Source: Microbacterium dauci (GTDB lineage: Bacteria; Actinomycetota; Actinomycetes; Actinomycetales; Microbacteriaceae). Taken from it: DNA of 64,000 bases. Positions 1 to 64,000 of the stretch are shown here, piece by piece. Made by a program: the position numbers and the translations under genes. Numbering within the stretch: the first letter of the stretch is position 1; every line of letters starts with the position of its first letter. The stretch is taken from NCBI RefSeq assembly GCF_030065535.1, contig NZ_JASJND010000004.1:62001-126000 (forward strand). Direction: 5' to 3'. Below the pieces are notes generated by a model. That model saw only the letters and a list, made by a program, of their open reading frames with translations. It was not told the DNA's origin and made no database searches.

Positions 1-1883
<1,883 letters not shown>

Positions 1884-1892
1884 GGTCCGATC

Positions 1893-1898
1893 AGGCTA
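1893..1898 (-). promoter_or_regulatory. Candidate -10 box of ftsH
   Basis: TAGCCT on the minus strand, 9 nt from the ftsH ATG, with no good Shine-Dalgarno between. It would give a leaderless or nearly leaderless ftsH mRNA. No convincing -35 is seen. Confidence 0.4.
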
Positions 1899-1992
1899 CC
1901 CCGGTGACGCTATGGCGCGTCTGGGTATTCGCCCTCGGCGTACGGGCCGCGAACCCGCTCGTGGCCTGGGATGCGGCGGGCCGAAGCGCCGG

Positions 1993-2544
1993 TCAGGAGT
2001 AGACGTGCGGCGCGAGCACGGCGACGTCGCGGAGGTTCCGGTACTTCTCGGCGAAGTCGAGGCCGTAGCCGACGACGAACTCGACCGGGATGTCGAAGCC
2101 CACGTAGCGCGAGTCGATCTCGACCTTCGCGGCTTCGGGCTTGCGCAGCAGGGCGAGCACCTCGATCGACGCAGCGCCGCGCAACGCGAAGTTCTCGAGC
2201 AGCCAACTGAGGGTCAGGCCCGAGTCGATGATGTCTTCGACGATGAGCACGTGCTTGCCCGAGATGTCGGTGTCGAGGTCCTTCCGGATCTGCACCACGC
2301 CGCTGGACTTCGTGCCGGCGCCGTAGGACGAGACGGCCATCCAGTCCATCTCGACGTCGCGCTTGAGCGCGCGGGCGAAGTCGGCCATCACCATGACGGC
2401 GCCCTTCAGCACACCGACGAGCAGCAGTTCCTTGCCCTCGTAGTCGGCTTCGACGCGGCGCGCCAGCTCGTCGAGCTTCGCGCGGATCTCCTCCTCGGTG
2501 ACGAGGACTTCGGTCAGCTGGTCGGCGATCTCGGCTGCGCGCAT
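1993..2544 (-). CDS. hpt: Hypoxanthine phosphoribosyltransferase
   Basis: Purine salvage enzyme converting hypoxanthine or guanine plus PRPP to IMP or GMP in the cytosol. The 183-residue protein has normal family length. The PRPP-binding signature VEDIIDSGLT is at residues 102-111, and the flexible-loop region has SSYGAGTKSSG at 72-82. The start is ATG at 2542-2544. It sits 9 nt after the tilS stop, so it is probably cotranscribed with tilS. A TAGACT box exactly 6 nt before the ATG also suggests its own leaderless promoter inside the end of tilS. Confidence 0.96.
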   Translation of the reverse strand: MRAAEIADQLTEVLVTEEEIRAKLDELARRVEADYEGKELLLVGVLKGAVMVMADFARALKRDVEMDWMAVSSYGAGTKSSGVVQIRKDLDTDISGKHVLIVEDIIDSGLTLSWLLENFALRGAASIEVLALLRKPEAAKVEIDSRYVGFDIPVEFVVGYGLDFAEKYRNLRDVAVLAPHVYS

Positions 2545-2550
2545 TGCAGA

Positions 2551-2556
2551 AGTCTA
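2551..2556 (-). promoter_or_regulatory. Candidate -10 box of hpt (leaderless)
   Basis: TAGACT lies 6 nt before the hpt ATG. Its first three bases are the TAG stop codon of tilS. A weak -35 candidate TTCACG lies 18 nt upstream. No Shine-Dalgarno precedes the ATG. Confidence 0.5.
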
Positions 2557-3552
2557 AAGACCCGACTCGGATGCCGTGAACTCGATCATCCGCCCGACTC
2601 GGCGCGCGCGGCACGCGGGCAGGTCGATCGGCCCCTGGCCCGACCAGTCGGTGACCAGCCGCGCGACCTCGAGCGTCTGAGTTCGGGTGAGCGAAACGTG
2701 GAATTCACTCGCCACGACGTGGCGGATGAGGCGGTGCCGGAGCGCGGGCGGGTTCGCGGCGAGGGCGGCCACCGAGACCGCGATGCCCGCCTCGGCGGGT
2801 TCCACGATGTCCTCGATCGTCTCGTCGATCATCTCGGCGAAGGCGTCCGCGTCCTCGCGCAGCTGCTCCGCGGTGCGGGCGAGGGCCTCGGCGATGCCGG
2901 GGCCGAGCTCCGCCTCGAGGACGGGGAGCACGCTGCTGCGAACCCGGACGCGGGCGTACGCCGGGTCGACGTTGTGGGGGTCGCGCCACGGCGTGAGGCC
3001 CTGCGCGTCGCAGGCGGCCTCGGTCGTCGTGCGCCGCACCGCGAGGAAGGGGCGCAGCAGGGGCACGCCGTCGAGGTCGGACACGGGCGCCATCCCCTGC
3101 AGGCTCGTCGCGCCCGAGCCGCGGGCGAGACCCAGGAGCACGGTCTCGGCCTGGTCGTCGAGCGTGTGCGCCGTCAGGATCGCCGCGGCACCGGCGTCCT
3201 GCGCGGCATCGCGGAGCACGCGGTAGCGCGCCTCGCGGGCCGCGGCTTCGGGACCGTCGGCGCCCGGGCGCACCTCGGCGCGGACGATGAGGGCGTCGAG
3301 GCCGAGGCCGGCGGCGGCGCGCGCGGCATCCGCTGCAACGGTGTCCGATGCTGGCTGGAGTCCGTGGTCGACCGTCACCGATGCGGCGCAGAGCCCCGCC
3401 TTCGGCGCCTCGAACGCGACCGCTGCGGCGAGGGCGAGCGAGTCAGCACCGCCCGACAGGGCGACCACGACGGTGCTGCCGGCCGGGAAGTCGGCCACCG
3501 CGGCGCGGACGGCGCGGCGGAGCTCGGCGACGGCAGGGTTCAACGAGGGCAC
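2554..3552 (-). CDS. tilS: tRNA(Ile)-lysidine synthetase
   Basis: Essential enzyme that uses ATP to attach lysine to C34 of the CAU tRNA-Ile, changing its decoding from AUG to AUA. The N-type ATP pyrophosphatase P-loop SGGADS is at residues 33-38. The 332-residue length fits the short actinobacterial form. It starts at GTG (3550-3552), with TACGGT 6 nt upstream and no Shine-Dalgarno, so the mRNA is probably leaderless. It forms a tilS-hpt-ftsH cluster on the minus strand and is divergent from ppa. Confidence 0.95.
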   Translation of the reverse strand: MPSLNPAVAELRRAVRAAVADFPAGSTVVVALSGGADSLALAAAVAFEAPKAGLCAASVTVDHGLQPASDTVAADAARAAAGLGLDALIVRAEVRPGADGPEAAAREARYRVLRDAAQDAGAAAILTAHTLDDQAETVLLGLARGSGATSLQGMAPVSDLDGVPLLRPFLAVRRTTTEAACDAQGLTPWRDPHNVDPAYARVRVRSSVLPVLEAELGPGIAEALARTAEQLREDADAFAEMIDETIEDIVEPAEAGIAVSVAALAANPPALRHRLIRHVVASEFHVSLTRTQTLEVARLVTDWSGQGPIDLPACRARRVGRMIEFTASESGL

Positions 3553-3558
3553 CCGCCC

Positions 3559-3564
3559 ACCGTA
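3559..3564 (-). promoter_or_regulatory. Candidate -10 box of tilS (leaderless)
   Basis: TACGGT on the minus strand followed by 6 nt and the tilS GTG start. The spacing places the transcription start at or next to the start codon. Confidence 0.5.
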
Positions 3565-3598
3565 TCGACCTGCACCGGTGGGCGTCGCGCGGCCACAG

Positions 3599-3604
3599 TA
3601 GGCT
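3599..3604 (+). promoter_or_regulatory. Candidate -10 box of ppa
   Basis: TAGGCT, 38 nt before the ppa ATG. It leaves a short leader that contains the AGGAG ribosome binding site (3631-3635). No clear -35 is seen at the right distance. Confidence 0.4.
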
Positions 3605-3642
3605 GGTCCGCGGCATCCGACCCTTCAATAAGGAGCAACAGC

Positions 3643-4176
3643 ATGGGCGCGTACGACGCCGTCATCGAGATCCCGCGCGGCAGCAAGATCAAGTACGAGG
3701 TCGACCACGGCACCGGACGCGTCTTCCTCGACCGCATCCTCTACACGCCGATGGGCTACCCGGCGAACTACGGCTTCTTCGAGAACACCCTCGGCGAAGA
3801 CGGCGACCCGCTCGACGTGCTCGTGCTGCTCGACCAGGACCTCGCCCCCGGCATCATCGCGAAGGTCCGCCCCGTCGGCGTGCTGAAGATGACCGACGAG
3901 GCCGGCGGCGACGACAAAGTCGTCGCGGTGCTCGCGAAGGACCCCCGTTGGGGCCACATCCAGGACGTCGCCGACATCAGCGACTGGACCAAGAACGAGA
4001 TCAACCACTTCTTCGAGCACTACAAGGACCTCGAGCCCGGCAAGTGGGTCAAGGTCGACGAGTGGGCGGATGCCGCCGAGGCCGAGCGTCTCGTCTCCGA
4101 GGCGTTCACCCGCTTCGAGGAACACGAGGGCGAGACCCGTACGCAGGGTGAGGGCGAAGCGCCCAGCACGCTCTGA
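3643..4176 (+). CDS. ppa: Inorganic pyrophosphatase (family I)
   Basis: Cytosolic Mg-dependent enzyme that hydrolyses pyrophosphate and so drives biosynthetic reactions forward. The 177-residue protein starts MGAYDAVIEIPRGSKIKYEVD and has the family I signature EDGDPLD at residues 52-58, which carries metal-binding aspartates. The ATG at 3643 is preceded by AGGAG at 3631-3635, which fixes the start; in-frame upstream codons have no such support. The last 15 or so residues are acidic and low-complexity. It is transcribed divergently from tilS and converges on the M23 peptidase gene, with a strong hairpin between. Confidence 0.97.
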   Translation: MGAYDAVIEIPRGSKIKYEVDHGTGRVFLDRILYTPMGYPANYGFFENTLGEDGDPLDVLVLLDQDLAPGIIAKVRPVGVLKMTDEAGGDDKVVAVLAKDPRWGHIQDVADISDWTKNEINHFFEHYKDLEPGKWVKVDEWADAAEAERLVSEAFTRFEEHEGETRTQGEGEAPSTL

Positions 4177-4189
4177 CGCGAATCAACGA

Positions 4190-4223
4190 CGAAGGTCGGA
4201 TGCCACGCGGCATCCGACCTTCG
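4190..4223. terminator. Bidirectional hairpin terminator between ppa and the M23 peptidase
   Basis: A perfect 15-bp inverted repeat (4190-4204 with 4209-4223) around a 4-nt loop, in the 60 bp between two convergent genes. The stem is built from the GGATGCC/GGCATCC word that is common in this genome. There is no long T run, as is usual in high-GC actinobacteria. Confidence 0.75.
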
Positions 4224-4236
4224 ACGTTTCAGGAAC

Positions 4237-5661
4237 TCAGACGCTGACGCCGCGAGCCCGGAGGAAGGGCGCCGGGTCGATGCGCACGCCGCCGCGGTAG
4301 ACCTCGAAGTGCAGGTGGCAGCCGGTCGATGCGCCGGTGGAGCCGATGTAGGCGATGACCTGGCCGGCGCGGACGCGGGCGCCGTAGCCCACGTTGTATC
4401 CGCCGGGCATGATGTGCGCGTACCCGGTGACGGTGCCGTCGCTGTGCCGGACCTGGATGTAGTTGCCCCAGTCGCCGCTGTACCCGGCGAAGATGACGGT
4501 GCCGGATGCCGCGGCGTAGATCGGCGAGCCGCACGAGCTCGCGAAGTCGATGCCGCGGTGGCCGGAGGTGGTGCAGATGCCGTTGCCGCAGACGCTGCCG
4601 CGGACGCCGAACCACGAGCTGATCCAGCCGTGCGCAGGACGGACCCAGCCGGACGGCTGGACTTCACCGCCGCTGCCTCCAGAGGAGCCGCCCGAAGATC
4701 CACCGGAGGAACCACCGTTGTTGGCGGCTTCTTCTTCTCGACGCTTCTTCTCTTCGGCGATCCGCCGTGCCTCTTCTTCGCGGGCTTTCCGAGCAGCCTC
4801 TTCGCGCGCCTTCCGGCGAGCCTCTTCACGCGCCTTCCGCCGAGCCTCGACGCCGGCTTTGTATCCCGCGATCGTCGTGGCCGTCGTGTCACGGAGCGCG
4901 GCGAGCTGCGCCTGCAGCACGTCCCGGTGCTCGTTCTGCGCGGCGAGGGCGGCCTCGGCGGCCTGCGCGGCGGCCTGCGCGGCGATGAGCTTCTGCTCGG
5001 CTTCGGTCTTGCGCTTGTCGCGCTCGTCGCGGGCGACTGCGGCCTGGTCGCTGAGGCTCTTCGCGTTGTCGCGCGCGCCGACAGCGTCAGCGTAGACGTC
5101 GCGGTTCGCGGCCACGAGGCGGTCCATCGTGCCGAGGCGACCGAGCAGGTCGTCAGCGCCGGCGGCGGAGTCCGAGAAGAACAGCTCGAGGGTCGCGTCG
5201 CTCTTGCCGGTGCGATACTGCTGCGCGGCGAGGACGCCGAGCTTCGCGGCGGTCTCATCGGCGCGCGCCTTCTCGGCGTCGGCCTGCGCCTGGAGCGCCT
5301 CCGCGCGGGCGACGGCGTCTTCGTAGGCGATGAGGGCGAGCTGGTACTCGGCGCCGAGCCGTTCGGCTTCAGCCTGCTTCGCCTGCACGTCGGCCTCGAG
5401 GGAGTTGATCAGCCCTTCGATGCGGGCGATCTCAACGCCCTTCGCGGACTGGTTCGCGCGGGCCTTCTCGACGTCGTCCCACGATGGATACGTCGCAGCG
5501 AACGCGGGGATCGCGATGCCGAAGCCGGCACCGGCGACAGCGACCCCGAGGACGCCGAGTCCGATGGCGTTCCGGCGGGAGATCCCGCGGCGCATCGTCC
5601 GGAGTTCGCCGGCCGTGGGCGCGCAGCCGCAATCGACGTCGGTCGATTCGTCTCCGGCCAC
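4237..5661 (-). CDS. Secreted M23 peptidase with long coiled coil (cell-wall hydrolase)
   Basis: Probable peptidoglycan endopeptidase or divisome-type hydrolase acting outside the membrane. With the GTG start at 5659-5661 the protein has 474 residues. An SRRN twin-arginine-like motif (about 28-31) precedes a hydrophobic stretch ending in AFA (about 55), so it may be exported by Tat or Sec. Residues of about 65-290 form a charged coiled coil ending in Arg/Glu-rich repeats. A Gly/Ser linker follows, then a C-terminal M23 domain with HRGIDF, a YAHI motif and HLHFE zinc and catalytic residues. The start is chosen for GAGGGG 9 nt upstream; an in-frame GTG at 5721 would add 20 residues. The coiled coil plus LytM layout resembles EnvC/RipA-type regulators or enzymes. 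Confidence 0.88.
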   Translation of the reverse strand: MAGDESTDVDCGCAPTAGELRTMRRGISRRNAIGLGVLGVAVAGAGFGIAIPAFAATYPSWDDVEKARANQSAKGVEIARIEGLINSLEADVQAKQAEAERLGAEYQLALIAYEDAVARAEALQAQADAEKARADETAAKLGVLAAQQYRTGKSDATLELFFSDSAAGADDLLGRLGTMDRLVAANRDVYADAVGARDNAKSLSDQAAVARDERDKRKTEAEQKLIAAQAAAQAAEAALAAQNEHRDVLQAQLAALRDTTATTIAGYKAGVEARRKAREEARRKAREEAARKAREEEARRIAEEKKRREEEAANNGGSSGGSSGGSSGGSGGEVQPSGWVRPAHGWISSWFGVRGSVCGNGICTTSGHRGIDFASSCGSPIYAAASGTVIFAGYSGDWGNYIQVRHSDGTVTGYAHIMPGGYNVGYGARVRAGQVIAYIGSTGASTGCHLHFEVYRGGVRIDPAPFLRARGVSV

Positions 5662-5837
5662 GGCGCGATTCCCCTCGTGAGATCCGCTGATCACAGTAGC
5701 AACACTGGTCACATTCGTCACAGGGTCACTGCGTCAACGGCACGGACGCGAGCGCCGACGCGCCGCCATCTTTTCCCATCAGAGATCGGATGCCGCGGCG
5801 GACGCGCCCTCGATTCGCACATTCGCCAGGGATCGCA

Positions 5838-5843
5838 TATGCT
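5838..5843 (+). promoter_or_regulatory. Candidate promoter -10 of the tRNA cluster
   Basis: TATGCT about 37 nt before tRNA-Glu. A TTCGCA hexamer at 5814-5819 gives an 18-nt spacer. Support is positional only. Confidence 0.35.
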
Positions 5844-5879
5844 TGACCCTCGGTAAGCGTGATCCCCTCGGGGTCGCTC

Positions 5880-5952
5880 GGCCCCATCGTTTAGCGGCCT
5901 AGGACGCCGCCCTTTCACGGCGGTAGCACGGGTTCGAATCCCGTTGGGGTCA
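5880..5952 (+). tRNA. tRNA-Glu (UUC)
   Basis: 73-nt cloverleaf. Acceptor stem GGCCCCA pairs with TGGGGTC (one G-U), discriminator A. Anticodon stem CCGCC/GGCGG closes the loop CTTTCAC with anticodon TTC. T-loop GGTTCGAATCC is present. CCA is not encoded. Confidence 0.95.
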
Positions 5953-5974
5953 CTCCACACAACTCAATACGCAT

Positions 5975-6048
5975 GGCCCTGTAGCGCAGTTGGTTAGCGT
6001 GCCGCCCTGTCACGGCGGAGGTCGCGGGTTCAAGTCCCGTCAGGGTCG
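5975..6048 (+). tRNA. tRNA-Asp (GUC)
   Basis: 74-nt cloverleaf. Acceptor GGCCCTG pairs with CAGGGTC, discriminator G as expected for tRNA-Asp. Anticodon loop CTGTCAC gives GTC. T-arm GGGTTCAAGTCCC. CCA is not encoded. It lies 22 nt after tRNA-Glu and is probably cotranscribed with it. Confidence 0.95.
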
Positions 6049-6059
6049 CTCCGAGCGAC

Positions 6060-6086
6060 AGCCCCTTCTCGGAGGGGCTTTCGTTT
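6060..6086 (+). terminator. Intrinsic terminator after tRNA-Glu/Asp
   Basis: 7-bp stem AGCCCCT/AGGGGCT with a 6-nt loop followed by TTCGTTT. It suggests that Glu and Asp form one unit and that tRNA-Phe is transcribed separately or by read-through. Confidence 0.7.
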
Positions 6087-6112
6087 AGGGCATGGCTCTT
6101 CGATAGCCATGC

Positions 6113-6185
6113 GGCTCTGTAGCTCAGTTGGTAGAGCGCACGACTGAAAATCGTGAGGTCACGGGATCGACGCCCGTCGGAGCCA
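6113..6185 (+). tRNA. tRNA-Phe (GAA)
   Basis: 73-nt cloverleaf. Acceptor GGCTCTG pairs with CGGAGCC (one G-U), discriminator A. Anticodon loop CTGAAAA gives GAA. The T-arm region has GGGATCGACGCCC, with ATC in place of the usual TTC at the loop start. Confidence 0.92.
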
Positions 6186-6212
6186 CAAGAACCGTCGTTA
6201 CAACGGTTCCAG

Positions 6213-6253
6213 AAACCCTCGCCTAGCTTCTACATGGCGGGGGTTTTGCTTTT
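6213..6253 (+). terminator. Intrinsic terminator after tRNA-Phe
   Basis: 11-bp stem AAACCCTCGCC with GGCGGGGGTTT (one G-U) around a 12-nt loop, followed by TGCTTTT. A second small 7-bp hairpin (GAACCGT/ACGGTTC) lies between it and the tRNA. Confidence 0.7.
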
Positions 6254-6259
6254 CCCCCG

Positions 6260-6265
6260 TAGCCT
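6260..6265 (+). promoter_or_regulatory. Candidate -10 box of the Cys/His-rich small protein (leaderless)
   Basis: TAGCCT followed by 6 nt and the ATG at 6272. No Shine-Dalgarno is possible in that space. Confidence 0.5.
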
Positions 6266-6271
6266 CGTCGC

Positions 6272-6604
6272 ATGCCCGACCAGCCCGTGCAGTTCTGCCG
6301 CAGCCGCAACGGCGGACGGCGCTGCACGCGTCCGCTCGGGCACCCGGGGCTGCATCGGCACCGCACGATCATGTGGAGCGATCTCGCGGCGGACCACCCT
6401 CGATGCGCGGCATCCGGTGATCCCGCGGTCCCCGCGGCGACCGACGCCGACGGGTACCCGCACGGCCGGGCACTGTGCCCCGTCTGTCAGCGTTTCATCC
6501 CGCTCACCGACGGCCGTCTCGACGCGCACGACACCTCGGATGCCGCGGAGTCACCCGCCGAGCGGGCCCGACGTCGTGAGTGGCTCAACACCCACGGCTG
6601 GTGA
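6272..6604 (+). CDS. Small Cys/His-rich protein, possible zinc-binding, unknown function
   Basis: A 110-residue hypothetical protein. It has an N-terminal Cys/His group (C9, C18 with His residues in GHPGLHRHR) and a second group LCPVCQRF in the middle, followed by a charged tail. The pattern suggests one or two zinc sites, but no known family is recognised. The ATG at 6272 is preceded by TAGCCT at leaderless spacing. Codon use and GC-rich third positions match the neighbours, so the gene appears real. It sits between the tRNA cluster and the convergent HdeD-like gene, with only 6 nt separating the two stops. Confidence 0.7.
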   Translation: MPDQPVQFCRSRNGGRRCTRPLGHPGLHRHRTIMWSDLAADHPRCAASGDPAVPAATDADGYPHGRALCPVCQRFIPLTDGRLDAHDTSDAAESPAERARRREWLNTHGW

Positions 6605-6610
6605 ACGCGC

Positions 6611-7153
6611 TCAGCGGGCGCTGCGCAGGCGCCACGCCCGCACGATCTGCAGGACGCCGAGCACGACGAGCGAAATGCCCATCACCCACCACAGCACGAG
6701 CGCACCCCACACCGGGGCGAAGAGGATGAGCACGCCGGCGACGATGCTGAGCGCCGCGTAGGCGATCGTCCACCAACGCGACCGGCCACCGCCGATCGCG
6801 GTCAGCGCGACGACGCCCTCGATGATCCACATGATGCCGACGAGCGCACCCAGGAACGTCGCGAGAGTCTGCGCTGCGAGGCTCAGGTTCGACAGCGCGA
6901 CGATGCCGACCAGGATAAACAGGGCGCCGAGCACGAGGTGCCCGATCCGCCACCAGCCGCCCGCCGTCTTCGACAGCGTCGCCATCAACACGTTCACGGC
7001 GCCTGCGACGATCGCGTAGATCGCGATGATCCCCGCCACGACCATCGCGGTCTTCTCGGGCCAGACGAGGATCATGATGCCGATGATGAGCGCCAGCACG
7101 CCGGCGATGCCGAGCGCGGTGCGGACTCCGGTGACGATCGTGGACTGTTGCAC
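6611..7153 (-). CDS. HdeD family (DUF308) membrane protein
   Basis: 180-residue integral membrane protein with about six hydrophobic segments in paired repeats, typical of the HdeD/DUF308 family linked to acid resistance in enterobacteria; the role in actinobacteria is not established. The start chosen is GTG at 7151-7153, giving VQQSTIVTGVRTALG. GAGGGGG lies 12 nt upstream, and a TACGCT -10 candidate lies about 30 nt upstream. The frame stays open far upstream, but the added protein is Arg/Pro-rich antisense translation of the next gene, so a longer start is unlikely. Confidence 0.85.
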   Translation of the reverse strand: MQQSTIVTGVRTALGIAGVLALIIGIMILVWPEKTAMVVAGIIAIYAIVAGAVNVLMATLSKTAGGWWRIGHLVLGALFILVGIVALSNLSLAAQTLATFLGALVGIMWIIEGVVALTAIGGGRSRWWTIAYAALSIVAGVLILFAPVWGALVLWWVMGISLVVLGVLQIVRAWRLRSAR

Positions 7154-7183
7154 GGCTATGGCATCCCCCTCGTGTGTGCGGCC

Positions 7184-7189
7184 AGCGTA
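7184..7189 (-). promoter_or_regulatory. Candidate -10 box of the HdeD-like gene
   Basis: TACGCT on the minus strand, 30 nt before the GTG start, leaving room for the GAGGGGG ribosome binding site. Confidence 0.4.
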
Positions 7190-7208
7190 GCGGTGGCGAG
7201 ACCCCGCG

Positions 7209-8012
7209 TCAGCCGCCGAACTCGGCCGTGATCTCGACCGGGCTCTGGTTCCGATCGCACGCCGTCGTGATCGTGCGGAACTCGTCCCACACGTCCTCGA
7301 GCGCGGCGCCGGGCACCCGGTCGCGTTCCTCGAGCGTGGCGAGCACGGCGCGCAGCGAGGGTTCGAGTTCCGATGCAGCGGATGCCACGAGCGCGGCGAG
7401 GTCGCCGGTGGCGGCATCCACTCGCTCGTACCACTCCGACGAGCCGAACGCGGCGTAGAACCCGTAGCCGTCGTCGGCGTTCTGCAGCTGGCTGAACACG
7501 TCCGCGAAGCCCGCGCACTCGTCCACGAGTGCGGCATCCTGCGCGAACGGGTTGGAGGACGCGACGACGGATGCCTCCCACTCGACACCGTCCGCGACCG
7601 TCACCCAGAGGAACGGCTGCGACTGCGGCAGCAGCGGCACCCAGAGCTGCTGCGGCGCACCGCACTCACCCTGCAGCGGCGCCTGCCCGAGCATCATCGA
7701 ATCGCCGTACTCGACCGAGAACGCGTCGCCCTCCGCGCAGGTGAAGTCGACCATGACGGACTGCGTCCCCGTCGGCGCCTCGTCGAGGTCGACCCGGTCA
7801 TCGGAGCCGATGCCGGCCACGGTCTGCTCGCTCAACACCGGCGAAGGGTCCTGGGTCGGCGTGGGCGTCGGGGACGGCGTCGGTGTGCGGGTGGCGCTCG
7901 CGACGGGGGTCTCGGCGGCAGCGGGCTCGGCGGCCGGCGATGCGCACCCGACGAGCAGCGTCACGCCGATGGTCGCAGCGAGCAACACCGCCCCCGCTGT
8001 CCGGAACCCCAT
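7209..8012 (-). CDS. Putative lipoprotein, unknown function
   Basis: 267 residues starting with a signal peptide and lipobox LLVGC (Cys near residue 23). A Ser/Thr/Pro linker (TPTPSPTPTP) of the kind that spans the wall follows. The remaining roughly 200 residues are acidic, with no recognised domain; a few cysteines in this part (for example around TCAEG and GECGAP) could form disulfides. Export and lipidation are predicted from sequence; function is unknown. TAGACA lies 6 nt before the ATG, again fitting a leaderless start. Confidence 0.82.
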   Translation of the reverse strand: MGFRTAGAVLLAATIGVTLLVGCASPAAEPAAAETPVASATRTPTPSPTPTPTQDPSPVLSEQTVAGIGSDDRVDLDEAPTGTQSVMVDFTCAEGDAFSVEYGDSMMLGQAPLQGECGAPQQLWVPLLPQSQPFLWVTVADGVEWEASVVASSNPFAQDAALVDECAGFADVFSQLQNADDGYGFYAAFGSSEWYERVDAATGDLAALVASAASELEPSLRAVLATLEERDRVPGAALEDVWDEFRTITTACDRNQSPVEITAEFGG

Positions 8013-8117
8013 GCCAGATGTCTACCAGACGGCGTCCGCCGGTGCCCCCGCGTGAGCGGCGGGTGAACCCTCGGTGCCGCGTCGTGCACAGCCCAGGCCA
8101 CGGAAAGGGTGCGCAGG

Positions 8118-8123
8118 TAGGCT
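8118..8123 (+). promoter_or_regulatory. Candidate -10 box of the glycosyltransferase gene
   Basis: TAGGCT, 10 nt before a GTG (8134) and 37 nt before the first ATG (8161). Confidence 0.35.
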
Positions 8124-8133
8124 GAGGCGACCC

Positions 8134-9297
8134 GTGCCCGTCGACCCCGCGAGCCCACCCATGGATCTGTCGATCATCGTCCCGACCTTCAACGAAGGTC
8201 CGAACGTCGACGAGCTCCTCCGGCGGGTCGGCGCAGCCCTCGACGGCCGCGTCTTCGAAGTGGTCTTCGTCGACGACTCGACCGACGACACCCCCGCCGT
8301 GATCGCCGCCGCCGCGGCATCCGCGGCGTTCCCCGTCCGCCTCATCCACCGCGAGACCGCGACCGCAGGGCTCGGCGGCGCCGTCGTGGAAGGCTTCCGC
8401 GCCGCGACGTCGCGGTGGTGCCTCGTGATGGACGGCGATCTGCAGCACCCGCCCGAAGACATCCCCCGACTCATCGAGCGCGCCGAGCATGGCGACGTCG
8501 ACGTCGTCATCGCGTCGCGCTACGCGTCGGGAGGCACCTCGAAAGGCCTCGCCGACGCGACCCGCACCGCAGTCTCGCGCGCGTCGACCGGCCTCACCAA
8601 GGCGATGTTCCCTCGCAAACTCAGCGGCTGCTCCGACCCCATGACGGGGTTCTTCCTCATCGACACCGACGAAGTCGACCTCGACGAACTGCGACCCCGC
8701 GGCTTCAAGATCCTGCTCGAGATCCTCGCCCGCCGGCAGCTGCGCACCGCGGAGATCCCCTTCGACTTCGCGCAGCGCTACGCGGGCGAGTCGAAGGCGA
8801 CGTTCACGCAGGGCGTCCGATTCCTCACGCAGCTCGCAATGCTGCGGTTCGGGCGCATGTCGGCGTTCGCCCTCGTCGGCGGGTTCGGCGCGATCGCGAA
8901 CCTCGTCATCATGTGGGGGCTCATCCGCCTCGGCGTCGACTACGTGCCGGCCGCGGTCGCCGCGAGCGTCATCACGATCATCACGAACTTCTTCCTGCTC
9001 GAGTACCTCGTCTTCGCCGACATGCGCTCCGAGTCGGGGCGGATGTGGGCCAGGTTCGCGAAGTCGTTCACCTTCAACGGACTCGAGGCGATCGTCCGCA
9101 TCCCGGTGCTGTCGATCCTCGTCGAGGGCGCGCACATCCCCGCCGTCCTCGCGGCGGCGCTGACGCTCATCGCGGCGTTCATCCTGCGCTTCATGTTCCA
9201 CGCGCTCGTCGTCTACGCACCCAAGCGCGTGCGCGCGGGCGCGACCCACACCGAACCGGCCGCAGCCGCCTCACCCGGGCGTACGCTGGAGCCATGA
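8134..9297 (+). CDS. Polyprenyl-phosphate glycosyltransferase (GT2) fused to GtrA membrane domain
   Basis: About 387 residues. The N-terminal half is a GT2 domain of the dolichol-phosphate-mannose synthase type: SIIVPTFNEGPNVDELL at the start, FVDDSTDDT, and the DxD-like MDGDLQHPPEDI. The C-terminal half (about residues 245-370) is a GtrA-like domain with four membrane segments. Such fusions transfer a sugar from a nucleotide donor to a lipid carrier and help flip or use it in wall or glycan synthesis. The start is uncertain: GTG 8134 has GAGGCG just upstream, while ATG 8161 begins directly at MDLSIIVPTFNE but has no Shine-Dalgarno. The stop overlaps the next start (ATGA). Confidence 0.88.
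   Translation: MPVDPASPPMDLSIIVPTFNEGPNVDELLRRVGAALDGRVFEVVFVDDSTDDTPAVIAAAAASAAFPVRLIHRETATAGLGGAVVEGFRAATSRWCLVMDGDLQHPPEDIPRLIERAEHGDVDVVIASRYASGGTSKGLADATRTAVSRASTGLTKAMFPRKLSGCSDPMTGFFLIDTDEVDLDELRPRGFKILLEILARRQLRTAEIPFDFAQRYAGESKATFTQGVRFLTQLAMLRFGRMSAFALVGGFGAIANLVIMWGLIRLGVDYVPAAVAASVITIITNFFLLEYLVFADMRSESGRMWARFAKSFTFNGLEAIVRIPVLSILVEGAHIPAVLAAALTLIAAFILRFMFHALVVYAPKRVRAGATHTEPAAAASPGRTLEP
9282..9287 (+). promoter_or_regulatory. Candidate -10 box of the mycoredoxin-like gene
   Basis: TACGCT with 6 nt (GGAGCC) to the ATG at 9294, inside the end of the upstream coding region. Confidence 0.4.
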
Positions 9298-9554
9298 CGA
9301 CCCCGACCGACCAGATCACGATGTTCGGCGCCGACTGGTGCCGCGACTGCCGCCGCACCAAGGCGCAGCTCGACGGACTCGGCATCGAGTACCGCTACGT
9401 CGACCTCGAAGCCGACCCGGCCGCAGCCGACGTCGCCCGTGAGATCTCGGGTCGCACGAACATCCCGGTCGTCGTGTACCCGGATGCCACGCACCACGTC
9501 GAGCCCAGCAACGACGACGTCGCCGCGAAGCTCCGCGAACTCTCGCTGATCTGA
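9294..9554 (+). CDS. Mycoredoxin-like glutaredoxin
   Basis: 86-residue thioredoxin-fold protein. The redox motif is CRDC at residues 16-19 after FGADW, and NIPVVVYPD supplies the cis-proline. In actinobacteria, mycoredoxins reduce mycothiol mixed disulfides and usually carry CGYC or CGPC, so CRDC is a variant. It overlaps the glycosyltransferase stop by 4 nt (ATGA). A TACGCT box 6 nt before the ATG (9282-9287) also suggests a private leaderless promoter, although GGAG within that gap could act as a ribosome binding site. Confidence 0.85.
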   Translation: MTTPTDQITMFGADWCRDCRRTKAQLDGLGIEYRYVDLEADPAAADVAREISGRTNIPVVVYPDATHHVEPSNDDVAAKLRELSLI

Positions 9555-9567
9555 CCCGACACCGTCC

Positions 9568-11238
9568 ATGACCCTGGACGCCGCGACACTCGACGACGAG
9601 CTCGCGAAGCTCCGCCCCGATGCATGGGCAGCCCGCGACGCGGCGTCCCGCGCGTCACTGCTGCGGACCGTGCGCGCCGCGGTCGCCGTCGTGGCGGACG
9701 AATGGGCGACGGTCGCTGCCGCGCGCAAAGGCCTCGGGCCGCGGCATCCGCTCCGCGGGGAGGAATGGCTCGCGGGGCCGTACGCGGCGCTCGTCGCCCT
9801 CGACGCGTACGCCCACAGCCTCGACACCATCGCGCGCGGCGAGAGCCCGCTGCGCGACATCCGCTTCGGCACGGCTCCCGGCGGGCGTGCGGTCGCCCAC
9901 ACTTCACCGCTCAGCGCGATCGACGCGCTCTTGCTGTCGGGGTACACGACCGAGGTCTGGCTGCAGCCGGGCGTCACCCCCGATCAGGCGACGGATGCCG
10001 CGGGCCTCGCCTCGCGCCACGGTGCACCCGCGGGGATCGGGCTCGTCCTCGGCGCAGGCAACGTGACCGCGATCCCGTTCCTCGACGTGCTGTACGAAGT
10101 CGTCGCCTGCGGGCGCGTCGCGCTGCTCAAGGTCAACCCGACGCAGGACGCCCTCGTGCCGGTGTACGAGCGGGCACTCGCCCCGCTCGTCACCGCGGGC
10201 GCCGTCCGGATCGTGCGCGGCGACGGGGAGGTCGGGGCGTATCTGACGCGGCATCCATCGATCGACCACGTTCACGTCACCGGGTCGATCGCAACGTTCC
10301 GCGCGATCGTCGGCGCCGGGCTCGACGTGCCCATCACCGCAGAGCTCGGCGGCGTCTCGCCGATCATCGTGGTGCCGGGGCGGTGGTCGGCCGCCGACCT
10401 GCGGTACCAGGCCGAGCACGTCGCGACGATGCGGCTGCACAACAGCGGCCACAACTGCATCGCCGGACAGGTCGTGCTGCTCAGCCGCGACTGGCCGCAG
10501 CGCGAGGCGTTCGAGCGCGAGCTGCGCGCCGCGATCGGCCGCACCCCGGCGCGCCCGGTCTGGTACCCCGGCAGCGCCGACCGCCTCGCCGCGGCGCGCG
10601 ACGCCTACCCGGATGCCGCCTGGTCGACCGACGGCACCCGCGCGATCGTCCGCGGTGGCGGCCCCGTCGAGTCGACGGAGTACTTCGCGCCGGTGCTCGG
10701 CGTGGTCGACCTTCCCGGTACGGGGCAGGACTTCGTCGACGCCGCCGTCACCCACGCGAACGAACACCTGAGCGGCACGCTCGGCGCGAACGTACTCATC
10801 GACCCCGCGACGCAGCGCGCGCTCGGCGCCGGGTTCGAGGAGGCACTCGCGCGACTCGAGTACGGGACGATCGCCGTCAACGCGTGGACCGCGTTCGGGT
10901 TCCTCACCCCGACCGCGACCTGGGGCGCGTTCCCCGATGGTGACGGCTCGTCCGGCGACGGCTCGTCGGGCGACGGGTCGTCGGGCGTGGGGGTCGTGCA
11001 CAACGCACTGCTGCTCGACAACGTCGAGCGCACCGTCGTGCGCGGGCCGTTCCGCCCCTTCCCGCGGTCTCTCGGCGCCGCGGTGCCGGGCCGTGGACGG
11101 TTCTCGGTGCTGCCGAAACCGCCGTGGTTCGTCACCTCGCGCACCGGCGCTGCCGTGTCGGAGGGCTTCACCCGCTTCCGCATCGACCGGCATTGGGGTC
11201 GCCTCGCCGTGACGCTGGTCCGCGCCTTCGGTGCGTAG
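9568..11238 (+). CDS. Aldehyde dehydrogenase superfamily protein
   Basis: 556-residue NAD(P)-dependent dehydrogenase-like protein. The ELGG motif with the general-base Glu is at about residue 259 and the catalytic Cys at about 297 in HNSGHNCIAGQ. VTGS and AGNVTAIPFLDVLYEV fit the cofactor-binding fold. It is longer than most family members. An insertion at about 459-473 is made of three tandem 15-bp repeats encoding Asp-Gly-Ser-Ser-Gly. The C-terminus (about 490-556) with a VVRGPFRPFP stretch is typical of an actinobacterial subfamily of unknown substrate. The ATG at 9568 follows the mycoredoxin stop by 13 nt, so cotranscription is likely. Confidence 0.87.
   Translation: MTLDAATLDDELAKLRPDAWAARDAASRASLLRTVRAAVAVVADEWATVAAARKGLGPRHPLRGEEWLAGPYAALVALDAYAHSLDTIARGESPLRDIRFGTAPGGRAVAHTSPLSAIDALLLSGYTTEVWLQPGVTPDQATDAAGLASRHGAPAGIGLVLGAGNVTAIPFLDVLYEVVACGRVALLKVNPTQDALVPVYERALAPLVTAGAVRIVRGDGEVGAYLTRHPSIDHVHVTGSIATFRAIVGAGLDVPITAELGGVSPIIVVPGRWSAADLRYQAEHVATMRLHNSGHNCIAGQVVLLSRDWPQREAFERELRAAIGRTPARPVWYPGSADRLAAARDAYPDAAWSTDGTRAIVRGGGPVESTEYFAPVLGVVDLPGTGQDFVDAAVTHANEHLSGTLGANVLIDPATQRALGAGFEEALARLEYGTIAVNAWTAFGFLTPTATWGAFPDGDGSSGDGSSGDGSSGVGVVHNALLLDNVERTVVRGPFRPFPRSLGAAVPGRGRFSVLPKPPWFVTSRTGAAVSEGFTRFRIDRHWGRLAVTLVRAFGA
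10942..10986 (+). repeat. In-frame 15-bp tandem repeat, 3 copies
   Basis: Three copies of a GACGGCTCGTCSGGC-type unit inside the aldehyde dehydrogenase gene, encoding Asp-Gly-Ser-Ser-Gly three times. Copies differ at only a few third positions, which indicates recent expansion by slippage. Confidence 0.85.
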
Positions 11239-11250
11239 CCGGGAGCGGGC

Positions 11251-11340
11251 CGGCCAGCGGCATCCGCCCGGCCAGTGGCATCCGCCCGGCCAGTGGCATC
11301 CGTCCGGCCAGCGGCATCCGCCCGGCCGGCGGCATCCGCC
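11251..11340. repeat. 18-bp intergenic tandem array, 5 copies
   Basis: Five head-to-tail copies of CGGCCAGYGGCATCCGCC with one or two substitutions each, starting 12 nt after the aldehyde dehydrogenase stop. Each unit holds the GGCATCC word. The array ends exactly where the neighbouring inverted-repeat element begins. Confidence 0.92.
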
Positions 11341-11343
11341 GGG

Positions 11344-11425
11344 CCATAACTCCGGAAGATTCGACCCTCGGCGGCAATGTAACCGGTGTCATCGGCACTC
11401 GGGTGTGGAATTGCCGGAGTTATGG
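11344..11425. repeat. 82-bp element with 12-bp terminal inverted repeats (element 1)
   Basis: CCATAACTCCGG at 11344-11355 is exactly complementary to CCGGAGTTATGG at 11414-11425. The interior has no open reading frame. It is more AT-rich than its surroundings. It lies between two convergent genes. Compare the 85- and 86-bp elements at 52513-52597 and 56699-56784. Confidence 0.75.
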
Positions 11426-11455
11426 TCGGCGCGATCGCACCACCGCCGCGAACGA

Positions 11456-11489
11456 CGAGAGCCGCGCCCAGTGAATGACGCGGCTCTCG
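11456..11489. terminator. Hairpin terminator for the DEAD-box helicase gene
   Basis: 11-bp perfect stem (11456-11466 with 11479-11489) and a 12-nt loop, 14 bp beyond the helicase stop codon. It could also stop transcription from the aldehyde dehydrogenase side. Confidence 0.7.
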
Positions 11490-11502
11490 AAGAAGCGGAA
11501 GG

Positions 11503-13143
11503 TCAGCGACCGCCGCGGCGGTTGCCGCCGTTCTGACGGACGACCGAGCCGACGGTGAGGCCGGTCGACGCGCGGCGGCCGGTGCGGCGAGCGCCGCCGG
11601 ATGCCGGGGCGCCCGACTTCGTGCCCGAGTGACCTGCAGCGGCGCCGTGTCCGTGCGCGGCGCCCTGGCCGTGCGACGCACCGTGCGCACGCTGGCGCTG
11701 GCCGCGGCCACCCTGCGCCTGACCACGACCGGCACCCTGCGCCTGACCACGACCGCCGTCACCCTGGCCACGACCGACACCCTGGCCACGACCGGAGCCC
11801 TGGCCCTCTCCGCGGCCGGAGCCCTGACCGCGTCCGCCGCGGCCCTGACCGGCGGATGCCGCGCCCTCGCGGGCCTCGCGCGCTGCGCGCTTGCGCTGCG
11901 CGTTCGCGCCCTGGCTCTGGCCACCGCCACCGCGCTGCTGCTGCGTGACGGGCTGCGGCGCGACCTTCGGGGCGACCGGGCCGACGAGCTCGGTGACGGT
12001 GTCGGAGCTCGCGCTCACCGACTCGGGCGTGACCGAGATGGCGGCCTTGCGGAGCAGGCTGTCGACATCGCGACGCTGCTCGGGCATGACGATGGTGACG
12101 ACGGTGCCCTCGGCCCCGGCGCGCGCGGTGCGGCCGGAGCGGTGGAGGTACGCCTTGTGCTCGAGCGGCGGGTCGACGTGGACGACGAGCTCGACATTGT
12201 CGACGTGCACACCACGGGCGGCGACGTCCGTCGCGACGAGCACCTTCGCATCACCCGACGAGAACGCGGCGAGGTTGCGGTCACGCTGCGGCTGCGACAG
12301 GTTGCCGTGCAGGTCGACCGAGGGGATGCCGTCCGACGTGAGCTGACGGGCGAGCTTCTTCGCCGCGTGCTTGGTACGGGTGAAGAGGATGCGACGGCCC
12401 ATGCCCGACGCGAGGGTGCGGACGAGCACCTTCTTGGCATCGGACCCCTCGACGTGGAACACGCGGTGCGTCATCGCAGCGACGGGCGAGTGCGCCTCGT
12501 CGACCGAGTGGAGCACCTCGTTCTGCAGGAAGCGCTTCACCAGCTTGTCGACGCCGTTGTCCAGCGTCGCGCTGAAGAGGAGTCGCTGCGTGTCCTGGGG
12601 CGTCGCGCTCAGGATGCGGGTGACGCCGGGCAGGAAGCCGAGGTCGGCCATGTGGTCGGCCTCGTCGATGACGGTGATCTCGACGGCGTCGAGGTTCACG
12701 AGCTTCTGCTGCATGAGGTCCTCGAGGCGGCCGGGGCACGCCACGACGATGTCGACGCCGGCGCGCAGCGCCTCGACCTGACGCTTCTGGTTGACGCCGC
12801 CGAAGATCGTGGTGGTCGTCATGCCGTACGCCGCGGCGAGCGGCGCGAGCGTGCGGTCGATCTGGGTCGCGAGCTCGCGCGTCGGCGCGAGGACGAGACC
12901 GAGGATGCGGCCGCGGCGACGGACGCCACCGGCGAGCCCCTGGCCGAGGCGCGCGACCATCGGGATCGAGAAGGCGAGGGTCTTGCCCGAGCCGGTGCGG
13001 CCGCGGCCGAGCACGTCGCGCCCGGCGAGCGTGTCGGGCAGGGTGTCGACCTGGATCGGGAACGGGGTGGTCTTGCCGTCGGCGGCGAGTGCGGCGACGA
13101 GCGGAGCGGGCACGCCGAGCGTGCCGAACGTGGGTTCAGTCAT
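11503..13143 (-). CDS. DEAD-box ATP-dependent RNA helicase with RG-rich tail
   Basis: 546 residues. The N-terminal Q-motif region FGTLGVPAPLV is followed by Walker A GRTGSGKT (48-55), PTRELA, motif II DEAD (160-163), SAT (FSATLDN), and motif VI HRSGRTAR. From about residue 405 the tail is almost wholly Gly/Arg/Gln repeats, an unstructured RNA-binding extension like those of RhlE or DeaD-type cold-shock helicases. The function is likely RNA unwinding in ribosome assembly or mRNA turnover. The ATG at 13141-13143 has no clear Shine-Dalgarno. A roughly 200-nt leader with a strong hairpin lies upstream, as in cold-inducible helicases. Confidence 0.93.
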   Translation of the reverse strand: MTEPTFGTLGVPAPLVAALAADGKTTPFPIQVDTLPDTLAGRDVLGRGRTGSGKTLAFSIPMVARLGQGLAGGVRRRGRILGLVLAPTRELATQIDRTLAPLAAAYGMTTTTIFGGVNQKRQVEALRAGVDIVVACPGRLEDLMQQKLVNLDAVEITVIDEADHMADLGFLPGVTRILSATPQDTQRLLFSATLDNGVDKLVKRFLQNEVLHSVDEAHSPVAAMTHRVFHVEGSDAKKVLVRTLASGMGRRILFTRTKHAAKKLARQLTSDGIPSVDLHGNLSQPQRDRNLAAFSSGDAKVLVATDVAARGVHVDNVELVVHVDPPLEHKAYLHRSGRTARAGAEGTVVTIVMPEQRRDVDSLLRKAAISVTPESVSASSDTVTELVGPVAPKVAPQPVTQQQRGGGGQSQGANAQRKRAAREAREGAASAGQGRGGRGQGSGRGEGQGSGRGQGVGRGQGDGGRGQAQGAGRGQAQGGRGQRQRAHGASHGQGAAHGHGAAAGHSGTKSGAPASGGARRTGRRASTGLTVGSVVRQNGGNRRGGR

Positions 13144-13152
13144 GAGGAACTA

Positions 13153-13187
13153 ACTCGGGCAGAATGGCCCGGATCGGTGGCCCGAGT
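13153..13187 (-). promoter_or_regulatory. Leader hairpin just upstream of the DEAD-box helicase start
   Basis: ACTCGGGC (13153-13160) pairs perfectly with GCCCGAGT (13180-13187), leaving only 9 nt to the ATG. It could control translation initiation in the helicase leader. No Shine-Dalgarno is visible between stem and start. Confidence 0.4.
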
Positions 13188-13349
13188 GCGGATGCGCAGA
13201 CGGGTTCGCCGTGAGAAGGAGTCGCCGGCGACGATCTGAGATCGGCAGCGGAAGATGCGTTCTACGACGCGAGGGACAACGGGGAGGATGCCGCAACGTC
13301 ACCAGCGTAGCAGTGGGGGCTGTGAGGCGGCCGGGCGGATGCCGCGGGG

Positions 13350-14327
13350 TCAGCCGGCGAAGCGGTCGGTCGCGGCGCGCAGCGCCTCGGCGATGCCCGG
13401 CTCGCTCGCGGAGTGCCCGGCGTCGTCGACGACGACGAACTCGGCCTCGGGCCACGCCCGGTGCAGGTCCCACGCGGTCATCATCGGCGTGCACACGTCG
13501 TAGCGGCCCTGCACGATCACCGTGGGGATGTGCCGGATGGCATCCACTCGCTCGATCAGCTGCCCCTCGGTGAACCAGCCCTTGTGCATGAAGTAGTGGT
13601 TCTCGATGCGGGCGAACGCGGTGGCCTTCGCGTCGTCGGTCATCGACGCGACGAGCTTGGGATCGGGATGCAGCGTGAGCGTCGAGGCCTCCCACGTGGT
13701 CCATGCCACCGCGGCGGGCACGTGCACAGCGGGATCGGGATCGGTCAGCAGCCGGTGGTACGCCTCGATCATGCGCGAGCGTTCGAGCACCGGCACCGGC
13801 GCGATGAAGTCCTCCCACTGATCGGGGAACAGCGCCGCGGCGCCGCCCTCGTAGAACCACTCGAGTTCGTGGCGCCGCAGGGTGAAGACACCGCGGAGCA
13901 CGAGCTCCGACACCGCGTCCGGGTGCGACTCGGCGTATGCGAGCGCGAGCGCGCTCCCCCACGACCCACCGAAGACCTGCCACTGCTCGATGCCGAGATT
14001 CCGCCGCAGCAGTTCGAGGTCGGCGACGAGGTGCCACGTGGTGTTGTGCCGCAGGTCCGCGTCGGCGTCGCCGGCGTGCGGGGTACTGCGGCCGCAGCCG
14101 CGCTGGTCCATGAGGATGATCCGGTAGCGCTCCGGGTCGAAGAACCGCCGATGCCAGGGCGACGTGCCGGCGCCCGGGCCACCGTGGAGGAAGACGACCG
14201 GCTTGCCCTCGGGGTTGCCGGACTGCTCCCAGTACACGCGGTTGCCGTCGCCGACGAGCAGCTTCCCGGTCTCGTACGGCTTGATCTTGGGGTAGACGAT
14301 GCCGTCGAGTCGGCTCTGCGGTTTCAT
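13350..14327 (-). CDS. pip: Prolyl iminopeptidase (alpha/beta hydrolase)
   Basis: 325-residue serine peptidase (S33) that removes N-terminal proline from peptides. It has HGGPGAG (oxyanion loop), DQRGCGRS, the nucleophile elbow GGSWGS, and a C-terminal GHSASEPG with the catalytic His. The length is typical. The ATG at 14325-14327 has GGAAGGG just upstream and overlaps the TGA of the upstream metallopeptidase gene (ATGA), so the two are translationally coupled. Confidence 0.93.
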   Translation of the reverse strand: MKPQSRLDGIVYPKIKPYETGKLLVGDGNRVYWEQSGNPEGKPVVFLHGGPGAGTSPWHRRFFDPERYRIILMDQRGCGRSTPHAGDADADLRHNTTWHLVADLELLRRNLGIEQWQVFGGSWGSALALAYAESHPDAVSELVLRGVFTLRRHELEWFYEGGAAALFPDQWEDFIAPVPVLERSRMIEAYHRLLTDPDPAVHVPAAVAWTTWEASTLTLHPDPKLVASMTDDAKATAFARIENHYFMHKGWFTEGQLIERVDAIRHIPTVIVQGRYDVCTPMMTAWDLHRAWPEAEFVVVDDAGHSASEPGIAEALRAATDRFAG

Positions 14328-15190
14328 AGATCCCTTCCGGACACGGCAAACGTATCGCAGGCCTCGACGCCGCCCTCGTAGCCGGCCATGAACCACCGTT
14401 GCCGCTGTTCACTCGACCCGTGGGTCCAGCTCTCGGGGTTCACCTGGCCGGACTGCTCCTGGATGTGATCGTCTCCGACCGCAGCCGCGGCCTCGAGCGC
14501 GTCATCGATCTGCGCCTGCGTCGGCTCGAGCATGTACGGCACGCCGTTCGCATCCTTCTGATCGGGAAGGTCCGCGACCCACGCCCCGGCGAAGCAGTCG
14601 GCCTGCAGTTCGGTGCGCACCGCGTTACTGTCCTCGCCGGTGCCGTCGCGCGGGTACTCGTCGAAGACGTCGAGGAGCTGCTGCACGTGATGCCCGTACT
14701 CGTGCGCGAGGACGTACAGCTGGGCGAGGTCGCCGGCATCGGCGCCCAACTGCTGCCGGATGATCGACCAGAACGCCGGGTCGATGTAGACCGTCTCCTC
14801 GGGCGGGCAGTAGAACGGCCCGGTCGCGTTCGACGCCGTGCCGCACGCGGTCTGGGTCGACCCGTCCACGACGACGAGCTTCGGCGGTCGATAGCCCTCG
14901 AGGGTGGACTCCCAGAACGAGTTGACGACCTCTTCGCCGGCATCGAGCCGGCAGGCGTCGTCCTCGTTCGCATCCTTCCCGGTGAGGCATCCCTCGACGA
15001 CCGTCCCCTCGTCCTGCGGCGCACCACCGGCGCCGCCGAGCAGGCCGGTGAGGTCGACACCGGTGAACACACTGATGAGCACGACGGCGATGCCGAGCAC
15101 CCCTGCCCCGCCCGCGATGACAGGGCCGCGACCGCGACCGCTGCGGCGCGCACTCGATCCGGTGACATCGGCGTCTGGATTGAAGGTCAT
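14324..15190 (-). CDS. YpfJ-type neutral zinc metallopeptidase, membrane anchored
   Basis: 288 residues. A short cytoplasmic N-terminus is followed by one membrane segment (about residues 25-50) and an extracellular domain with the zinc-binding HEYGHH motif and a downstream ELQADCFAGAW helix that supplies the third ligand, characteristic of the YpfJ/neutral zinc metallopeptidase family. Several cysteines (ACR, TACG, FYCPP, DCFAG) may form disulfides. Substrates are unknown. The ATG at 15188-15190 has TACCTT 6 nt upstream, indicating a leaderless message. Its stop overlaps the pip start. Confidence 0.9.
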   Translation of the reverse strand: MTFNPDADVTGSSARRSGRGRGPVIAGGAGVLGIAVVLISVFTGVDLTGLLGGAGGAPQDEGTVVEGCLTGKDANEDDACRLDAGEEVVNSFWESTLEGYRPPKLVVVDGSTQTACGTASNATGPFYCPPEETVYIDPAFWSIIRQQLGADAGDLAQLYVLAHEYGHHVQQLLDVFDEYPRDGTGEDSNAVRTELQADCFAGAWVADLPDQKDANGVPYMLEPTQAQIDDALEAAAAVGDDHIQEQSGQVNPESWTHGSSEQRQRWFMAGYEGGVEACDTFAVSGRDL

Positions 15191-15196
15191 GTCGTG

Positions 15197-15202
15197 AAGG
15201 TA
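15197..15202 (-). promoter_or_regulatory. Candidate -10 box of the metallopeptidase-pip operon (leaderless)
   Basis: TACCTT on the minus strand, 6 nt before the ATG. Confidence 0.45.
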
Positions 15203-15339
15203 CTCCCGCGCGCCCCGTGTCGGCAGGTCCTTGCGCGGGGTCGCGCCGTCGTGGTGAGCGGATGCCACGCCCTCGGTGACCGGTCGATGTGGTGCGGCCG
15301 CGTCGGCCACAATGGGAGGAAGCGCGAAGGAGACCAGAC

Positions 15340-15774
15340 GTGGACGCAGCACCGGCCGAGCACGCCCCGGGCGATTACGCGGAGTCGCGGACGATCGCGA
15401 TCCCGGACGACCCCGCTGCTGTGCCCGATGCGGTCGCCGCACTCCAGCCGACCCCGGAGTGGTGGCTCGCCCTGCCGAAAGGTGCGCGCCTCGTCGGACT
15501 GGTCGTCTCGCGCGCCGACATGCCGAGCATCGTGTCGCAGCGCGAAGCACTCGCCCGCTTCGGCGTGCCGATCGAGGGGTTCCGGCATCCGGCGCCTGAA
15601 ACCGGAGAGACCTGGGAGGAACGCCTCGCCCGCCTGTTCGGTCGCCTCGGCGCCGGTGACGTCGTCGTGGTCACCGACGTGAAGGCCCTCGGTCGCGATG
15701 CGCACGAGGAGACCCGCACGGTCGCAGAGCTCCGCCGCCGCTCGGTGATCGTGAAGGTGCTCGATCGCGGGTGA
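15340..15774 (+). CDS. Orphan resolvase-fold protein lacking the catalytic serine region
   Basis: 144 residues. The central and C-terminal parts resemble the N-terminal catalytic domain of serine recombinases: SQREALARFGVPIEGF, RLGAGDVVVVTDVKALGR and a TVAELRRRSVIVKVL helix-strand. The usual YxRVS start with the catalytic Ser is replaced by LVGLVVSRADM, and no helix-turn-helix DNA-binding domain follows. It is therefore unlikely to be an active recombinase. The GTG start at 15340 has GAAGGAG 7 nt upstream. It converges with the kinase gene, with 3 nt between stops. No inverted repeats or other mobile genes flank it. Confidence 0.75.
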   Translation: MDAAPAEHAPGDYAESRTIAIPDDPAAVPDAVAALQPTPEWWLALPKGARLVGLVVSRADMPSIVSQREALARFGVPIEGFRHPAPETGETWEERLARLFGRLGAGDVVVVTDVKALGRDAHEETRTVAELRRRSVIVKVLDRG

Positions 15775-15777
15775 GCG

Positions 15778-17466
15778 TCAGCTCGTCGCGCAGATGCGCG
15801 TCGCCCGACTGACGGCGCCGTCGGCGCGCCGCACCGAGACATCGATGCACGCCTGCGTGTCGCCGTCCAGAGGAACGGTGACGGTCGGGTCGGGGATGTT
15901 CCGCGCGTCACCGCCGGTCCCGTCGAGCCGGATGCGCGACCAGACGTAGCTGTCGCCGGTCTGCGGGTCGGGGTTGTTCCACGCGAACACGGCGTCGTCG
16001 CCGCTGATACGCCAGGTCCCGTCCGCCGGAGCGGGGACGAAGCCGGTGGCGGGATCCTGCGGCTTCACGTCCTGTGTCGCGGGCGGCGAGGGTGCGGTCT
16101 CGGGCTCAGGCGGGGCAAGCAGGCTCGCGAGCACCACGACACCGACGACAGCGATCGCGACGGCGGCGGCAGCCAGACCGATCCAGAGTCCCCGGCGGGA
16201 CTTCGGTCCTGCCGGCGGCGCCGGTGGCGCGGCGACCGGCTGCACCGTCGGCGCTGTGGACACCGTCGGCTGGGCGGTGCCCCCTGTGGTACCGGTCGGG
16301 AACGACGTCGGCGGAGGGGTGCTCCTCTCCCGGACGATCGTGCCGTCCTCGACGGCCGACACCGGGGGGATCGAGGTGGGCGGCCGGAGCATCGTGGCAT
16401 CCGTCCCGCCCGTCGCCTCGGGCGCGGATCCGGTCGCCCCGGGGGCGAAGACCTCGGTCTGCGGCGCGAACCCAGCCGAGATGCTGTTCCGCTCCCACGT
16501 CGGGCCGGCGGCGGGTGACGTCTGCGGATCGATGCTGACGATGCCGCGGACGCGGGTGAGCTCGCCATCCTCTTCCTCCTCCTCGATGGGAGGAGCGTCG
16601 TCGAGGATGTCGATGGGGGTGACCGAGTGCGCGAGCTCGATCTGGACCTTCTGCAGCGCACGCGCGAACGCGACCGCCGAGTCGTAGCGGTCGCCCGCGC
16701 GCTTGGCCATCGCGCGCTCGAGGACGGCGTGGAGCGATGCCGGTGCGTCGGCGCGGTCGAGCGGCGCGAGGCGCTCGGTCTCGATGCGGCGGATGAGCTC
16801 AGCACCGCCGTTGCGTCCGCCGGGCACCTCGAACGGCGACCGCCCGGTGAGCAGGTTGAAGACTGTCGCGCCGAGCGCCCACACGTCGGACTGCACGGTG
16901 AACTCGGGGACATCCGCGAACGACTCGGGCGGCGACCACGGAATCGACATCCCGGTGGACGGGTCGGACGCCTCGGCGGTCGTCGCGATGCCGAAGTCGG
17001 TGAGGGCGGGACGGTTGTATTCCGTCACGAGAATGTTGGCGGGTTTGATATCGCGATGCAGGATGCCGGCCCGGTGGGCGGTCTCGACCGCAGCGGCCAC
17101 CTGGATGCCGACACGGAGCGCTTCAGCCACGGAGATCTGCGCCGTCCGTGCGCGCACCTGCAGGTTCGGCTTGGAGCAGTACTCCATCACGAGGTACGAG
17201 CGACCGTCCTCTGAGACGCCGGCCTGGTAGATCGTGACGATCGCCGGGTGGGTCGACAACATGGCCATGACGTTCGCCTCGGCCTGGAACTGCTCGACCG
17301 CGCCGCCGCTCATCTTGTCTGACAGCAGCACCTTGACCGCGACCCGACGACGAGGGAGCGCCTGCTCGTAGAGGTAGACGTCGGCGAAGCCGCCGGAGCC
17401 GAGCACCTGCTGGTAGGTGAAGCCGGGCAGCTGCGGCGGGGGCGCGGGGGCGCGCTTCGAGCTCAC
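15778..17466 (-). CDS. PknB-like serine/threonine protein kinase
   Basis: 562 residues, last gene of the surface-protein operon. The kinase domain (about 15-285) has G-loop GSGGFADV (23-30), K45 in VAVKV, HRDIKPAN (137-144, catalytic D139), DFG (157-159) and a PPE in place of APE. A Pro/Thr-rich juxtamembrane linker is followed by one membrane segment (about 430-455). A roughly 100-residue extracellular domain of Ig or Fn3-like strand pattern follows; there are no PASTA repeats. It should sense something outside and phosphorylate cytoplasmic targets, with the neighbouring FHA proteins as likely readers. The GTG start overlaps the FHA gene stop (GTGA). Confidence 0.93.
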   Translation of the reverse strand: MSSKRAPAPPPQLPGFTYQQVLGSGGFADVYLYEQALPRRRVAVKVLLSDKMSGGAVEQFQAEANVMAMLSTHPAIVTIYQAGVSEDGRSYLVMEYCSKPNLQVRARTAQISVAEALRVGIQVAAAVETAHRAGILHRDIKPANILVTEYNRPALTDFGIATTAEASDPSTGMSIPWSPPESFADVPEFTVQSDVWALGATVFNLLTGRSPFEVPGGRNGGAELIRRIETERLAPLDRADAPASLHAVLERAMAKRAGDRYDSAVAFARALQKVQIELAHSVTPIDILDDAPPIEEEEEDGELTRVRGIVSIDPQTSPAAGPTWERNSISAGFAPQTEVFAPGATGSAPEATGGTDATMLRPPTSIPPVSAVEDGTIVRERSTPPPTSFPTGTTGGTAQPTVSTAPTVQPVAAPPAPPAGPKSRRGLWIGLAAAAVAIAVVGVVVLASLLAPPEPETAPSPPATQDVKPQDPATGFVPAPADGTWRISGDDAVFAWNNPDPQTGDSYVWSRIRLDGTGGDARNIPDPTVTVPLDGDTQACIDVSVRRADGAVSRATRICATS

Positions 17467-18803
17467 GGAAGGTCCTCGAAGGTCAGGGTGACGCCGTCGC
17501 CGAGATCGAGCACGTCGGCGTTGACCACCATCGTCGGCTCGTTCGGGTGCAGACGCACGGGATCGTGACCGCCGCGCAGCAGCACGGTGCCGTTCGTGCT
17601 CGCGAGGTCGACGGCGAGCACGTGCTCACCCTCGGCCCGCAGCTCGACGTGGTTCCGCGAGATGTCGTGCTGCGGCCCGTCGACGGCGATCAGGGTCGGC
17701 AGCTCGGCCTCGGCGGGTCGGGTCGAGCGCGGTCGACGCCCGATGATGACGGTCCGCTCCAGCTCGAAGGTGCGGCCGTCGGCGAGGCGGATGCGCCCCT
17801 GCGACGGACTGCGATCCGGAACGTTGTCGGTCGAGTCGTAGGTCGGCGCCGACTCGCCGCGCAGCGCGCGAGCCTCAGCGACCGAGATCGTCGCGCCATC
17901 GTGGTCGCCGAGCGTTCCCGGGACCGGCGGTGCGGGCGGGACGAACGGCGGCATCGCCGGCACCGGCGGGATCGCCGGGAGCTCGGCCTTGGCGGTGCGC
18001 GGGCTCGCGATCGTCTCACCGAGCACGGGATCATCATCCGCTGCCACGCTCGGGGCGATCGTCGCACCGGGCACCTCGGTCACCATGCCCGAGACGGTCT
18101 CCTCGATGGGTGCCGGGTCGTCGACCGGTGCGGGTTCCTCGGCCTGTGCGCCGCGCGCCGACGCCGAGACGACGGTCTCGCCGTTCACCGCTTCGTCGGC
18201 GTGGTTCGCGGGTGCGTCGTCGACGGCGGATGCCGCGGGCGTCTCGTCCACCGAGGCGTCGTCGACGGCGGGCGGCTCCGGCACGGGTGTCGGTGCCGCC
18301 TTCGGCGCGGCCTTCGCCGGGACCGGCACGGGACCCGATGCTGGACCGCTGCCACCCTCGAGGTCGAGCACGACGCTCGCCGCGGGGACGACGCCCGAGT
18401 CGATCGGCAGGGTGTCGGCCTCGCCACCCTCGCGCAGCTCCACCGTCACACGGGTCGCACCGGGCAGGAACCGCTCCGTCCACGTCGACACCCCGGCGCC
18501 CGAGATCGACTCTGGCCCGGCGGGGGTGTGGGCGAGGAGTTCCACCGGGCCGCGGACGGCGACCCGGATGCCGTCACCCTCGGCGACCGCGAGCCCGAAC
18601 GGCGGGATCGCGGTGAGCGAGGTGCCGAACGCACCGGTCAGGGACTCCAGGACCGCGCCGATGCCGCCGCCGTCGAGGCGACGCCACACTGCTTCGACCG
18701 CGTGCGGGGTGACCTCGGGAGGCAACACCGCCAACGCGGTGCCGGTCACCGCGGCGCGCCAGGCGTCGCTGCCTCCGTCCGGTCGGTATCGCACTGCACG
18801 CAT
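17463..18803 (-). CDS. FHA-domain protein with long Ala/Pro-rich linker
   Basis: 446 residues. The N-terminal part (about 1-150) is a compact domain without a clear family match. A roughly 180-residue Ala/Pro/Thr/Glu linker follows, and then a C-terminal FHA domain (about 335-445) with IGRRPR, SRNHVEL and STNGT, the phosphothreonine-binding residues. It probably binds phosphorylated partners of the adjacent kinase. The ATG at 18801-18803 is chosen because GGAGGGG lies 7 nt upstream. A GTG one codon earlier is also possible. The stop and start codons of the PP2C and FHA genes overlap (TGATG). Confidence 0.9.
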   Translation of the reverse strand: MRAVRYRPDGGSDAWRAAVTGTALAVLPPEVTPHAVEAVWRRLDGGGIGAVLESLTGAFGTSLTAIPPFGLAVAEGDGIRVAVRGPVELLAHTPAGPESISGAGVSTWTERFLPGATRVTVELREGGEADTLPIDSGVVPAASVVLDLEGGSGPASGPVPVPAKAAPKAAPTPVPEPPAVDDASVDETPAASAVDDAPANHADEAVNGETVVSASARGAQAEEPAPVDDPAPIEETVSGMVTEVPGATIAPSVAADDDPVLGETIASPRTAKAELPAIPPVPAMPPFVPPAPPVPGTLGDHDGATISVAEARALRGESAPTYDSTDNVPDRSPSQGRIRLADGRTFELERTVIIGRRPRSTRPAEAELPTLIAVDGPQHDISRNHVELRAEGEHVLAVDLASTNGTVLLRGGHDPVRLHPNEPTMVVNADVLDLGDGVTLTFEDLP

Positions 18804-19630
18804 CACGCGTCCCCTCCTGCCGCTGCGCGCGGCCGTGTGTCGCCATCGGCGTCCGAGACGCCGCCGGCCGGGGTGGTCTCGTACGCATCATCATCGTGCC
18901 CTGCCACGCGCACCGCGTCGACCACGACGGCCGTGATGTTGTCGCGGCCGCCGTGGAGCATCGCCTCGTGGACGAGTCGTGTCGCGGCATCCTGCGGGGA
19001 TGGCTCATCGGCGAGCACCTGCGCGATCCGCTCGGCGGGCACTTCTCCCGAGAGCCCGTCCGAGCAGACGAGAATGCGGTCGCCCGGCTCAGCGGGAACC
19101 AGCCAGAAGTCCGCCTCGCCGCCGCTGCCACCGCCGATCGCGCGCGTGATCTCGTTCCGGCGACTATCCGTGCCCGCGGACTCGTCGTCGAGCACTCCCG
19201 CGTCGATGAGCTCCTGCACGACGGAGTGGTCGACGCTGATCTGCTCGAGCAACCCCTCGGCGTAGCGGTAGGTCCGCGAGTCGCCGACGTTCACGGTGAG
19301 CCAGTAGCCGGAGCCGGCGACCTCGGTCACCGCGACGCCGGTGAGCGTCGTGCCCGCTGCTCGCCCGTTGTGGCTGATGCGGTCGACGGCGACACGGGCA
19401 CGGTCGAGGGCAGCACGCATCGTCTCGATCCCCGCGGTCGGTGCGCCGGCGAGCAGCGCGAACTCCGCCACCACGGCACCGCTCGCAGCCGCTCCGGCAT
19501 CGTGCCCACCCATCCCGTCGGCGACGAGGAACAGCGGGTACTCGGCGAGGTGGGAGTCCTCATTCACACGGCGCCGCAGACCCGGGTGGGTGGCGGCGCC
19601 AACTGCAACTTCGATCACGCGATCCGTCAT
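18803..19630 (-). CDS. PP2C-family Ser/Thr phosphatase
   Basis: 275 residues, soluble PPM-type phosphatase. Metal and active-site motifs are NEDS near residue 23, VADGMGGHDAG, ILVCSDGLSGEV and GGRDNITAVVVD. It lacks the membrane segment of PstP, so it is a cytosolic partner that reverses phosphorylation by the operon kinase. It starts at ATG 19628-19630, overlapping the RDD-FHA stop (ATGA). Confidence 0.95.
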   Translation of the reverse strand: MTDRVIEVAVGAATHPGLRRRVNEDSHLAEYPLFLVADGMGGHDAGAAASGAVVAEFALLAGAPTAGIETMRAALDRARVAVDRISHNGRAAGTTLTGVAVTEVAGSGYWLTVNVGDSRTYRYAEGLLEQISVDHSVVQELIDAGVLDDESAGTDSRRNEITRAIGGGSGGEADFWLVPAEPGDRILVCSDGLSGEVPAERIAQVLADEPSPQDAATRLVHEAMLHGGRDNITAVVVDAVRVAGHDDDAYETTPAGGVSDADGDTRPRAAAGGDA

Positions 19631-20877
19631 CGGGCACCCTCCACGGTCACCCTGCGGTCGCCGATATCGAGGACGTCACCGGGCCACAGTCGGGCGGGTT
19701 CACCGGGCACGATGCGCTGCGGCACCCCGGCGCGGGTGATGACGACGCCGTTGAGCGAATGGCGGTCGACGATCCAGGCGCTCTGCTCGTCGGCACCGAT
19801 CTCGAAGTGCGTTTTGGAGATCGAGAGAGTGTCGTCGCGCACCGGCGTCAGCCGCTTGCCCGCCTCGCCTGCGGGGCTGCGCCCGAACAGGGTCGCGTCG
19901 TACACCGTGTGGCGCGTGCCGTCGTCCCACACCAGCATCGCGAGTGTGGTCGGCAGTGGCGTCGCAGGATCGGTCGGGCGGATGCCGCTCCGCCCGGGCG
20001 CGCCCGGGACCGTCTCGATGACGTCGACGGGCAGCGTCCGAGGGGCGCGATTCGGCGTGCGGGCGGGAGGCGCCCAGGAGGCCGGCGGCGCAACGGGCGC
20101 TGCCGCAGGGGCCAGGGGCGCTGCAGCAGGGGCGAGGGGCGCTGCAGCAGGGGCCAGGGGCGCTGCGGCCGCGGGCTGCGCTGCGGCCGCGGACTCAGCC
20201 GGGACGGCCGGCGCCGCGGCCTGCGCAACCGGAGCGACGGATGCCGCGACGACGACCGGCACCGGCAGGTCGGTGGCCGGGGATGCGACGGGCGCAGGGG
20301 GCTTCGCTGCTCCGTGATCCGGAACGACTCGCGCGCCCTGCAGGGCGTCGCGGATCGAGGCGATCGACGCCGCATCGGCGACCGGGATCGTGGGCGAGGA
20401 CGGCCGGGCCGGGCCCGCCGACCGCGCGGAAACCTCATCGCGCGCGGGCCGAGTGGGCACGGCATCCGTCATCACGGCACCGCTGGCGAGGTCGTGCCAT
20501 CCGCGACGCTGGGGCGAGCGATCGAACAGTGGCGAGAACCAGCCGACGATGATGCTGCAACCCAGGGACCACACCACATTCCGCCCGAGGGCGCGACCGA
20601 AGCCGAGGTCCCAGCCGTCGCCGGCATGCGCGAGACGGATCCCCATCAGTCGCATGCCGATGGAACCCTGATTCCCCTGCATCCACGTCTGCACGAGGAA
20701 CCAGGCGAGACCGGCGAGGCCGGCGACCGCGACCGCCGCGGCGAACGCGACGGCTCCCGAGAAGATCACCGACACTGCCACGACGAGACCGGATGCCACG
20801 GCGACCACGGCGGCCGCGATGCCCGCGTCGATCGCCGCTGCCAGCACACGGTGGCGCAGTGCGGCCGGCGCGGCCAT
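19627..20877 (-). CDS. RDD membrane domain fused to FHA domain
   Basis: 416 residues. The N-terminal RDD-type domain (about 1-150) has several membrane helices. An Ala/Pro-rich linker follows, including three tandem PLAPAAA units encoded by 21-bp repeats. The C-terminal FHA domain (about 310-416) has GRSP, SKTHFEI and HSLNGV. It places a phosphothreonine reader at the membrane, next to the multi-pass transglutaminase-like protein and the kinase. The ATG overlaps the upstream TGA (ATGA). Confidence 0.92.
   Translation of the reverse strand: MAAPAALRHRVLAAAIDAGIAAAVVAVASGLVVAVSVIFSGAVAFAAAVAVAGLAGLAWFLVQTWMQGNQGSIGMRLMGIRLAHAGDGWDLGFGRALGRNVVWSLGCSIIVGWFSPLFDRSPQRRGWHDLASGAVMTDAVPTRPARDEVSARSAGPARPSSPTIPVADAASIASIRDALQGARVVPDHGAAKPPAPVASPATDLPVPVVVAASVAPVAQAAAPAVPAESAAAAQPAAAAPLAPAAAPLAPAAAPLAPAAAPVAPPASWAPPARTPNRAPRTLPVDVIETVPGAPGRSGIRPTDPATPLPTTLAMLVWDDGTRHTVYDATLFGRSPAGEAGKRLTPVRDDTLSISKTHFEIGADEQSAWIVDRHSLNGVVITRAGVPQRIVPGEPARLWPGDVLDIGDRRVTVEGAR
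20102..20164 (-). repeat. In-frame 21-bp tandem repeat, 3 copies
   Basis: Three copies of a 21-bp unit coding for Pro-Leu-Ala-Pro-Ala-Ala-Ala in the linker of the RDD-FHA protein. Copies differ by only a few bases. Confidence 0.8.
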
Positions 20878-23201
20878 CAGGACGCCGCCTTCCGCGACCG
20901 GGCCCGACGCAGGGAGCGCAGGCTCAATCGTGCACCCAGCCGCTTCCAGAACGACGCGCCCCCGGCGATGCCGCCGACGATCTCGTCGACCTCGCGCCAG
21001 AACGCTTCGACGTCCTCGGGCGAGGGGTCCCCCGGTCCGTACACGTCTGCGTCCGCGCGGCGGGCGAGCGTGCCGACACGCTCCCCCTCGAAGGCAGCGC
21101 CGACCACGACGGCACTCTCGGCTCTGGTCGCACCGGCGGGCACCGCGACGCGATAGTCGGTGGCGCGGTCGACGAGCTCGTCCCAGCCGCCCGAGATGCG
21201 GTCGGCGGTGCGGTCAGCGGTGCGACGCTTCGTCCGTCGCGCCGCTTTGATCGCGCCGATCACGATGAGCGGCGACAGCAGCAGCGCGAGCGTGCCCAGA
21301 CCCAGGCCGCTCCACAGCAGGATCGGCAGGAGCCAGTTCTCACCGGGCTCCTCGTCGTCGTCCTGTCCGCGGTCCTCGGCGAGCGCCGGCGGCAACTCGG
21401 CCGGCTCCTGTGCGGGCGGCGGCGGCTGCAGCACCTGCGGCTTCGGGTTGGCTCGCGGCTGCGTGTTCTGCTCGCTCGGCTCGTTGTCCTCGTCGGGCGT
21501 CGGGTCGAACGGCACCCAGCCGTACCCGGTGAACGCGATCTCGACCCACGCGTGCAGGTCGGCGCCGCTCGCCGTGAAGACGCTGCCGGAGCGCTCCTCT
21601 TCGTCGGGGTACCACCCCATGACGACGCGGGCGGGCATGCCGAGTTGGGTGGCCATGAGCGCCATCGCGACCGCGTACTGCTCGTCGTCGCCGACCATTT
21701 GCTCGCCGCCGAGCAGCTGCGTGATGCGCGCGGCGCCGTGCCCGGAGGGCGAGTAGACGTCGTCGGCGAGTCCGTGGCTGAAGTAGCCGTCGGTCTGCAG
21801 CCAACCCTCGAGCGCGCGTGCGCGCTCGAGGGGCGTCTCGGCATCCTCCGTGGCATCCGAGGCAAGCTCACTCAACGACTGCGGGATGCCCTCCTGCTTG
21901 GGCATCTTGAGTGGGGCGAAGGGCGCGTCCCCGATGACCTCGTCCTCGGGAATCGACGGGATGACGGTGTCGATCGTGTACGCGTCGCCGGGCTGCAGTT
22001 CCGCAGTCGATACGGCGGTCCCGGTCGCGTCGTTGAAGTGCGCGCCACGACGCAGGTCGCTGGCCCGATCGCCGTCGAAGATGAACTCCTTCGCGGCGCC
22101 GACCGAGGGGAGCCACACGCCCTCGAGATCCGCGATCTCGAACCGCACGGTGGTGCGGTCGCCCTCGGCCTCCGGCGACATGTTCGAGCGCACCGAGGTG
22201 AACGCGCTCGACGAACCGGCGCCGTCGTCGGCGACGTTGAAGACGATGCCGTCGTACGCGTCCATGGTCGCGAGGCGCACTCGTCCGTCCTCGGGGAACC
22301 CCGACACCGTGAACAGCTCGTCCGTCTCGAAGTCGCGGATGTATTTGCGCCAGGCCTGCAGCGGGCTCGCGTAGTCGTGGATGTCGAACGGCGGGATGAC
22401 GAAGTCGCGCAGGATGTACCGCTGCACGGGGGGCGATGCCGTGGCGGATGCCGCGACCCCGACGCCGGCCGCGAGCGCGAGCACGATGCCACCCGAGACG
22501 AGTCGGCGGGTGCGCGCAGCACGAGAAGCGCTCTCGCCGGGGCCCGCGGCCGCCTCGACCGCAGCACGGTCGGGGCTCCACAGCGCCCGCAGCGCGAGCC
22601 ACACCACTGCCACGACCGCGAAGAGGATGCCCTGCACGATGGGTGCGGCGGGCTGCGCCGTGCTCAGCAGGATCTCGAGCGCGAGGTACACGGCGAGCGG
22701 CAGCAAGGCCCACGCTGCGTGCTTCGCCCGCAGCGCGAGTGATCCGGCGATCACCGTCGCGACGAGCGTCATGAGGAACGGGACGATGAGGTGCCCGCCG
22801 TCGGCCGCCACCGGTGGCACCGTCGTCAGCAGGTCCTTCCACGACGTGACGACCCCGATCGCGAGCTGCTGCCAGGTGTCGAGCGTCGGGATCACGCCGA
22901 GCAGCGCGGTGTGCGGCAGCGCGAACGCCCCACCGAAGAGGAAGTAGAGGGCGATCGTCGCGCCGGTGAGCGACAGGATGCCCCACCGCCAACGGAGCCC
23001 GACGAACGCGAGCGCGAGGCCGAGCGCGAGGGCGCCGATCGCGGCGACGAGATACTGCGCGCCCTCGAAGGTCGCGGCGAACCCGACGATGCCGACGGTC
23101 ACGAGTAGGATGATCGCGGCGACGTCCGCGACACTGCGTCGCAGGTCTGCCGGCTTCGCGCGGAAGACGGCGCGACGGAGGTCGAGAAGCGGACGACTCA
23201 T
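20877..23201 (-). CDS. TgpA-like membrane protein with inactive-looking transglutaminase domain
   Basis: 774 residues. About five to six membrane segments (roughly 25-240) precede an extracytoplasmic transglutaminase-like domain (about 460-580) and a linker. One more membrane segment at about residues 615-640 and a cytoplasmic tail follow. The domain keeps His550 (DLHAWVEI) and Asp566 (WVPFDPTP) of the catalytic triad. The position of the catalytic Cys (usually GxCxxFA) reads GDDEQYA, with Asp506. It is therefore probably a pseudo-transglutaminase or a binding domain. The TgpA-DUF58-MoxR triplet is a common gene trio. The ATG overlaps the DUF58 stop (ATGA). Confidence 0.92.
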   Translation of the reverse strand: MSRPLLDLRRAVFRAKPADLRRSVADVAAIILLVTVGIVGFAATFEGAQYLVAAIGALALGLALAFVGLRWRWGILSLTGATIALYFLFGGAFALPHTALLGVIPTLDTWQQLAIGVVTSWKDLLTTVPPVAADGGHLIVPFLMTLVATVIAGSLALRAKHAAWALLPLAVYLALEILLSTAQPAAPIVQGILFAVVAVVWLALRALWSPDRAAVEAAAGPGESASRAARTRRLVSGGIVLALAAGVGVAASATASPPVQRYILRDFVIPPFDIHDYASPLQAWRKYIRDFETDELFTVSGFPEDGRVRLATMDAYDGIVFNVADDGAGSSSAFTSVRSNMSPEAEGDRTTVRFEIADLEGVWLPSVGAAKEFIFDGDRASDLRRGAHFNDATGTAVSTAELQPGDAYTIDTVIPSIPEDEVIGDAPFAPLKMPKQEGIPQSLSELASDATEDAETPLERARALEGWLQTDGYFSHGLADDVYSPSGHGAARITQLLGGEQMVGDDEQYAVAMALMATQLGMPARVVMGWYPDEEERSGSVFTASGADLHAWVEIAFTGYGWVPFDPTPDEDNEPSEQNTQPRANPKPQVLQPPPPAQEPAELPPALAEDRGQDDDEEPGENWLLPILLWSGLGLGTLALLLSPLIVIGAIKAARRTKRRTADRTADRISGGWDELVDRATDYRVAVPAGATRAESAVVVGAAFEGERVGTLARRADADVYGPGDPSPEDVEAFWREVDEIVGGIAGGASFWKRLGARLSLRSLRRARSRKAAS

Positions 23202-24538
23202 GCCAGCACCTTCCGGATCGCGCTCGGGAGCTGCTCCAGATCGCCGAGCGTGACGACATCGGCGTCCGCGACGCGGCGGAGCGTCGGAGACTCGACGCGC
23301 CCGTCCGTGATCACCGCGATCGTGCGGACGCCGAACGGGATGCGGGAGCAGGCGAGACGCAGCTCAGCGGCGTCGACGGTCGACCCGCAGATGAGGACGG
23401 CGACCGCGGCATCCGGCGAGTGGGCAGCGAGCACACCGGCCAAGGCGACGATGCCGCCGTCTCGCGGTTTGCTGGGCTCGAGCGCGGCGAGCGAGTCGAG
23501 GTAGCGGCGACCGCTCTCGGCGCGGATCTTGCCCGCCGACGTGCGGACGTCGAGCGTGCGCGAGTCGCGGAGCGCGCGGAGACCGATGGATCCTGCGACC
23601 GAGATGGCCGTCTCGAACTCGTCGGGCTCGCGGTATTCGCCGGGATGCGTCGACAGCGCGACGACGAAATGCGAACGGCGGGTCTGCTCGTACTCGCGCA
23701 CCATCAGGTCGCCGACCCGTGCCGTCGACTTCCAGTGCACGTGGCGCAGGTCATCGCCCGGCTGGTACTCGCGGAGCGCGTGGAACGAGACGTCGTCGCG
23801 GGCGAGGTGCTGATCGGGAAGGCCCTCGAGGTCGCGCATCTGCCCGAGCGAGAGCCCGTCGAGCGACTTCGTCTTCGGGTGCACGAACAAGTCCACAGCC
23901 TGGCGGCGGTCGTTGGTGCGCTCGAAGAGGCCGAGCGGGTCGCCGCGCAGGACGCTCACCGGGCCGACGGCGAGCACGCCGCGCGCGGTGGTCGGGATCG
24001 CGAAGAGCTCCTCGTGCTCGGTGTTCGGTCCGAGACGGGGCACTTGGAAGACGCCGCGACCGGAGCCGACCGGCAGGACGACCTCGGACGGCAGGAGCGA
24101 CCGCGACGTGCGGTTGGCGAGGGTCAGCGCGCCGACGGCCCGCTCCCCCACCACGACCCGCGTACGCGTGAGGTCGAGCTCGACGTCGTAGGCGGTGCGC
24201 CCGAAGAGGAAGACGACGCACAGCAGTGCGACGACCGTCGCCACGGATGCCGCGACGAACGCCTCCTCCCACCCGAGGGTGAACGTGACGACCCACAGCA
24301 CGATCGCGATCGCGATGACGATCCAGCCGACGGGGCGGATCGCCGCGAGGACGACGGACGTCCGCGCCCACGCGACACCGCTCCACGCGATCGCCGTCTC
24401 GCGCACGCGCTCCCATCGGGTCGCTTCGCGGGGCGCGAGCTGCGGCGCGCTGTCGTCCTCGGCCTCGACCGCGGTCGGCGCGCCGGAGATCCGAGTCGCA
24501 TCCTGCGTCTCGGTCACGGTCTCCGGCGTCATCGTCAT
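23198..24538 (-). CDS. DUF58 domain protein
   Basis: 446 residues. Two membrane segments near the N-terminus (about 60-105) are followed by a soluble part with the DUF58 signature region REYQPGDDLRHVHWKSTARVG, a VWA-like fold often paired with MoxR ATPases. The start ATG at 24536-24538 (MTMTPE) overlaps the MoxR stop. The frame is open further upstream, but that part is antisense-like Arg/Pro sequence. Its role is presumed to be as the partner or substrate of the MoxR chaperone in assembling the operon's membrane complex. Confidence 0.92.
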   Translation of the reverse strand: MTMTPETVTETQDATRISGAPTAVEAEDDSAPQLAPREATRWERVRETAIAWSGVAWARTSVVLAAIRPVGWIVIAIAIVLWVVTFTLGWEEAFVAASVATVVALLCVVFLFGRTAYDVELDLTRTRVVVGERAVGALTLANRTSRSLLPSEVVLPVGSGRGVFQVPRLGPNTEHEELFAIPTTARGVLAVGPVSVLRGDPLGLFERTNDRRQAVDLFVHPKTKSLDGLSLGQMRDLEGLPDQHLARDDVSFHALREYQPGDDLRHVHWKSTARVGDLMVREYEQTRRSHFVVALSTHPGEYREPDEFETAISVAGSIGLRALRDSRTLDVRTSAGKIRAESGRRYLDSLAALEPSKPRDGGIVALAGVLAAHSPDAAVAVLICGSTVDAAELRLACSRIPFGVRTIAVITDGRVESPTLRRVADADVVTLGDLEQLPSAIRKVLA

Positions 24539-25509
24539 CAGGCGGTCGCCCGCGCGAGGGGTGCTTCGACGTCGGCGAGCGCGCGCTCGATCACCGAGTC
24601 GGCCGTCGTGCCCGAAAACTCCGCCTCGGGGTCGAGGACGAGGCGGTGGGTCCACACGGCGGCGGCGAGCGACTTCACGTCGTCGGGGATCACGTAGTGA
24701 CGGCCCTGTGACGCCGCGACGACGCGCGCGATGCGCATCATCGAGATCGCTCCACGCACCGAGACGCCGAGCTTCGTCGACGCCGACTCGCGCGTCGCCT
24801 CGACCAGCTGTGCGGCGTAGCGCGCGACGGCGGGGTCGACGTGGACGGATGCCGCGAGGTCGGCCATGTCGGCGACGGCCTTCGTCGTGATGATGGGCTG
24901 CAGGTTCGCCGACGGGTTGCGCTCGACGTTCCCCGCCAGGATGCGCTCGGCGACGGCGAGCGAGGGATAGCCGATCGAGGTCTTGATCATGAAGCGGTCG
25001 AGCTGCGCCTCGGGCAGCTTGTACGTGCCCGCCTGCTCGATCGGGTTCTGCGTCGCGATGACGAGGAACGGACGACCGACCTCGTGCGGCGTCCCGTCGA
25101 CGGTGACCCGAGACTCCTCCATGACCTCGAGGAGCGCCGACTGCGTCTTCGGCGAAGCACGGTTGATCTCGTCCGCCAGCACGATCGAGGCGAACACCGG
25201 GCCGCGGTGGAACTCGAACTTGTGGTTCTGCTGGTCGTAGATCGTGACACCGGTCACGTCGGAGGGCAGCAGGTCGGGCGTGAACTGGATGCGCGTCGAC
25301 GTGCCCTGCACGCTGGCGGCGAGCGCCTTGGCGAGGCTCGTCTTGCCGGTGCCGGGCGCGTCCTCGAGGAGCACGTGGCCTTCGGCGAGCATCGCGGCCA
25401 GCACGAGGCCGACGACGTCGCGCTTGCCCATCAGGGCCTGGTCGACGTTGTCGACGAGGCGCGTGAACGTGTCGCGGAACCAGGCCGCCTGTTCGGGGGT
25501 CATGCTCAT
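24538..25509 (-). CDS. MoxR-type AAA+ ATPase
   Basis: 323 residues, typical for MoxR. Walker A is APGTGKTS (about 50-57), Walker B LADEINRASPKTQ, sensor region IATQNP, and arginine finger region LDRFM. MoxR proteins act as chaperones that mature partner complexes, often with DUF58/VWA proteins, which here is the next gene. The start is ATG 25507-25509 (MSMTPEQ), with GAAGGA upstream. It follows the giant Ig/Fn3 gene after a 35-nt gap, so it belongs to the same operon. Confidence 0.95.
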   Translation of the reverse strand: MSMTPEQAAWFRDTFTRLVDNVDQALMGKRDVVGLVLAAMLAEGHVLLEDAPGTGKTSLAKALAASVQGTSTRIQFTPDLLPSDVTGVTIYDQQNHKFEFHRGPVFASIVLADEINRASPKTQSALLEVMEESRVTVDGTPHEVGRPFLVIATQNPIEQAGTYKLPEAQLDRFMIKTSIGYPSLAVAERILAGNVERNPSANLQPIITTKAVADMADLAASVHVDPAVARYAAQLVEATRESASTKLGVSVRGAISMMRIARVVAASQGRHYVIPDDVKSLAAAVWTHRLVLDPEAEFSGTTADSVIERALADVEAPLARATA

Positions 25510-25544
25510 TCGTTCATTCCTTCTTCGTTCCGCTGTTCCGATGG

Positions 25545-28500
25545 TCAGGGGCGCGCCCAGAACCGCTTCTCCGTGTCGACCTTGTCGCCCCAGCCGTAGA
25601 TGTCGACCCAGACGTCGACGCCGTCGGAGCCCTGGTAGCACTGGATCTCGACGCTGCCGTTCGAGGGGATCTGGTATGGGCCTTTGTAGTTGTTGAAGGC
25701 GCCGTACGCGCTGCTGATGCAATCGAGCCGGTACGAACCGCCGGGGAAGTTCTCCGTGTTCACCCGGAAGTTGTAGCACCCGTTGACGCATCCGCCTTGC
25801 GGTGAACCCTTGGTCACCCAGACCTTCGGCTGCGGCGGCGGCGGCGCATCGACCGTGGTCGCAGTCGCCGACGCGGTGGTGGTGTTGCTGCCCTGAGCAC
25901 TCGTTCGGACGTCGATCGTGCGCGTCGTGCTGTAGCCGAGGTCGTAACGCTCGGTGCCCGACGCCGCGACGGTGCGCCATCCACGACCGTCTCCGGTCCG
26001 GATCTCGGTGGTGACCGCCCGCCCGTTCGGCGCCGGGGACGACCAGCTCATGACGAGCGTGCGCCCGTCTCCACCACGCGATGCACTCGCGGACGGTTTG
26101 CCGATCTGTCCGTACGGGCGTACCTGGTTGGATGCCGCAGACGCGGCGCCCTCGTACGTCGTGCCGTCGGCGGTCGCGACCGCACGCACGCGGATCGAGT
26201 ACGTGCCGTTGTTGTTGACCGTGCCGTTGCCGACCACGCCCGAGTTACTGCCGCCGCCGGACACCCAGTCCGACCGCCAGCCACCGTTGTTGACGCTGTA
26301 CTCGTATCGGATCTCGCCCGCAGTGGCGCCGTTCGACGCACCCGGGGTCCAGTTCACTGTGACTCGGTTGTCGCCCTCGGTCGCGGCGACACCCGTCGGT
26401 GCACCCGGCGGCGTGAAGGCGCGTCTCGGTGCCGATTGCGGACTCGTCTCGCCCCAGCCCGCCTTGTTCCGGGCACGGACCGAGTAGGTGTAGTTCGACT
26501 CGGAGGTGTCCACCACGACGGCCTGACTCGTCTGCCCGGCAGGCACCGCGATCACGTTGACGACGCTGCCGCCGCGGATGACGTTCAATTCGTATCCCGC
26601 GATGGGGTCACCGTTGTTCGCCGGCTCGTTCCAGCTCACGCGCATCTGAGCCTGGTTGCCGACCGGCTCGAGCCGGGCGACGGTCGGCGCACCGGATGCC
26701 GCGGGCGGCGCCGCCGGGATCATCGGCTGTGACCACTGCGAGAAGTCGGACGGCTCCGGGGCGCGGTTGTGCGCCCGAACCCGCACCTGGTAGGCCGTGC
26801 CGTTCTGCAGGCCGTCCCACTTCAGCGAGTTGCCGGTCACGCCGGTCTTCTGCGTCACGCCGGACGGCGGCGCAGGAGAGATCTCCAGCGTGAAGCTCTC
26901 GACCGGGGATCCTTCGGTCCGGGGCGTCGCCCATGCCACGTCGATGCTGCGGTCGCCGAACTGCAGGGTCGGCGGCGCCGGCTGGTCGGGACGCTGGTCG
27001 GGACGTGCGGTCTCGGACGGCACCGACGGGTCGGACTCGCCGACGTTGTTCGTCGCCGTCACCACGAAGTTGTACTCGACGTTGTTCGTGAGCCCGTCGA
27101 GCGTGCACGTCGTCGAGGGGCACTGCCGCTCGTAGCCGCCGGCGGTCGAGGTCACCGTGTAGTACTCGATCGGTCGACCGTTGTCGATCGGCGGCGTCCA
27201 GCTCAGGACGACGGTCCGGCTCTCGACGGCGGTCACCGTGGGCTTTCCCGGCGCATCCGGTCGACCCTGCACGATCACCCGGACACGTCCGTCGACGTGA
27301 CGGTCGACGTCCTCGGTCTTGTCCTGCACGGTGTACCGGGCGACGACGGTCCCGACGAAGTCGGCGGCGGGCGTGATGCTGAGGCTGTCACCATCGACCT
27401 GCACGTCGGCGACACCCGTCTCGAGTTCGGCGCCCACGATCGTCAACGGTGTCTCGGGGAACGGGTTGACGTCGTTTCGGAGCACGGGAACCGAGATGGT
27501 CTCACCCTGGTCGGCCTGCTCGACGAGGTCGTCGTTCACCGACGGCAACTCGCGGGTCGACGCGGTGATCGTCACCGCGATGTTCGCCTCGACCGGTTCG
27601 GTCTCGTTGTCGGTGACGCTGATCGCCAGCGAGAAGCTCGTCCCCTTCGCGACGTTCGCGTCGGCCGAGACACTCAACCGGCCATCGCTGACCGACGCCT
27701 GCACACCCGAAGGCGCGTCGGACGCGAGCGAGAACGACAGCGTGTCGTCGGGGTCGGGGTCGCTCGCCAGTTCGGCGAGGCCGAGGACGGCGGCATCCTC
27801 ACCCGGTGCCACCTGCATCGAGGCGCCGGTCATCGTCGGCTGCTGGTTCTCGGGCGGGAGCACCGTGATCGGGATCGTCAGCGTAGCCTTGCGACCGTCG
27901 GGGTCGTCGGGTCCGGTGCCGTCAGTGACCTCGAACGTGATCGCGTCGGCACCGAAGTAGCGGTCGGCCGACGTGTAGACGAGGGTCTGCTGGTCCTTCA
28001 CCAGGTTCGCGCCGTTGCTGTGCGCTGCCACGACCTTCGCCGCCTCGGTGATGACGACCTGCTCGCCACCCGAGGCCTGCACGTACTCGGAGAGGGGCAG
28101 CTCGACGGTCTCGCCGCTGCCGACCTCGACGGGCGTCGTCGAGAGCAGGCTCGGCGGCACGTCGTTCAGCGCGGGCACGTGGATGAACGCCGCCGCGACC
28201 AGGTCGTCCTCGTCGCGGATCGCGTAGGTGATGACCTGCCGCTCGTCCGTGACGGCGAGTCGCACCGAGCCGTCCGACGTCACCGACGCGTTCTCGCCGC
28301 CCTCGCCGAGCGTCACCTCGAGTGCCGAGCGCGTGCCGTCGGGGTCATCGTCGTTCGCGAGCACGTCCACCGAGACGGTGCCGTCCTCGGCGATGTCTTC
28401 GGGGAGCACGCGGTCGTCACGGGCGATCGGCCGCATGAGCGGCACATCGGGGTCGACCGTGATCTGCACCGACGTCTTCGCCTCGAGCCCTCGGGCGTCG

Positions 28501-31500
28501 GCGATCGTGTACACCACGCTCGTCTGCATCGGATCGTCGGGCGCCGTGATCACGAGCTGCTCACCCGAAACCTCGGCATCCAGTCCCGGCACATCGGGGA
28601 TCTCGACCGCGTTCTCGGCGAAGCCGAATGCGTCGCCGTCGGGGTCGGAGTCGTTCGCGAGCACGTCGACCGCCACGTTGCGGCCCGGCCGCACCGTGAT
28701 CGTGTCGCGCACGGCATACGGCGCCTGGTTCGTCGTCTCGGCAGGGGCGATGCCCACCTCGATGCGAGCGGTCGCCTCACGGCCGAGATTGTCACGGACC
28801 CGATACTCGAACCGGTCGACGCCCGCCGCGTCGTCGAACGCCTCGTAGATGAGGCTGTCGACACCGACGGTGGCGATGCGGCCCTTGGTCGGAGCGGATG
28901 CCACGCCGACGAGTTCCACCGAGTCGCCGTCGGCGTCGATCCCGTCGAGCGGGATCGGGATCGTGACCTTCGATCCGGCCAGGGTCCGAGACGTCACGTC
29001 GCGAGGACGCGGCGCCGCGTTCGACTCGTCGTCGAGCGGCAGGATGCGGATCGTGACGTAGCCGGCGTCGCGCTGACCGGTGGAGTCCACCACCTCGTAG
29101 GTCGCCGTGACCGTTTTCGGTTCGCTCCCCGCACGGAAACGCAGCGCGTCCTCCGACACGAAGAGGTCACCGTCCGCCTCATCGACCAGCGGCGGGATGA
29201 GCTCGGGCGAGATGTGGATGTCGTCGCCGTTCGGGTGGTAGTCGTTGTCCATCACGGGGATGGTGACGATGTCGTTCACGCGGACGACGACCTCATCGTC
29301 GACGGCGATCGGTGGCCGCAGCTTCGCGGGCGCCGGGACCGGGATGACGATGATCTCGCCCTGCGCCGACTGCGCGCCGTTCGAAACCGTGTAGGTCAAG
29401 CGCACCTGCTGCTCGAGCGAGCCCTGGTCGCTGATGCGGATGGTCTCGTTGCCGAGCACCGCTGCCGCGATCCCGCTGCCGGGCTCGACGGAGACGGACT
29501 GCACCACCAGGATGCCGCCCGCCGGGTCGGTGTCGTTGCCGAGGACGTTGACGAGGACGTCGTCGCCCGACGGCAGCAGGGCGACATCGCGGACGGCTAT
29601 CGGCGGGAGGTCGGACTCTTCCTCCGGGAGCACGTCGATCCGGACGATGCCCGGGGCCGAGTTCGGGCCGGACGACGCGAGATACGTCGCGTAGTACGTG
29701 CCGGTCTCGCCGGACTCGAAGGTGAAGGATGCGTCAGCGTAGTCTCGCGTGAGCCGAGCGCCGTCGACGTCGTCAACGCGGGTCAACCGCAGCTGCTCGC
29801 TGCCCGTGCTCGTGTCATTGGCGAGTGGATACACGGTCACCGGGCGATCGGCGCGCGTGACCACGTGATCGGCGTTGGTGACCGGCAAGGTGGTGCCGAG
29901 CGGGCGGATGTCGTACCGGGCGACACCCGAGCCGCGCTCGCTCCCGTCTGAGACGACGACCGGTACGTCCTTGCGCCCCTGCGTGCCGCCGATCGCCCGG
30001 TAGGTGATTTGGCCGTCCGAGGTGAACTCCGCTTCGTCGCCGCCGTCGGGCGCGACCTCCTGCAGGAAGATGTCGTCGCCTTCCGGGTCGACCCAGTCGC
30101 TCAGGACGTTGTACGAGACCACACCGCCGGTTTCGACGGTGATCGCCGTCGTGCGCTTCTGCACCGGCGGCGTGTTGACATCCATCGGGAAGACGGTGAG
30201 ATCGACACGCGCCTCATCGGTCCCCTTCCGACCGTCGTCGATCGAGTACGTGAAGGACGTCGTGCCCGAGGCATCCTCATCGAGCTTGATCTGGAGCGCC
30301 GTGCCGTTGTAGATCGGCGTGATCTCGCCGAACGACGGTTCGTTCTCGACGGTCGCGACGAGGACGTCACCGTCCGCGTCGAGATCGTTCTCGAGCACCG
30401 GGAGCACCGTGGTGCGGCCCGGACGCACGCCGTAGCGGTCGTTCTTCGCGATCGGGTCGGTGTTCTGCTCGGTGCGCTCGGGGAGGGTCGACTGGATGGT
30501 CTCCTCGGTCGTCTCCTCCTCTTCTTCACCCTCGCCTTCGGGAGGCGTGATGTCCTCCCAGTTGTCGACCCGCTGCAGCGCATCGCTGGCCATCCAGGCC
30601 GCGCCGCCGAACACGTCGTTCAGGACCACGACGTCGCGGTTCACGCGGAAGCGTAGATCGCTCGCGGCATCGACACCGTCGATGGTCTCGACCGCGTCCG
30701 AGGCGTCGCCGGCACAGTCGCGCACGAACGCACCCGACCCCGACCAGGCGCCGTACGCGCACCCGGCCACGTACACCGGCTGGCTCGGGGCGCCTTCTGC
30801 ACCTGCGCCCACCGTCACAGGCTCGCCGCCGCCGAGCGGCACGCGGACGAGCTCGTCGGGCGTCGCGAGCGTCACGGCGTCGGTCGCGTTCGAGGGCTGC
30901 TGCAACACGCTCTCGGCCGGGACCTCGGTCCGCAGGCCGTCGCTGGAGTACAGCGTCCAGGTGCCGTGGTCGAGCACGACGCTGACGTCGCCGACCGCCG
31001 AGATCGAGACGGTGTGCTCGGGCTCGATGCCTTCGAGCTGCCGCTCGCCGGTCTGGACCATAGCCCCGTCGCCACCCGCACCGTACGCGGTGAGCATGCC
31101 GGTCTCGGGCGAGAAGGCGTAGGCCGTGCCCGACGTGCTGACGGTCGTGACGGCGCCGCGGCCGAGCTCCGCGATCGGGTCGCCCGCCTCGCGGCCGATC
31201 GCCGCGATGGAAGTGAACGGCGCGACGCGCAGCGCACCGGTCTCGTCGACGACCGAGACCGTCGGACCGCCGAGCGCGACGGCCGCGCCGGGGCCGAGGT
31301 CGGCGCTGTCAGTGAGCGCCACGCGACCGGGATCGATCGCGGTGACCGTCGCCTCGGTCTGGTCGGTCACGAGGATGCGGTTACCGGCCTGCTGGATGTC
31401 GTACTCGGCAGAGAGTGTGCGCAGACCGCCGTCGAGCAGCCGGGACTCGTTGTTGAAGTGCCCGACGAGCAGGCTCGTCTGCTTGGTCAGCCAGACACCG

Positions 31501-31640
31501 CCGTCGTTGAGCTCGACCTCCGTGGTCGGCTCACCGTCGTAGGTGATGGCGAGGATGCCGATGGTGACGGCTGCGGCGGAGACCGCGCCGATCGATGCGA
31601 GCGTGCGCGGGCGCGCACGAAGCCACGCGAAGGACTTCAT
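25545..31640 (-). CDS. Giant membrane-anchored Ig/cadherin-like and fibronectin III repeat protein
   Basis: 2031 residues, first gene of the operon. A short cytoplasmic N-terminus and one membrane helix (about 13-33) anchor a large extracellular part. Residues of about 35-390 are beta-rich, propeller-like, with recurring VxVxDxxG segments. About eleven tandem cadherin/Ig-like repeats follow (about 395-1450), marked by the recurring VLxNDxDPDGD motif, then five Fn3 domains (about 1460-1930). The C-terminus is a roughly 95-residue domain with four cysteines. There is no LPXTG signal, so it is held by the N-terminal helix. The gene order suggests that its assembly or exposure depends on MoxR, DUF58 and the TgpA-like protein, and is controlled by the FHA, PP2C and kinase genes downstream. 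Function unknown: adhesion, wall spacing or envelope linkage are possible. ATG 31638-31640, with GGGGGAGG 10 nt upstream. Confidence 0.93.
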   Translation of the reverse strand: MKSFAWLRARPRTLASIGAVSAAAVTIGILAITYDGEPTTEVELNDGGVWLTKQTSLLVGHFNNESRLLDGGLRTLSAEYDIQQAGNRILVTDQTEATVTAIDPGRVALTDSADLGPGAAVALGGPTVSVVDETGALRVAPFTSIAAIGREAGDPIAELGRGAVTTVSTSGTAYAFSPETGMLTAYGAGGDGAMVQTGERQLEGIEPEHTVSISAVGDVSVVLDHGTWTLYSSDGLRTEVPAESVLQQPSNATDAVTLATPDELVRVPLGGGEPVTVGAGAEGAPSQPVYVAGCAYGAWSGSGAFVRDCAGDASDAVETIDGVDAASDLRFRVNRDVVVLNDVFGGAAWMASDALQRVDNWEDITPPEGEGEEEEETTEETIQSTLPERTEQNTDPIAKNDRYGVRPGRTTVLPVLENDLDADGDVLVATVENEPSFGEITPIYNGTALQIKLDEDASGTTSFTYSIDDGRKGTDEARVDLTVFPMDVNTPPVQKRTTAITVETGGVVSYNVLSDWVDPEGDDIFLQEVAPDGGDEAEFTSDGQITYRAIGGTQGRKDVPVVVSDGSERGSGVARYDIRPLGTTLPVTNADHVVTRADRPVTVYPLANDTSTGSEQLRLTRVDDVDGARLTRDYADASFTFESGETGTYYATYLASSGPNSAPGIVRIDVLPEEESDLPPIAVRDVALLPSGDDVLVNVLGNDTDPAGGILVVQSVSVEPGSGIAAAVLGNETIRISDQGSLEQQVRLTYTVSNGAQSAQGEIIVIPVPAPAKLRPPIAVDDEVVVRVNDIVTIPVMDNDYHPNGDDIHISPELIPPLVDEADGDLFVSEDALRFRAGSEPKTVTATYEVVDSTGQRDAGYVTIRILPLDDESNAAPRPRDVTSRTLAGSKVTIPIPLDGIDADGDSVELVGVASAPTKGRIATVGVDSLIYEAFDDAAGVDRFEYRVRDNLGREATARIEVGIAPAETTNQAPYAVRDTITVRPGRNVAVDVLANDSDPDGDAFGFAENAVEIPDVPGLDAEVSGEQLVITAPDDPMQTSVVYTIADARGLEAKTSVQITVDPDVPLMRPIARDDRVLPEDIAEDGTVSVDVLANDDDPDGTRSALEVTLGEGGENASVTSDGSVRLAVTDERQVITYAIRDEDDLVAAAFIHVPALNDVPPSLLSTTPVEVGSGETVELPLSEYVQASGGEQVVITEAAKVVAAHSNGANLVKDQQTLVYTSADRYFGADAITFEVTDGTGPDDPDGRKATLTIPITVLPPENQQPTMTGASMQVAPGEDAAVLGLAELASDPDPDDTLSFSLASDAPSGVQASVSDGRLSVSADANVAKGTSFSLAISVTDNETEPVEANIAVTITASTRELPSVNDDLVEQADQGETISVPVLRNDVNPFPETPLTIVGAELETGVADVQVDGDSLSITPAADFVGTVVARYTVQDKTEDVDRHVDGRVRVIVQGRPDAPGKPTVTAVESRTVVLSWTPPIDNGRPIEYYTVTSTAGGYERQCPSTTCTLDGLTNNVEYNFVVTATNNVGESDPSVPSETARPDQRPDQPAPPTLQFGDRSIDVAWATPRTEGSPVESFTLEISPAPPSGVTQKTGVTGNSLKWDGLQNGTAYQVRVRAHNRAPEPSDFSQWSQPMIPAAPPAASGAPTVARLEPVGNQAQMRVSWNEPANNGDPIAGYELNVIRGGSVVNVIAVPAGQTSQAVVVDTSESNYTYSVRARNKAGWGETSPQSAPRRAFTPPGAPTGVAATEGDNRVTVNWTPGASNGATAGEIRYEYSVNNGGWRSDWVSGGGSNSGVVGNGTVNNNGTYSIRVRAVATADGTTYEGAASAASNQVRPYGQIGKPSASASRGGDGRTLVMSWSSPAPNGRAVTTEIRTGDGRGWRTVAASGTERYDLGYSTTRTIDVRTSAQGSNTTTASATATTVDAPPPPQPKVWVTKGSPQGGCVNGCYNFRVNTENFPGGSYRLDCISSAYGAFNNYKGPYQIPSNGSVEIQCYQGSDGVDVWVDIYGWGDKVDTEKRFWARP

Positions 31641-31771
31641 TGGAGCTCGGCCTCCCCCGGGCGAACGATGTATGCGTGGCGTCGGGACCTGATCGCTGAA
31701 TCAGGCGCTCGCAAGATGGATGTGACGCAACCAGGGTAAGCGAGGGTCCTGTTTCCGACGAACGCGTGACG

Positions 31772-31787
31772 TGGGGAGAACTCCCCA
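31772..31787. promoter_or_regulatory. 16-bp palindrome upstream of the giant-protein operon
   Basis: TGGGGAGAACTCCCCA: 7-bp arms around AA, in the 203-bp space between the giant gene start and the UvrA-like gene stop. It could be a regulator-binding site for the operon. Alternatively it could be the 3' hairpin of the uvrA-like transcript's upstream neighbour, but no gene ends towards it from that side. Confidence 0.4.
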
Positions 31788-31843
31788 TATATGCTTCGCC
31801 GCGCAGTGTGGCAGGGGGCGCCGAGTGCGACGGATGCCGCGCC

Positions 31844-34192
31844 TCAGGCGCCGACGTACCGCGCCAGATGCTCTCCGGTCAGGGTGTCCGCCGAGGCGAC
31901 GAGGTCGGCCGGCGGCCCCTCGAAGACGACGCGCCCACCGTCGCGACCCGCGCCGGGACCGAGGTCGATGATCCAGTCCGCGTGGGCCATCACCGCCTGA
32001 TGATGCTCGATGACGATGACCGAGTTGCCGGCATCCACGAGTCGGTCCAGCAGCGCGAGCAGGTTGTCGACGTCGGCGAGGTGCAGCCCCGTGGACGGCT
32101 CGTCGAGGACGTAGATCGCGCCCTTCTTCGCCATCGCGATCGCGAGCTTGAGTCGCTGCCGTTCGCCACCCGAGAGGGTGTTGAGCGCCTGGCCGAGCGT
32201 GATGTAGCCGAGGCCGACGTCCTTCATCCGGCCGAGGGTGGTCTTGGCGGTTCCGGTCGTGAACTCGTGCGCCTCGTCGACCGACATCGCGAGCACCTCG
32301 GCGATGTTCTTGCCGTCGAGCAGGTACTCGAGGACGGCGTCGCTGAAGCCGGAGCCGTCGCACACCTCGCAGCGGGTTTCGACGCTCTGCGTGAACCCGA
32401 GGTTCGTGATGATGACACCGAGCCCCTTGCACGCGACGCACGCGCCCTCGGAGTTCGCGCTGAACAGCGACGCCTTCACGCCGTTCGCCTTCGCGAACGC
32501 GGTGCGGATCGTGTCGAGGATGCCGGTGTAGGTGGCGGGGCTCGATCGACGCGAACCCTTGATCGCGGTCTGGTCGACGACCACGACGTCGTCGAAGTCG
32601 GGCACGTTGCCGTGGATGAGCGAGGACTTGCCGGAGCCTGCGACACCGGTCACGACGGTCAGGACACCGAGCGGAATGTCGACGTCGACGCCTTCGAGGT
32701 TGTGCTGCGTCGCGCCGCGGATCTCGAGCGCGCCCGTGGCCGTGCGAGTCGTCGACTTGAGGGTCGCCCGGTGGTCGAGGTGACGACCCGTGAGCGTGTC
32801 GGAGGCGCGAAGGCTCGCGACATCGCCCTCGAACATGATCTCGCCGCCGTGCCTGCCGGCTCGGGGGCCGAGATCGACGACGTGGTCGGCGATCGCGATG
32901 ACCTCGGGCTTGTGCTCGACGACGAGCACCGTGTTGCCTTTGTCGCGCAGGCGCAAGAGCAGCTCGTTCATCCGTTGGATGTCGTGCGGGTGGAGCCCCG
33001 CAGTCGGCTCGTCGAAGACGTAGGTCACGTCGGTGAGTGCGGAGCCGAGGTGGCGGATCATCTTGGTGCGCTGCGCCTCGCCGCCCGACAACGTTCCCGA
33101 GGAGCGGTCGATCGAGAGGTAGCCGAGACCGATCTCGATGAACGATGCCACCGTCTTCTTCAGCCCCGTCATGAGCGGCCCGACGGCCGGGTCGTCGACG
33201 GTGTCGAGCCACGCGGCGAGGTCGGTGATCTGCATTGCGGCCGCATCGGCGATGTTGACGCCGCCGATCTTCGACGACCGCGCGCCCTCGTTGAGTCGCG
33301 TGCCCTCGCACTCGGGGCACGGCAGGAACTTCACGGCGCGGTCGACGAACGCCCGGATGTGCGGCTGGAGGGCGTCGCGGTCCTTCTGCAGGAACGACTT
33401 CGTGATCTTCGGGACGAGCCCCTCGTAGGTCATGTTGATGTTCTGGAGCTTGACCTTCGTCGGCTCCTTGTAGAGGAAGTCGGCGAGCTCCTGCTCCGAG
33501 TAGTCGGCGATCGGCTTGTCGGCATCCAGGAAGCCCGACTCGGTGAAGATGCGCACCATCCAGCCGTCGACGTTGTACCCGGGCACCGTCAGGGCGCCCT
33601 GCGACAGCGACTTGCTGCGGTCGAACAGCTCGTCGAGGTCGACGTCGCTGGCTTCACCGAGCCCTTCACAGGTCGGGCACATGCCGCCGGTGATCTCGAA
33701 CGTCCGGTGCTCGCGGGTGCCCTGCTTGTCGCCGACCTTCAACGTCACCGCGCCGGAGCCCGATACCGAGGGCACGTTGAACGAGAACGCCTGCGGCGAC
33801 CCGACGTGCGGCTGCCCGATACGGCTGAACAGCAGCCGCAGCATCGCGTGCACGTCGGTCACGGTGCCGACCGTCGACCGGGCGTTCGCGCCCATGCGCT
33901 CCTGGTCGACGATGATCGCGGGGCTGATGTTCTCGAGCCCGTCGACCTCGGGCCGGTTCAGCTGGCCCATGAACTGCTGCACGAACGTCGGATACGTCTC
34001 ATTGATGAGGCGCTGCGACTCGGTCGCGATGGTGCCGAACACCAGCGACGACTTACCCGAGCCGCTCACCCCGGTGAAGACCGTCAGTCGTCGCTTCGGG
34101 ATCTCGACGTCGACGTTCTTGAGGTTGTTCTCGCGGGCGCCGATGACGCGGATGACGTCGTGCGCGTCGGCGATCGGGGTCTCGGATGCCAT
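31844..34192 (-). CDS. Short UvrA-like ABC ATPase (drug-resistance type)
   Basis: 782 residues with two ABC ATPase modules: Walker A GVSGSGKSS at 41-49 and GVAGSGKSS in the second half, with signature motifs SGGEAQR and SGGERQR. Zinc-finger cysteine pairs CPTC, CPEC and CVAC...CEVC are present. Canonical UvrA has about 950 residues; this is the shorter paralogue class found in actinobacteria, related to DrrC-type drug-resistance proteins. It may remove DNA-bound drugs or act in lesion tolerance. ATG 34190-34192 follows the cupin stop by 3 nt, so the two genes are coupled. Confidence 0.9.
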   Translation of the reverse strand: MASETPIADAHDVIRVIGARENNLKNVDVEIPKRRLTVFTGVSGSGKSSLVFGTIATESQRLINETYPTFVQQFMGQLNRPEVDGLENISPAIIVDQERMGANARSTVGTVTDVHAMLRLLFSRIGQPHVGSPQAFSFNVPSVSGSGAVTLKVGDKQGTREHRTFEITGGMCPTCEGLGEASDVDLDELFDRSKSLSQGALTVPGYNVDGWMVRIFTESGFLDADKPIADYSEQELADFLYKEPTKVKLQNINMTYEGLVPKITKSFLQKDRDALQPHIRAFVDRAVKFLPCPECEGTRLNEGARSSKIGGVNIADAAAMQITDLAAWLDTVDDPAVGPLMTGLKKTVASFIEIGLGYLSIDRSSGTLSGGEAQRTKMIRHLGSALTDVTYVFDEPTAGLHPHDIQRMNELLLRLRDKGNTVLVVEHKPEVIAIADHVVDLGPRAGRHGGEIMFEGDVASLRASDTLTGRHLDHRATLKSTTRTATGALEIRGATQHNLEGVDVDIPLGVLTVVTGVAGSGKSSLIHGNVPDFDDVVVVDQTAIKGSRRSSPATYTGILDTIRTAFAKANGVKASLFSANSEGACVACKGLGVIITNLGFTQSVETRCEVCDGSGFSDAVLEYLLDGKNIAEVLAMSVDEAHEFTTGTAKTTLGRMKDVGLGYITLGQALNTLSGGERQRLKLAIAMAKKGAIYVLDEPSTGLHLADVDNLLALLDRLVDAGNSVIVIEHHQAVMAHADWIIDLGPGAGRDGGRVVFEGPPADLVASADTLTGEHLARYVGA

Positions 34193-34195
34193 CGG

Positions 34196-34645
34196 TCAGG
34201 CCTCTCGCTCGTCCCACGGCATCGGCCGCGGCTCGGGTTCGTCACGGGTGGCGTCATCGGGGACATGGGTCAGCTGCTCGCCGCCGGCGCGGATGCACAG
34301 CCAGCGGAGCTGACCGGGGCTCTCGGGGTGCGCGCGCCAGGTGCGCCAGACGCCCTGACCGACCCGCACTGCGGACCCCGGTCCGACGTCGACGAGGTCG
34401 TCGTCGAGCCCCATCTGTCCGCGGCCCTCGAGGAAGATGTAGAGCTCCTCGACCTTCGCGTGGGTGTGCCAGTATCCGGCCTGCTCTCCGGGTTCGAGCG
34501 CGTTCGCCGTGACGCCGATGTACTGCATCGCGAGTTCGTGATCCACGACGCGCCGTCCGTCGCGCGAGCGCGCCGGCGCGAACCCGCCGAAGTGATCGCG
34601 CCACTGGTCCATCGCACCGATCTCGGTGACCTCGTAGCCGCTCAT
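34196..34645 (-). CDS. Cupin-domain protein
   Basis: 149 residues with a single cupin barrel: the conserved first motif (GYWHTHAKVEELYIFLEG) has His and Glu metal ligands, and the second (VGPGSAVRVGQGVWRTWRAH) keeps a His. The substrate is unknown. It starts at ATG 34643-34645 with GGAGGG 5 nt upstream; a GTG two codons earlier would overlap that site. It is translationally linked to the UvrA-like gene that follows, an unusual pairing. Confidence 0.87.
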   Translation of the reverse strand: MSGYEVTEIGAMDQWRDHFGGFAPARSRDGRRVVDHELAMQYIGVTANALEPGEQAGYWHTHAKVEELYIFLEGRGQMGLDDDLVDVGPGSAVRVGQGVWRTWRAHPESPGQLRWLCIRAGGEQLTHVPDDATRDEPEPRPMPWDEREA

Positions 34646-34749
34646 GGCCACCCTCCGCTCTCGCCCGCGTTGGCGCTCTTGCCGGTGCTGTCGCTCTCGC
34701 CCGTGCTCGTCGCTGGCTCAGTCTGCCCGATCGCCCGGGCCGCCGGGAG

Positions 34750-35331
34750 TCACGCCTCTGCCGGCGGGTGAGCGCGGTGGCATCCGTCGACGTGATCGTC
34801 GACCATGCCGCTCGACTGCATGAGGGCGTACATCGTCGTCGAGCCCACGAATCGGAAGCCGGCCTTGCGGAGTGCCTTCGACATCGCATCGGATGCCGCG
34901 GTCGTCGCCGGAACCTCTTCGAGCGAGGCCGGCCGTGGTCGGGGCTCGGGCGCGAACGACCACATGAAGGCGTCGAGCTCGCCCGGGGCCATGTCGCGCA
35001 CGAGCGCGGCGTTGCCGATCGTCGCGAGGATCTTCGCGCGGTTGCGGATGATGCCGGCATCCGCCATCAGGCGTTCGATGTCGTCGTCGCCGTAGGCGGC
35101 CACGACCTCGGGCTGGAACCCGGCGAAGACCTCGCGGAACCGCGGGCGCTTGCGGAGGATCGTGATCCACGAGAGCCCCGCCTGGAATCCCTCGAGCGAC
35201 ATCTTCTCGAAGAGCGCCCGGTCGCCGTGCAGCGGACGCCCCCACTCCTCATCGTGGTAGCGCCGGTACTCGGCGTCATCACCCACCCAGGCACAACGAG
35301 CGAGGCCGTCGGGGCCGATGCGGAGACTCAC
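34750..35331 (-). CDS. tag: DNA-3-methyladenine glycosylase I
   Basis: 193-residue base-excision enzyme that removes 3-methyladenine from alkylated DNA. Family features: RCAWVGDDAEYRRYHDEEWG at the N-terminus (zinc Cys13 and the substrate-pocket Trp/Tyr), FEKMSLEGFQAGLSWITIL, and a C-terminal HxxxCH zinc site in DDHVDGCHRAH. The GTG start at 35329-35331 has TAGCCT 6 nt upstream and no Shine-Dalgarno. It lies near the UvrA-like gene, so several DNA-damage functions cluster here. Confidence 0.95.
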   Translation of the reverse strand: MSLRIGPDGLARCAWVGDDAEYRRYHDEEWGRPLHGDRALFEKMSLEGFQAGLSWITILRKRPRFREVFAGFQPEVVAAYGDDDIERLMADAGIIRNRAKILATIGNAALVRDMAPGELDAFMWSFAPEPRPRPASLEEVPATTAASDAMSKALRKAGFRFVGSTTMYALMQSSGMVDDHVDGCHRAHPPAEA

Positions 35332-35337
35332 CCGCTC

Positions 35338-35343
35338 AGGCTA
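35338..35343 (-). promoter_or_regulatory. Candidate -10 box of tag (leaderless)
   Basis: TAGCCT on the minus strand, 6 nt before the GTG start. Confidence 0.5.
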
Positions 35344-35371
35344 CCGACGGCCTCGGACACGACCCCTCGGG

Positions 35372-37483
35372 TCAGCGCTTCTTCGGCTTCAACGACTTCT
35401 CGGGCACGGGCGCTTCGCCGCGGGCCTCGAGGTCGGCGTAGTACGCGCGTGCCTCATCCTGGCGCTGCTGTTCGAGCCCCGACGCGATCGGCGCACGCAC
35501 GTGCTCGGGCTCGAAGCCGAACGCGTCGACGAGATCCTGTGCGTGGGGGCGCAGCCGCGCGCACAGCCGGTCGATGTACTTCGTGACGGCGGCCGCGCGC
35601 TGCGTCGAGAGCCGACCGTTGATGAGGTGCCACGCGAGGTGGCGCTCGATGAGGTGCAGTCCGAAGAGGTCGCGCAACCAGGTGAGCACCTGGCGGGTGT
35701 CGTCGTTCTCGGTCGCCTTCACCGCGTCCGAGAACGCCTCCCACTGCAGCAGCTCGCCGTGCGCGCGTGCCGCTTCGATGAGCTCGGCCTGGTGCCGGTT
35801 GAACAGCGCGGCGGCCTGGTCCTTCGGAAGCTTGGATGCCGGGCGGAGCGCCCCCGCGACGTCGCTGACCATCTGCTCGACGCGGTCCGACAGCAGCTCG
35901 TGCTGGTGTTCGGCGCGCAGCCCGAGTTCGACCGATCGCGCGGTCGAACCGAAGTCGGCGACCCGCTGGCCGAGGCTGCGGAGCCCCGCGCCGTGGAACA
36001 CCTTGCCCGCCGTCTGCCCCACCGCGTACTTCGCGAGCGTCGCGGCATCCGCCCCCTTGAACTGGCGGGCGAAGTCGGACAACAGCCGCTTGCCGACGAG
36101 CTGCAGGAGGACGTTGTTGTCGCCCTCGAAGGTGACGTAGACGTCGAGGTCGCTGCGGAGGCCGACGAGGCGGTTCTCCGCCATGAAGCCGGAGCCGCCG
36201 CACGCCTCGCGCGCTTCCTGCAGGGTGGCGAGCGCGTTCCAGGTGCTGAGCGGCTTCAGCGCCGCGGCGAGCGTCTCGAGGTTCTCGCGCTCCTCGGGGG
36301 TGTCGGTACGACCGCTGAAGACGCCGTCGAACGTGCGCAGCAGCTCGTCGTGCGAGAAGAACTGTGCGTAGGTCTGCGCGAGCAGCGGCAGCAGGCGACG
36401 CTGGTGCTTGCCGTAGTCGAGCAGCACGACCTCGTCGGTGCCGGCACCGGAATCGAACTGGCGGCGCTGATTGCCGTACGTGATCGCGATGTGCAGGCCG
36501 AGCGCCGAGGCGATCGTCGCCGCACCGTCGAGGGAGACGCGACCCTGCACGAGTGCGCCGAGCATCGTGAAGAACCGGCGGCCGGTGCTCTCGATCGGGC
36601 TGGAGTACGTGCCGTCCGCGGCGACGTCGCCGTACCGGTTGAGCAGGTTCGTGCGGGGGACGCGGACGTGGTCGAACGCGAGCCGGCCGTTGTCGATGCC
36701 GTTCAGGCCACCCTTGACACCGTCGTCTTCGCTCTGCACGCCCGGCAGCAGCTCGCCGTCAGCGGTGCGGATCGGGACGAAGAAGCAGTGCACGCCGTGG
36801 TTCACACCGTTCGTGATGAGCTGCGCGAAGACGGTCGCCGCCTGACCGTGGACGGCGGCGTTCCCGAGGTAGTCCTTCCACGCCGCGCGGAACGGCGTGT
36901 TGATGACGAACTCCTCGGTGGCGGGGTCGTACGTCGCCGTTGTGCCGATCGCAGCCACGTCGGAGCCGTGGCCGATCTCGGTCATCGCGAAGGCGCCGGG
37001 GAGCTTGGCATCCCGGATGTCGGCGACCCACCGCTTGTGGTGTTCCTCGGTGCCGAGCTGGAGCACCGCCGAACCGAACAGGCCCCACTGCACGCCCGAC
37101 TTGATCTGCATGCTCGGGTCGGCGAGGACGAGCTCCTCGAAGCCGGCGAGGTTGGCTCCGTTGTCGTTCAGGCCGCCGTATTCCTCGGGGAGCGCGCGAG
37201 ACGAGCCATTGTTCTGCGCGAGGAGGCGTACCTGACCCATCACGCGGTCGCGGTGCTCGGCGACCGTCTGGCCGTCGATGCGCCAGTAGGCCGGGTCTTT
37301 GATGAGCTCGCGGACCTCGCGACGGGTGTCGGCCCACGTGCCGAGCAACATCGACCCGACGGTGTCGATATCGATACGCGGCTCACCTGCTTCGGCAGCC
37401 GTGCGGGCTGCGGTCGGGGCGCCACCGGCGGGCGTGCGGCGGTTGGTGGCAGGAGTGCTGGGGCGGACGACGGTGTCGGTCAT
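35372..37483 (-). CDS. Acyl-CoA dehydrogenase/oxidase family flavoprotein
   Basis: 703 residues, the length of acyl-CoA oxidases rather than the roughly 380 of ordinary acyl-CoA dehydrogenases. The core has AMTEIGHGSDV (FAD and substrate region), a large middle beta domain, and a C-terminal helical domain with EACGGSGFMAENRL and an ACOX-like second helical half. It probably starts beta-oxidation of a fatty acyl-CoA. ATG 37481-37483 with GGAAAGG upstream is chosen. The frame runs 213 codons further upstream, but that stretch is Arg/Pro-rich noncoding translation. A TTTACG-N17-TACCGT promoter candidate lies just upstream. Confidence 0.92.
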   Translation of the reverse strand: MTDTVVRPSTPATNRRTPAGGAPTAARTAAEAGEPRIDIDTVGSMLLGTWADTRREVRELIKDPAYWRIDGQTVAEHRDRVMGQVRLLAQNNGSSRALPEEYGGLNDNGANLAGFEELVLADPSMQIKSGVQWGLFGSAVLQLGTEEHHKRWVADIRDAKLPGAFAMTEIGHGSDVAAIGTTATYDPATEEFVINTPFRAAWKDYLGNAAVHGQAATVFAQLITNGVNHGVHCFFVPIRTADGELLPGVQSEDDGVKGGLNGIDNGRLAFDHVRVPRTNLLNRYGDVAADGTYSSPIESTGRRFFTMLGALVQGRVSLDGAATIASALGLHIAITYGNQRRQFDSGAGTDEVVLLDYGKHQRRLLPLLAQTYAQFFSHDELLRTFDGVFSGRTDTPEERENLETLAAALKPLSTWNALATLQEAREACGGSGFMAENRLVGLRSDLDVYVTFEGDNNVLLQLVGKRLLSDFARQFKGADAATLAKYAVGQTAGKVFHGAGLRSLGQRVADFGSTARSVELGLRAEHQHELLSDRVEQMVSDVAGALRPASKLPKDQAAALFNRHQAELIEAARAHGELLQWEAFSDAVKATENDDTRQVLTWLRDLFGLHLIERHLAWHLINGRLSTQRAAAVTKYIDRLCARLRPHAQDLVDAFGFEPEHVRAPIASGLEQQRQDEARAYYADLEARGEAPVPEKSLKPKKR

Positions 37484-37824
37484 CACTGGCCTTTCCGAGA
37501 GCGCGAGACAGGGAAGTTCACCCTCAACGGTAGGAGTCCTCCAACGGGTCGTAAACCCTGTTGTGTACCCTGGACAAGTGCGCGGACGCCCGGCGCCCTG
37601 GCGTGTTGTGCCAGGCCTACACCGGCCGCCGGCGGCAGGGGCGCGGCATCCGCTCGGGGGCGCGTTCGGGTGGCAGCAGTTGTCGCTGGGTGAACGGTGT
37701 ACCGGCGTGTTGTACCACGTCGAGGGATGGATGCCGCGCGGCGGGCGGGGGCTGCGGCGCGCGCGGGTGTCGGTGGGGAGGAGGATGCTGAGGCGCAACG
37801 GCCGACGACGACGCGAGAGGCGCG
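37484..37824. other. 341-bp intergenic region, divergent promoters
   Basis: Lies between the acyl-CoA oxidase-type gene (minus) and the GNAT-GH16 gene (plus). Near the former is a promoter candidate TTTACG-N17-TACCGT on the minus strand. The middle has a perfect 6-bp hairpin CCTGGC/GCCAGG around GTGTTGT (about 37600-37618), and the same GTGTTGT recurs about 90 bp further on. Short open frames here lack ribosome binding sites and coding-type codon use. No tRNA or known RNA motif is seen. Confidence 0.6.
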
Positions 37825-39081
37825 ATGACGACCACGATCGAACCATGGGGCGAGGACAACCTGCCGCTGCTGGAGCGCATGAACACGCCCGAGATGACGG
37901 CGCACCTCGGGGGCCCCGAGACGCCGGCGCAGCTCGAGGACCGGCAGCAGCGCTACATGCGGGTCGCAACGCGGGGCGGGGCGATGTTCCGGATCGAGGT
38001 CGACGGCATCGCCGCGGGCGGCATCGGGTTCTGGGAGACCGACGAAGAGGGCACGCCCGCGTACGAAGCCGGGTGGAGTGTCGTCCCCGAGCTCCAGGGG
38101 CTCGGTGTCGCGGGCGCGGCACTCCGCCTGATCATCGACCAGGTGCGCCGTCGCGGCGACCGGACGCTGCTGACGGCGTATCCGGGCGTGGACAACGTGG
38201 CATCCAACGCCCTCTGCGCCCGCGCCGGATTCGAGCTGCGCGGCGAAGGCACCGAGCCCTGGCGGGGCGGGATGCTCCACTTCAACATCTGGCACCTCGA
38301 CATGTCGCCGCTCGACACGACCGGGCGGGCCGTCGATGTCGAGGAGCGGTTCACCGACGACTCGTTGGACCTGCAGCGGTGGTCGCCGTTCTACACCCCG
38401 CACTGGTCGTCGAAGGATGCCGCGGCCGCGCGGTTCGAGGTCGGTGACGGGCTGCGACTGCGCATCGACGCCGACACCCCGCCATGGGCACCCGAGTGGG
38501 ACGGTGACCTCCGGGTCTCTCACCTGCAGACCGGGCAGCGATCCGGCCCGCTCGGCTCCGGCGATGGACAGCACCGGTTCCGCCCCGACCTCGTCGTCCG
38601 CGAGTCGCAACCCGAGCAGCGGTTGTGGCTTGCGACGCACGGCGTCATCGAGGCGCGATTCTCGGCGATCCGGCATCCGGATGCGATGGTCGCGTTCTGG
38701 CCGATCGGGTTCGAGGATCGACCCGACGACTGCGGGGAGATCTGCATCGCGGAGATCTTCGGCTCGGAGGTCGAGGCAAACGGCGGGTGGGTCGGGATCG
38801 GCGTGAAGGCGCAGAATGACCCGCGACTGCGAACCGACTTCGAGAAGATCTGGATCGACGGGGACCTCACCGTGCCGCACGACTACGCGGTCGAGTGGAC
38901 CCCGGAACGCCTGCGCTTCTTCGTCGACGGCGCCTGGGTCAAGACCGTCGCGCAGACGATCGACTACCCCGTACAGCTCATGCTGGACGTGTTCGAGTTC
39001 CCGCGGTCGGACGGCGACCGCGACCTCAGCGCACTGCCGCACGTCTTCCGCGTGGAGCGGGTGCGCACCGTCACGGCGTGA
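37825..39081 (+). CDS. GNAT acetyltransferase fused to GH16-like lectin/glucanase domain
   Basis: 418 residues. The N-terminal GNAT domain (about 1-155) has the acetyl-CoA loop QGLGVAGAAL (91-100) and CARAGFELRG. A linker is followed by a concanavalin-type GH16-like domain (about 170-418) with EFPR and YAVEWTPERLRFFVDG, typical of GH16. In the catalytic loop the consensus ExDxxE reads EICIAE (Glu305, Cys307, Glu310), so the helper Asp is a Cys. No signal peptide is present, so the GH16-like part is cytoplasmic. It may bind or trim a glycan that the GNAT part acetylates. The start has GAGAGG just upstream. Confidence 0.85.
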   Translation: MTTTIEPWGEDNLPLLERMNTPEMTAHLGGPETPAQLEDRQQRYMRVATRGGAMFRIEVDGIAAGGIGFWETDEEGTPAYEAGWSVVPELQGLGVAGAALRLIIDQVRRRGDRTLLTAYPGVDNVASNALCARAGFELRGEGTEPWRGGMLHFNIWHLDMSPLDTTGRAVDVEERFTDDSLDLQRWSPFYTPHWSSKDAAAARFEVGDGLRLRIDADTPPWAPEWDGDLRVSHLQTGQRSGPLGSGDGQHRFRPDLVVRESQPEQRLWLATHGVIEARFSAIRHPDAMVAFWPIGFEDRPDDCGEICIAEIFGSEVEANGGWVGIGVKAQNDPRLRTDFEKIWIDGDLTVPHDYAVEWTPERLRFFVDGAWVKTVAQTIDYPVQLMLDVFEFPRSDGDRDLSALPHVFRVERVRTVTA

Positions 39082-39084
39082 GGG

Positions 39085-40197
39085 TCACTCGCCCCGCATG
39101 CGGTCCATCGTGGACTGGATCGCGACGGCGGCCGCTCCCCTGGCCCACGCGCGGAACCCCGAGTCGTCGACGTGGATGTCGACCGGTTCGGCCCGCGGGT
39201 CCCGACCTGCGGATGCCGCGGCCCGAACCCGGTCCTGGACGACGCTGAACAGGTTGATCCCCTCACCTGCGAGCACCACCGACGACTGCAGGCTGAGGTT
39301 CGTGGCGAGCGCGATCAGCCGGCCCAACGCGTCGCCCGCACTGCCGACGATCGCGTGCACGGCGGGATCACCGGCGGCAGCCAGCTCGAGCGTCTCGTCG
39401 TAGTCGACGGGGCGGCCGAGCGCGGCGGACACCTGTGCGGCGATCGAACCCGACGACAGCATCGCCTGCGCACACCCGCGATGCCCGTCCTGGCAGACGG
39501 GGCCGAACGGGTCGAGCGGGATGTGGCCGCCGGTACCGATCGTGGCATCCGACGTCCGGACGACCTCTCCGTCGACGACCAGCCCGTAGCCGACGCCCGC
39601 GCCGATCGTGATCGTCGCGAACCCGTCGAGCCCGCGGCCGGCGCCGAACCATCGCTCGGCTTCGGCGAGCGCGACGACGTCGTTCTCGACGCTCACCGGG
39701 ACGCCGAGCTCCGCCGCCAGGACCCCCGCGACGTCCACGTCGGCCCACTCGAGGAAGGGCGCATGCAGCGCGACACCGTCGTGGACGACACCGCCGAGGC
39801 TCACCCCGAGCGCCACGAGATCGGGCAGCGCGAGCTCGCGCACCGCGCGCGCGACGAGGGCGAGGACGGCCTCGGGCGAACGGTCGTCGATGGGCCACTC
39901 GCCGCCGGTGATCGGTTCGGCGCGAATGTCGGTGCCAACCGCGATCACCGCGTCGCCGGTGATCTTCACGCCCGCGAAGGCGCCGAGCCCCGGCGCGATG
40001 TCGAGTGGACGGGACGGGCGACCGACCGTGCCGTCGGCGACCTCGTCGAGTTCGATGAGCAGCCCCGCTTCGAGCAGCGGCTTCGCGAGGCGGGTCAGAC
40101 TCGCGGGCGAGAGCCCGAGGCGCGTCGTGAGGTCGCGGCGCGAGAGCGGCCCGTGGATGAGGACGGCGCGCGCGAGCGCGGTTTCGCTCCGGCTCAT
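39085..40197 (-). CDS. ROK-family transcriptional regulator
   Basis: 370 residues. An N-terminal winged helix (about 1-65, LSRRDLTTRLGLSPASLTRL) precedes a ROK sugar-kinase-like domain with TIGAGVGYGLVVDG. The usual CxCGxxGC zinc signature appears as CQDGHRGC. It likely represses the divergent alpha-galactoside genes until a sugar ligand binds. The start ATG 40195-40197 has GGAGG 6 nt upstream; an in-frame ATG at 40227 is less supported. Confidence 0.92.
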   Translation of the reverse strand: MSRSETALARAVLIHGPLSRRDLTTRLGLSPASLTRLAKPLLEAGLLIELDEVADGTVGRPSRPLDIAPGLGAFAGVKITGDAVIAVGTDIRAEPITGGEWPIDDRSPEAVLALVARAVRELALPDLVALGVSLGGVVHDGVALHAPFLEWADVDVAGVLAAELGVPVSVENDVVALAEAERWFGAGRGLDGFATITIGAGVGYGLVVDGEVVRTSDATIGTGGHIPLDPFGPVCQDGHRGCAQAMLSSGSIAAQVSAALGRPVDYDETLELAAAGDPAVHAIVGSAGDALGRLIALATNLSLQSSVVLAGEGINLFSVVQDRVRAAASAGRDPRAEPVDIHVDDSGFRAWARGAAAVAIQSTMDRMRGE

Positions 40198-40280
40198 TCG
40201 CACCTCCTCGCGCGGCGTTGGTTCCATATTGGCACGAATGGATGCTGTAATCCCGACGAATCCCTGCGCTAACGCGAGTC

Positions 40281-40309
40281 TTGACGTCTGAATATTTCCC
40301 TAGTAGAAC
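40281..40309 (+). promoter_or_regulatory. Leaderless promoter of the alpha-galactosidase operon
   Basis: -35 TTGACG (40281-40286), 17-nt spacer, -10 TAGAAC (40304-40309), then 7 nt to the ATG at 40317. This is the best -35/-10 pair in the window. The region is AT-rich and contains a likely ROK operator site between the divergent genes. Confidence 0.7.
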
Positions 40310-40316
40310 TAATCCC

Positions 40317-42476
40317 ATGCTCGACCACGACAATGTCGTCCCCACGTCCACCGCGTCCGCCCGCATCGCGCACCTGCGCCGCGGCGGCACGAGCCTCGTC
40401 GTCGACCTCGAGGCCCAGCCGACGCCGGTCATCGTCCACTGGGGCGCAGACCTCGGCGATGCGACCGCCGAGACGCTCGAGTCCCTCGCCACCGCGGCCC
40501 GCCCGCAGCGCGTCTCCGGCGGCCTCGACGTCACCGCCCGCCTGGGCGTGCTGACCACCGCGGCATCCGGTTGGCTCGGCACCCCGACCTTCGAAGGCCA
40601 CCGCGACGGCGCGTACGCCAGCCCGCTCTTCACCCTCCGGAACGCCTCCGTCACCGATGAGGCAATCGACCTCGCCCTCGTCGACGACCAGTCGGCGCTC
40701 ACCGCCCGCATCCGCCTGTCGATCGGCGCGAGTGGCCTCGTCCGCAGTCGGATCACGGTCCGCAACATGGGCGACTCGACCTACACGGTGCAGACGCTGC
40801 AGCCCTCGCTGCCCCTGCCCTGGGAGGCGACCGAGATCCTCGACACCACCGGCCGCCACCTGCGTGAGCGCTCCGGCCAGCGCCGCGACCTGACCTTCGG
40901 CACGCACCTGCGCGAGAGCCGCCGCGGTCGCCCCGGAGCGGATGCCACGCTCCTCCTCGCCGCCGGCGTGCCGGGCTTCGGCCACGAGCGCGGTCAGGTG
41001 CACGGCGTGCACCTCGCGTGGAGCGGCAACCAGCGCACCTTCGCGGAGCGCGTGCCCACGGGCGAGTCGTTCCTCGGCGGCGGCGAGCTGTACCTGCCCG
41101 GCGAGATCCGCCTCGCTCCCGGTGAGGAGGTCGCCTCGCCCGAGCTGCTCGGCTCGTGGGGCGACGGCCTCGACGAGCTGGCATCCCGCTTCCATGAGGA
41201 GTGGCGCGCGCGTCCGCAGCACCCCTCGCGGCCCCGCCCGATCACGCTCAACACGTGGGAGGCGGTCTACTTCGACCACCGCCTGCCCAAGCTCGTCGCC
41301 CTCGCCGACGCCGCCGCCGAGATCGGCGTCGAGCGCTACGTGCTCGACGACGGCTGGTTCCGCCACCGTCGCGACGACCACGCCGGCCTCGGCGACTGGT
41401 ACGTCGACGACACCGTCTGGCCCGACGGACTCCACCCCATCGCCGACCACGTCGTCGCCAAGGGCATGGAGTTCGGCCTCTGGTTCGAGCCCGAGATGGT
41501 CAACCCCGACAGCGACCTCGCCCGCTCGCACCCGGAGTGGATCCTCCGCGGCCGCGACGAGCTGCCGCCGTCCGCCCGCCAGCAGCAGGTGCTGAACCTC
41601 GCACACCCCGGTGCGTATGACTACATCCTCGGGGTCATCTCGGCGATCCTCGCCGAATACCCGATCTCGTACATCAAGTGGGATCACAACCGCGACCTCG
41701 TCGACGCTGCCGCCGGCCCCGGCGGTGCGGCGCAGGTGCATGCGCAGACCCGCGCCGTCTACCGGTTGCTCGACGAGCTGAAGGCGACCCACCCCGGCCT
41801 CGAGATCGAGAGCTGCGCCTCGGGCGGCGCCCGCGTCGACCTCGGCATCCTCGACCGCACCGACCGCATCTGGACGAGCGACTGCCTCGACCCCGTCGAG
41901 CGGCTCGAGAACCAGCGCAACACCGCGCTCGTCGTGCCGCCCGAGATGATGGGCATGCACCTCACCACCCCGCACGTGCACTCGACCAAGCGCACCGTCT
42001 CGCTCGCGATGAGCGGCGCAGTCGCCCTCTTCGGTCACTTCGGTATCGAGTGGGACGTCACGACCCTGTCCGACGAGGATGCCGCCACCGTCGGCGCCTG
42101 GGTCGCGCTCGCCAAGCGCGTGCGCCCCCTGGTCGCGACCGGCCGCCTCGTGAACGCGAACGTGGCCGACCCCGGCCTCGACGTCCGCGGCGTGGTCGCG
42201 GCGGACGCGGCATCCGCGTTCTTCACCATCGCGCAGACGCAGACGCTCATCTCGTCGCCGGCCGGCCGTGTGCGACTCCCGGGGCTCGACGCCGACCGCA
42301 CGTACCGCGTCCGCCTCGTCACGCCGGGCGGCATCGTGCAGGACCCCGCGCAGTCGCCGCTCGAGTGGGCCCACCACGAGACCGTCCTCACCGGCCGGCA
42401 GCTCGCCGTCGCCGGCATCCGTCCCCCCGTCCAGCAGCCGCAGCAGGCGGTCGTCATCGAGATCACCGCTGCGTAA
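40317..42476 (+). CDS. Alpha-galactosidase (GH36)
   Basis: 719 residues, cytoplasmic (no signal peptide). It hydrolyses alpha-1,6-galactosides such as melibiose and raffinose. The nucleophile is Asp456 in YIKWDHNRD; the acid/base is Asp522 in WTSDCLD. DDGWF earlier in the barrel is also typical of GH36. ATG 40317 is preferred because the promoter -10 ends 7 nt upstream; an in-frame TTG at 40281 is actually part of the -35 box. It is the first gene of the transport operon. Confidence 0.95.
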   Translation: MLDHDNVVPTSTASARIAHLRRGGTSLVVDLEAQPTPVIVHWGADLGDATAETLESLATAARPQRVSGGLDVTARLGVLTTAASGWLGTPTFEGHRDGAYASPLFTLRNASVTDEAIDLALVDDQSALTARIRLSIGASGLVRSRITVRNMGDSTYTVQTLQPSLPLPWEATEILDTTGRHLRERSGQRRDLTFGTHLRESRRGRPGADATLLLAAGVPGFGHERGQVHGVHLAWSGNQRTFAERVPTGESFLGGGELYLPGEIRLAPGEEVASPELLGSWGDGLDELASRFHEEWRARPQHPSRPRPITLNTWEAVYFDHRLPKLVALADAAAEIGVERYVLDDGWFRHRRDDHAGLGDWYVDDTVWPDGLHPIADHVVAKGMEFGLWFEPEMVNPDSDLARSHPEWILRGRDELPPSARQQQVLNLAHPGAYDYILGVISAILAEYPISYIKWDHNRDLVDAAAGPGGAAQVHAQTRAVYRLLDELKATHPGLEIESCASGGARVDLGILDRTDRIWTSDCLDPVERLENQRNTALVVPPEMMGMHLTTPHVHSTKRTVSLAMSGAVALFGHFGIEWDVTTLSDEDAATVGAWVALAKRVRPLVATGRLVNANVADPGLDVRGVVAADAASAFFTIAQTQTLISSPAGRVRLPGLDADRTYRVRLVTPGGIVQDPAQSPLEWAHHETVLTGRQLAVAGIRPPVQQPQQAVVIEITAA

Positions 42477-42510
42477 CCACGCGGCATCCGCGCAAGGAGG
42501 CGCACGCACC

Positions 42511-43791
42511 ATGAGATCCAGAACCACCCGCACCGCCGTCGCGGGCGCACTCCTGGTCGGGCTCACGCTCGGCATGGGTGCGTGCGCCGCCGGCGACACC
42601 CGGACGAAGCTCGACTTCTTCCAATTCAAAGGGGAGGCGCTCGAGGACTTCAACGAGATCATCGCCGCCTTCGAAGCCGAGAACCCCGACATCGACGTGG
42701 TGCAGAACCAGGTCGCCGACTCGGAGACCCTCATCCGGACCCTGCTCGTCAAGGACCGCACCCCCGACGTCATCACGCTGAACGCCAACGGCAACTTCGG
42801 CAAGCTCGCCGAGGCCGGCGTCTTCTACGACTTCAGCGACGAGCCGGTGCTCGACACCATCAACCCGGGCGTGCAGGAAATCCTCGCCGACCTCGGCACC
42901 GCGCCCGGCGAAGTGAACAGCCTCGGCTACGTCAACAACGCCAACGGCATCATCTACAACCGCGAGATCTTCGAAGCCGAAGGGCTCGAGGTCCCCGAGA
43001 CGTGGGATGAGCTCATCGCGCTGTGCGAGACGCTGACGGAGCGGGGAATCACCCCGTTCTCGACGTCGCTCGCCGAGAACTGGACCGCCATGCCGTCGTG
43101 GAACGGCATCGGCGCGTACACCTCGCAGGACGGCTTCTTCGACGCGATGCGCGAAGAGGGCGACACCGTCGGCGCCGACTCGCCCGTGTCGTTCGAGAAG
43201 GACTTCCCCTCGGCGATGGAGATGCAGGCGCAGCTCTTCGAGTACTCGCAGGAGGGCTACCGCGGCGCCTCGTACGACGACAGCACGTCGCTGTTCGCGA
43301 ACGGCGGTGCCGCCATGATGCTGCAGGGCATCTGGGCGCTCAGCCCGGTGAAGGCGGTCAACCCCGACATCGACGCGGCGATCTTCCCCTACCCGGTGCC
43401 CGAGAACCCGGCCGACCGCATGCTCGTCTCCGGTGTCGACGTGACCGTCACGATGGCGCGGAACACCCCGCACAAAGAAGAGGCACTCCGCTTCATCGAG
43501 TACCTCTTCCAGACCGACGTCATCGAGGAGTTCGCGGCATCCCAGAACATGGTGCCCTCGGTGACCGACGCCGAACTCAGCGACGACCCGGCACTCCAGT
43601 CGATCGCGCCGTACTTCGACGCCGGTCAGATCACCGGCTTCATCGACCACCAGGTGCCGGGCGCGATCCCGCTCGTCGGCACCGTGCAGCAGTTCCTCTA
43701 CGACGGTGACACCGATCGGGCGCTGCGCACCCTCGACAACGAGTGGCGCAAGGTCGCCGCCCGCACCATCACGCCGGACCAGGAGGACTGA
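42511..43791 (+). CDS. Sugar ABC transporter substrate-binding lipoprotein
   Basis: 426 residues. A signal peptide ends in lipobox GMGAC (Cys25). The mature protein is a family 1 solute-binding protein of the MalE/MsmE/RafE class. It should bind alpha-galactosides at the outer face of the membrane. AAGGAGG at 42494-42500 lies 10 nt before the ATG. It is 34 nt after the alpha-galactosidase stop. Confidence 0.95.
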   Translation: MRSRTTRTAVAGALLVGLTLGMGACAAGDTRTKLDFFQFKGEALEDFNEIIAAFEAENPDIDVVQNQVADSETLIRTLLVKDRTPDVITLNANGNFGKLAEAGVFYDFSDEPVLDTINPGVQEILADLGTAPGEVNSLGYVNNANGIIYNREIFEAEGLEVPETWDELIALCETLTERGITPFSTSLAENWTAMPSWNGIGAYTSQDGFFDAMREEGDTVGADSPVSFEKDFPSAMEMQAQLFEYSQEGYRGASYDDSTSLFANGGAAMMLQGIWALSPVKAVNPDIDAAIFPYPVPENPADRMLVSGVDVTVTMARNTPHKEEALRFIEYLFQTDVIEEFAASQNMVPSVTDAELSDDPALQSIAPYFDAGQITGFIDHQVPGAIPLVGTVQQFLYDGDTDRALRTLDNEWRKVAARTITPDQED

Positions 43792-43792
43792 G

Positions 43793-44716
43793 ATGGCCAT
43801 CGTCACCACCTCTACGACGCGGACCCAGGCGGATGCCGCACCGACCCCGCGCAAGCGCTCCAAGCTCGCCCCGCGCGCCTACTACTGGTTCGTCTGGCCG
43901 GCCGTCCTCGCATTCGCCGCGTTCCACACCCTGCCCGTGCTCATCGGCGTGTTCTACAGCTTCACGAACTACGCCGGCTACGGGAACTGGGACTTCGTCG
44001 GGTTCGCCAACTACGCGAACATCTTCCGCGACGACCGCATCCTGCAGGCGTACGGGTTCTCGTTCCTGTTCGCAATCGTCGCGACGATCCTGACCAACGC
44101 GTTCTCGCTCGCGATCGCGCTCGGCCTCAACGCGAAGATCCGGGCCAGGAACTTCTGGCGCGGCGTCTACTTCGTGCCGTACATCCTCGCGGTGCTCGTC
44201 GTCGGCTACGTGTTCCAGTTCCTGTTCTCGAACTCGCTGCCCAAGATCCTCAGCGGCATCCCGCTGTTCGCGGACAACATCCTCACGAACCCCGACTGGG
44301 CGTGGACGGCCGTCGTGGTGCTCGCGGTCTGGCAGGCCTGCGCGTTCTCGATCATCATCTACCTCGCGGGGCTCCAGACGATCCCGGGCGACATCTACGA
44401 GGCGGCATCCATCGACGGCGCCGGCCCCGCGCGCCAGTTCCGTTCCATCACGTTCCCGCTCATCAGCGCCTTTTTCACGATCAACGTCGTGCTGAGCCTG
44501 AAGGGCTTCCTGCAGGTCTTCGACCCGATCATCGCCCTCACCAACGGCGGACCGGGCACGTCGACCGAATCGGTGACGATGCTCATCTTCCGCGGCGGCT
44601 TCTCGGGCGGCGAGTTCGCCTACCAGACCGCCAATGCGGTGCTCTTCTTCATCGTCATCACCATCGTCTCGCTCCTCCAATTCCGGGTCCTTCAGCGCAG
44701 AGAGGCCGACTTCTGA
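43793..44716 (+). CDS. Sugar ABC transporter permease (MalF/MsmF type)
   Basis: 307 residues, six membrane segments. The EAA loop that docks the ATPase is EAASIDGAGPARQFRSITFP. The ATG at 43793-43795 follows the binding-protein stop by 1 nt, with AGGAGG just upstream inside the end of that gene. It overlaps the next permease start (TGATG). Confidence 0.95.
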   Translation: MAIVTTSTTRTQADAAPTPRKRSKLAPRAYYWFVWPAVLAFAAFHTLPVLIGVFYSFTNYAGYGNWDFVGFANYANIFRDDRILQAYGFSFLFAIVATILTNAFSLAIALGLNAKIRARNFWRGVYFVPYILAVLVVGYVFQFLFSNSLPKILSGIPLFADNILTNPDWAWTAVVVLAVWQACAFSIIIYLAGLQTIPGDIYEAASIDGAGPARQFRSITFPLISAFFTINVVLSLKGFLQVFDPIIALTNGGPGTSTESVTMLIFRGGFSGGEFAYQTANAVLFFIVITIVSLLQFRVLQRREADF

Positions 44717-45630
44717 TGTCCAGCTCCGTCACCACGCCCGTCGAGGCGGGCCCCGCGACCACGGCGGTCGTCATCCCCAAGCGCCGCTTCCGCGGCGGCG
44801 ACCCGTCCGACACCCGTCGCACCAACTGGTGGGCCACCGCGCTCATCGCGGTGTGCTCGCTGACGATCGTCGTGCCGCTGTACCTCGCGGTCGCCGTCGC
44901 CCTGAAGACGCCCGCGCAGCTGGCATCCGGCACCGGATTCGAGCTGCCCTGGCCGATCAACTGGGAGAATTTCGCGGTCGCGTGGGAGCGCACGTCGTTC
45001 CCGCAGGCGCTCATGAACACCGCGCTGATCACGGTCGGCTCGGTCGTGTTCACGCTGCTGACGAGCTCGCTCGTCGCGTGGGCGCTGGCGCGCAACCTGC
45101 ACCGACCGTTCTTCAAGGGCGTGTTCTACTACCTGCTCGCGGCGCTGTTCATCCCGTTCCCGATCATCATGCTGCCGCTCGTGAAGCAGACGTCGCTCCT
45201 CGGGTTCGACAACCCCGCCGGGATGATCCTGCTCTACACGGTGTACGGGCTGAGCCTGAACATCTTCATCTACACGGCGTTCATCCGCTCCATCCCGATC
45301 GAGCTCGAAGAGGCGGCGCGCATCGACGGCGCATCGACGTGGCGGGTGTTCCGGCAGGTCGTGTTCCCGCTGCTCATGCCGATGAACGCGACGGTCGGCA
45401 TCCTCACCTGCGTGTGGGCGTGGAACGACTTCATCATGCCGCTCGTCGTGCTCACCGAGCCGTCCGACCGCACGCTGTCGCTCGCGCAGTACGTGTTCCA
45501 GGGGCAGTACAACACCGACTACACGGTCGCGTTCGCGTCGTACCTCATGGCGATGGCACCGCTGCTGCTCGTCTACATCTTCTCGCAGCGCTGGGTCATC
45601 TCCGGCGTGATGCGCGGGTCGATCAAGTAG
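44716..45630 (+). CDS. Sugar ABC transporter permease (MalG/MsmG type)
   Basis: 304 residues, six membrane segments, EAA loop EEAARIDGASTWRVFRQVVFP. The start ATG overlaps the preceding stop by one base. No ATP-binding gene follows, so the system probably uses a shared MsmK/UgpC-type ATPase encoded elsewhere, as is common for such importers. Confidence 0.95.
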   Translation: MSSSVTTPVEAGPATTAVVIPKRRFRGGDPSDTRRTNWWATALIAVCSLTIVVPLYLAVAVALKTPAQLASGTGFELPWPINWENFAVAWERTSFPQALMNTALITVGSVVFTLLTSSLVAWALARNLHRPFFKGVFYYLLAALFIPFPIIMLPLVKQTSLLGFDNPAGMILLYTVYGLSLNIFIYTAFIRSIPIELEEAARIDGASTWRVFRQVVFPLLMPMNATVGILTCVWAWNDFIMPLVVLTEPSDRTLSLAQYVFQGQYNTDYTVAFASYLMAMAPLLLVYIFSQRWVISGVMRGSIK

Positions 45631-45643
45631 GCGTTCTTCGGTC

Positions 45644-45676
45644 GGGGCGGGTGTCGCGGTTTGCGGCATCCGCCCC
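45644..45676 (+). terminator. Weak hairpin terminator after the sugar transport operon
   Basis: GGGGCGG (45644-45650) pairs with CCGCCCC (45670-45676) around a 19-nt loop, followed by TTCTGCGTTCT. Confidence 0.4.
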
Positions 45677-45693
45677 TTCTGCGTTCTCGGGTG

Positions 45694-45760
45694 CTCGTTC
45701 AGGTGGCAGTTCTCGTCGCTTCGAGGGCTGCGAAGCGGCACGAAGTGCCACCTGGAGCGG
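45694..45760. repeat. 67-bp palindromic repeat, copy A
   Basis: Outer arms CAGGTGGCA (45700-45708) and TGCCACCTG (45746-45754) with an inner CGCTTCG/CGAAGCG pair, forming a long imperfect cruciform or hairpin. Copy B, 27 bp further on, differs at only two positions. REP-like. Confidence 0.88.
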
Positions 45761-45787
45761 GAGGGCGGGCAGGGTCAGGCTGCCTGA

Positions 45788-45854
45788 CTCGTTCAGGTGG
45801 CAGCTCTCGTCGCTTCGAGGGCTGGGAAGCGGCACGAAGTGCCACCTGGAGCGG
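45788..45854. repeat. 67-bp palindromic repeat, copy B
   Basis: Direct repeat of copy A in the same orientation (two base differences). Outer arms at 45794-45802 and 45840-45848. The pair lies between the 3' ends of the sugar operon and of recQ. Confidence 0.88.
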
Positions 45855-45910
45855 ACGGATGCCACGGTGCGGCGTGGCCTCTCGCTGCGAGCCGCCACGC
45901 GAGCGCGGGC

Positions 45911-48001
<2,091 letters not shown>

Positions 48002-48008
48002 CCGATCC

Positions 48009-48014
48009 ACGATA
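48009..48014 (-). promoter_or_regulatory. Candidate -10 box of recQ (leaderless)
   Basis: TATCGT on the minus strand, 7 nt before the GTG start. No Shine-Dalgarno and no clear -35. Confidence 0.4.
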
Positions 48015-48101
48015 GCCGCGGGCGCCGACACCCGCCGCGGTGGTCCCCACCTGGGCTCTCGCTCCCGCGGCAATCCGCGTTGACGCGCGCGAATCCTCGG
48101 C

Positions 48102-48139
48102 GTCCGTACGCGGAAAGGAAGAATCTCCGCGGGACGGAC
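48102..48139. terminator. Hairpin downstream of the GNAT gene
   Basis: GTCCGT/ACGGAC plus CGCGG/CCGCG stems (11 bp with a small internal loop), 23 bp beyond the GNAT stop on the minus strand. No T tail; it may stop transcription or stabilise the 3' end. Confidence 0.4.
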
Positions 48140-48162
48140 GAGGCCGTGAGCGGATGCCGCGG

Positions 48163-48648
48163 TCAGCGGACCATGCGCAGGTCGGTGATGGCGGGCGCGC
48201 CGGGGTCGAGCTGTTCCACGCCGTCGAAGGCGAAGCCGTTGCGCCGGTAGAACGCGATCGCGCGAGGGTTGCCGTCGGCGACCCAGAGGAGCGCAGGCCC
48301 GTCGCCGAGCACTGCGTCGAGCAGGGCTTGCCCGGCGCCGGTGCCGTGGGCGGATGCCGCGACGTAGATGAAGTACAGCTGCCGGTCCCGCGGCGGGTCG
48401 TCACCCTGCGGCGGCCCCGACATTGCGAGCCCGACGAGCACGCCGTCGAGCTCCGCGAGCCGCACCGTCAGGTCTTCGCGGTCGGTGCCGGCGAGCCGCC
48501 CCCACATCTCGTGGCGGCCCTGGACGAACGCCTCGTCGAAGTACCCCTCAGGCAGCAGGTGGGTGTACGTCTCGCGCCACGTCTGCACGTGCAGGTCGGC
48601 GAGCGCCGCGGCATCCGCCGGCGACGGGGGACGGATCGTCAGGACCAT
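48163..48648 (-). CDS. GNAT family N-acetyltransferase
   Basis: 161 residues. The acetyl-CoA motif region is YVAASAHGTGAGQALL, followed by PRAIAFYRRNGFAFDG, the usual C-terminal strand-helix of the fold. The substrate is unknown. The ATG is at 48646-48648. The open frame continues upstream, but that part is antisense to vapC. Confidence 0.92.
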   Translation of the reverse strand: MVLTIRPPSPADAAALADLHVQTWRETYTHLLPEGYFDEAFVQGRHEMWGRLAGTDREDLTVRLAELDGVLVGLAMSGPPQGDDPPRDRQLYFIYVAASAHGTGAGQALLDAVLGDGPALLWVADGNPRAIAFYRRNGFAFDGVEQLDPGAPAITDLRMVR

Positions 48649-48685
48649 GCCCCGAGCCTCACACGTCGACGCGGCACGGCACCAC

Positions 48686-49081
48686 TCAGCCGAGCGCTGA
48701 GGCGATGTCGGTGTGCGCGAAGTCGTCGCCGACGTAGAGCAGCGGCTCACCGCGCTCCTTCGCGAGCGCGTACGAGAAGCAGTCGCCGAAGTTGAGCTTT
48801 GCGGGGTGCCCTGATCCGCGGCCGTAGTCGCGATACGCCTGCCGCGCGATGGCCGCGTGCGCTGCCGTGAGCGGCACCACCTCGATGTCGAGGCCTGCGA
48901 TGAGCGCATCGAATCGGGCGGATCGGACCGGGTCAGACGTGCCGTCGGCGACGATGGCGGCTTCGAAGAGTGTCGCTGCCGATATCCCGCGCCAGGCCGC
49001 CGATTCGGTTGCGACGTCGATCGCCTCAGCGCACGCTTCGTTCTGCAGCAGCGCGATCAGCGCCGACGTATCGACGATCAC
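48686..49081 (-). CDS. vapC: PIN-domain ribonuclease toxin VapC
   Basis: 131 residues. The PIN acidic residues are visible: Asp4 (MIVDTSAL), Glu40, Asp100 (NFGDCFSYALA) and Asp119/120. VapC toxins cleave RNA, often tRNA, when not held by VapB. The GTG start overlaps the antitoxin stop (GTGA), so the two are coupled. Confidence 0.95.
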   Translation of the reverse strand: MIVDTSALIALLQNEACAEAIDVATESAAWRGISAATLFEAAIVADGTSDPVRSARFDALIAGLDIEVVPLTAAHAAIARQAYRDYGRGSGHPAKLNFGDCFSYALAKERGEPLLYVGDDFAHTDIASALG

Positions 49082-49335
49082 TTCGGCAGCCCCGTCGCCG
49101 GGTCGTAGAGCTCGTCGGCGACCGCCCAGAGGTCGACCCCGCGATACGCCTCCTGCGCGGCCGTGATCGCGTCGCGTCGACGGCGTGCGCGCGCAGCCAA
49201 ATCGGCGTCGTCGGTCATCGCGGCGAGCTTCTCGCGCACCGCACGCTCCACCGCAGAGGTCTGGCTGACACCGAGCCTGGTTGCCAGCTCGCGCACCGCA
49301 GCGTGCACGTCCTCATTCTTGATGTTGAGCCCCAT
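49078..49335 (-). CDS. vapB: VapB-type antitoxin
   Basis: 85 residues. The N-terminus MGLNIKNEDVHAAVRELATRLG is a PSK/VapB-type ribbon-helix-helix; the C-terminal part should wrap the toxin. It neutralises VapC and represses its own promoter. ATG 49333-49335 has TAGAAT 7 nt upstream, so the operon mRNA is probably leaderless. Confidence 0.95.
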   Translation of the reverse strand: MGLNIKNEDVHAAVRELATRLGVSQTSAVERAVREKLAAMTDDADLAARARRRRDAITAAQEAYRGVDLWAVADELYDPATGLPK

Positions 49336-49342
49336 GGCAGCA

Positions 49343-49371
49343 ATTCTACCCTCGGGCTCTACCGTTCTACC
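49343..49371 (-). promoter_or_regulatory. vapBC promoter and candidate VapB operator
   Basis: -10 TAGAAT at 49343-49348. Three direct copies of GGTAGAR (minus strand) at 49344-49350, 49357-49363 and 49365-49371, the first overlapping the -10. Spacings of 13 and 8 bp suit ribbon-helix-helix dimers binding side by side. Confidence 0.6.
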
Positions 49372-49389
49372 ATCCGCGACTGACGCGGG

Positions 49390-49926
49390 TCAGCACCACT
49401 TCGCGGCGACCGTGCGGACCACGTTGGCGTTGCGGTTCGTCGCGACGCCGAGCAGGTTCGCGGCGGCGAGCGGATCGACCTGTCCGTCCTGATACCCCGG
49501 GCGCAGCAGGGCGTGCGCGGTGCGGCCGAGCACGACCATGCGGCCACGCTCGTCGGCGCGCGCCTCGACCTCGGCGACGCGGTCGGCGGTGAGCGGCTCC
49601 TTGAGGAGGTAGACGTAGTGCCGCGCGAGCCCCGGATGCTCCTCGTCGAGGCGTGCGGTATCGGCCGCGACCTGCACGAACTCGGCCGCCGAGAAGACGA
49701 TGGTCGGTACCTCGAACCCGCGGTCGCGAACAAACGCGCGCTCGAGGGTCTCCTCGATCTTCGCGCGCGAGCGCATGCGCGTGCCGAAGCGGACGTTGCC
49801 GGTGTTCAGGTGCGTCTCGATCTCATCGAAGCCGACCTCGCCGACCACGCGATGGATGTCGGTCTTCGGGAACACGCGCTTGGGTCCCAGGTTGATCGCC
49901 CGGAGGAATGCGAGGTGCGCCGCCAT
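49390..49926 (-). CDS. DUF1697 family protein
   Basis: 178 residues beginning with the family hallmark of hydrophobic strand plus RAINLG (LAFLRAINLGPKR) and a THLNTGNVRF motif. Function is unknown; members are small cytosolic proteins. The ATG at 49924-49926 overlaps the stop of an 8-codon leader ORF (TGATG) and has no good Shine-Dalgarno, so translation may rely on reinitiation. Confidence 0.9.
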   Translation of the reverse strand: MAAHLAFLRAINLGPKRVFPKTDIHRVVGEVGFDEIETHLNTGNVRFGTRMRSRAKIEETLERAFVRDRGFEVPTIVFSAAEFVQVAADTARLDEEHPGLARHYVYLLKEPLTADRVAEVEARADERGRMVVLGRTAHALLRPGYQDGQVDPLAAANLLGVATNRNANVVRTVAAKWC

Positions 49927-49952
49927 CAGGCGGTCCGGGTGACGACGGGCAT
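49926..49952 (-). CDS. Eight-residue leader peptide upstream of the DUF1697 gene
   Basis: ATG at 49950-49952 encodes MPVVTRTA and ends in TGA overlapping the DUF1697 ATG. TAGCCT lies 7 nt before this ATG, so the leader ORF would begin at the 5' end of the mRNA. Inferred from spacing; not proven to be translated. Confidence 0.45.
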   Translation of the reverse strand: MPVVTRTA

Positions 49953-49959
49953 GCGGTGA

Positions 49960-49965
49960 AGGCTA
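49960..49965 (-). promoter_or_regulatory. Candidate -10 box of the leader ORF/DUF1697 gene
   Basis: TAGCCT whose first three bases are the TAG stop codon of the upstream helicase gene, 7 nt before the leader ORF ATG. Confidence 0.45.
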
Positions 49966-52458
49966 GCCGAGCCGCACGACCTCCGACACCCTCACGACCG
50001 CGATGCCCTCGTCGACGGAGGCCGCGAGGTCGACCTCCGCCCGGATGCGCCAGTCGTGGTCGCCCACCGGGTCGTCGATGATCTGCTCGACCCGCCAGAC
50101 ACCGGCATCCGATTCATCGATGACGCACAGCGCGGGTGAGCGCGCGGGACCACCGGTGAGGATCTCGTCGTGGTCGTCGTAGTACGCGTCGAGCGCCGCG
50201 GGCCAGTCGACGCCGGGGTCGAGCGCGACGAGGGCGTCGTCGTCCTGCAGCGCCGCAAGCTGCACGCGGCGGAACAGCTCGTTCCGCACGAGCACCACGA
50301 AAGCGCGCCGGTTCGTGAGGATCGACGGCGGTGCCGGCGGAACGACCGGCGCGGTCGGGTCATCCGCGGGGTTGATGAGCGCCTGCCACTCGTCGACGAG
50401 GCTCGAGTCGACCTGGCGCACGAGCTCGCCGAGCCACTCGATGAGGTCGAGCAGGTCGTCGGTGCGGGCCTCGGCGGGAACCGTCTGCCGGATCGCGCGA
50501 TACGCGTCGGACAGGTAGCGCAGCACGAGCCCCTCGCTGCGGCCGAGCTCGTAGAACGACACGAATTCGCCGAACGTCATCGCCCGCTCGAACATGTCGC
50601 GGACGACCGACTTCGGCGACAGCTCGAAGTCGCGCACCCACGGCTGACTCGACGCGAACGTCTCGTACGCCTGCGCCAGCAGCTCGTCGAGCGGCTTCGG
50701 CCACGTGACCTCTTCGAGCAGCGCCATCCGCTCGTCGTACTCGACACCGTCGCGCTTCATCGCCGCGACGGCCTCGCCGCGCGCCTTGTACTGCTGCTGG
50801 GCGAGGATCGCCCGCGGATCGTCGAGCGTCGACTCGATGACGCTCACGACGTCGAGCGCGTAGTGCGACGTGCCGGTCTCGGCGTCGTCGGGCGAGAGCA
50901 AGTCGATTGCGGCGAGCGCGAACGGCGACAGCGGCTGGTTCAACGCGAAGTTCGGCTGCAAGTCGACGGTGAGGTGGATGCCGGTGGCATCCGTCACCAC
51001 GATCTCGGCGACCACCAGCGTGCGAAACAGCGCGATCGCACGCCGCGCGAGCTCGTACTGCCGGGCGCGGGGTTCGTGGTTGTCGAAGACGAGCGAGCGG
51101 ACGTTCGCGAACACGTCGCCGCCGCGCCCGATGACGTTGATGAGCATCGCCGCGGTGAGCTGGAGCTGCGGCGAGAGCGGCTCGGGGTCGGCCTCGACGA
51201 GCCGCTCGAACGAGCCCTCGCCCCAGTTCACGACGCCCGTCGGCGCCTTCTTTCGGACGATCTTCTTGCGCTTCGCGGGATCGTCGCCGGCCTTGGCGAG
51301 GGCGACGGCGTTCTCGATCTCCCATTCCGGCGCCATCACGACGACGCTGCCGTGGGTGTCGAACCCGGCGCGACCGGCACGTCCGGCGATCTGGTGGAAC
51401 TCGCGTGCTGACACCTGCCGCATCTTCGTGCCGTCGTACTTCGAAAGCGCGGTGAGTAGCACTGTGCGGATGGGCACGTTGATGCCGACGCCGAGCGTAT
51501 CGGTGCCGCAGATGACACGGAGGAGACCCCGCTGCGCGAGCGTCTCGACGAGCCGGCGATAGCGGGGCAGCATCCCGGCGTGGTGCACCCCGATGCCGGC
51601 GCGCACCAGTCGTGACAGCGTCTTGCCGAAGCCGGTCGTGAAGCGGAACCCGCCGATCGCCTCGGCGATCGCATCGCGCTGCTCACGCGTCGTGACCTTC
51701 ACGCTCGACAGCGCCTGCGCGCGCTCGAGGGCGGCGGCCTGTGAGAAGTGGACGATGTAGACCGGCGCCTCACCGTTCTCGAGCAGTCCCTCGAGCACCT
51801 CGTGGACAGGGCGGCGCGCGTACGAGAAGTCGAGCGGGACCGGGCGCTCGGCGCCCGCGACGAGCGCGACCGGCCGGCCGGTGCGGCGCTCGAGGTCGGC
51901 CGAGATCGCCGTCGTGTCGCCGAGCGTGGCCGACATCAAGAGGAACTGCGCCTTCGGCAGCATGAGCAGCGGCACCTGCCACGCCCACCCGCGGTCGGGG
52001 TCGCCGTAGTAGTGGAACTCGTCCATCACCACCTGGTCGACCTCAGCGTCGGGTCCGAGGCGGAGCGCCGTGTTCGCGAGGATCTCGGCGGTGCAGCAGA
52101 TGATCGGCGCGTCGGGGTTCACCGACGAATCGCCGGTGATCATCCCCACGGCATCCGCGCCGAAGATCTCGACGAGCGCGAAGAACTTCTCGCTCACGAG
52201 CGCCTTGATCGGGGCCGTATAGTACGTGCGGCCGCCGCGGGCGACGGATGCCGCGTGCGCCGCGATCGCGACGAGCGACTTGCCCGTGCCGGTCGGGGTC
52301 GCGAGGATCACGTGCGAGCCCGAGACGAGCTCGATGACCGCCTCGTCCTGCGCCGGGTAGAGCTCGATGCCGCGGCCGGTCGCCCACTCGACGAAGCCGG
52401 CGTAGGCGGCATCCGGCGTCGCCCCATCGGGCACGAGTTCCCGGAGCGGCGCGGTCAT
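49963..52458 (-). CDS. Superfamily 2 DEAD/DEAH-type helicase with DUF3516 C-terminus
   Basis: 831 residues. Core motifs: ATPTGTGKS (Walker A), MDEFHYY (Walker B), SATLGD, HHAGMLPRYR, and GRAGRAGFDTHG. The C-terminal half (about 430-831) matches the DUF3516-containing helicases of actinobacteria, related to Ski2/HelY-like RNA helicases. Likely in RNA processing. ATG 52456-52458 (MTAPLREL) is preferred; CAGACT lies 6 nt upstream, a weak leaderless-type signal. The frame stays open for 20 codons further but lacks support. Confidence 0.9.
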   Translation of the reverse strand: MTAPLRELVPDGATPDAAYAGFVEWATGRGIELYPAQDEAVIELVSGSHVILATPTGTGKSLVAIAAHAASVARGGRTYYTAPIKALVSEKFFALVEIFGADAVGMITGDSSVNPDAPIICCTAEILANTALRLGPDAEVDQVVMDEFHYYGDPDRGWAWQVPLLMLPKAQFLLMSATLGDTTAISADLERRTGRPVALVAGAERPVPLDFSYARRPVHEVLEGLLENGEAPVYIVHFSQAAALERAQALSSVKVTTREQRDAIAEAIGGFRFTTGFGKTLSRLVRAGIGVHHAGMLPRYRRLVETLAQRGLLRVICGTDTLGVGINVPIRTVLLTALSKYDGTKMRQVSAREFHQIAGRAGRAGFDTHGSVVVMAPEWEIENAVALAKAGDDPAKRKKIVRKKAPTGVVNWGEGSFERLVEADPEPLSPQLQLTAAMLINVIGRGGDVFANVRSLVFDNHEPRARQYELARRAIALFRTLVVAEIVVTDATGIHLTVDLQPNFALNQPLSPFALAAIDLLSPDDAETGTSHYALDVVSVIESTLDDPRAILAQQQYKARGEAVAAMKRDGVEYDERMALLEEVTWPKPLDELLAQAYETFASSQPWVRDFELSPKSVVRDMFERAMTFGEFVSFYELGRSEGLVLRYLSDAYRAIRQTVPAEARTDDLLDLIEWLGELVRQVDSSLVDEWQALINPADDPTAPVVPPAPPSILTNRRAFVVLVRNELFRRVQLAALQDDDALVALDPGVDWPAALDAYYDDHDEILTGGPARSPALCVIDESDAGVWRVEQIIDDPVGDHDWRIRAEVDLAASVDEGIAVVRVSEVVRLG

Positions 52459-52512
52459 CCCCCGAGTCTGCCCCATCGGGCGGGCGCGGCGGTGCTGTGG
52501 TGGCGTGCGCGC

Positions 52513-52597
52513 GCGCACAACGTCTCTATCCCGTGCGGGTCGCGGCTGGATGGGGCGATCCGCGGAGGAATCCGACCTGTTTGGAGTCGTTGTGCAC
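52513..52597. repeat. 85-bp element with 12-bp terminal inverted repeats (element 2)
   Basis: GCGCACAACGTC (52513-52524) is complementary to GTCGTTGTGCAC (52586-52597) at 10 of 12 positions. The left end continues into YATCCCG as in element 3. It lies between the symporter stop and the DUF3516 helicase start. Confidence 0.7.
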
Positions 52598-52623
52598 GCG
52601 GCGGCGGAGGGCCGCCGGGAGCC

Positions 52624-54078
52624 TCAGCGCTCGGGGGTGTGGAGCCGGGCGAGGTAAGGGCCGGTGCGCAGCGGCGGGCCGGTGCGGTCGGCGATGGAGA
52701 CGACGACGGTGACGGCGGTGGCGAGCGGGATCGTCCAGGCGGCGGGCTGCGCGAGCAGCGGCGCCGCGGCCCCGATGCCACCCACGGCCGTGTGCACCAC
52801 CAGCGCCAGGCCGCACGCGACCGCGCCCGTGACCATGCCGGCGACCGCGCCGCGGGCGGTGAGCCGCCGCCACCACACCGCGAGCAGGAGCACCGGCGAC
52901 AGGCTCGACGCCGCGAACACGAAGACGAGGCCGACGGATGCCACGAGCCCGGCCGGCACCGTCAGCAACGCCACCCCGAGCGGCACGACCGTGCAGACGA
53001 CGGCCGAGACGCGGAAGGATCGCACGGACCCCGAGAACACGTCCTGGCTGATGACGCCGGCGAGCGACACCGTGAGCCCGGCAGAGGTCGCGAGGAACGC
53101 GGCGAACGCGCCCGCCACGACGAGGGCGGTGAGGAGCTCCCCCGCGAAGCCCGGGAACACCCGAGTCGGCAGCACAAGGGCAACGGTGTCGGCGATGCCG
53201 GGCTGTGCGAGGTCGGGCGCGATGACTCGCGCGAGCAGTCCGATCACGCTCGAGACGGCGTAGAAGACGCTGACCATGACGATGACCAGCACCGTGGTCC
53301 GCCGCGCCGAGCCGCCGGTCGGGCTCGTGTAGAACCGCACCAGCACGTGCGGCAGGCCCATCGTGCCGAGGAGGAGCGCGAGGAGCAGCGACCCCGAGGC
53401 ATACGCGTCGATCGCCGACGGACCGGCATCCGCGGGGAAGACGACGATCGGGTCGATGTCGTGCGCCCCGCCGTTGACAGCGAACGCGATCAGCACCGCC
53501 GGGACGAGCAGCGCGGTGAGCTTCAGCCAGAACTGGAACGCCTGCACGTACGTGATCGCGCGCATGCCGCCGGCTGCGGCCGCCGCCGCGACGACGACCG
53601 CGATCAGCACGGCACCGACCCATGGCGGGATGCCGGCGACGACCTGCAGCGTGATGCCCGCGCCGTGCAGCTGCGGCACGATGTACAGCCAGCCGATGAG
53701 CAGACACGCGGCGCTCGTCACCCGTCGGGCGCTGCGGGACTCGAGCCGCGCCTCCATGAAGTCGGGAATCGTGTACGCGCCGCTCCGCCGCAGCGGCGCC
53801 GCGATGAACAGCAGCACGAGCAGGTATCCGGCGGCGTAGCCGATCGGGAACCAGAAGCCCTCCGACCCGCTGAGCAGCACGAGCCCCGAGAGCCCGAGGA
53901 AGGTGCCCGCCGAGAGGTACTCACCGCTGATCGCCGACGCGTTCCACACGGGTCTGACGGTGCGGGATGCCACGAAGAAGTCGCTCGTCGTCCGCGAGAC
54001 GCGCAGCCCGTAGCCCCCGATGAGCGCGGTCGCCGCGATGACGAGCGCGACGGCGACGAGGTCGAGGACGGCGTTCAC
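52624..54078 (-). CDS. Sodium:solute symporter (ActP-like monocarboxylate/acetate type)
   Basis: 484 residues, about 13 membrane segments, SSS family. RTTSDFFVASRTVRP near the N-terminus and ISGEYLSAGTFLG resemble the acetate/pyruvate symporters ActP and MctC. The GTG start at 54076-54078 overlaps the upstream small membrane protein's stop (GTGA). As last gene behind a LytS/LytTR pair and next to cstA, it probably imports pyruvate, acetate or a related acid. Confidence 0.92.
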   Translation of the reverse strand: MNAVLDLVAVALVIAATALIGGYGLRVSRTTSDFFVASRTVRPVWNASAISGEYLSAGTFLGLSGLVLLSGSEGFWFPIGYAAGYLLVLLFIAAPLRRSGAYTIPDFMEARLESRSARRVTSAACLLIGWLYIVPQLHGAGITLQVVAGIPPWVGAVLIAVVVAAAAAAGGMRAITYVQAFQFWLKLTALLVPAVLIAFAVNGGAHDIDPIVVFPADAGPSAIDAYASGSLLLALLLGTMGLPHVLVRFYTSPTGGSARRTTVLVIVMVSVFYAVSSVIGLLARVIAPDLAQPGIADTVALVLPTRVFPGFAGELLTALVVAGAFAAFLATSAGLTVSLAGVISQDVFSGSVRSFRVSAVVCTVVPLGVALLTVPAGLVASVGLVFVFAASSLSPVLLLAVWWRRLTARGAVAGMVTGAVACGLALVVHTAVGGIGAAAPLLAQPAAWTIPLATAVTVVVSIADRTGPPLRTGPYLARLHTPER

Positions 54079-54494
54079 TCGGTCTCCCGCAGCGCCCGGT
54101 AGCGGCGCTCGTTGCGGGTCGCACCGCGGACGTACAGCACCGCGAACGCGGCGATCACGGGGTAGAACCCGAAGGCGTGGAGGAGCCACGAGAGCGGCAC
54201 CCCGAGCACCGCGATCTCGTCGAGCTCGGGCACGAGTGTCATGACCGCGATGAGGGTGACCGTGACGGTGACGAAGCCGAGGATCGTGCCGAGTGCGAGC
54301 CGCAGCTGCGCGCGCTGGAGCCCGCGGGCGTAGACCGCGTCGTCGTCATCGACGGGCGTGCCCGGCAACGCGATGCCGCGCGTCGGCGCACCAGAGCGCC
54401 CCGGCCCGGCGGTGACGCGCACGCGCTCTGGTCGCGGTCCGCGCGGTGCCGGCTCGGCCTGATCGCGGTCGCGCGGCGTCTCCTCCTCGCTCAC
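54075..54494 (-). CDS. Small two-helix membrane protein (DUF485-like position), symporter partner
   Basis: 139 residues. A Pro/Arg-rich N-terminus precedes two membrane helices (about 68-90 and 100-122). Small two-helix proteins, often DUF485, are typically encoded directly upstream of ActP-like symporters; sequence match to DUF485 is not certain here. The GTG start overlaps the response-regulator stop and its own stop overlaps the symporter start, so all three are coupled. Confidence 0.8.
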   Translation of the reverse strand: MSEEETPRDRDQAEPAPRGPRPERVRVTAGPGRSGAPTRGIALPGTPVDDDDAVYARGLQRAQLRLALGTILGFVTVTVTLIAVMTLVPELDEIAVLGVPLSWLLHAFGFYPVIAAFAVLYVRGATRNERRYRALRETE

Positions 54495-55204
54495 CCCGGC
54501 CCCCGCCTGGTCAGGGCCTCACGCACCGTCGGCAGCAGTCGTCGACTGACGGGCAGCGATGTCTCGCCCACCCAGACGGCAGGGTCGGCTCCCCCGAGTC
54601 GCACTTCGGTGACGGATGCCGCCTGCACGAGGAACGACCGATGGATCCTGACGAATCCGGCATCCGCCCACCGCTCCCCGAGTTCCGAGATGGGGATGCG
54701 GACGAGGCTCCCGGCCGCGTCGGCCGCGGTGTGCAGGCGCGTGTAGTCGCCCTCGGCGCGCACCCAGCGCACATCGCTGCGGTGCACGAACCGCACCGAC
54801 GAACCGACCGTCACGGGCAGCACCTCGTCGGCGTCGGCAGGCCGCTCGAGCTCCACCACGCGGTCGACCGCCCGGCGCAGCCGCTCCACCCGCACGGGCT
54901 TCAGCAGGTAGTCCAACGCGCGGAGCTCGAACGCATCGACGGCGTGCGCGTCGTCGGCAGTCACGAAGACGACCGCCGGCGGGGACGCCAGCGCCCGCAG
55001 CGCGTTCGCGAGTTCGAGTCCCGAGAGCCCGGGCATGTGGATGTCGAGGAACGCGGCATCCACCGACCGCTCGGTCAGCAGCCGGAGCGCCTCGGCTCCC
55101 GACGACGCCGTCAGCACCTCGCCGACGCGGTCGTCGGCGCGCAGCAGGTGGGCGAGCTCGTCGAGCGCGGGGCGTTCGTCGTCGGCGACGAGCACGTCGA
55201 TCAT
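54491..55204 (-). CDS. LytTR-family response regulator
   Basis: 237 residues. The receiver domain has Asp8/Asp9, phosphorylation site Asp54 (FLDIHMPG) and Lys in LLKPV. The C-terminal LytTR DNA-binding domain (about 130-235) has VRWVRAEGDYTRLHT and FVRIHRSFLV. It is the partner of the LytS-type kinase directly upstream (ATGA overlap) and probably activates cstA and/or the symporter, as BtsR/YpdB do. Confidence 0.95.
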   Translation of the reverse strand: MIDVLVADDERPALDELAHLLRADDRVGEVLTASSGAEALRLLTERSVDAAFLDIHMPGLSGLELANALRALASPPAVVFVTADDAHAVDAFELRALDYLLKPVRVERLRRAVDRVVELERPADADEVLPVTVGSSVRFVHRSDVRWVRAEGDYTRLHTAADAAGSLVRIPISELGERWADAGFVRIHRSFLVQAASVTEVRLGGADPAVWVGETSLPVSRRLLPTVREALTRRGPG

Positions 55205-56460
55205 CGAGACTCCCCTTCGTCACGGTGCGGCCCAGAGTCACGGTGCGGCCCAGAGTCACGGTGCGGCCCAGAGTCACGGGGCGGCCCAGTGTCGTGGTGC
55301 GGTTGGGACTTCGGGATCCGCATCCGCACCAACGTACCGGCGCCCATGTTCGTCTCGACGACCAGCCCACCGTCGGGTCCGTACAGCTGGCGCAGCCGGG
55401 TGTCGACGTTCTGTAGCCCGACGTGCGCGCCGTCGGGCGCGCGCGTGAGGAGCGCGTGGAGCTCGGTCGGGTCCATGCCAGCGCCGTCGTCTTCAACCGT
55501 GATCTCGGTGTGGGTCGCGGCATCCGTCGACGCGATCATGATGACGCCGCCGCCCTCGCCCGGCTCGAGGCCGTGCCGCACCGCGTTCTCGACGAGCGGC
55601 TGCACCGACAGGAACGGGATGACGGTCGCGAGGGTCTCGGGCGAGATGCGGAGCGTCACCGTGAGGCGCTCGCCGAAGCGCGCGCGTTCGAGTTCGAGGT
55701 ACGAGTGGATGCTGCGGAGCTCTTCGGCGAGCGTCGTGAACTCCCCCTGGCGGCGGAACGAGTACCGGGTGAAGTCGGCGAACTCGAGCACCAGCTCACG
55801 CGCGCGGGGCGGGTCGGTCGAGATGAACGACGCGATCGCGGTCAGCGCGTTGTAGATGAAGTGCGGCGAGATCTGCGCCCGCAGCGACCGCAGCTCGGCC
55901 TCGGCGAGCGCCGCCCGCGACGCGTCGAGCTCGCCGAACGCGGCCTGCGCGGCGCACCAGTCGGCGAGCTCTCCCGTCGCCCGCACGAGCGCCGCGCGCA
56001 CCGGCGCCGCGAAGGCCACCAGCACCGCCGCGATCTCGTCGTCCACGCGGATCGGGGCGCCCACCGCCTCGAGCTCATCGCCACCCTCGGCCCGCGGGAA
56101 CATCCGCCGCCTGCCGGTCTCGCGCACCTGCGCGGCGATGCGGCGGGCTGCGGCATCCAATCCGTCCGTCTGCCCGTCGCGGGCGACCACGTCATCGCCG
56201 ACGACCAGCACCACCGCGGTGCTGCCGAGCACGGCCCGCAGGTGCTTCGCGCTGCGCGCGACGTCGCCACCGGCGAGGCCACCGCGCAGATGCGGCGCCG
56301 CAAGGCTCGCCTGGTGCAGCGCGCGGTACGTCGCCTCCTCGGCCTCGCTGCCGAGCCCCGACGCGCCGCGCGCGAAGCGCCGCGCGAGCAGCAGCAGCGC
56401 CGACAGCACGACGCCGCCGACCACGCCGAGCAGGGCGGCGAGGACGACGGCATCGGTCAT
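55201..56460 (-). CDS. LytS/BtsS-like sensor histidine kinase
   Basis: 419 residues. One N-terminal membrane segment (about 5-27) and a GAF-like region (about 45-175) are followed by a His_kinase domain with His200 (SPHFIYNAL) and an ATPase domain (about 290-385, PLVENAVRHG and DDGAGMD). It lacks the multi-pass 5TM-Lyt sensor. The C-terminal tail is four GPHRDS-type hexapeptides from 18-bp tandem repeats. TAGGCT lies 6 nt before the ATG (56458-56460), giving the kinase-regulator-symporter genes their own leaderless promoter. Confidence 0.93.
   Translation of the reverse strand: MTDAVVLAALLGVVGGVVLSALLLLARRFARGASGLGSEAEEATYRALHQASLAAPHLRGGLAGGDVARSAKHLRAVLGSTAVVLVVGDDVVARDGQTDGLDAAARRIAAQVRETGRRRMFPRAEGGDELEAVGAPIRVDDEIAAVLVAFAAPVRAALVRATGELADWCAAQAAFGELDASRAALAEAELRSLRAQISPHFIYNALTAIASFISTDPPRARELVLEFADFTRYSFRRQGEFTTLAEELRSIHSYLELERARFGERLTVTLRISPETLATVIPFLSVQPLVENAVRHGLEPGEGGGVIMIASTDAATHTEITVEDDGAGMDPTELHALLTRAPDGAHVGLQNVDTRLRQLYGPDGGLVVETNMGAGTLVRMRIPKSQPHHDTGPPRDSGPHRDSGPHRDSGPHRDEGESR
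55219..55290 (-). repeat. In-frame 18-bp tandem repeat, 4 copies
   Basis: Four near-identical copies of GTCACGGTGCGGCCCAGA (plus strand) at the extreme C-terminus of the sensor kinase gene, encoding Gly-Pro-His-Arg-Asp-Ser repeats. Copy number is likely to vary between strains. Confidence 0.9.
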
Positions 56461-56466
56461 GCGACG

Positions 56467-56472
56467 AGCCTA
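56467..56472 (-). promoter_or_regulatory. Candidate -10 box of the sensor-kinase operon (leaderless)
   Basis: TAGGCT on the minus strand, 6 nt before the kinase ATG. Confidence 0.5.
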
Positions 56473-56499
56473 GGGCGAGCGCTCAGCCTGACACCCGGG

Positions 56500-56793
56500 T
56501 CAGCAGCAGCGGGCGCCCGGATTGCGATCCTGGTCATCCATCTTCTGGCGCCAGAACTGCCGCTCCGTCATGGGCTCCTCGCCCGGGTGCGTGCGCCGGT
56601 GGTGCGCGACGTACGTGCCGTAGGCACTGTCGCCCATGAGCGCCGTCATGTACCAGCGGATGCCGCGCCCCGCACGGACCAAGAGCCCCCACGCCCGCGT
56701 GCACAACGTCGCCATCCCGAGGCGCGAGGCCCCGGACCCGGCCTGTTCGGGCAGGATCCGCTGCGGATCGGAGACGTTGTGCACGGCGGTCAT
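56500..56793 (-). CDS. YbdD/YjiX family (DUF466) small protein, partner of CstA
   Basis: Up to 97 residues ending in GARCC, the hallmark of this family, with IRWYMTALMGDSAYGTYVAHHRRTHPGEEPMTERQFWR as the conserved core. YbdD-type proteins are encoded next to cstA/btsT and are needed for transport. The start is uncertain. ATG 56791-56793 has GGAAG 10 nt upstream but makes the first 26 residues from an inverted-repeat element. ATG 56713-56715 would give 71 residues, close to the usual 60-70. The gene follows cstA by 16 nt. Confidence 0.85.
   Translation of the reverse strand: MTAVHNVSDPQRILPEQAGSGASRLGMATLCTRAWGLLVRAGRGIRWYMTALMGDSAYGTYVAHHRRTHPGEEPMTERQFWRQKMDDQDRNPGARCC
56699..56784. repeat. 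86-bp element with 12-bp terminal inverted repeats (element 3)
   Basis: GTGCACAACGTC (56699-56710) pairs perfectly with GACGTTGTGCAC (56773-56784). It has internal hairpins, including GATCC/GGATC and CCTG/CAGG. It lies between cstA and the ybdD core and is related to element 2 (shared arm and following YATCCCG). Confidence 0.78.
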
Positions 56794-56809
56794 GGTTCAG
56801 TCGCTTCCG

Positions 56810-59071
56810 TCAGTGCCGATTCGCGGCGCGGTCGTCGGCCAGGATGGGCTCCCACTCCTTCTCGAGCGCGCGCTCGGACGGCGTGGCGAGGAAGCCGGCC
56901 GGGGCGAAGCGGCGCGACGGCACCGCTTCGTCCTCGTGGTTCTCGCCGCCACCCGCGCGGATCGAACGGATCGTGAGGATCACCGACGCGGCGATCACGA
57001 TGATCGCGAGCGTCACGAACACGATTGACAGGGTGCCCTGCACGAACGTGTTGCGGATGACCGCGCCCATGACCTCGGGGGTCCCGAGCGTGGTGTCGCC
57101 GGCGGCGAGCGCGTCGCGGTAGCGGAAGTGGTTCGACCAGTATCCGATCGCCGGGTTCGGCGAGAAGATCTTGTACGCGGATGCCGTGATGGTGACGACC
57201 GCGGCGAACGCGAGCGGCGCCGCGACGATCCAGATCCACTTCACGAAGCTCGGCCCGCGCTTGGCGATGATCGCCATGACCACGGCGAGCGCGATCGCTG
57301 CGAGCAGCTGGTTGGCGATGCCGAAGAGCGGGAAGAACGTGTTGATGCCGCCGAGCGGGTCGGTCACACCGAGGATGAGGATCGCTCCCCAGCCGGCGAC
57401 CATGATCGCCGTGGTGATCCAGACGCCCGGACGCCACGAGACGTCGCGGAACTTCGGCACCCAGGCGCCGATCGAGTCCTGCAGCATGAAGCGGGCGACA
57501 CGGGTGCCGGCATCCACTGCGGTGAGGATGAACAGCGCCTCGAACATGATCGCGAAGTGGTACCAGAACGCCATCATCGCGGGGCCGCCGAGGGCCTGCT
57601 GCATGATGTGGGCGAGACCGAGCGCGAGCGTCGGGGCACCACCGGTGCGCGAGACGATCGACTCCTCACCGACGAGTTCGGCAGTCTGCGTCAGCATGTC
57701 GGGGGTCAGGTTGACACCCGTGATGCCGAGCGAGTTCACGAAGGCGACTGCCCCCTCGACGGTGCCCTGCGTGGCGGCAGCCGACGCGTTCATCGCGTAG
57801 TAGATGCCCTGGTCGATCGAGATCGCGGCGACGAGCGCCATGATCGCGACGAACGACTCCATGATCATGCCGCCGTAGCCGATGAAGCGCGTCTGGCGCT
57901 CCTTCTCGACGAGCTTCGGCGTCGTGCCCGACGAGATCAGCGCATGGAATCCCGAGAGGGCACCGCACGCGATCGTGACGAACAGGAATGGGAAGAGCGG
58001 ACCCGCGAACACCGGCCCGGTGCCGTTCAGCGCGAAGTCCGTGACGGCGGGCACCGTGATCTCGGGACGCACGAGCACGATCGCACCGGCGAGCATGACG
58101 ATGACGCCGATCTTCATGAAGGTCGACAGGTAATCGCGCGGGGCGAGCAGCAGCCAAACCGGGAGGATCGCCGCGATGAAGCCGTAGATGATGATGCCCC
58201 ACGCGATGACGGTGCGGTCGAGGTGCAGGTACTCCTGGCCCCACGCGGTCTCGGCGACCCAGCCGCCGGCGACGATCGCGCCGATGAGGAGCACGAAGCC
58301 GATGATCGAGACCTCGGTCACCTTGCCCGGACGCAGGTAGCGGAGGTACAGACCCATGAAGAGCGCGATCGGGATGGTCATCGAGACCGAGAAGATGCCC
58401 CACGGGCTCTCACCGAGCGCGTTGACGACGACGAGCGCGAGGATCGCGACGATGATCAGCATGATCAGCAGCGACGCGATGATCGCAGCGGTGCCGCCGA
58501 TTTTGCCGAGCTCCTGGCGCGCCATCTGGCCGATCGTCCGGCCGCCGCGGCGCATCGAGAAGAAGAGGACCGTGTAGTCCTGGACGGCGCCGGCGAGCAC
58601 GACGCCGACGATGATCCAGATCGTGCCGGGGAGGAAGCCCATCTGCGCGGCGAGCACGGGACCAACGAGCGGGCCGGCGCCGGCGATGGCGGCGAAGTGG
58701 TGGCCGTACAGCACTCGGCGGTCGGTGGGGACGTAGTCCTTGCCGTCCGACTTGACCTCGGCAGGGGTCGCGCGCCGGTCATCGGGCCGAAGCAGGTGCT
58801 TCTCGATGACCTTCGAGTAGAAGCGGTAGGCGATGAGGTAGGTCGCGACGGCCGCGAACACGAACCAGATCGCGTTGACGGTCTCGCCGCGGACGATGGC
58901 GAGCATCGTCCAGCCGAGGCCGCCGAGCAGGCCGATGCCGGCCCAGATCGCGATCTTCAGCGGGGTCCAGCGGCGGTCCTTGGTGTGCTGTTCCTCGGTG
59001 AGTGCTGTGGGCGGAAGCGAGGGATCCGACTCGAGCGTGGTCCCTTTGCCACGGCGCGACGGTGCAGACAT
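56810..59071 (-). CDS. cstA: Carbon starvation protein CstA (pyruvate/peptide transporter family)
   Basis: 753 residues with about 16-18 membrane segments. Family hallmarks include HHFAAIAGAGPLVGPVLAAQMG near the N-terminus and ALSGFHALISSGTTPK in the middle. CstA and BtsT proteins import pyruvate or peptides under starvation. ATG 59069-59071 with GAAGGAG 5 nt upstream fixes the start. It is followed by ybdD and then by the LytS/LytTR pair, matching the BtsS-BtsR-BtsT type of pyruvate circuit. Confidence 0.95.
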   Translation of the reverse strand: MSAPSRRGKGTTLESDPSLPPTALTEEQHTKDRRWTPLKIAIWAGIGLLGGLGWTMLAIVRGETVNAIWFVFAAVATYLIAYRFYSKVIEKHLLRPDDRRATPAEVKSDGKDYVPTDRRVLYGHHFAAIAGAGPLVGPVLAAQMGFLPGTIWIIVGVVLAGAVQDYTVLFFSMRRGGRTIGQMARQELGKIGGTAAIIASLLIMLIIVAILALVVVNALGESPWGIFSVSMTIPIALFMGLYLRYLRPGKVTEVSIIGFVLLIGAIVAGGWVAETAWGQEYLHLDRTVIAWGIIIYGFIAAILPVWLLLAPRDYLSTFMKIGVIVMLAGAIVLVRPEITVPAVTDFALNGTGPVFAGPLFPFLFVTIACGALSGFHALISSGTTPKLVEKERQTRFIGYGGMIMESFVAIMALVAAISIDQGIYYAMNASAAATQGTVEGAVAFVNSLGITGVNLTPDMLTQTAELVGEESIVSRTGGAPTLALGLAHIMQQALGGPAMMAFWYHFAIMFEALFILTAVDAGTRVARFMLQDSIGAWVPKFRDVSWRPGVWITTAIMVAGWGAILILGVTDPLGGINTFFPLFGIANQLLAAIALAVVMAIIAKRGPSFVKWIWIVAAPLAFAAVVTITASAYKIFSPNPAIGYWSNHFRYRDALAAGDTTLGTPEVMGAVIRNTFVQGTLSIVFVTLAIIVIAASVILTIRSIRAGGGENHEDEAVPSRRFAPAGFLATPSERALEKEWEPILADDRAANRH

Positions 59072-59221
59072 GGTGACTCCTTCGGGGCGCGTCTTTGCGT
59101 GCGCCCCAGAGTAAGAAGACGGATGCCGCCCACGTCGGCGGCCCACGCCACTCGTGCGCCGAACGGTGCCGGCGCTGCGACAAGCGGCATCCGCCGGTGG
59201 CGCGAGGGCGCGCGCGGCGCT

Positions 59222-59227
59222 TAGGTT
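59222..59227 (+). promoter_or_regulatory. Candidate -10 box of the GNAT-pirin genes
   Basis: TAGGTT, 28 nt before the GTG start, leaving room for AGAGGGG. No clear -35. Confidence 0.35.
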
Positions 59228-59255
59228 TGGAACCACGCCGCGAGAGGGGACCACC

Positions 59256-59600
59256 GTGACCGAACCGAGCATCCACGTCGCCCGGAACGAGGCGCGCGGC
59301 CGGTACGAGATCTTCGTCGACGACACCGTCGCCGGGTTCACGCTGATCCGCACCGACGAGGCCGGCCGGACCGTCCTCCCTCACACCGAGGTCGACCCGG
59401 CGTTCGGCGGCCGGGGGCTCGGCGGCATCCTCGTGCGCGATGCGCTCGCCGACCTCGCGGCGCGCGAGCAGACGGTCGTGCCGGTGTGCCCTTTCGTCGT
59501 GAAGTACCTGCGCGGCACCGACGTGCCGGGCCTCGACGTCTCGTGGCGGCCGACCGCTGACGACGCGGCAGCTGACGCCGTCGACGCCGACGAGGCCTGA
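59256..59600 (+). CDS. Small GNAT (YidJ/YjdJ-type) N-acetyltransferase
   Basis: 114 residues: single-domain short GNAT with HTEVDPAFGGRGLGGILVRDAL (acetyl-CoA binding loop) and VVPVCPFVVKYL, typical of the GCN5-related YidJ family. Substrate unknown. The GTG start at 59256 has AGAGGGG about 6 nt upstream. The pirin gene begins 4 nt after its stop. Confidence 0.9.
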   Translation: MTEPSIHVARNEARGRYEIFVDDTVAGFTLIRTDEAGRTVLPHTEVDPAFGGRGLGGILVRDALADLAAREQTVVPVCPFVVKYLRGTDVPGLDVSWRPTADDAAADAVDADEA

Positions 59601-59604
59601 GCGC

Positions 59605-60570
59605 ATGACCCGCCTCGACCTCGACCCGACCGAGCAGATCGAGACCCCGCCCGCCTGCGACGGCCCGCGCTCGCTCCTGCTCGAAGCGCGCGAGGTGCCC
59701 CTGGGCGGTGTTCGCGGCATGACCGTGCACCGCGCGCTGCCGCAGCGCGAGCTGCCGATGGTCGGCGCCTGGTGCTTCCTCGACCGGTTCGGTCCGCAGG
59801 TGACCACGATGCGCGTCGAGCCCCACCCGCACATCGGCCTGCAGACGGTGACGTGGCCGTTCGTCGGCGAGACGCGCCACCGCGACGCGCTCGGCTCCGA
59901 CGTCGTCATCAAGCGCGGACAGCTCAACATCATGACGAGCGGCGCGGGCATCTCGCACTCGGAGTACTCCGTCGGTGACGGCCCGGTCGCAACCGATGCC
60001 CTGCAGCTCTGGGTGGCGCTTCCCGAGTCGCGGCGCCACGGCGAACCCGACTTCGAGCGGCATGTCGACCTGCCGGTGGTCGACCTCGGCGGCGGGGCTG
60101 CCGCGGTCGTCGTGGTCGGCGAGCTCGCCGGCATCCGCTCGCCCGCCCGCATGTACACGCCGATCGTCGGCGCGGAGGTGTTCCTGCCTGCGGGTGTCGG
60201 CGTGACTGTCCCGCTCGAACCGACGTGGGAGTACGCGGTCGTGGGTGTCGACGGTGAGGCACACGTCAGCGCGACCGTCGTCGCCGAGAACGCACTGCTG
60301 TACCTCGGCATCGGTCGCGATGCCGTCGAACTCGAGTCGCCGACGGATGCCACGGTGTTCGTCCTCGGCGGCGAACCGTTCGAGGCCGACATCGTGATGT
60401 GGTGGAACTTCGTCGGGCGCGAGCACGACGAGATCGTCGCGGCCCGCGAGGCGTGGGAGGCCGGCGCCGAGCGGTTCGGGCACGTCGTCGGTCACGGAGA
60501 CGAGCGGATCCCCGCCCCGCCGATGCCGACCGTGCGCCTCACCCGACGTCGACGCGATCGGCGTCCGTAG
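59605..60570 (+). CDS. Pirin family protein
   Basis: 321 residues with two cupin barrels. The metal ligands of the N-terminal barrel are His74 and His76 (HPHIG) and His118/Glu120 (ISHSEYS). Bacterial pirins are quercetinase-like or bind regulators of carbon flux; the role here is unknown. The ATG follows the GNAT stop closely. Its last 32 bp overlap the end of the convergent tatB-like gene. Confidence 0.92.
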   Translation: MTRLDLDPTEQIETPPACDGPRSLLLEAREVPLGGVRGMTVHRALPQRELPMVGAWCFLDRFGPQVTTMRVEPHPHIGLQTVTWPFVGETRHRDALGSDVVIKRGQLNIMTSGAGISHSEYSVGDGPVATDALQLWVALPESRRHGEPDFERHVDLPVVDLGGGAAAVVVVGELAGIRSPARMYTPIVGAEVFLPAGVGVTVPLEPTWEYAVVGVDGEAHVSATVVAENALLYLGIGRDAVELESPTDATVFVLGGEPFEADIVMWWNFVGREHDEIVAAREAWEAGAERFGHVVGHGDERIPAPPMPTVRLTRRRRDRRP

Positions 60571-60970
60571 GCGCGGATTCGGCGCCGCGATCGGCGTCCG
60601 GGGGCGCGGAGACCGACGGGACGGATGCCGCGGCGAACAGCCTTCGCGGATGTCCCGAGCTGCCGGTGACCTGCGCCGACCGCGCGCGGGCTGCCATCGG
60701 CGCGACGCCGGCGGGCACAACGGGCTCGGGCACGAGCGCCTCGCGGACGATCCGCCGCGGGTCATACTGCCGCGGATCGAGCGAGCGCCAGTCGTCGGCG
60801 GTGAGCCCGACCTCGGTCTCGGCGCGGACGCGCGCGGCATCCACGAGGCCCCGGAGGCCTCGGATGAGATCGGCGAGCCGCTGCGCGAGGGCGGGGAGGC
60901 GGCTCGGCCCGATGATCATCGCCGCAAGGAGGGCGACGAGCACCAGCTTCTCGAAGCTCAGGCCGAACAT
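60539..60970 (-). CDS. tatB: TatB-like twin-arginine translocase subunit
   Basis: 143 residues. A short N-terminal helix MFGLSFEKLVLVALLAAMI is followed by GPSRLP and an amphipathic helix (LAQRLADLIRGLRGLV), matching TatB. A long disordered tail follows. It helps recognise folded Tat substrates with TatC. The ATG overlaps the TatC stop (ATGA). The 3' end overlaps the pirin gene tail to tail by 32 bp. Confidence 0.88.
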   Translation of the reverse strand: MFGLSFEKLVLVALLAAMIIGPSRLPALAQRLADLIRGLRGLVDAARVRAETEVGLTADDWRSLDPRQYDPRRIVREALVPEPVVPAGVAPMAARARSAQVTGSSGHPRRLFAAASVPSVSAPPDADRGAESAPTDADRVDVG

Positions 60971-61734
60971 CAGGCGACCGCCGTCCGCCGGTCGTGGATC
61001 CACGCGATCGCGATGGCCGCACCGAACAGCGCGCTCATCGGGATCGCGACGAGGAACATCGACAGCGCGTCGGCGGCGGGCGTGACGAGCGCACTGAACA
61101 CGACGATCGCGACGACGATGTAGCGCCAGCCGCGGATGAGGGTCGCGGCCGGCAGCATCCCGAGCAGATTCAGCATGACGAGCACGACCGGCAGCACGAA
61201 GGCCACGCCGGTGGCGAGGACGATCTTCATCACGAAGTCCAAGTAGGTGGCCGCCTGCAGGATCGTGCTGTCCTCGGCGGCGGCGAAGCCGGTCAGCAGC
61301 TCCACCATGTGCGGGAACAGGAAGAACCCGGTCGCACACCCGGCGATGAACAGCGGCAGCGCAGCCGCGAAGAAGCCGAGCGTGTACCGCCGCTCGCGGC
61401 GGGTGAGACCCGGTGTGAGGAACGCGAGCAGCTCGTAGATCCACACCGGGCTCGACAGCGCGACGCCCGCGAACAGCGCGATCTTCATGCGCAGGTCGAA
61501 CGCGCCGGTCACGCTGTCGTAGTTGAGGCTCGCGTCGCGGGTCTGCGCCACCGCTTCGATCGGCGCGCGGAGGACGTCGAGGATCGGGTCGGCGAACACG
61601 AAGCCGAGGACGGCGGCGACCGCCAGCGCCAGACCGGCACGGATGCCGCGTGTGCGGGCCTCGCGCAGGTGCGCGGCCCACGGCATGCGCGGCATCCGGT
61701 CGGTCTCGGACGGCGCGGCGATCGCGGTCGTCAC
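60970..61734 (-). CDS. tatC: Sec-independent protein translocase TatC
   Basis: 254 residues, six membrane helices. HLREARTR near the N-terminus is a variant of HLxELRxR. FLTPGLTRRERR after helix 2 carries the conserved Glu that contacts the twin-arginine motif. The GTG start overlaps the TatA stop (GTGA). ATG codons 13 and 16 codons in would also keep the whole core. Confidence 0.94.
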   Translation of the reverse strand: MTTAIAAPSETDRMPRMPWAAHLREARTRGIRAGLALAVAAVLGFVFADPILDVLRAPIEAVAQTRDASLNYDSVTGAFDLRMKIALFAGVALSSPVWIYELLAFLTPGLTRRERRYTLGFFAAALPLFIAGCATGFFLFPHMVELLTGFAAAEDSTILQAATYLDFVMKIVLATGVAFVLPVVLVMLNLLGMLPAATLIRGWRYIVVAIVVFSALVTPAADALSMFLVAIPMSALFGAAIAIAWIHDRRTAVA

Positions 61735-61973
61735 GGTGATGCGGGGGTCGGGGCGGGTGCGGCGACCTGCGCGGCGGGCGGGACGGATGCCGCGACCGGC
61801 ACGGCGGTCGTCGTCGGCGCGGGCTCGTCGGTGGCGTCGGCGCTCTCTTGCTTGAGGATGCGGACGGACTGGCCGAGGCTCCGCGCGAGCGCGGGGAGCT
61901 TCGCGGCGCCGAAGACGAGGAGGACGATGGCGAGCACGAGCAGTGCGTGCCAGCCGGTGAGGTTCTGCAACAT
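61731..61973 (-). CDS. tatA: Sec-independent protein translocase TatA
   Basis: 80 residues: N-terminal helix LTGWHALLVLAIVLLVFGAAKLPALARSLG with the FGAAKLP hinge and amphipathic helix, then an Ala/Pro-rich tail. It forms the Tat pore. The gene follows the dioxygenase-lipoprotein gene by 18 nt, so all four are probably one operon. Confidence 0.94.
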   Translation of the reverse strand: MLQNLTGWHALLVLAIVLLVFGAAKLPALARSLGQSVRILKQESADATDEPAPTTTAVPVAASVPPAAQVAAPAPTPASP

Positions 61974-61991
61974 GATGGGGTTCTTTCGGGA

Positions 61992-62957
61992 TCAGGGGCG
62001 GCCGCCGGGCGCGGACCCGCCGGAGGGTTCGGTGGTGGTGTCGACGCGCACGACGAGCGATGCGACGTACCCGGTGTCGAGGTCGCCCGACACGGTGGCC
62101 ATCTGCAACTCGCCGCCGTCTTCACCGAAGACGTTGTCGCTGTCGAGGGTGATCTGCGAGAGGTTCTGCGACGACCCGTCGTACGCCGAGAGGGCGTAGA
62201 CGCCGCCGAGGATGTCCTCGGGGAGCGCCAACTGCGAGGTGGCGATGGCGTTCGCCGAGTCGGTGATCGAGTCGACGTCGGGGTAGACCTCGAAGTGGAT
62301 GTGCGGCCAGCGGCCCGTGTAGCAGCCGGGGATGATCGAGGTGAAGGTGACCTGCCCGTTCGCGTCGGCCACCTGCACGCCGCGGAGCCAGGTGTTGTCC
62401 TCGACGCCGGAGGAGTACATCGAGTACCGGCCGGCCGCGTCGCAGTGCCATGCGTAGACGGCGACGTTCTCGAACGGTACGTCGCCGTTCGCCATGTCGG
62501 TCACGGTCAGTGTGAAGGTGAGCGCGACGCCGTCGACGGCGGTGGTCCCACCGATGTCGGTGCGGATGTCGGCGCGGACGATGCCGCTCTCTTCGAGCAC
62601 GTCGGGACCGTTCGAGCCGTCGCCCGGGTAGGGCCCGGCGGTCTCGTCCGGGATCTCGGCGGAGGGGAGCGTCACGGCTGAGGCCGTCGGTGTGGGTGTG
62701 GCGGTGGCGCTCGGGGTCGTCGACGGCGTGGTCGTCGCGGTCGCCGTCGGCGTCGCGCTCGAGGTCGGTGCGCACGCGGCGAGGACCATGGTTCCGGCGC
62801 CGACGCCGACGAGGCCGAGGACCCCGCGGCGACTCACGAGCGTGCGCAGGTCGAAGCCGGCGCCCTGGTCGACGACCTCGTCGTCGGGTCGGGCGAGCAG
62901 CCGGCCTTCGTAGGCCGGGCCGTCGGGGGTCTGTGTGGGTTCGGGGATGCGGCTCAT
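61992..62957 (-). CDS. Tat-exported intradiol ring-cleavage dioxygenase-like lipoprotein
   Basis: 321 residues. The Tat motif SRRGVLG is followed by a hydrophobic stretch and lipobox LAAC, so it is predicted to be a Tat-secreted lipoprotein. A Thr/Pro/Ala linker leads to an intradiol dioxygenase domain. Iron(III) ligands are recognisable: Tyr in AGPYPGDG, Tyr in GRYSMYS, and two His in GRWPHIHFEV. The substrate is unknown; extracellular members of this family may cleave aromatic diols. ATG 62955-62957 has GGAG 9-10 nt upstream. Confidence 0.92.
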   Translation of the reverse strand: MSRIPEPTQTPDGPAYEGRLLARPDDEVVDQGAGFDLRTLVSRRGVLGLVGVGAGTMVLAACAPTSSATPTATATTTPSTTPSATATPTPTASAVTLPSAEIPDETAGPYPGDGSNGPDVLEESGIVRADIRTDIGGTTAVDGVALTFTLTVTDMANGDVPFENVAVYAWHCDAAGRYSMYSSGVEDNTWLRGVQVADANGQVTFTSIIPGCYTGRWPHIHFEVYPDVDSITDSANAIATSQLALPEDILGGVYALSAYDGSSQNLSQITLDSDNVFGEDGGELQMATVSGDLDTGYVASLVVRVDTTTEPSGGSAPGGRP

Positions 62958-63105
62958 GTCGTCGTCTCCTGCGTCGTGGTTCGGTGGCTGATCCTCAGCG
63001 TGACCGACGGCATGATCCGGATCCTCTGCGGCATCCATGCGTTTCCTATGACGGATGCCGACCCTTTTGCACGGCCCGCCCCGATCCCGGCGTTCCGCGC
63101 GCCGA

Positions 63106-63111
63106 TACGCT
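63106..63111 (+). promoter_or_regulatory. Candidate -10 box of the ECF S-component gene (leaderless)
   Basis: TACGCT with 6 nt to the GTG start at 63118. Confidence 0.45.
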
Positions 63112-63117
63112 GGAAAC

Positions 63118-63657
63118 GTGGCCCGGACCCTCTCGACGCGTGTGCTCCTCGTCTGCGCCGCGATCGGTGTCGCGACGGGAATCCTCGGCGGGATCGCCGG
63201 CCTGCTGACGCCCGTCGTCCTCGTCGCCGCGCCGTTCGCCTACGGGCTCGTCCTCGGCTCGCACGTCCTGCCCGGGATCATCGCGCAGCAGGTCTTCCGG
63301 CTGCCGCTGGTCGCGCTCACGACCCACCTGCTCGCCGCTCTCGTCGCCACCGCCGCCAACCCGGCCTGGATCGGTCGCTTCATCGGGACCGCCCTCCTGT
63401 TCGGCGCGATCCAGGAGGGCATCGCCGCGCTGACCCGGTACCGCGCGTGGGGCGCGTGGCGGTTCCTGCTCTCCGGCGCGATCGTGGGCGTCGTGGTCGC
63501 CGTCGTCGTCTTCTTCGTCGCCGACCTGGCGACGCTGCCCCCGTGGGCGCAGATCACCTATCTCGCCATCTCGGTGCTCGGCCCCGTCGCCTGGACGGCG
63601 GCAGGGCTCGCCGTCGGCGAGCAGCTGCGCCGCGCTGGCGTCGCCCGTCGGGTCTGA
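63118..63657 (+). CDS. ECF transporter substrate-binding membrane component (YkoE-like)
   Basis: 179 residues with about five to six membrane segments. VLVAAPFAYGLVLGSHVLPG and QEGIAALTRYRAWG fit YkoE-type S components (thiamine/hydroxymethylpyrimidine group), supported by the ECF ATPase that follows. The substrate cannot be told from sequence alone. The GTG start at 63118 (VARTLSTRVLL) has TACGCT at leaderless spacing. Confidence 0.85.
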   Translation: MARTLSTRVLLVCAAIGVATGILGGIAGLLTPVVLVAAPFAYGLVLGSHVLPGIIAQQVFRLPLVALTTHLLAALVATAANPAWIGRFIGTALLFGAIQEGIAALTRYRAWGAWRFLLSGAIVGVVVAVVVFFVADLATLPPWAQITYLAISVLGPVAWTAAGLAVGEQLRRAGVARRV

Positions 63658-63676
63658 CCCACGGTTGGCCCTCAAG

Positions 63677-63695
63677 TTAGGGCAGGCTAACCTGG
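63677..63695 (+). promoter_or_regulatory. Candidate DtxR/IdeR iron box
   Basis: TTAGGGCAGGCTAACCTGG matches 15 of 19 positions of the DtxR/IdeR consensus as I recall it (TWAGGTTAGSCTWACCTWA), including an intact right half GGCTAACCT. It lies 30 bp before the ECF ATPase start and overlaps a possible -10 TAACCT. Confidence 0.6.
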
Positions 63696-63725
63696 AGGGA
63701 CAGCTCCCCTCGGTTTGGACCCTCC

Positions 63726-64000
63726 GTGACCACTGCCGCTTTCGGCAACGCCGCGGCCGAGGCGCCGCGCGACCGCCCGACGCCCCCGCCGCTGCTGCGC
63801 GTGCGCGACCTCGCGGTCACACACGAAGGCGAAGACGCCGCGACCCCGGCATCCGTGACCTTCGAGGTCGCACCAGGAGAGGTCGTCCTCGTGCTCGGGC
63901 CGAGCGGATCGGGCAAGTCGACCCTCGCGCTCACGCTGAACGGACTCATTTCCCACGCCGTGCCCGCCGTCGTGTCAGGGCTGATCGAAGTCGACGGGCT
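63726..64000 (+). CDS. ECF-type ABC transporter ATP-binding protein (YkoD-like), C-terminus cut by window edge
   Basis: The first 91 residues are visible. After a Pro/Ala-rich N-terminus of about 20 residues comes LLRVRDLAVTH and Walker A GPSGSGKST (58-66), then LALTLNGLISH, as in ECF A-components with two fused ATPase halves (YkoD). It should power the S component encoded upstream. The GTG at 63726 is the only reasonable start after the in-frame TAG at 63678. The candidate iron box just upstream suggests iron-dependent control. Confidence 0.9.
   Translation, partial: MTTAAFGNAAAEAPRDRPTPPPLLRVRDLAVTHEGEDAATPASVTFEVAPGEVVLVLGPSGSGKSTLALTLNGLISHAVPAVVSGLIEVDG

Follow-up and report, generated by a model that had tools for sequence, protein, structure and literature searches.

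A conserved Microbacterium fusion of a GNAT acetyltransferase and a GH16-fold domain with a cysteine in the GH16 motif

The gnat-gh16 gene and its surroundings

We examined a stretch of 64,000 nucleotides of Microbacterium dauci DNA (the window) and detected one intact open reading frame that joins a GNAT acetyltransferase to a GH16-like domain. The gene, its parts and the genes around it are the following.

34750..35331, minus strand: 3-methyladenine DNA glycosylase, slot marker (Pfam; synteny)
35372..37474, minus strand: acyl-CoA oxidase, divergent, upstream slot marker; start codon approximate (Pfam; synteny)
37815..37820, plus strand: GAGAGG, resembling a ribosome-binding site, ahead of the ATG (read from the sequence)
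37825..39081, plus strand: gnat-gh16 gene, intact reading frame with ATG start, 418 residues, without secretion signal
37825..38301, plus strand: GNAT acetyltransferase domain, residues 1-159 (Pfam; model; RimL and PA3944 folds)
38095..38112, plus strand: predicted acetyl-CoA loop QGLGVA (Q-x-x-G-x-A), residues 91-96 (alignment of fused rows; consensus in the accessible part of PMC3814719)
38302..38331, plus strand: inter-domain joint, residues 160-169 (length 10 in each of the 31 fused rows of alignment A2)
38332..39078, plus strand: GH16-fold jelly-roll domain, residues 170-418 (Pfam; fold match to 1ups)
38737..38754, plus strand: E-x-C-x-x-E motif (EICIAE), residues 305-310, with Glu305, Cys307 and Glu310 (putative roles, by analogy with GH16)
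39085..40227, minus strand: ROK-family regulator, convergent, ending 3 bases past the fusion gene (Pfam)
40281..42476, plus strand: GH36 alpha-galactosidase (melibiase) (Pfam)
45911..47692, minus strand: RecQ-type helicase, downstream slot marker (Pfam; synteny)

Pfam recognised both halves above its curated cut-offs, through Acetyltransf_3 (residues 4-137, E 7.5e-12) and Acetyltransf_1 (residues 38-136, E 1.2e-9) in the N-terminal half and Glyco_hydro_16 (residues 271-384, E 8.5e-7) in the C-terminal half, which bears out the first-pass annotation of one GNAT and GH16-like reading frame. The 418-residue protein matched no NCBIfam family over its cut-off. The structure prediction that the same annotation had suggested gave both folds confidently: a whole-chain model based on 95 aligned relatives had a mean pLDDT of 96.3 and a pTM of 0.93, and the placement of the two halves relative to each other was confident as well. 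A fold computed from the single sequence (pLDDT 32) was set aside.

Conservation of the fusion at one genomic slot

The fusion of an acetyltransferase and a GH16-fold domain is real and evolutionarily conserved. Both halves were matched without internal stop in 38 of the 295 Microbacterium genomes, that of M. dauci included (one of the 38 matches begins at residue 25), and one more fusion (L084, 64% identity) was found outside the genus but within the family. A frameshift or an assembly error, raised at first pass as what might have joined two genes, is excluded because the fusion recurs in these genomes, at a conserved slot and with a joint of exactly 10 residues in each of the 31 aligned rows. 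Purifying selection acts on the two halves alike: over 12 close, partly overlapping pairs, dN/dS ranged from 0.12 to 0.22 in the GNAT half and from 0.10 to 0.25 in the GH16 half, and these low values indicate that both are maintained by selection.

We found a single slot in three states within Microbacterium, holding the fused gene, the GH16 gene alone or the GNAT gene alone. The divergent acyl-CoA oxidase gene adjoined the slot or lay a few genes off in 20 of 20 fused stretches, and likewise at all nine loci with a solo GH16 gene (L042-L050) and all seven with a lone GNAT (L055-L061) of the genus. The DNA glycosylase, RecQ and often a formate-THF ligase gene also recurred, which makes it a housekeeping slot. 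At two loci (L070 and L076) a second marker gene stood between the acyl-CoA oxidase gene and the GH16-bearing gene, and one lone-GNAT locus (L059) had a gap of 3.5 kb at the slot. More distant GH16-like loci (L052-L054) and a fragment (L051) were found off the slot in the genus.

In quick trees of the two halves, a single GH16 clade with support 100 united the fused rows with ten solo ones, of which nine come from the genus and one from Cellulomonas. The solo rows were dispersed inside this clade, with at least 10 label changes on the tree, 5 of them forced by starred branches, and six lone GNATs were nested among the fused ones in the GNAT tree. The simplest account would be an old fusion followed by several losses of one half or the other. 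When 48 GNAT rows were compared by tblastn with 16 solo loci, no GNAT remnants turned up ahead of the solo GH16 genes; with three GNAT-bearing control loci added, the same search matched 3 of 3 controls and 0 of 16 solo loci.

Upstream of the fusion gene, 11 of the 35 fused loci, where some copies overlap, carry a further GNAT that belongs to a separate subfamily (42-48% identity; L015, L018, L019, L022 and L026-L032). Its presence, together with the occurrence of either half without the other at the same slot, would fit a history in which a neighbouring GNAT gene became fused to a GH16-like gene and the two unrelated activities share a chain, each with its own job. We regard this as rather unlikely, given the exact length of the joint in 31 of 31 fused rows, the confident placement of the halves in the model and the presence of the fusion in 38 of 295 genomes.

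The GNAT half

The model and the structure matches agree on a GNAT fold for the N-terminal half. RimL (1s7f) matched it with a TM of 0.75 by target length at an identity of just 21-23%, and PA3944 (7kyj) with a Z of 19.9 over 166 residues. Their acceptors, a ribosomal protein for RimL and a polymyxin analogue for PA3944 (accessible part of PMC8072286), are not transferable to the GNAT half. The loop QGLGVA follows the acetyl-CoA loop consensus [Q/R]-x-x-G-x-[G/A] given in the accessible part of PMC3814719, and we take Asn124 for the probable equivalent of the conserved CoA-contacting Asn described there. Position 124 was Asn in 48 of 48 GNAT rows; among the fused rows, Q91 was kept in 30 of 31, and G94 and A96 in all 31.

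Human O-GlcNAcase, a hydrolase of family GH84, carries its GNAT part at the C-terminus, whereas that of the fusion is N-terminal. In the literature searched it was the only other single chain that combines a hydrolase with a GNAT fold (accessible part of PMC3814719); its GNAT part is described there as a pseudo-enzyme without acetyl-CoA loop or binding, whereas the GNAT half of the fusion keeps the loop.

The GH16-like half and its nearest relatives

Both Pfam and the fold match assign the beta-jelly-roll fold of GH16 to the C-terminal half. The nearest solved structure was 1ups, the GlcNAc-alpha-1,4-Gal-releasing endo-beta-galactosidase of Clostridium perfringens, a secreted GH16 enzyme. Residues 164-418 matched it with a Z of 31.3 and an rmsd of 2.0 over 239 residues at 27% identity (VIA-align); the next entry had a Z of 22.6, and the GH16 entries listed other than 1ups lay at about 20-22.6. 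Foldseek also ranked 1ups first, as did the sequence search, both for the single protein (E 2.2e-18) and for the profile (E 1.8e-29). The stretches YLPHW and W-P-DG are common to 1ups and the GH16-like half, and the matched 1ups chain is without a GNAT part.

The reading as an unusual glucanase, one of the two options offered at first pass, is disfavoured, as 1ups stood above every glucanase among the listed matches, by sequence and by fold. The fusion also differs from 1ups in its motif, which is E-I-D-I-L-E in 1ups and E-I-C-I-A-E (residues 305-310) here; thus the Asp motif of the GH16_8/endo-beta-galactosidase group is absent from the fusion protein. In its accessible part, PMC6827312 maps the GH16 subfamilies, gives the motif as E-X-D-X-(X)-E and notes members with lost catalytic residues, and the same part makes no mention of a Cys-type motif. 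Since the central Asp of this motif is missing from the fusion protein (Cys in 109 of 112 domains), the fusion is best kept apart from ordinary GH16 enzymes.

A clade with Cys in the GH16 motif

The first-pass annotation had correctly read EICIAE with Cys307 for the middle Asp and both Glu present, and had treated the Cys as a change of this one protein. It proved to be clade-wide. We counted the motif in 174 aligned rows, from which 3 rows of fewer than 120 residues, 2 with a gap at the motif and 51 identical copies were removed; the remaining 118 comprised 112 strong domains (E below 1e-60) and 6 weak ones. The third letter of the motif was Cys in 109 of the 112 distinct strong domains, Thr in 2 and Asp in 1, a count that leans to the Cys type through its sample (10 of the 11 rows in the search profile A1 carry Cys, at most 30 loci were taken per search, 30 of 34 strong family genomes are included, and Asp-type relatives are few). 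All 42 distinct fused domains had Cys (38 from the genus genomes, L084 and three named Microbacterium loci). The six weak matches had Asp (5) or Leu (1). Rows removed from the count included an Arthrobacter plasmid row (L163) and the stop-bearing L116, both with Cys, and L169, which has a gap and Asp by eye. Based on these comparisons, Cys307 is a signature of a leaderless clade, as judged from its sequences, and not a peculiarity of the window protein.

The two catalytic Glu of GH16 were retained almost throughout, at the Glu305 position in 111 and at the Glu310 position in 112 of the 112 strong domains. The GH16 half also has invariant columns that include Trp186, Trp194, Trp221 and Trp292 (78 of 78 rows). 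This near-invariance of the Glu bears on a further possibility, that the GH16-like half is a non-enzymatic sugar-binding module which directs the acetyltransferase to a glycan or acts as a sugar sensor. The assisting Asp is absent in 111 of 112 domains (109 with Cys), and GH16 relatives without one or both catalytic residues are binding proteins according to the accessible part of PMC6827312, both of which would suit such a module. Given the retained Glu pair, and the occurrence of the GH16-like half without GNAT at nine same-slot loci of the genus and at solo loci in other genera, we consider a binding module unlikely, and with it the first-pass idea of a glycan-binding module that guides acetylation.

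In a quick tree that included Asp relatives, the Cys rows and a few exceptions (81 rows) fell behind one branch with support 96; this tree used one fused row in four, left the window row out, kept the motif columns and was rooted on two long rows. The branch spans Actinomycetota, Deinococcus deserti and a Chloroflexi fragment with Leu. In the genomes sampled the clade is patchy, with members in 34 of 249 family genomes at E 1e-78 or better (M. dauci and one other genome of the genus included) and in 6 of 396 phylum genomes at E 7.3e-87 or better (again counting these two). The D. deserti Cys-type protein had no match in the phage collection. One gene nested in the Cys clade (L115, the same gene as L159 and L165) reads V-V-D-V-M-E, with the Asp present and the first Glu changed to Val.

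We found no paper on a GNAT-GH16 fusion or on a Cys in the GH16 motif in the open literature (subscription papers being mostly beyond reach), and we know of no activity for any member of the clade. As far as these searches reached, the fusion and the Cys clade are uncharacterised, in agreement with the initial statement that no characterised protein of this layout was known.

Leader sequences

The fusion protein is without a leader, because the GNAT domain forms its very N-terminus. None of the 47 solo rows had a leader either (best score 1.47), as judged by a simple hydrophobicity scan, in place of SignalP, from possible start codons; the absence of a signal peptide had been noted at first pass and thus extends to the solo relatives. 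By the same rule, four Asp relatives, from Streptomyces (L161 and L167), Subdoligranulum (L162) and Enterococcus raffinosus (L169), had leader-like N-termini with scores of 2.0 to 2.77. These secreted relatives combine the leader-like N-terminus with the motif Asp and longer C-termini, that of L161 being lectin-like (Pfam), and L161 aligned with the Deinococcus Cys-type protein at 31% identity. The D. deserti Cys-type protein had no score in the leader scan, which also gave no leader for L115 despite its Asp.

Cys therefore tracks the cytoplasm in this sample, and one shared ancestor could explain the pattern: the clade and the leader state change together once, so the cause is inseparable from descent. 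This limits the case for a functional Cys, a thiol that would tune or switch the active site (redox, altered pKa) or aid transglycosylation and would have been adopted to suit the reducing cytoplasm. Such a role would accord with the coincidence of Cys and leader absence (0 of 47 solo rows against the scores of the Asp relatives) and with the single branch behind which the Cys rows lie. Besides shared descent, the two strong members with Thr, the leaderless one with Asp and the Chloroflexi fragment with Leu speak against it, and we hold it to be very unlikely.

Neighbouring genes

In the window, a ROK regulator, the GH36 alpha-galactosidase and ABC transporter parts stand beside the fusion gene; the ROK, GH36 and ABC sugar-transport genes occupy 39085-44716, between the fusion gene and RecQ. 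This set was found, among the annotated neighbours of the synteny loci compared, in the window and one other locus (L062) only. The clade member of D. deserti is adjoined by LacI and sugar ABC genes, and a ROK-like regulator (by eye) adjoins a Cys-type GH16 gene in two overlapping frames on the Arthrobacter plasmid (L163:5980-6754). Sugar-uptake or sugar-regulator genes thus lie beside members in D. deserti, the Arthrobacter plasmid and the window.

No operon partner was constant in the genus or in other genera. Of 30 genus stretches (the window, 20 fused and 9 same-slot solo), 8 had a GH3 glycosidase gene adjoining or near the fusion or solo GH16 gene (L043, L045, L046, L066, L072 and L076-L078); its orientation was divergent in L076 and convergent in the other 7, and it therefore forms no operon. 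No partner was common to more than two loci in 20 stretches of other genera (the GH16 gene was uncalled in L149 and L158). In two genera, a solo Cys-type GH16 gene is immediately preceded by an acyl-CoA thioesterase gene of the same orientation (L141:5266-6132; its counterpart in L143). At a locus outside Microbacterium, an unrelated GNAT gene (L142:5472-5999, Pfam E 3.6e-14) precedes a solo Cys-type GH16 gene by 52 bases, both being read in the same direction, and the product of this GNAT gene gave no match to the fused-GNAT profile.

Proposed function

We consider it an even chance that the fusion protein is a two-domain cytoplasmic enzyme, in which a retaining-type GH16-fold glycosidase with Cys for the assisting Asp is combined with a working acetyltransferase; we infer both the catalysis and the substrates. 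By analogy with GH16, Glu305 would be the nucleophile and Glu310 the acid/base that donates and accepts the proton; Cys307, predicted to lie next to the nucleophile, would substitute for the assisting Asp. The GH16-like half would cleave or transglycosylate small galactose-type or amino-sugar glycosides, imported or intracellular, and the N-terminal GNAT half would depend on acetyl-CoA to acetylate an amine of the same metabolite or of a related one, the two steps presumably sharing a pathway.

Several observations bear on this two-domain enzyme. The retention of both Glu points to an enzyme, and the C-terminal half, having the GH16 fold, may function like a GH16 enzyme. Loss of the Asp may slow or abolish hydrolysis or favour transglycosylation; in the accessible part of PMC3584854, GH16 has three catalytic residues, E-D-E, on one sheet, the middle Asp among them, so a Cys in its place could lower or abolish hydrolysis. 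The kinship with 1ups suggests, by analogy, a galactose-type substrate, the absence of a leader suggests an internal or imported one, and the neighbours hint at sugars. Against the sugar reading stand the thioesterase of L141 and L143, which gives no hint of sugars, and the rarity of the ROK/GH36/ABC set. Moreover, the slot can hold either half by itself, so the two functions may belong to separate pathways.

A wider scenario is possible, though we advance it only tentatively: a cytoplasmic branch of the GH16 fold would have swapped the Asp for a catalytically important Cys on moving inside the cell, and in Microbacterium it would have been built into a bifunctional hydrolase-acetyltransferase that carries out two steps on one amino-sugar metabolite.

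A clade with a fixed Cys, both Glu and no leader found is a natural experiment on the weight of the Asp and on its substitution by a thiol. In the fusion, a single bacterial chain holds a hydrolase-type fold together with an acetyltransferase that seems intact, whereas the corresponding part of human O-GlcNAcase is dead, and the genomes with a single half at the same slot provide clean controls.

Finally, scattered fragments of GH16-like domains that resemble decayed copies were seen in two further genomes (G433 C4; G504 C4 and C6).
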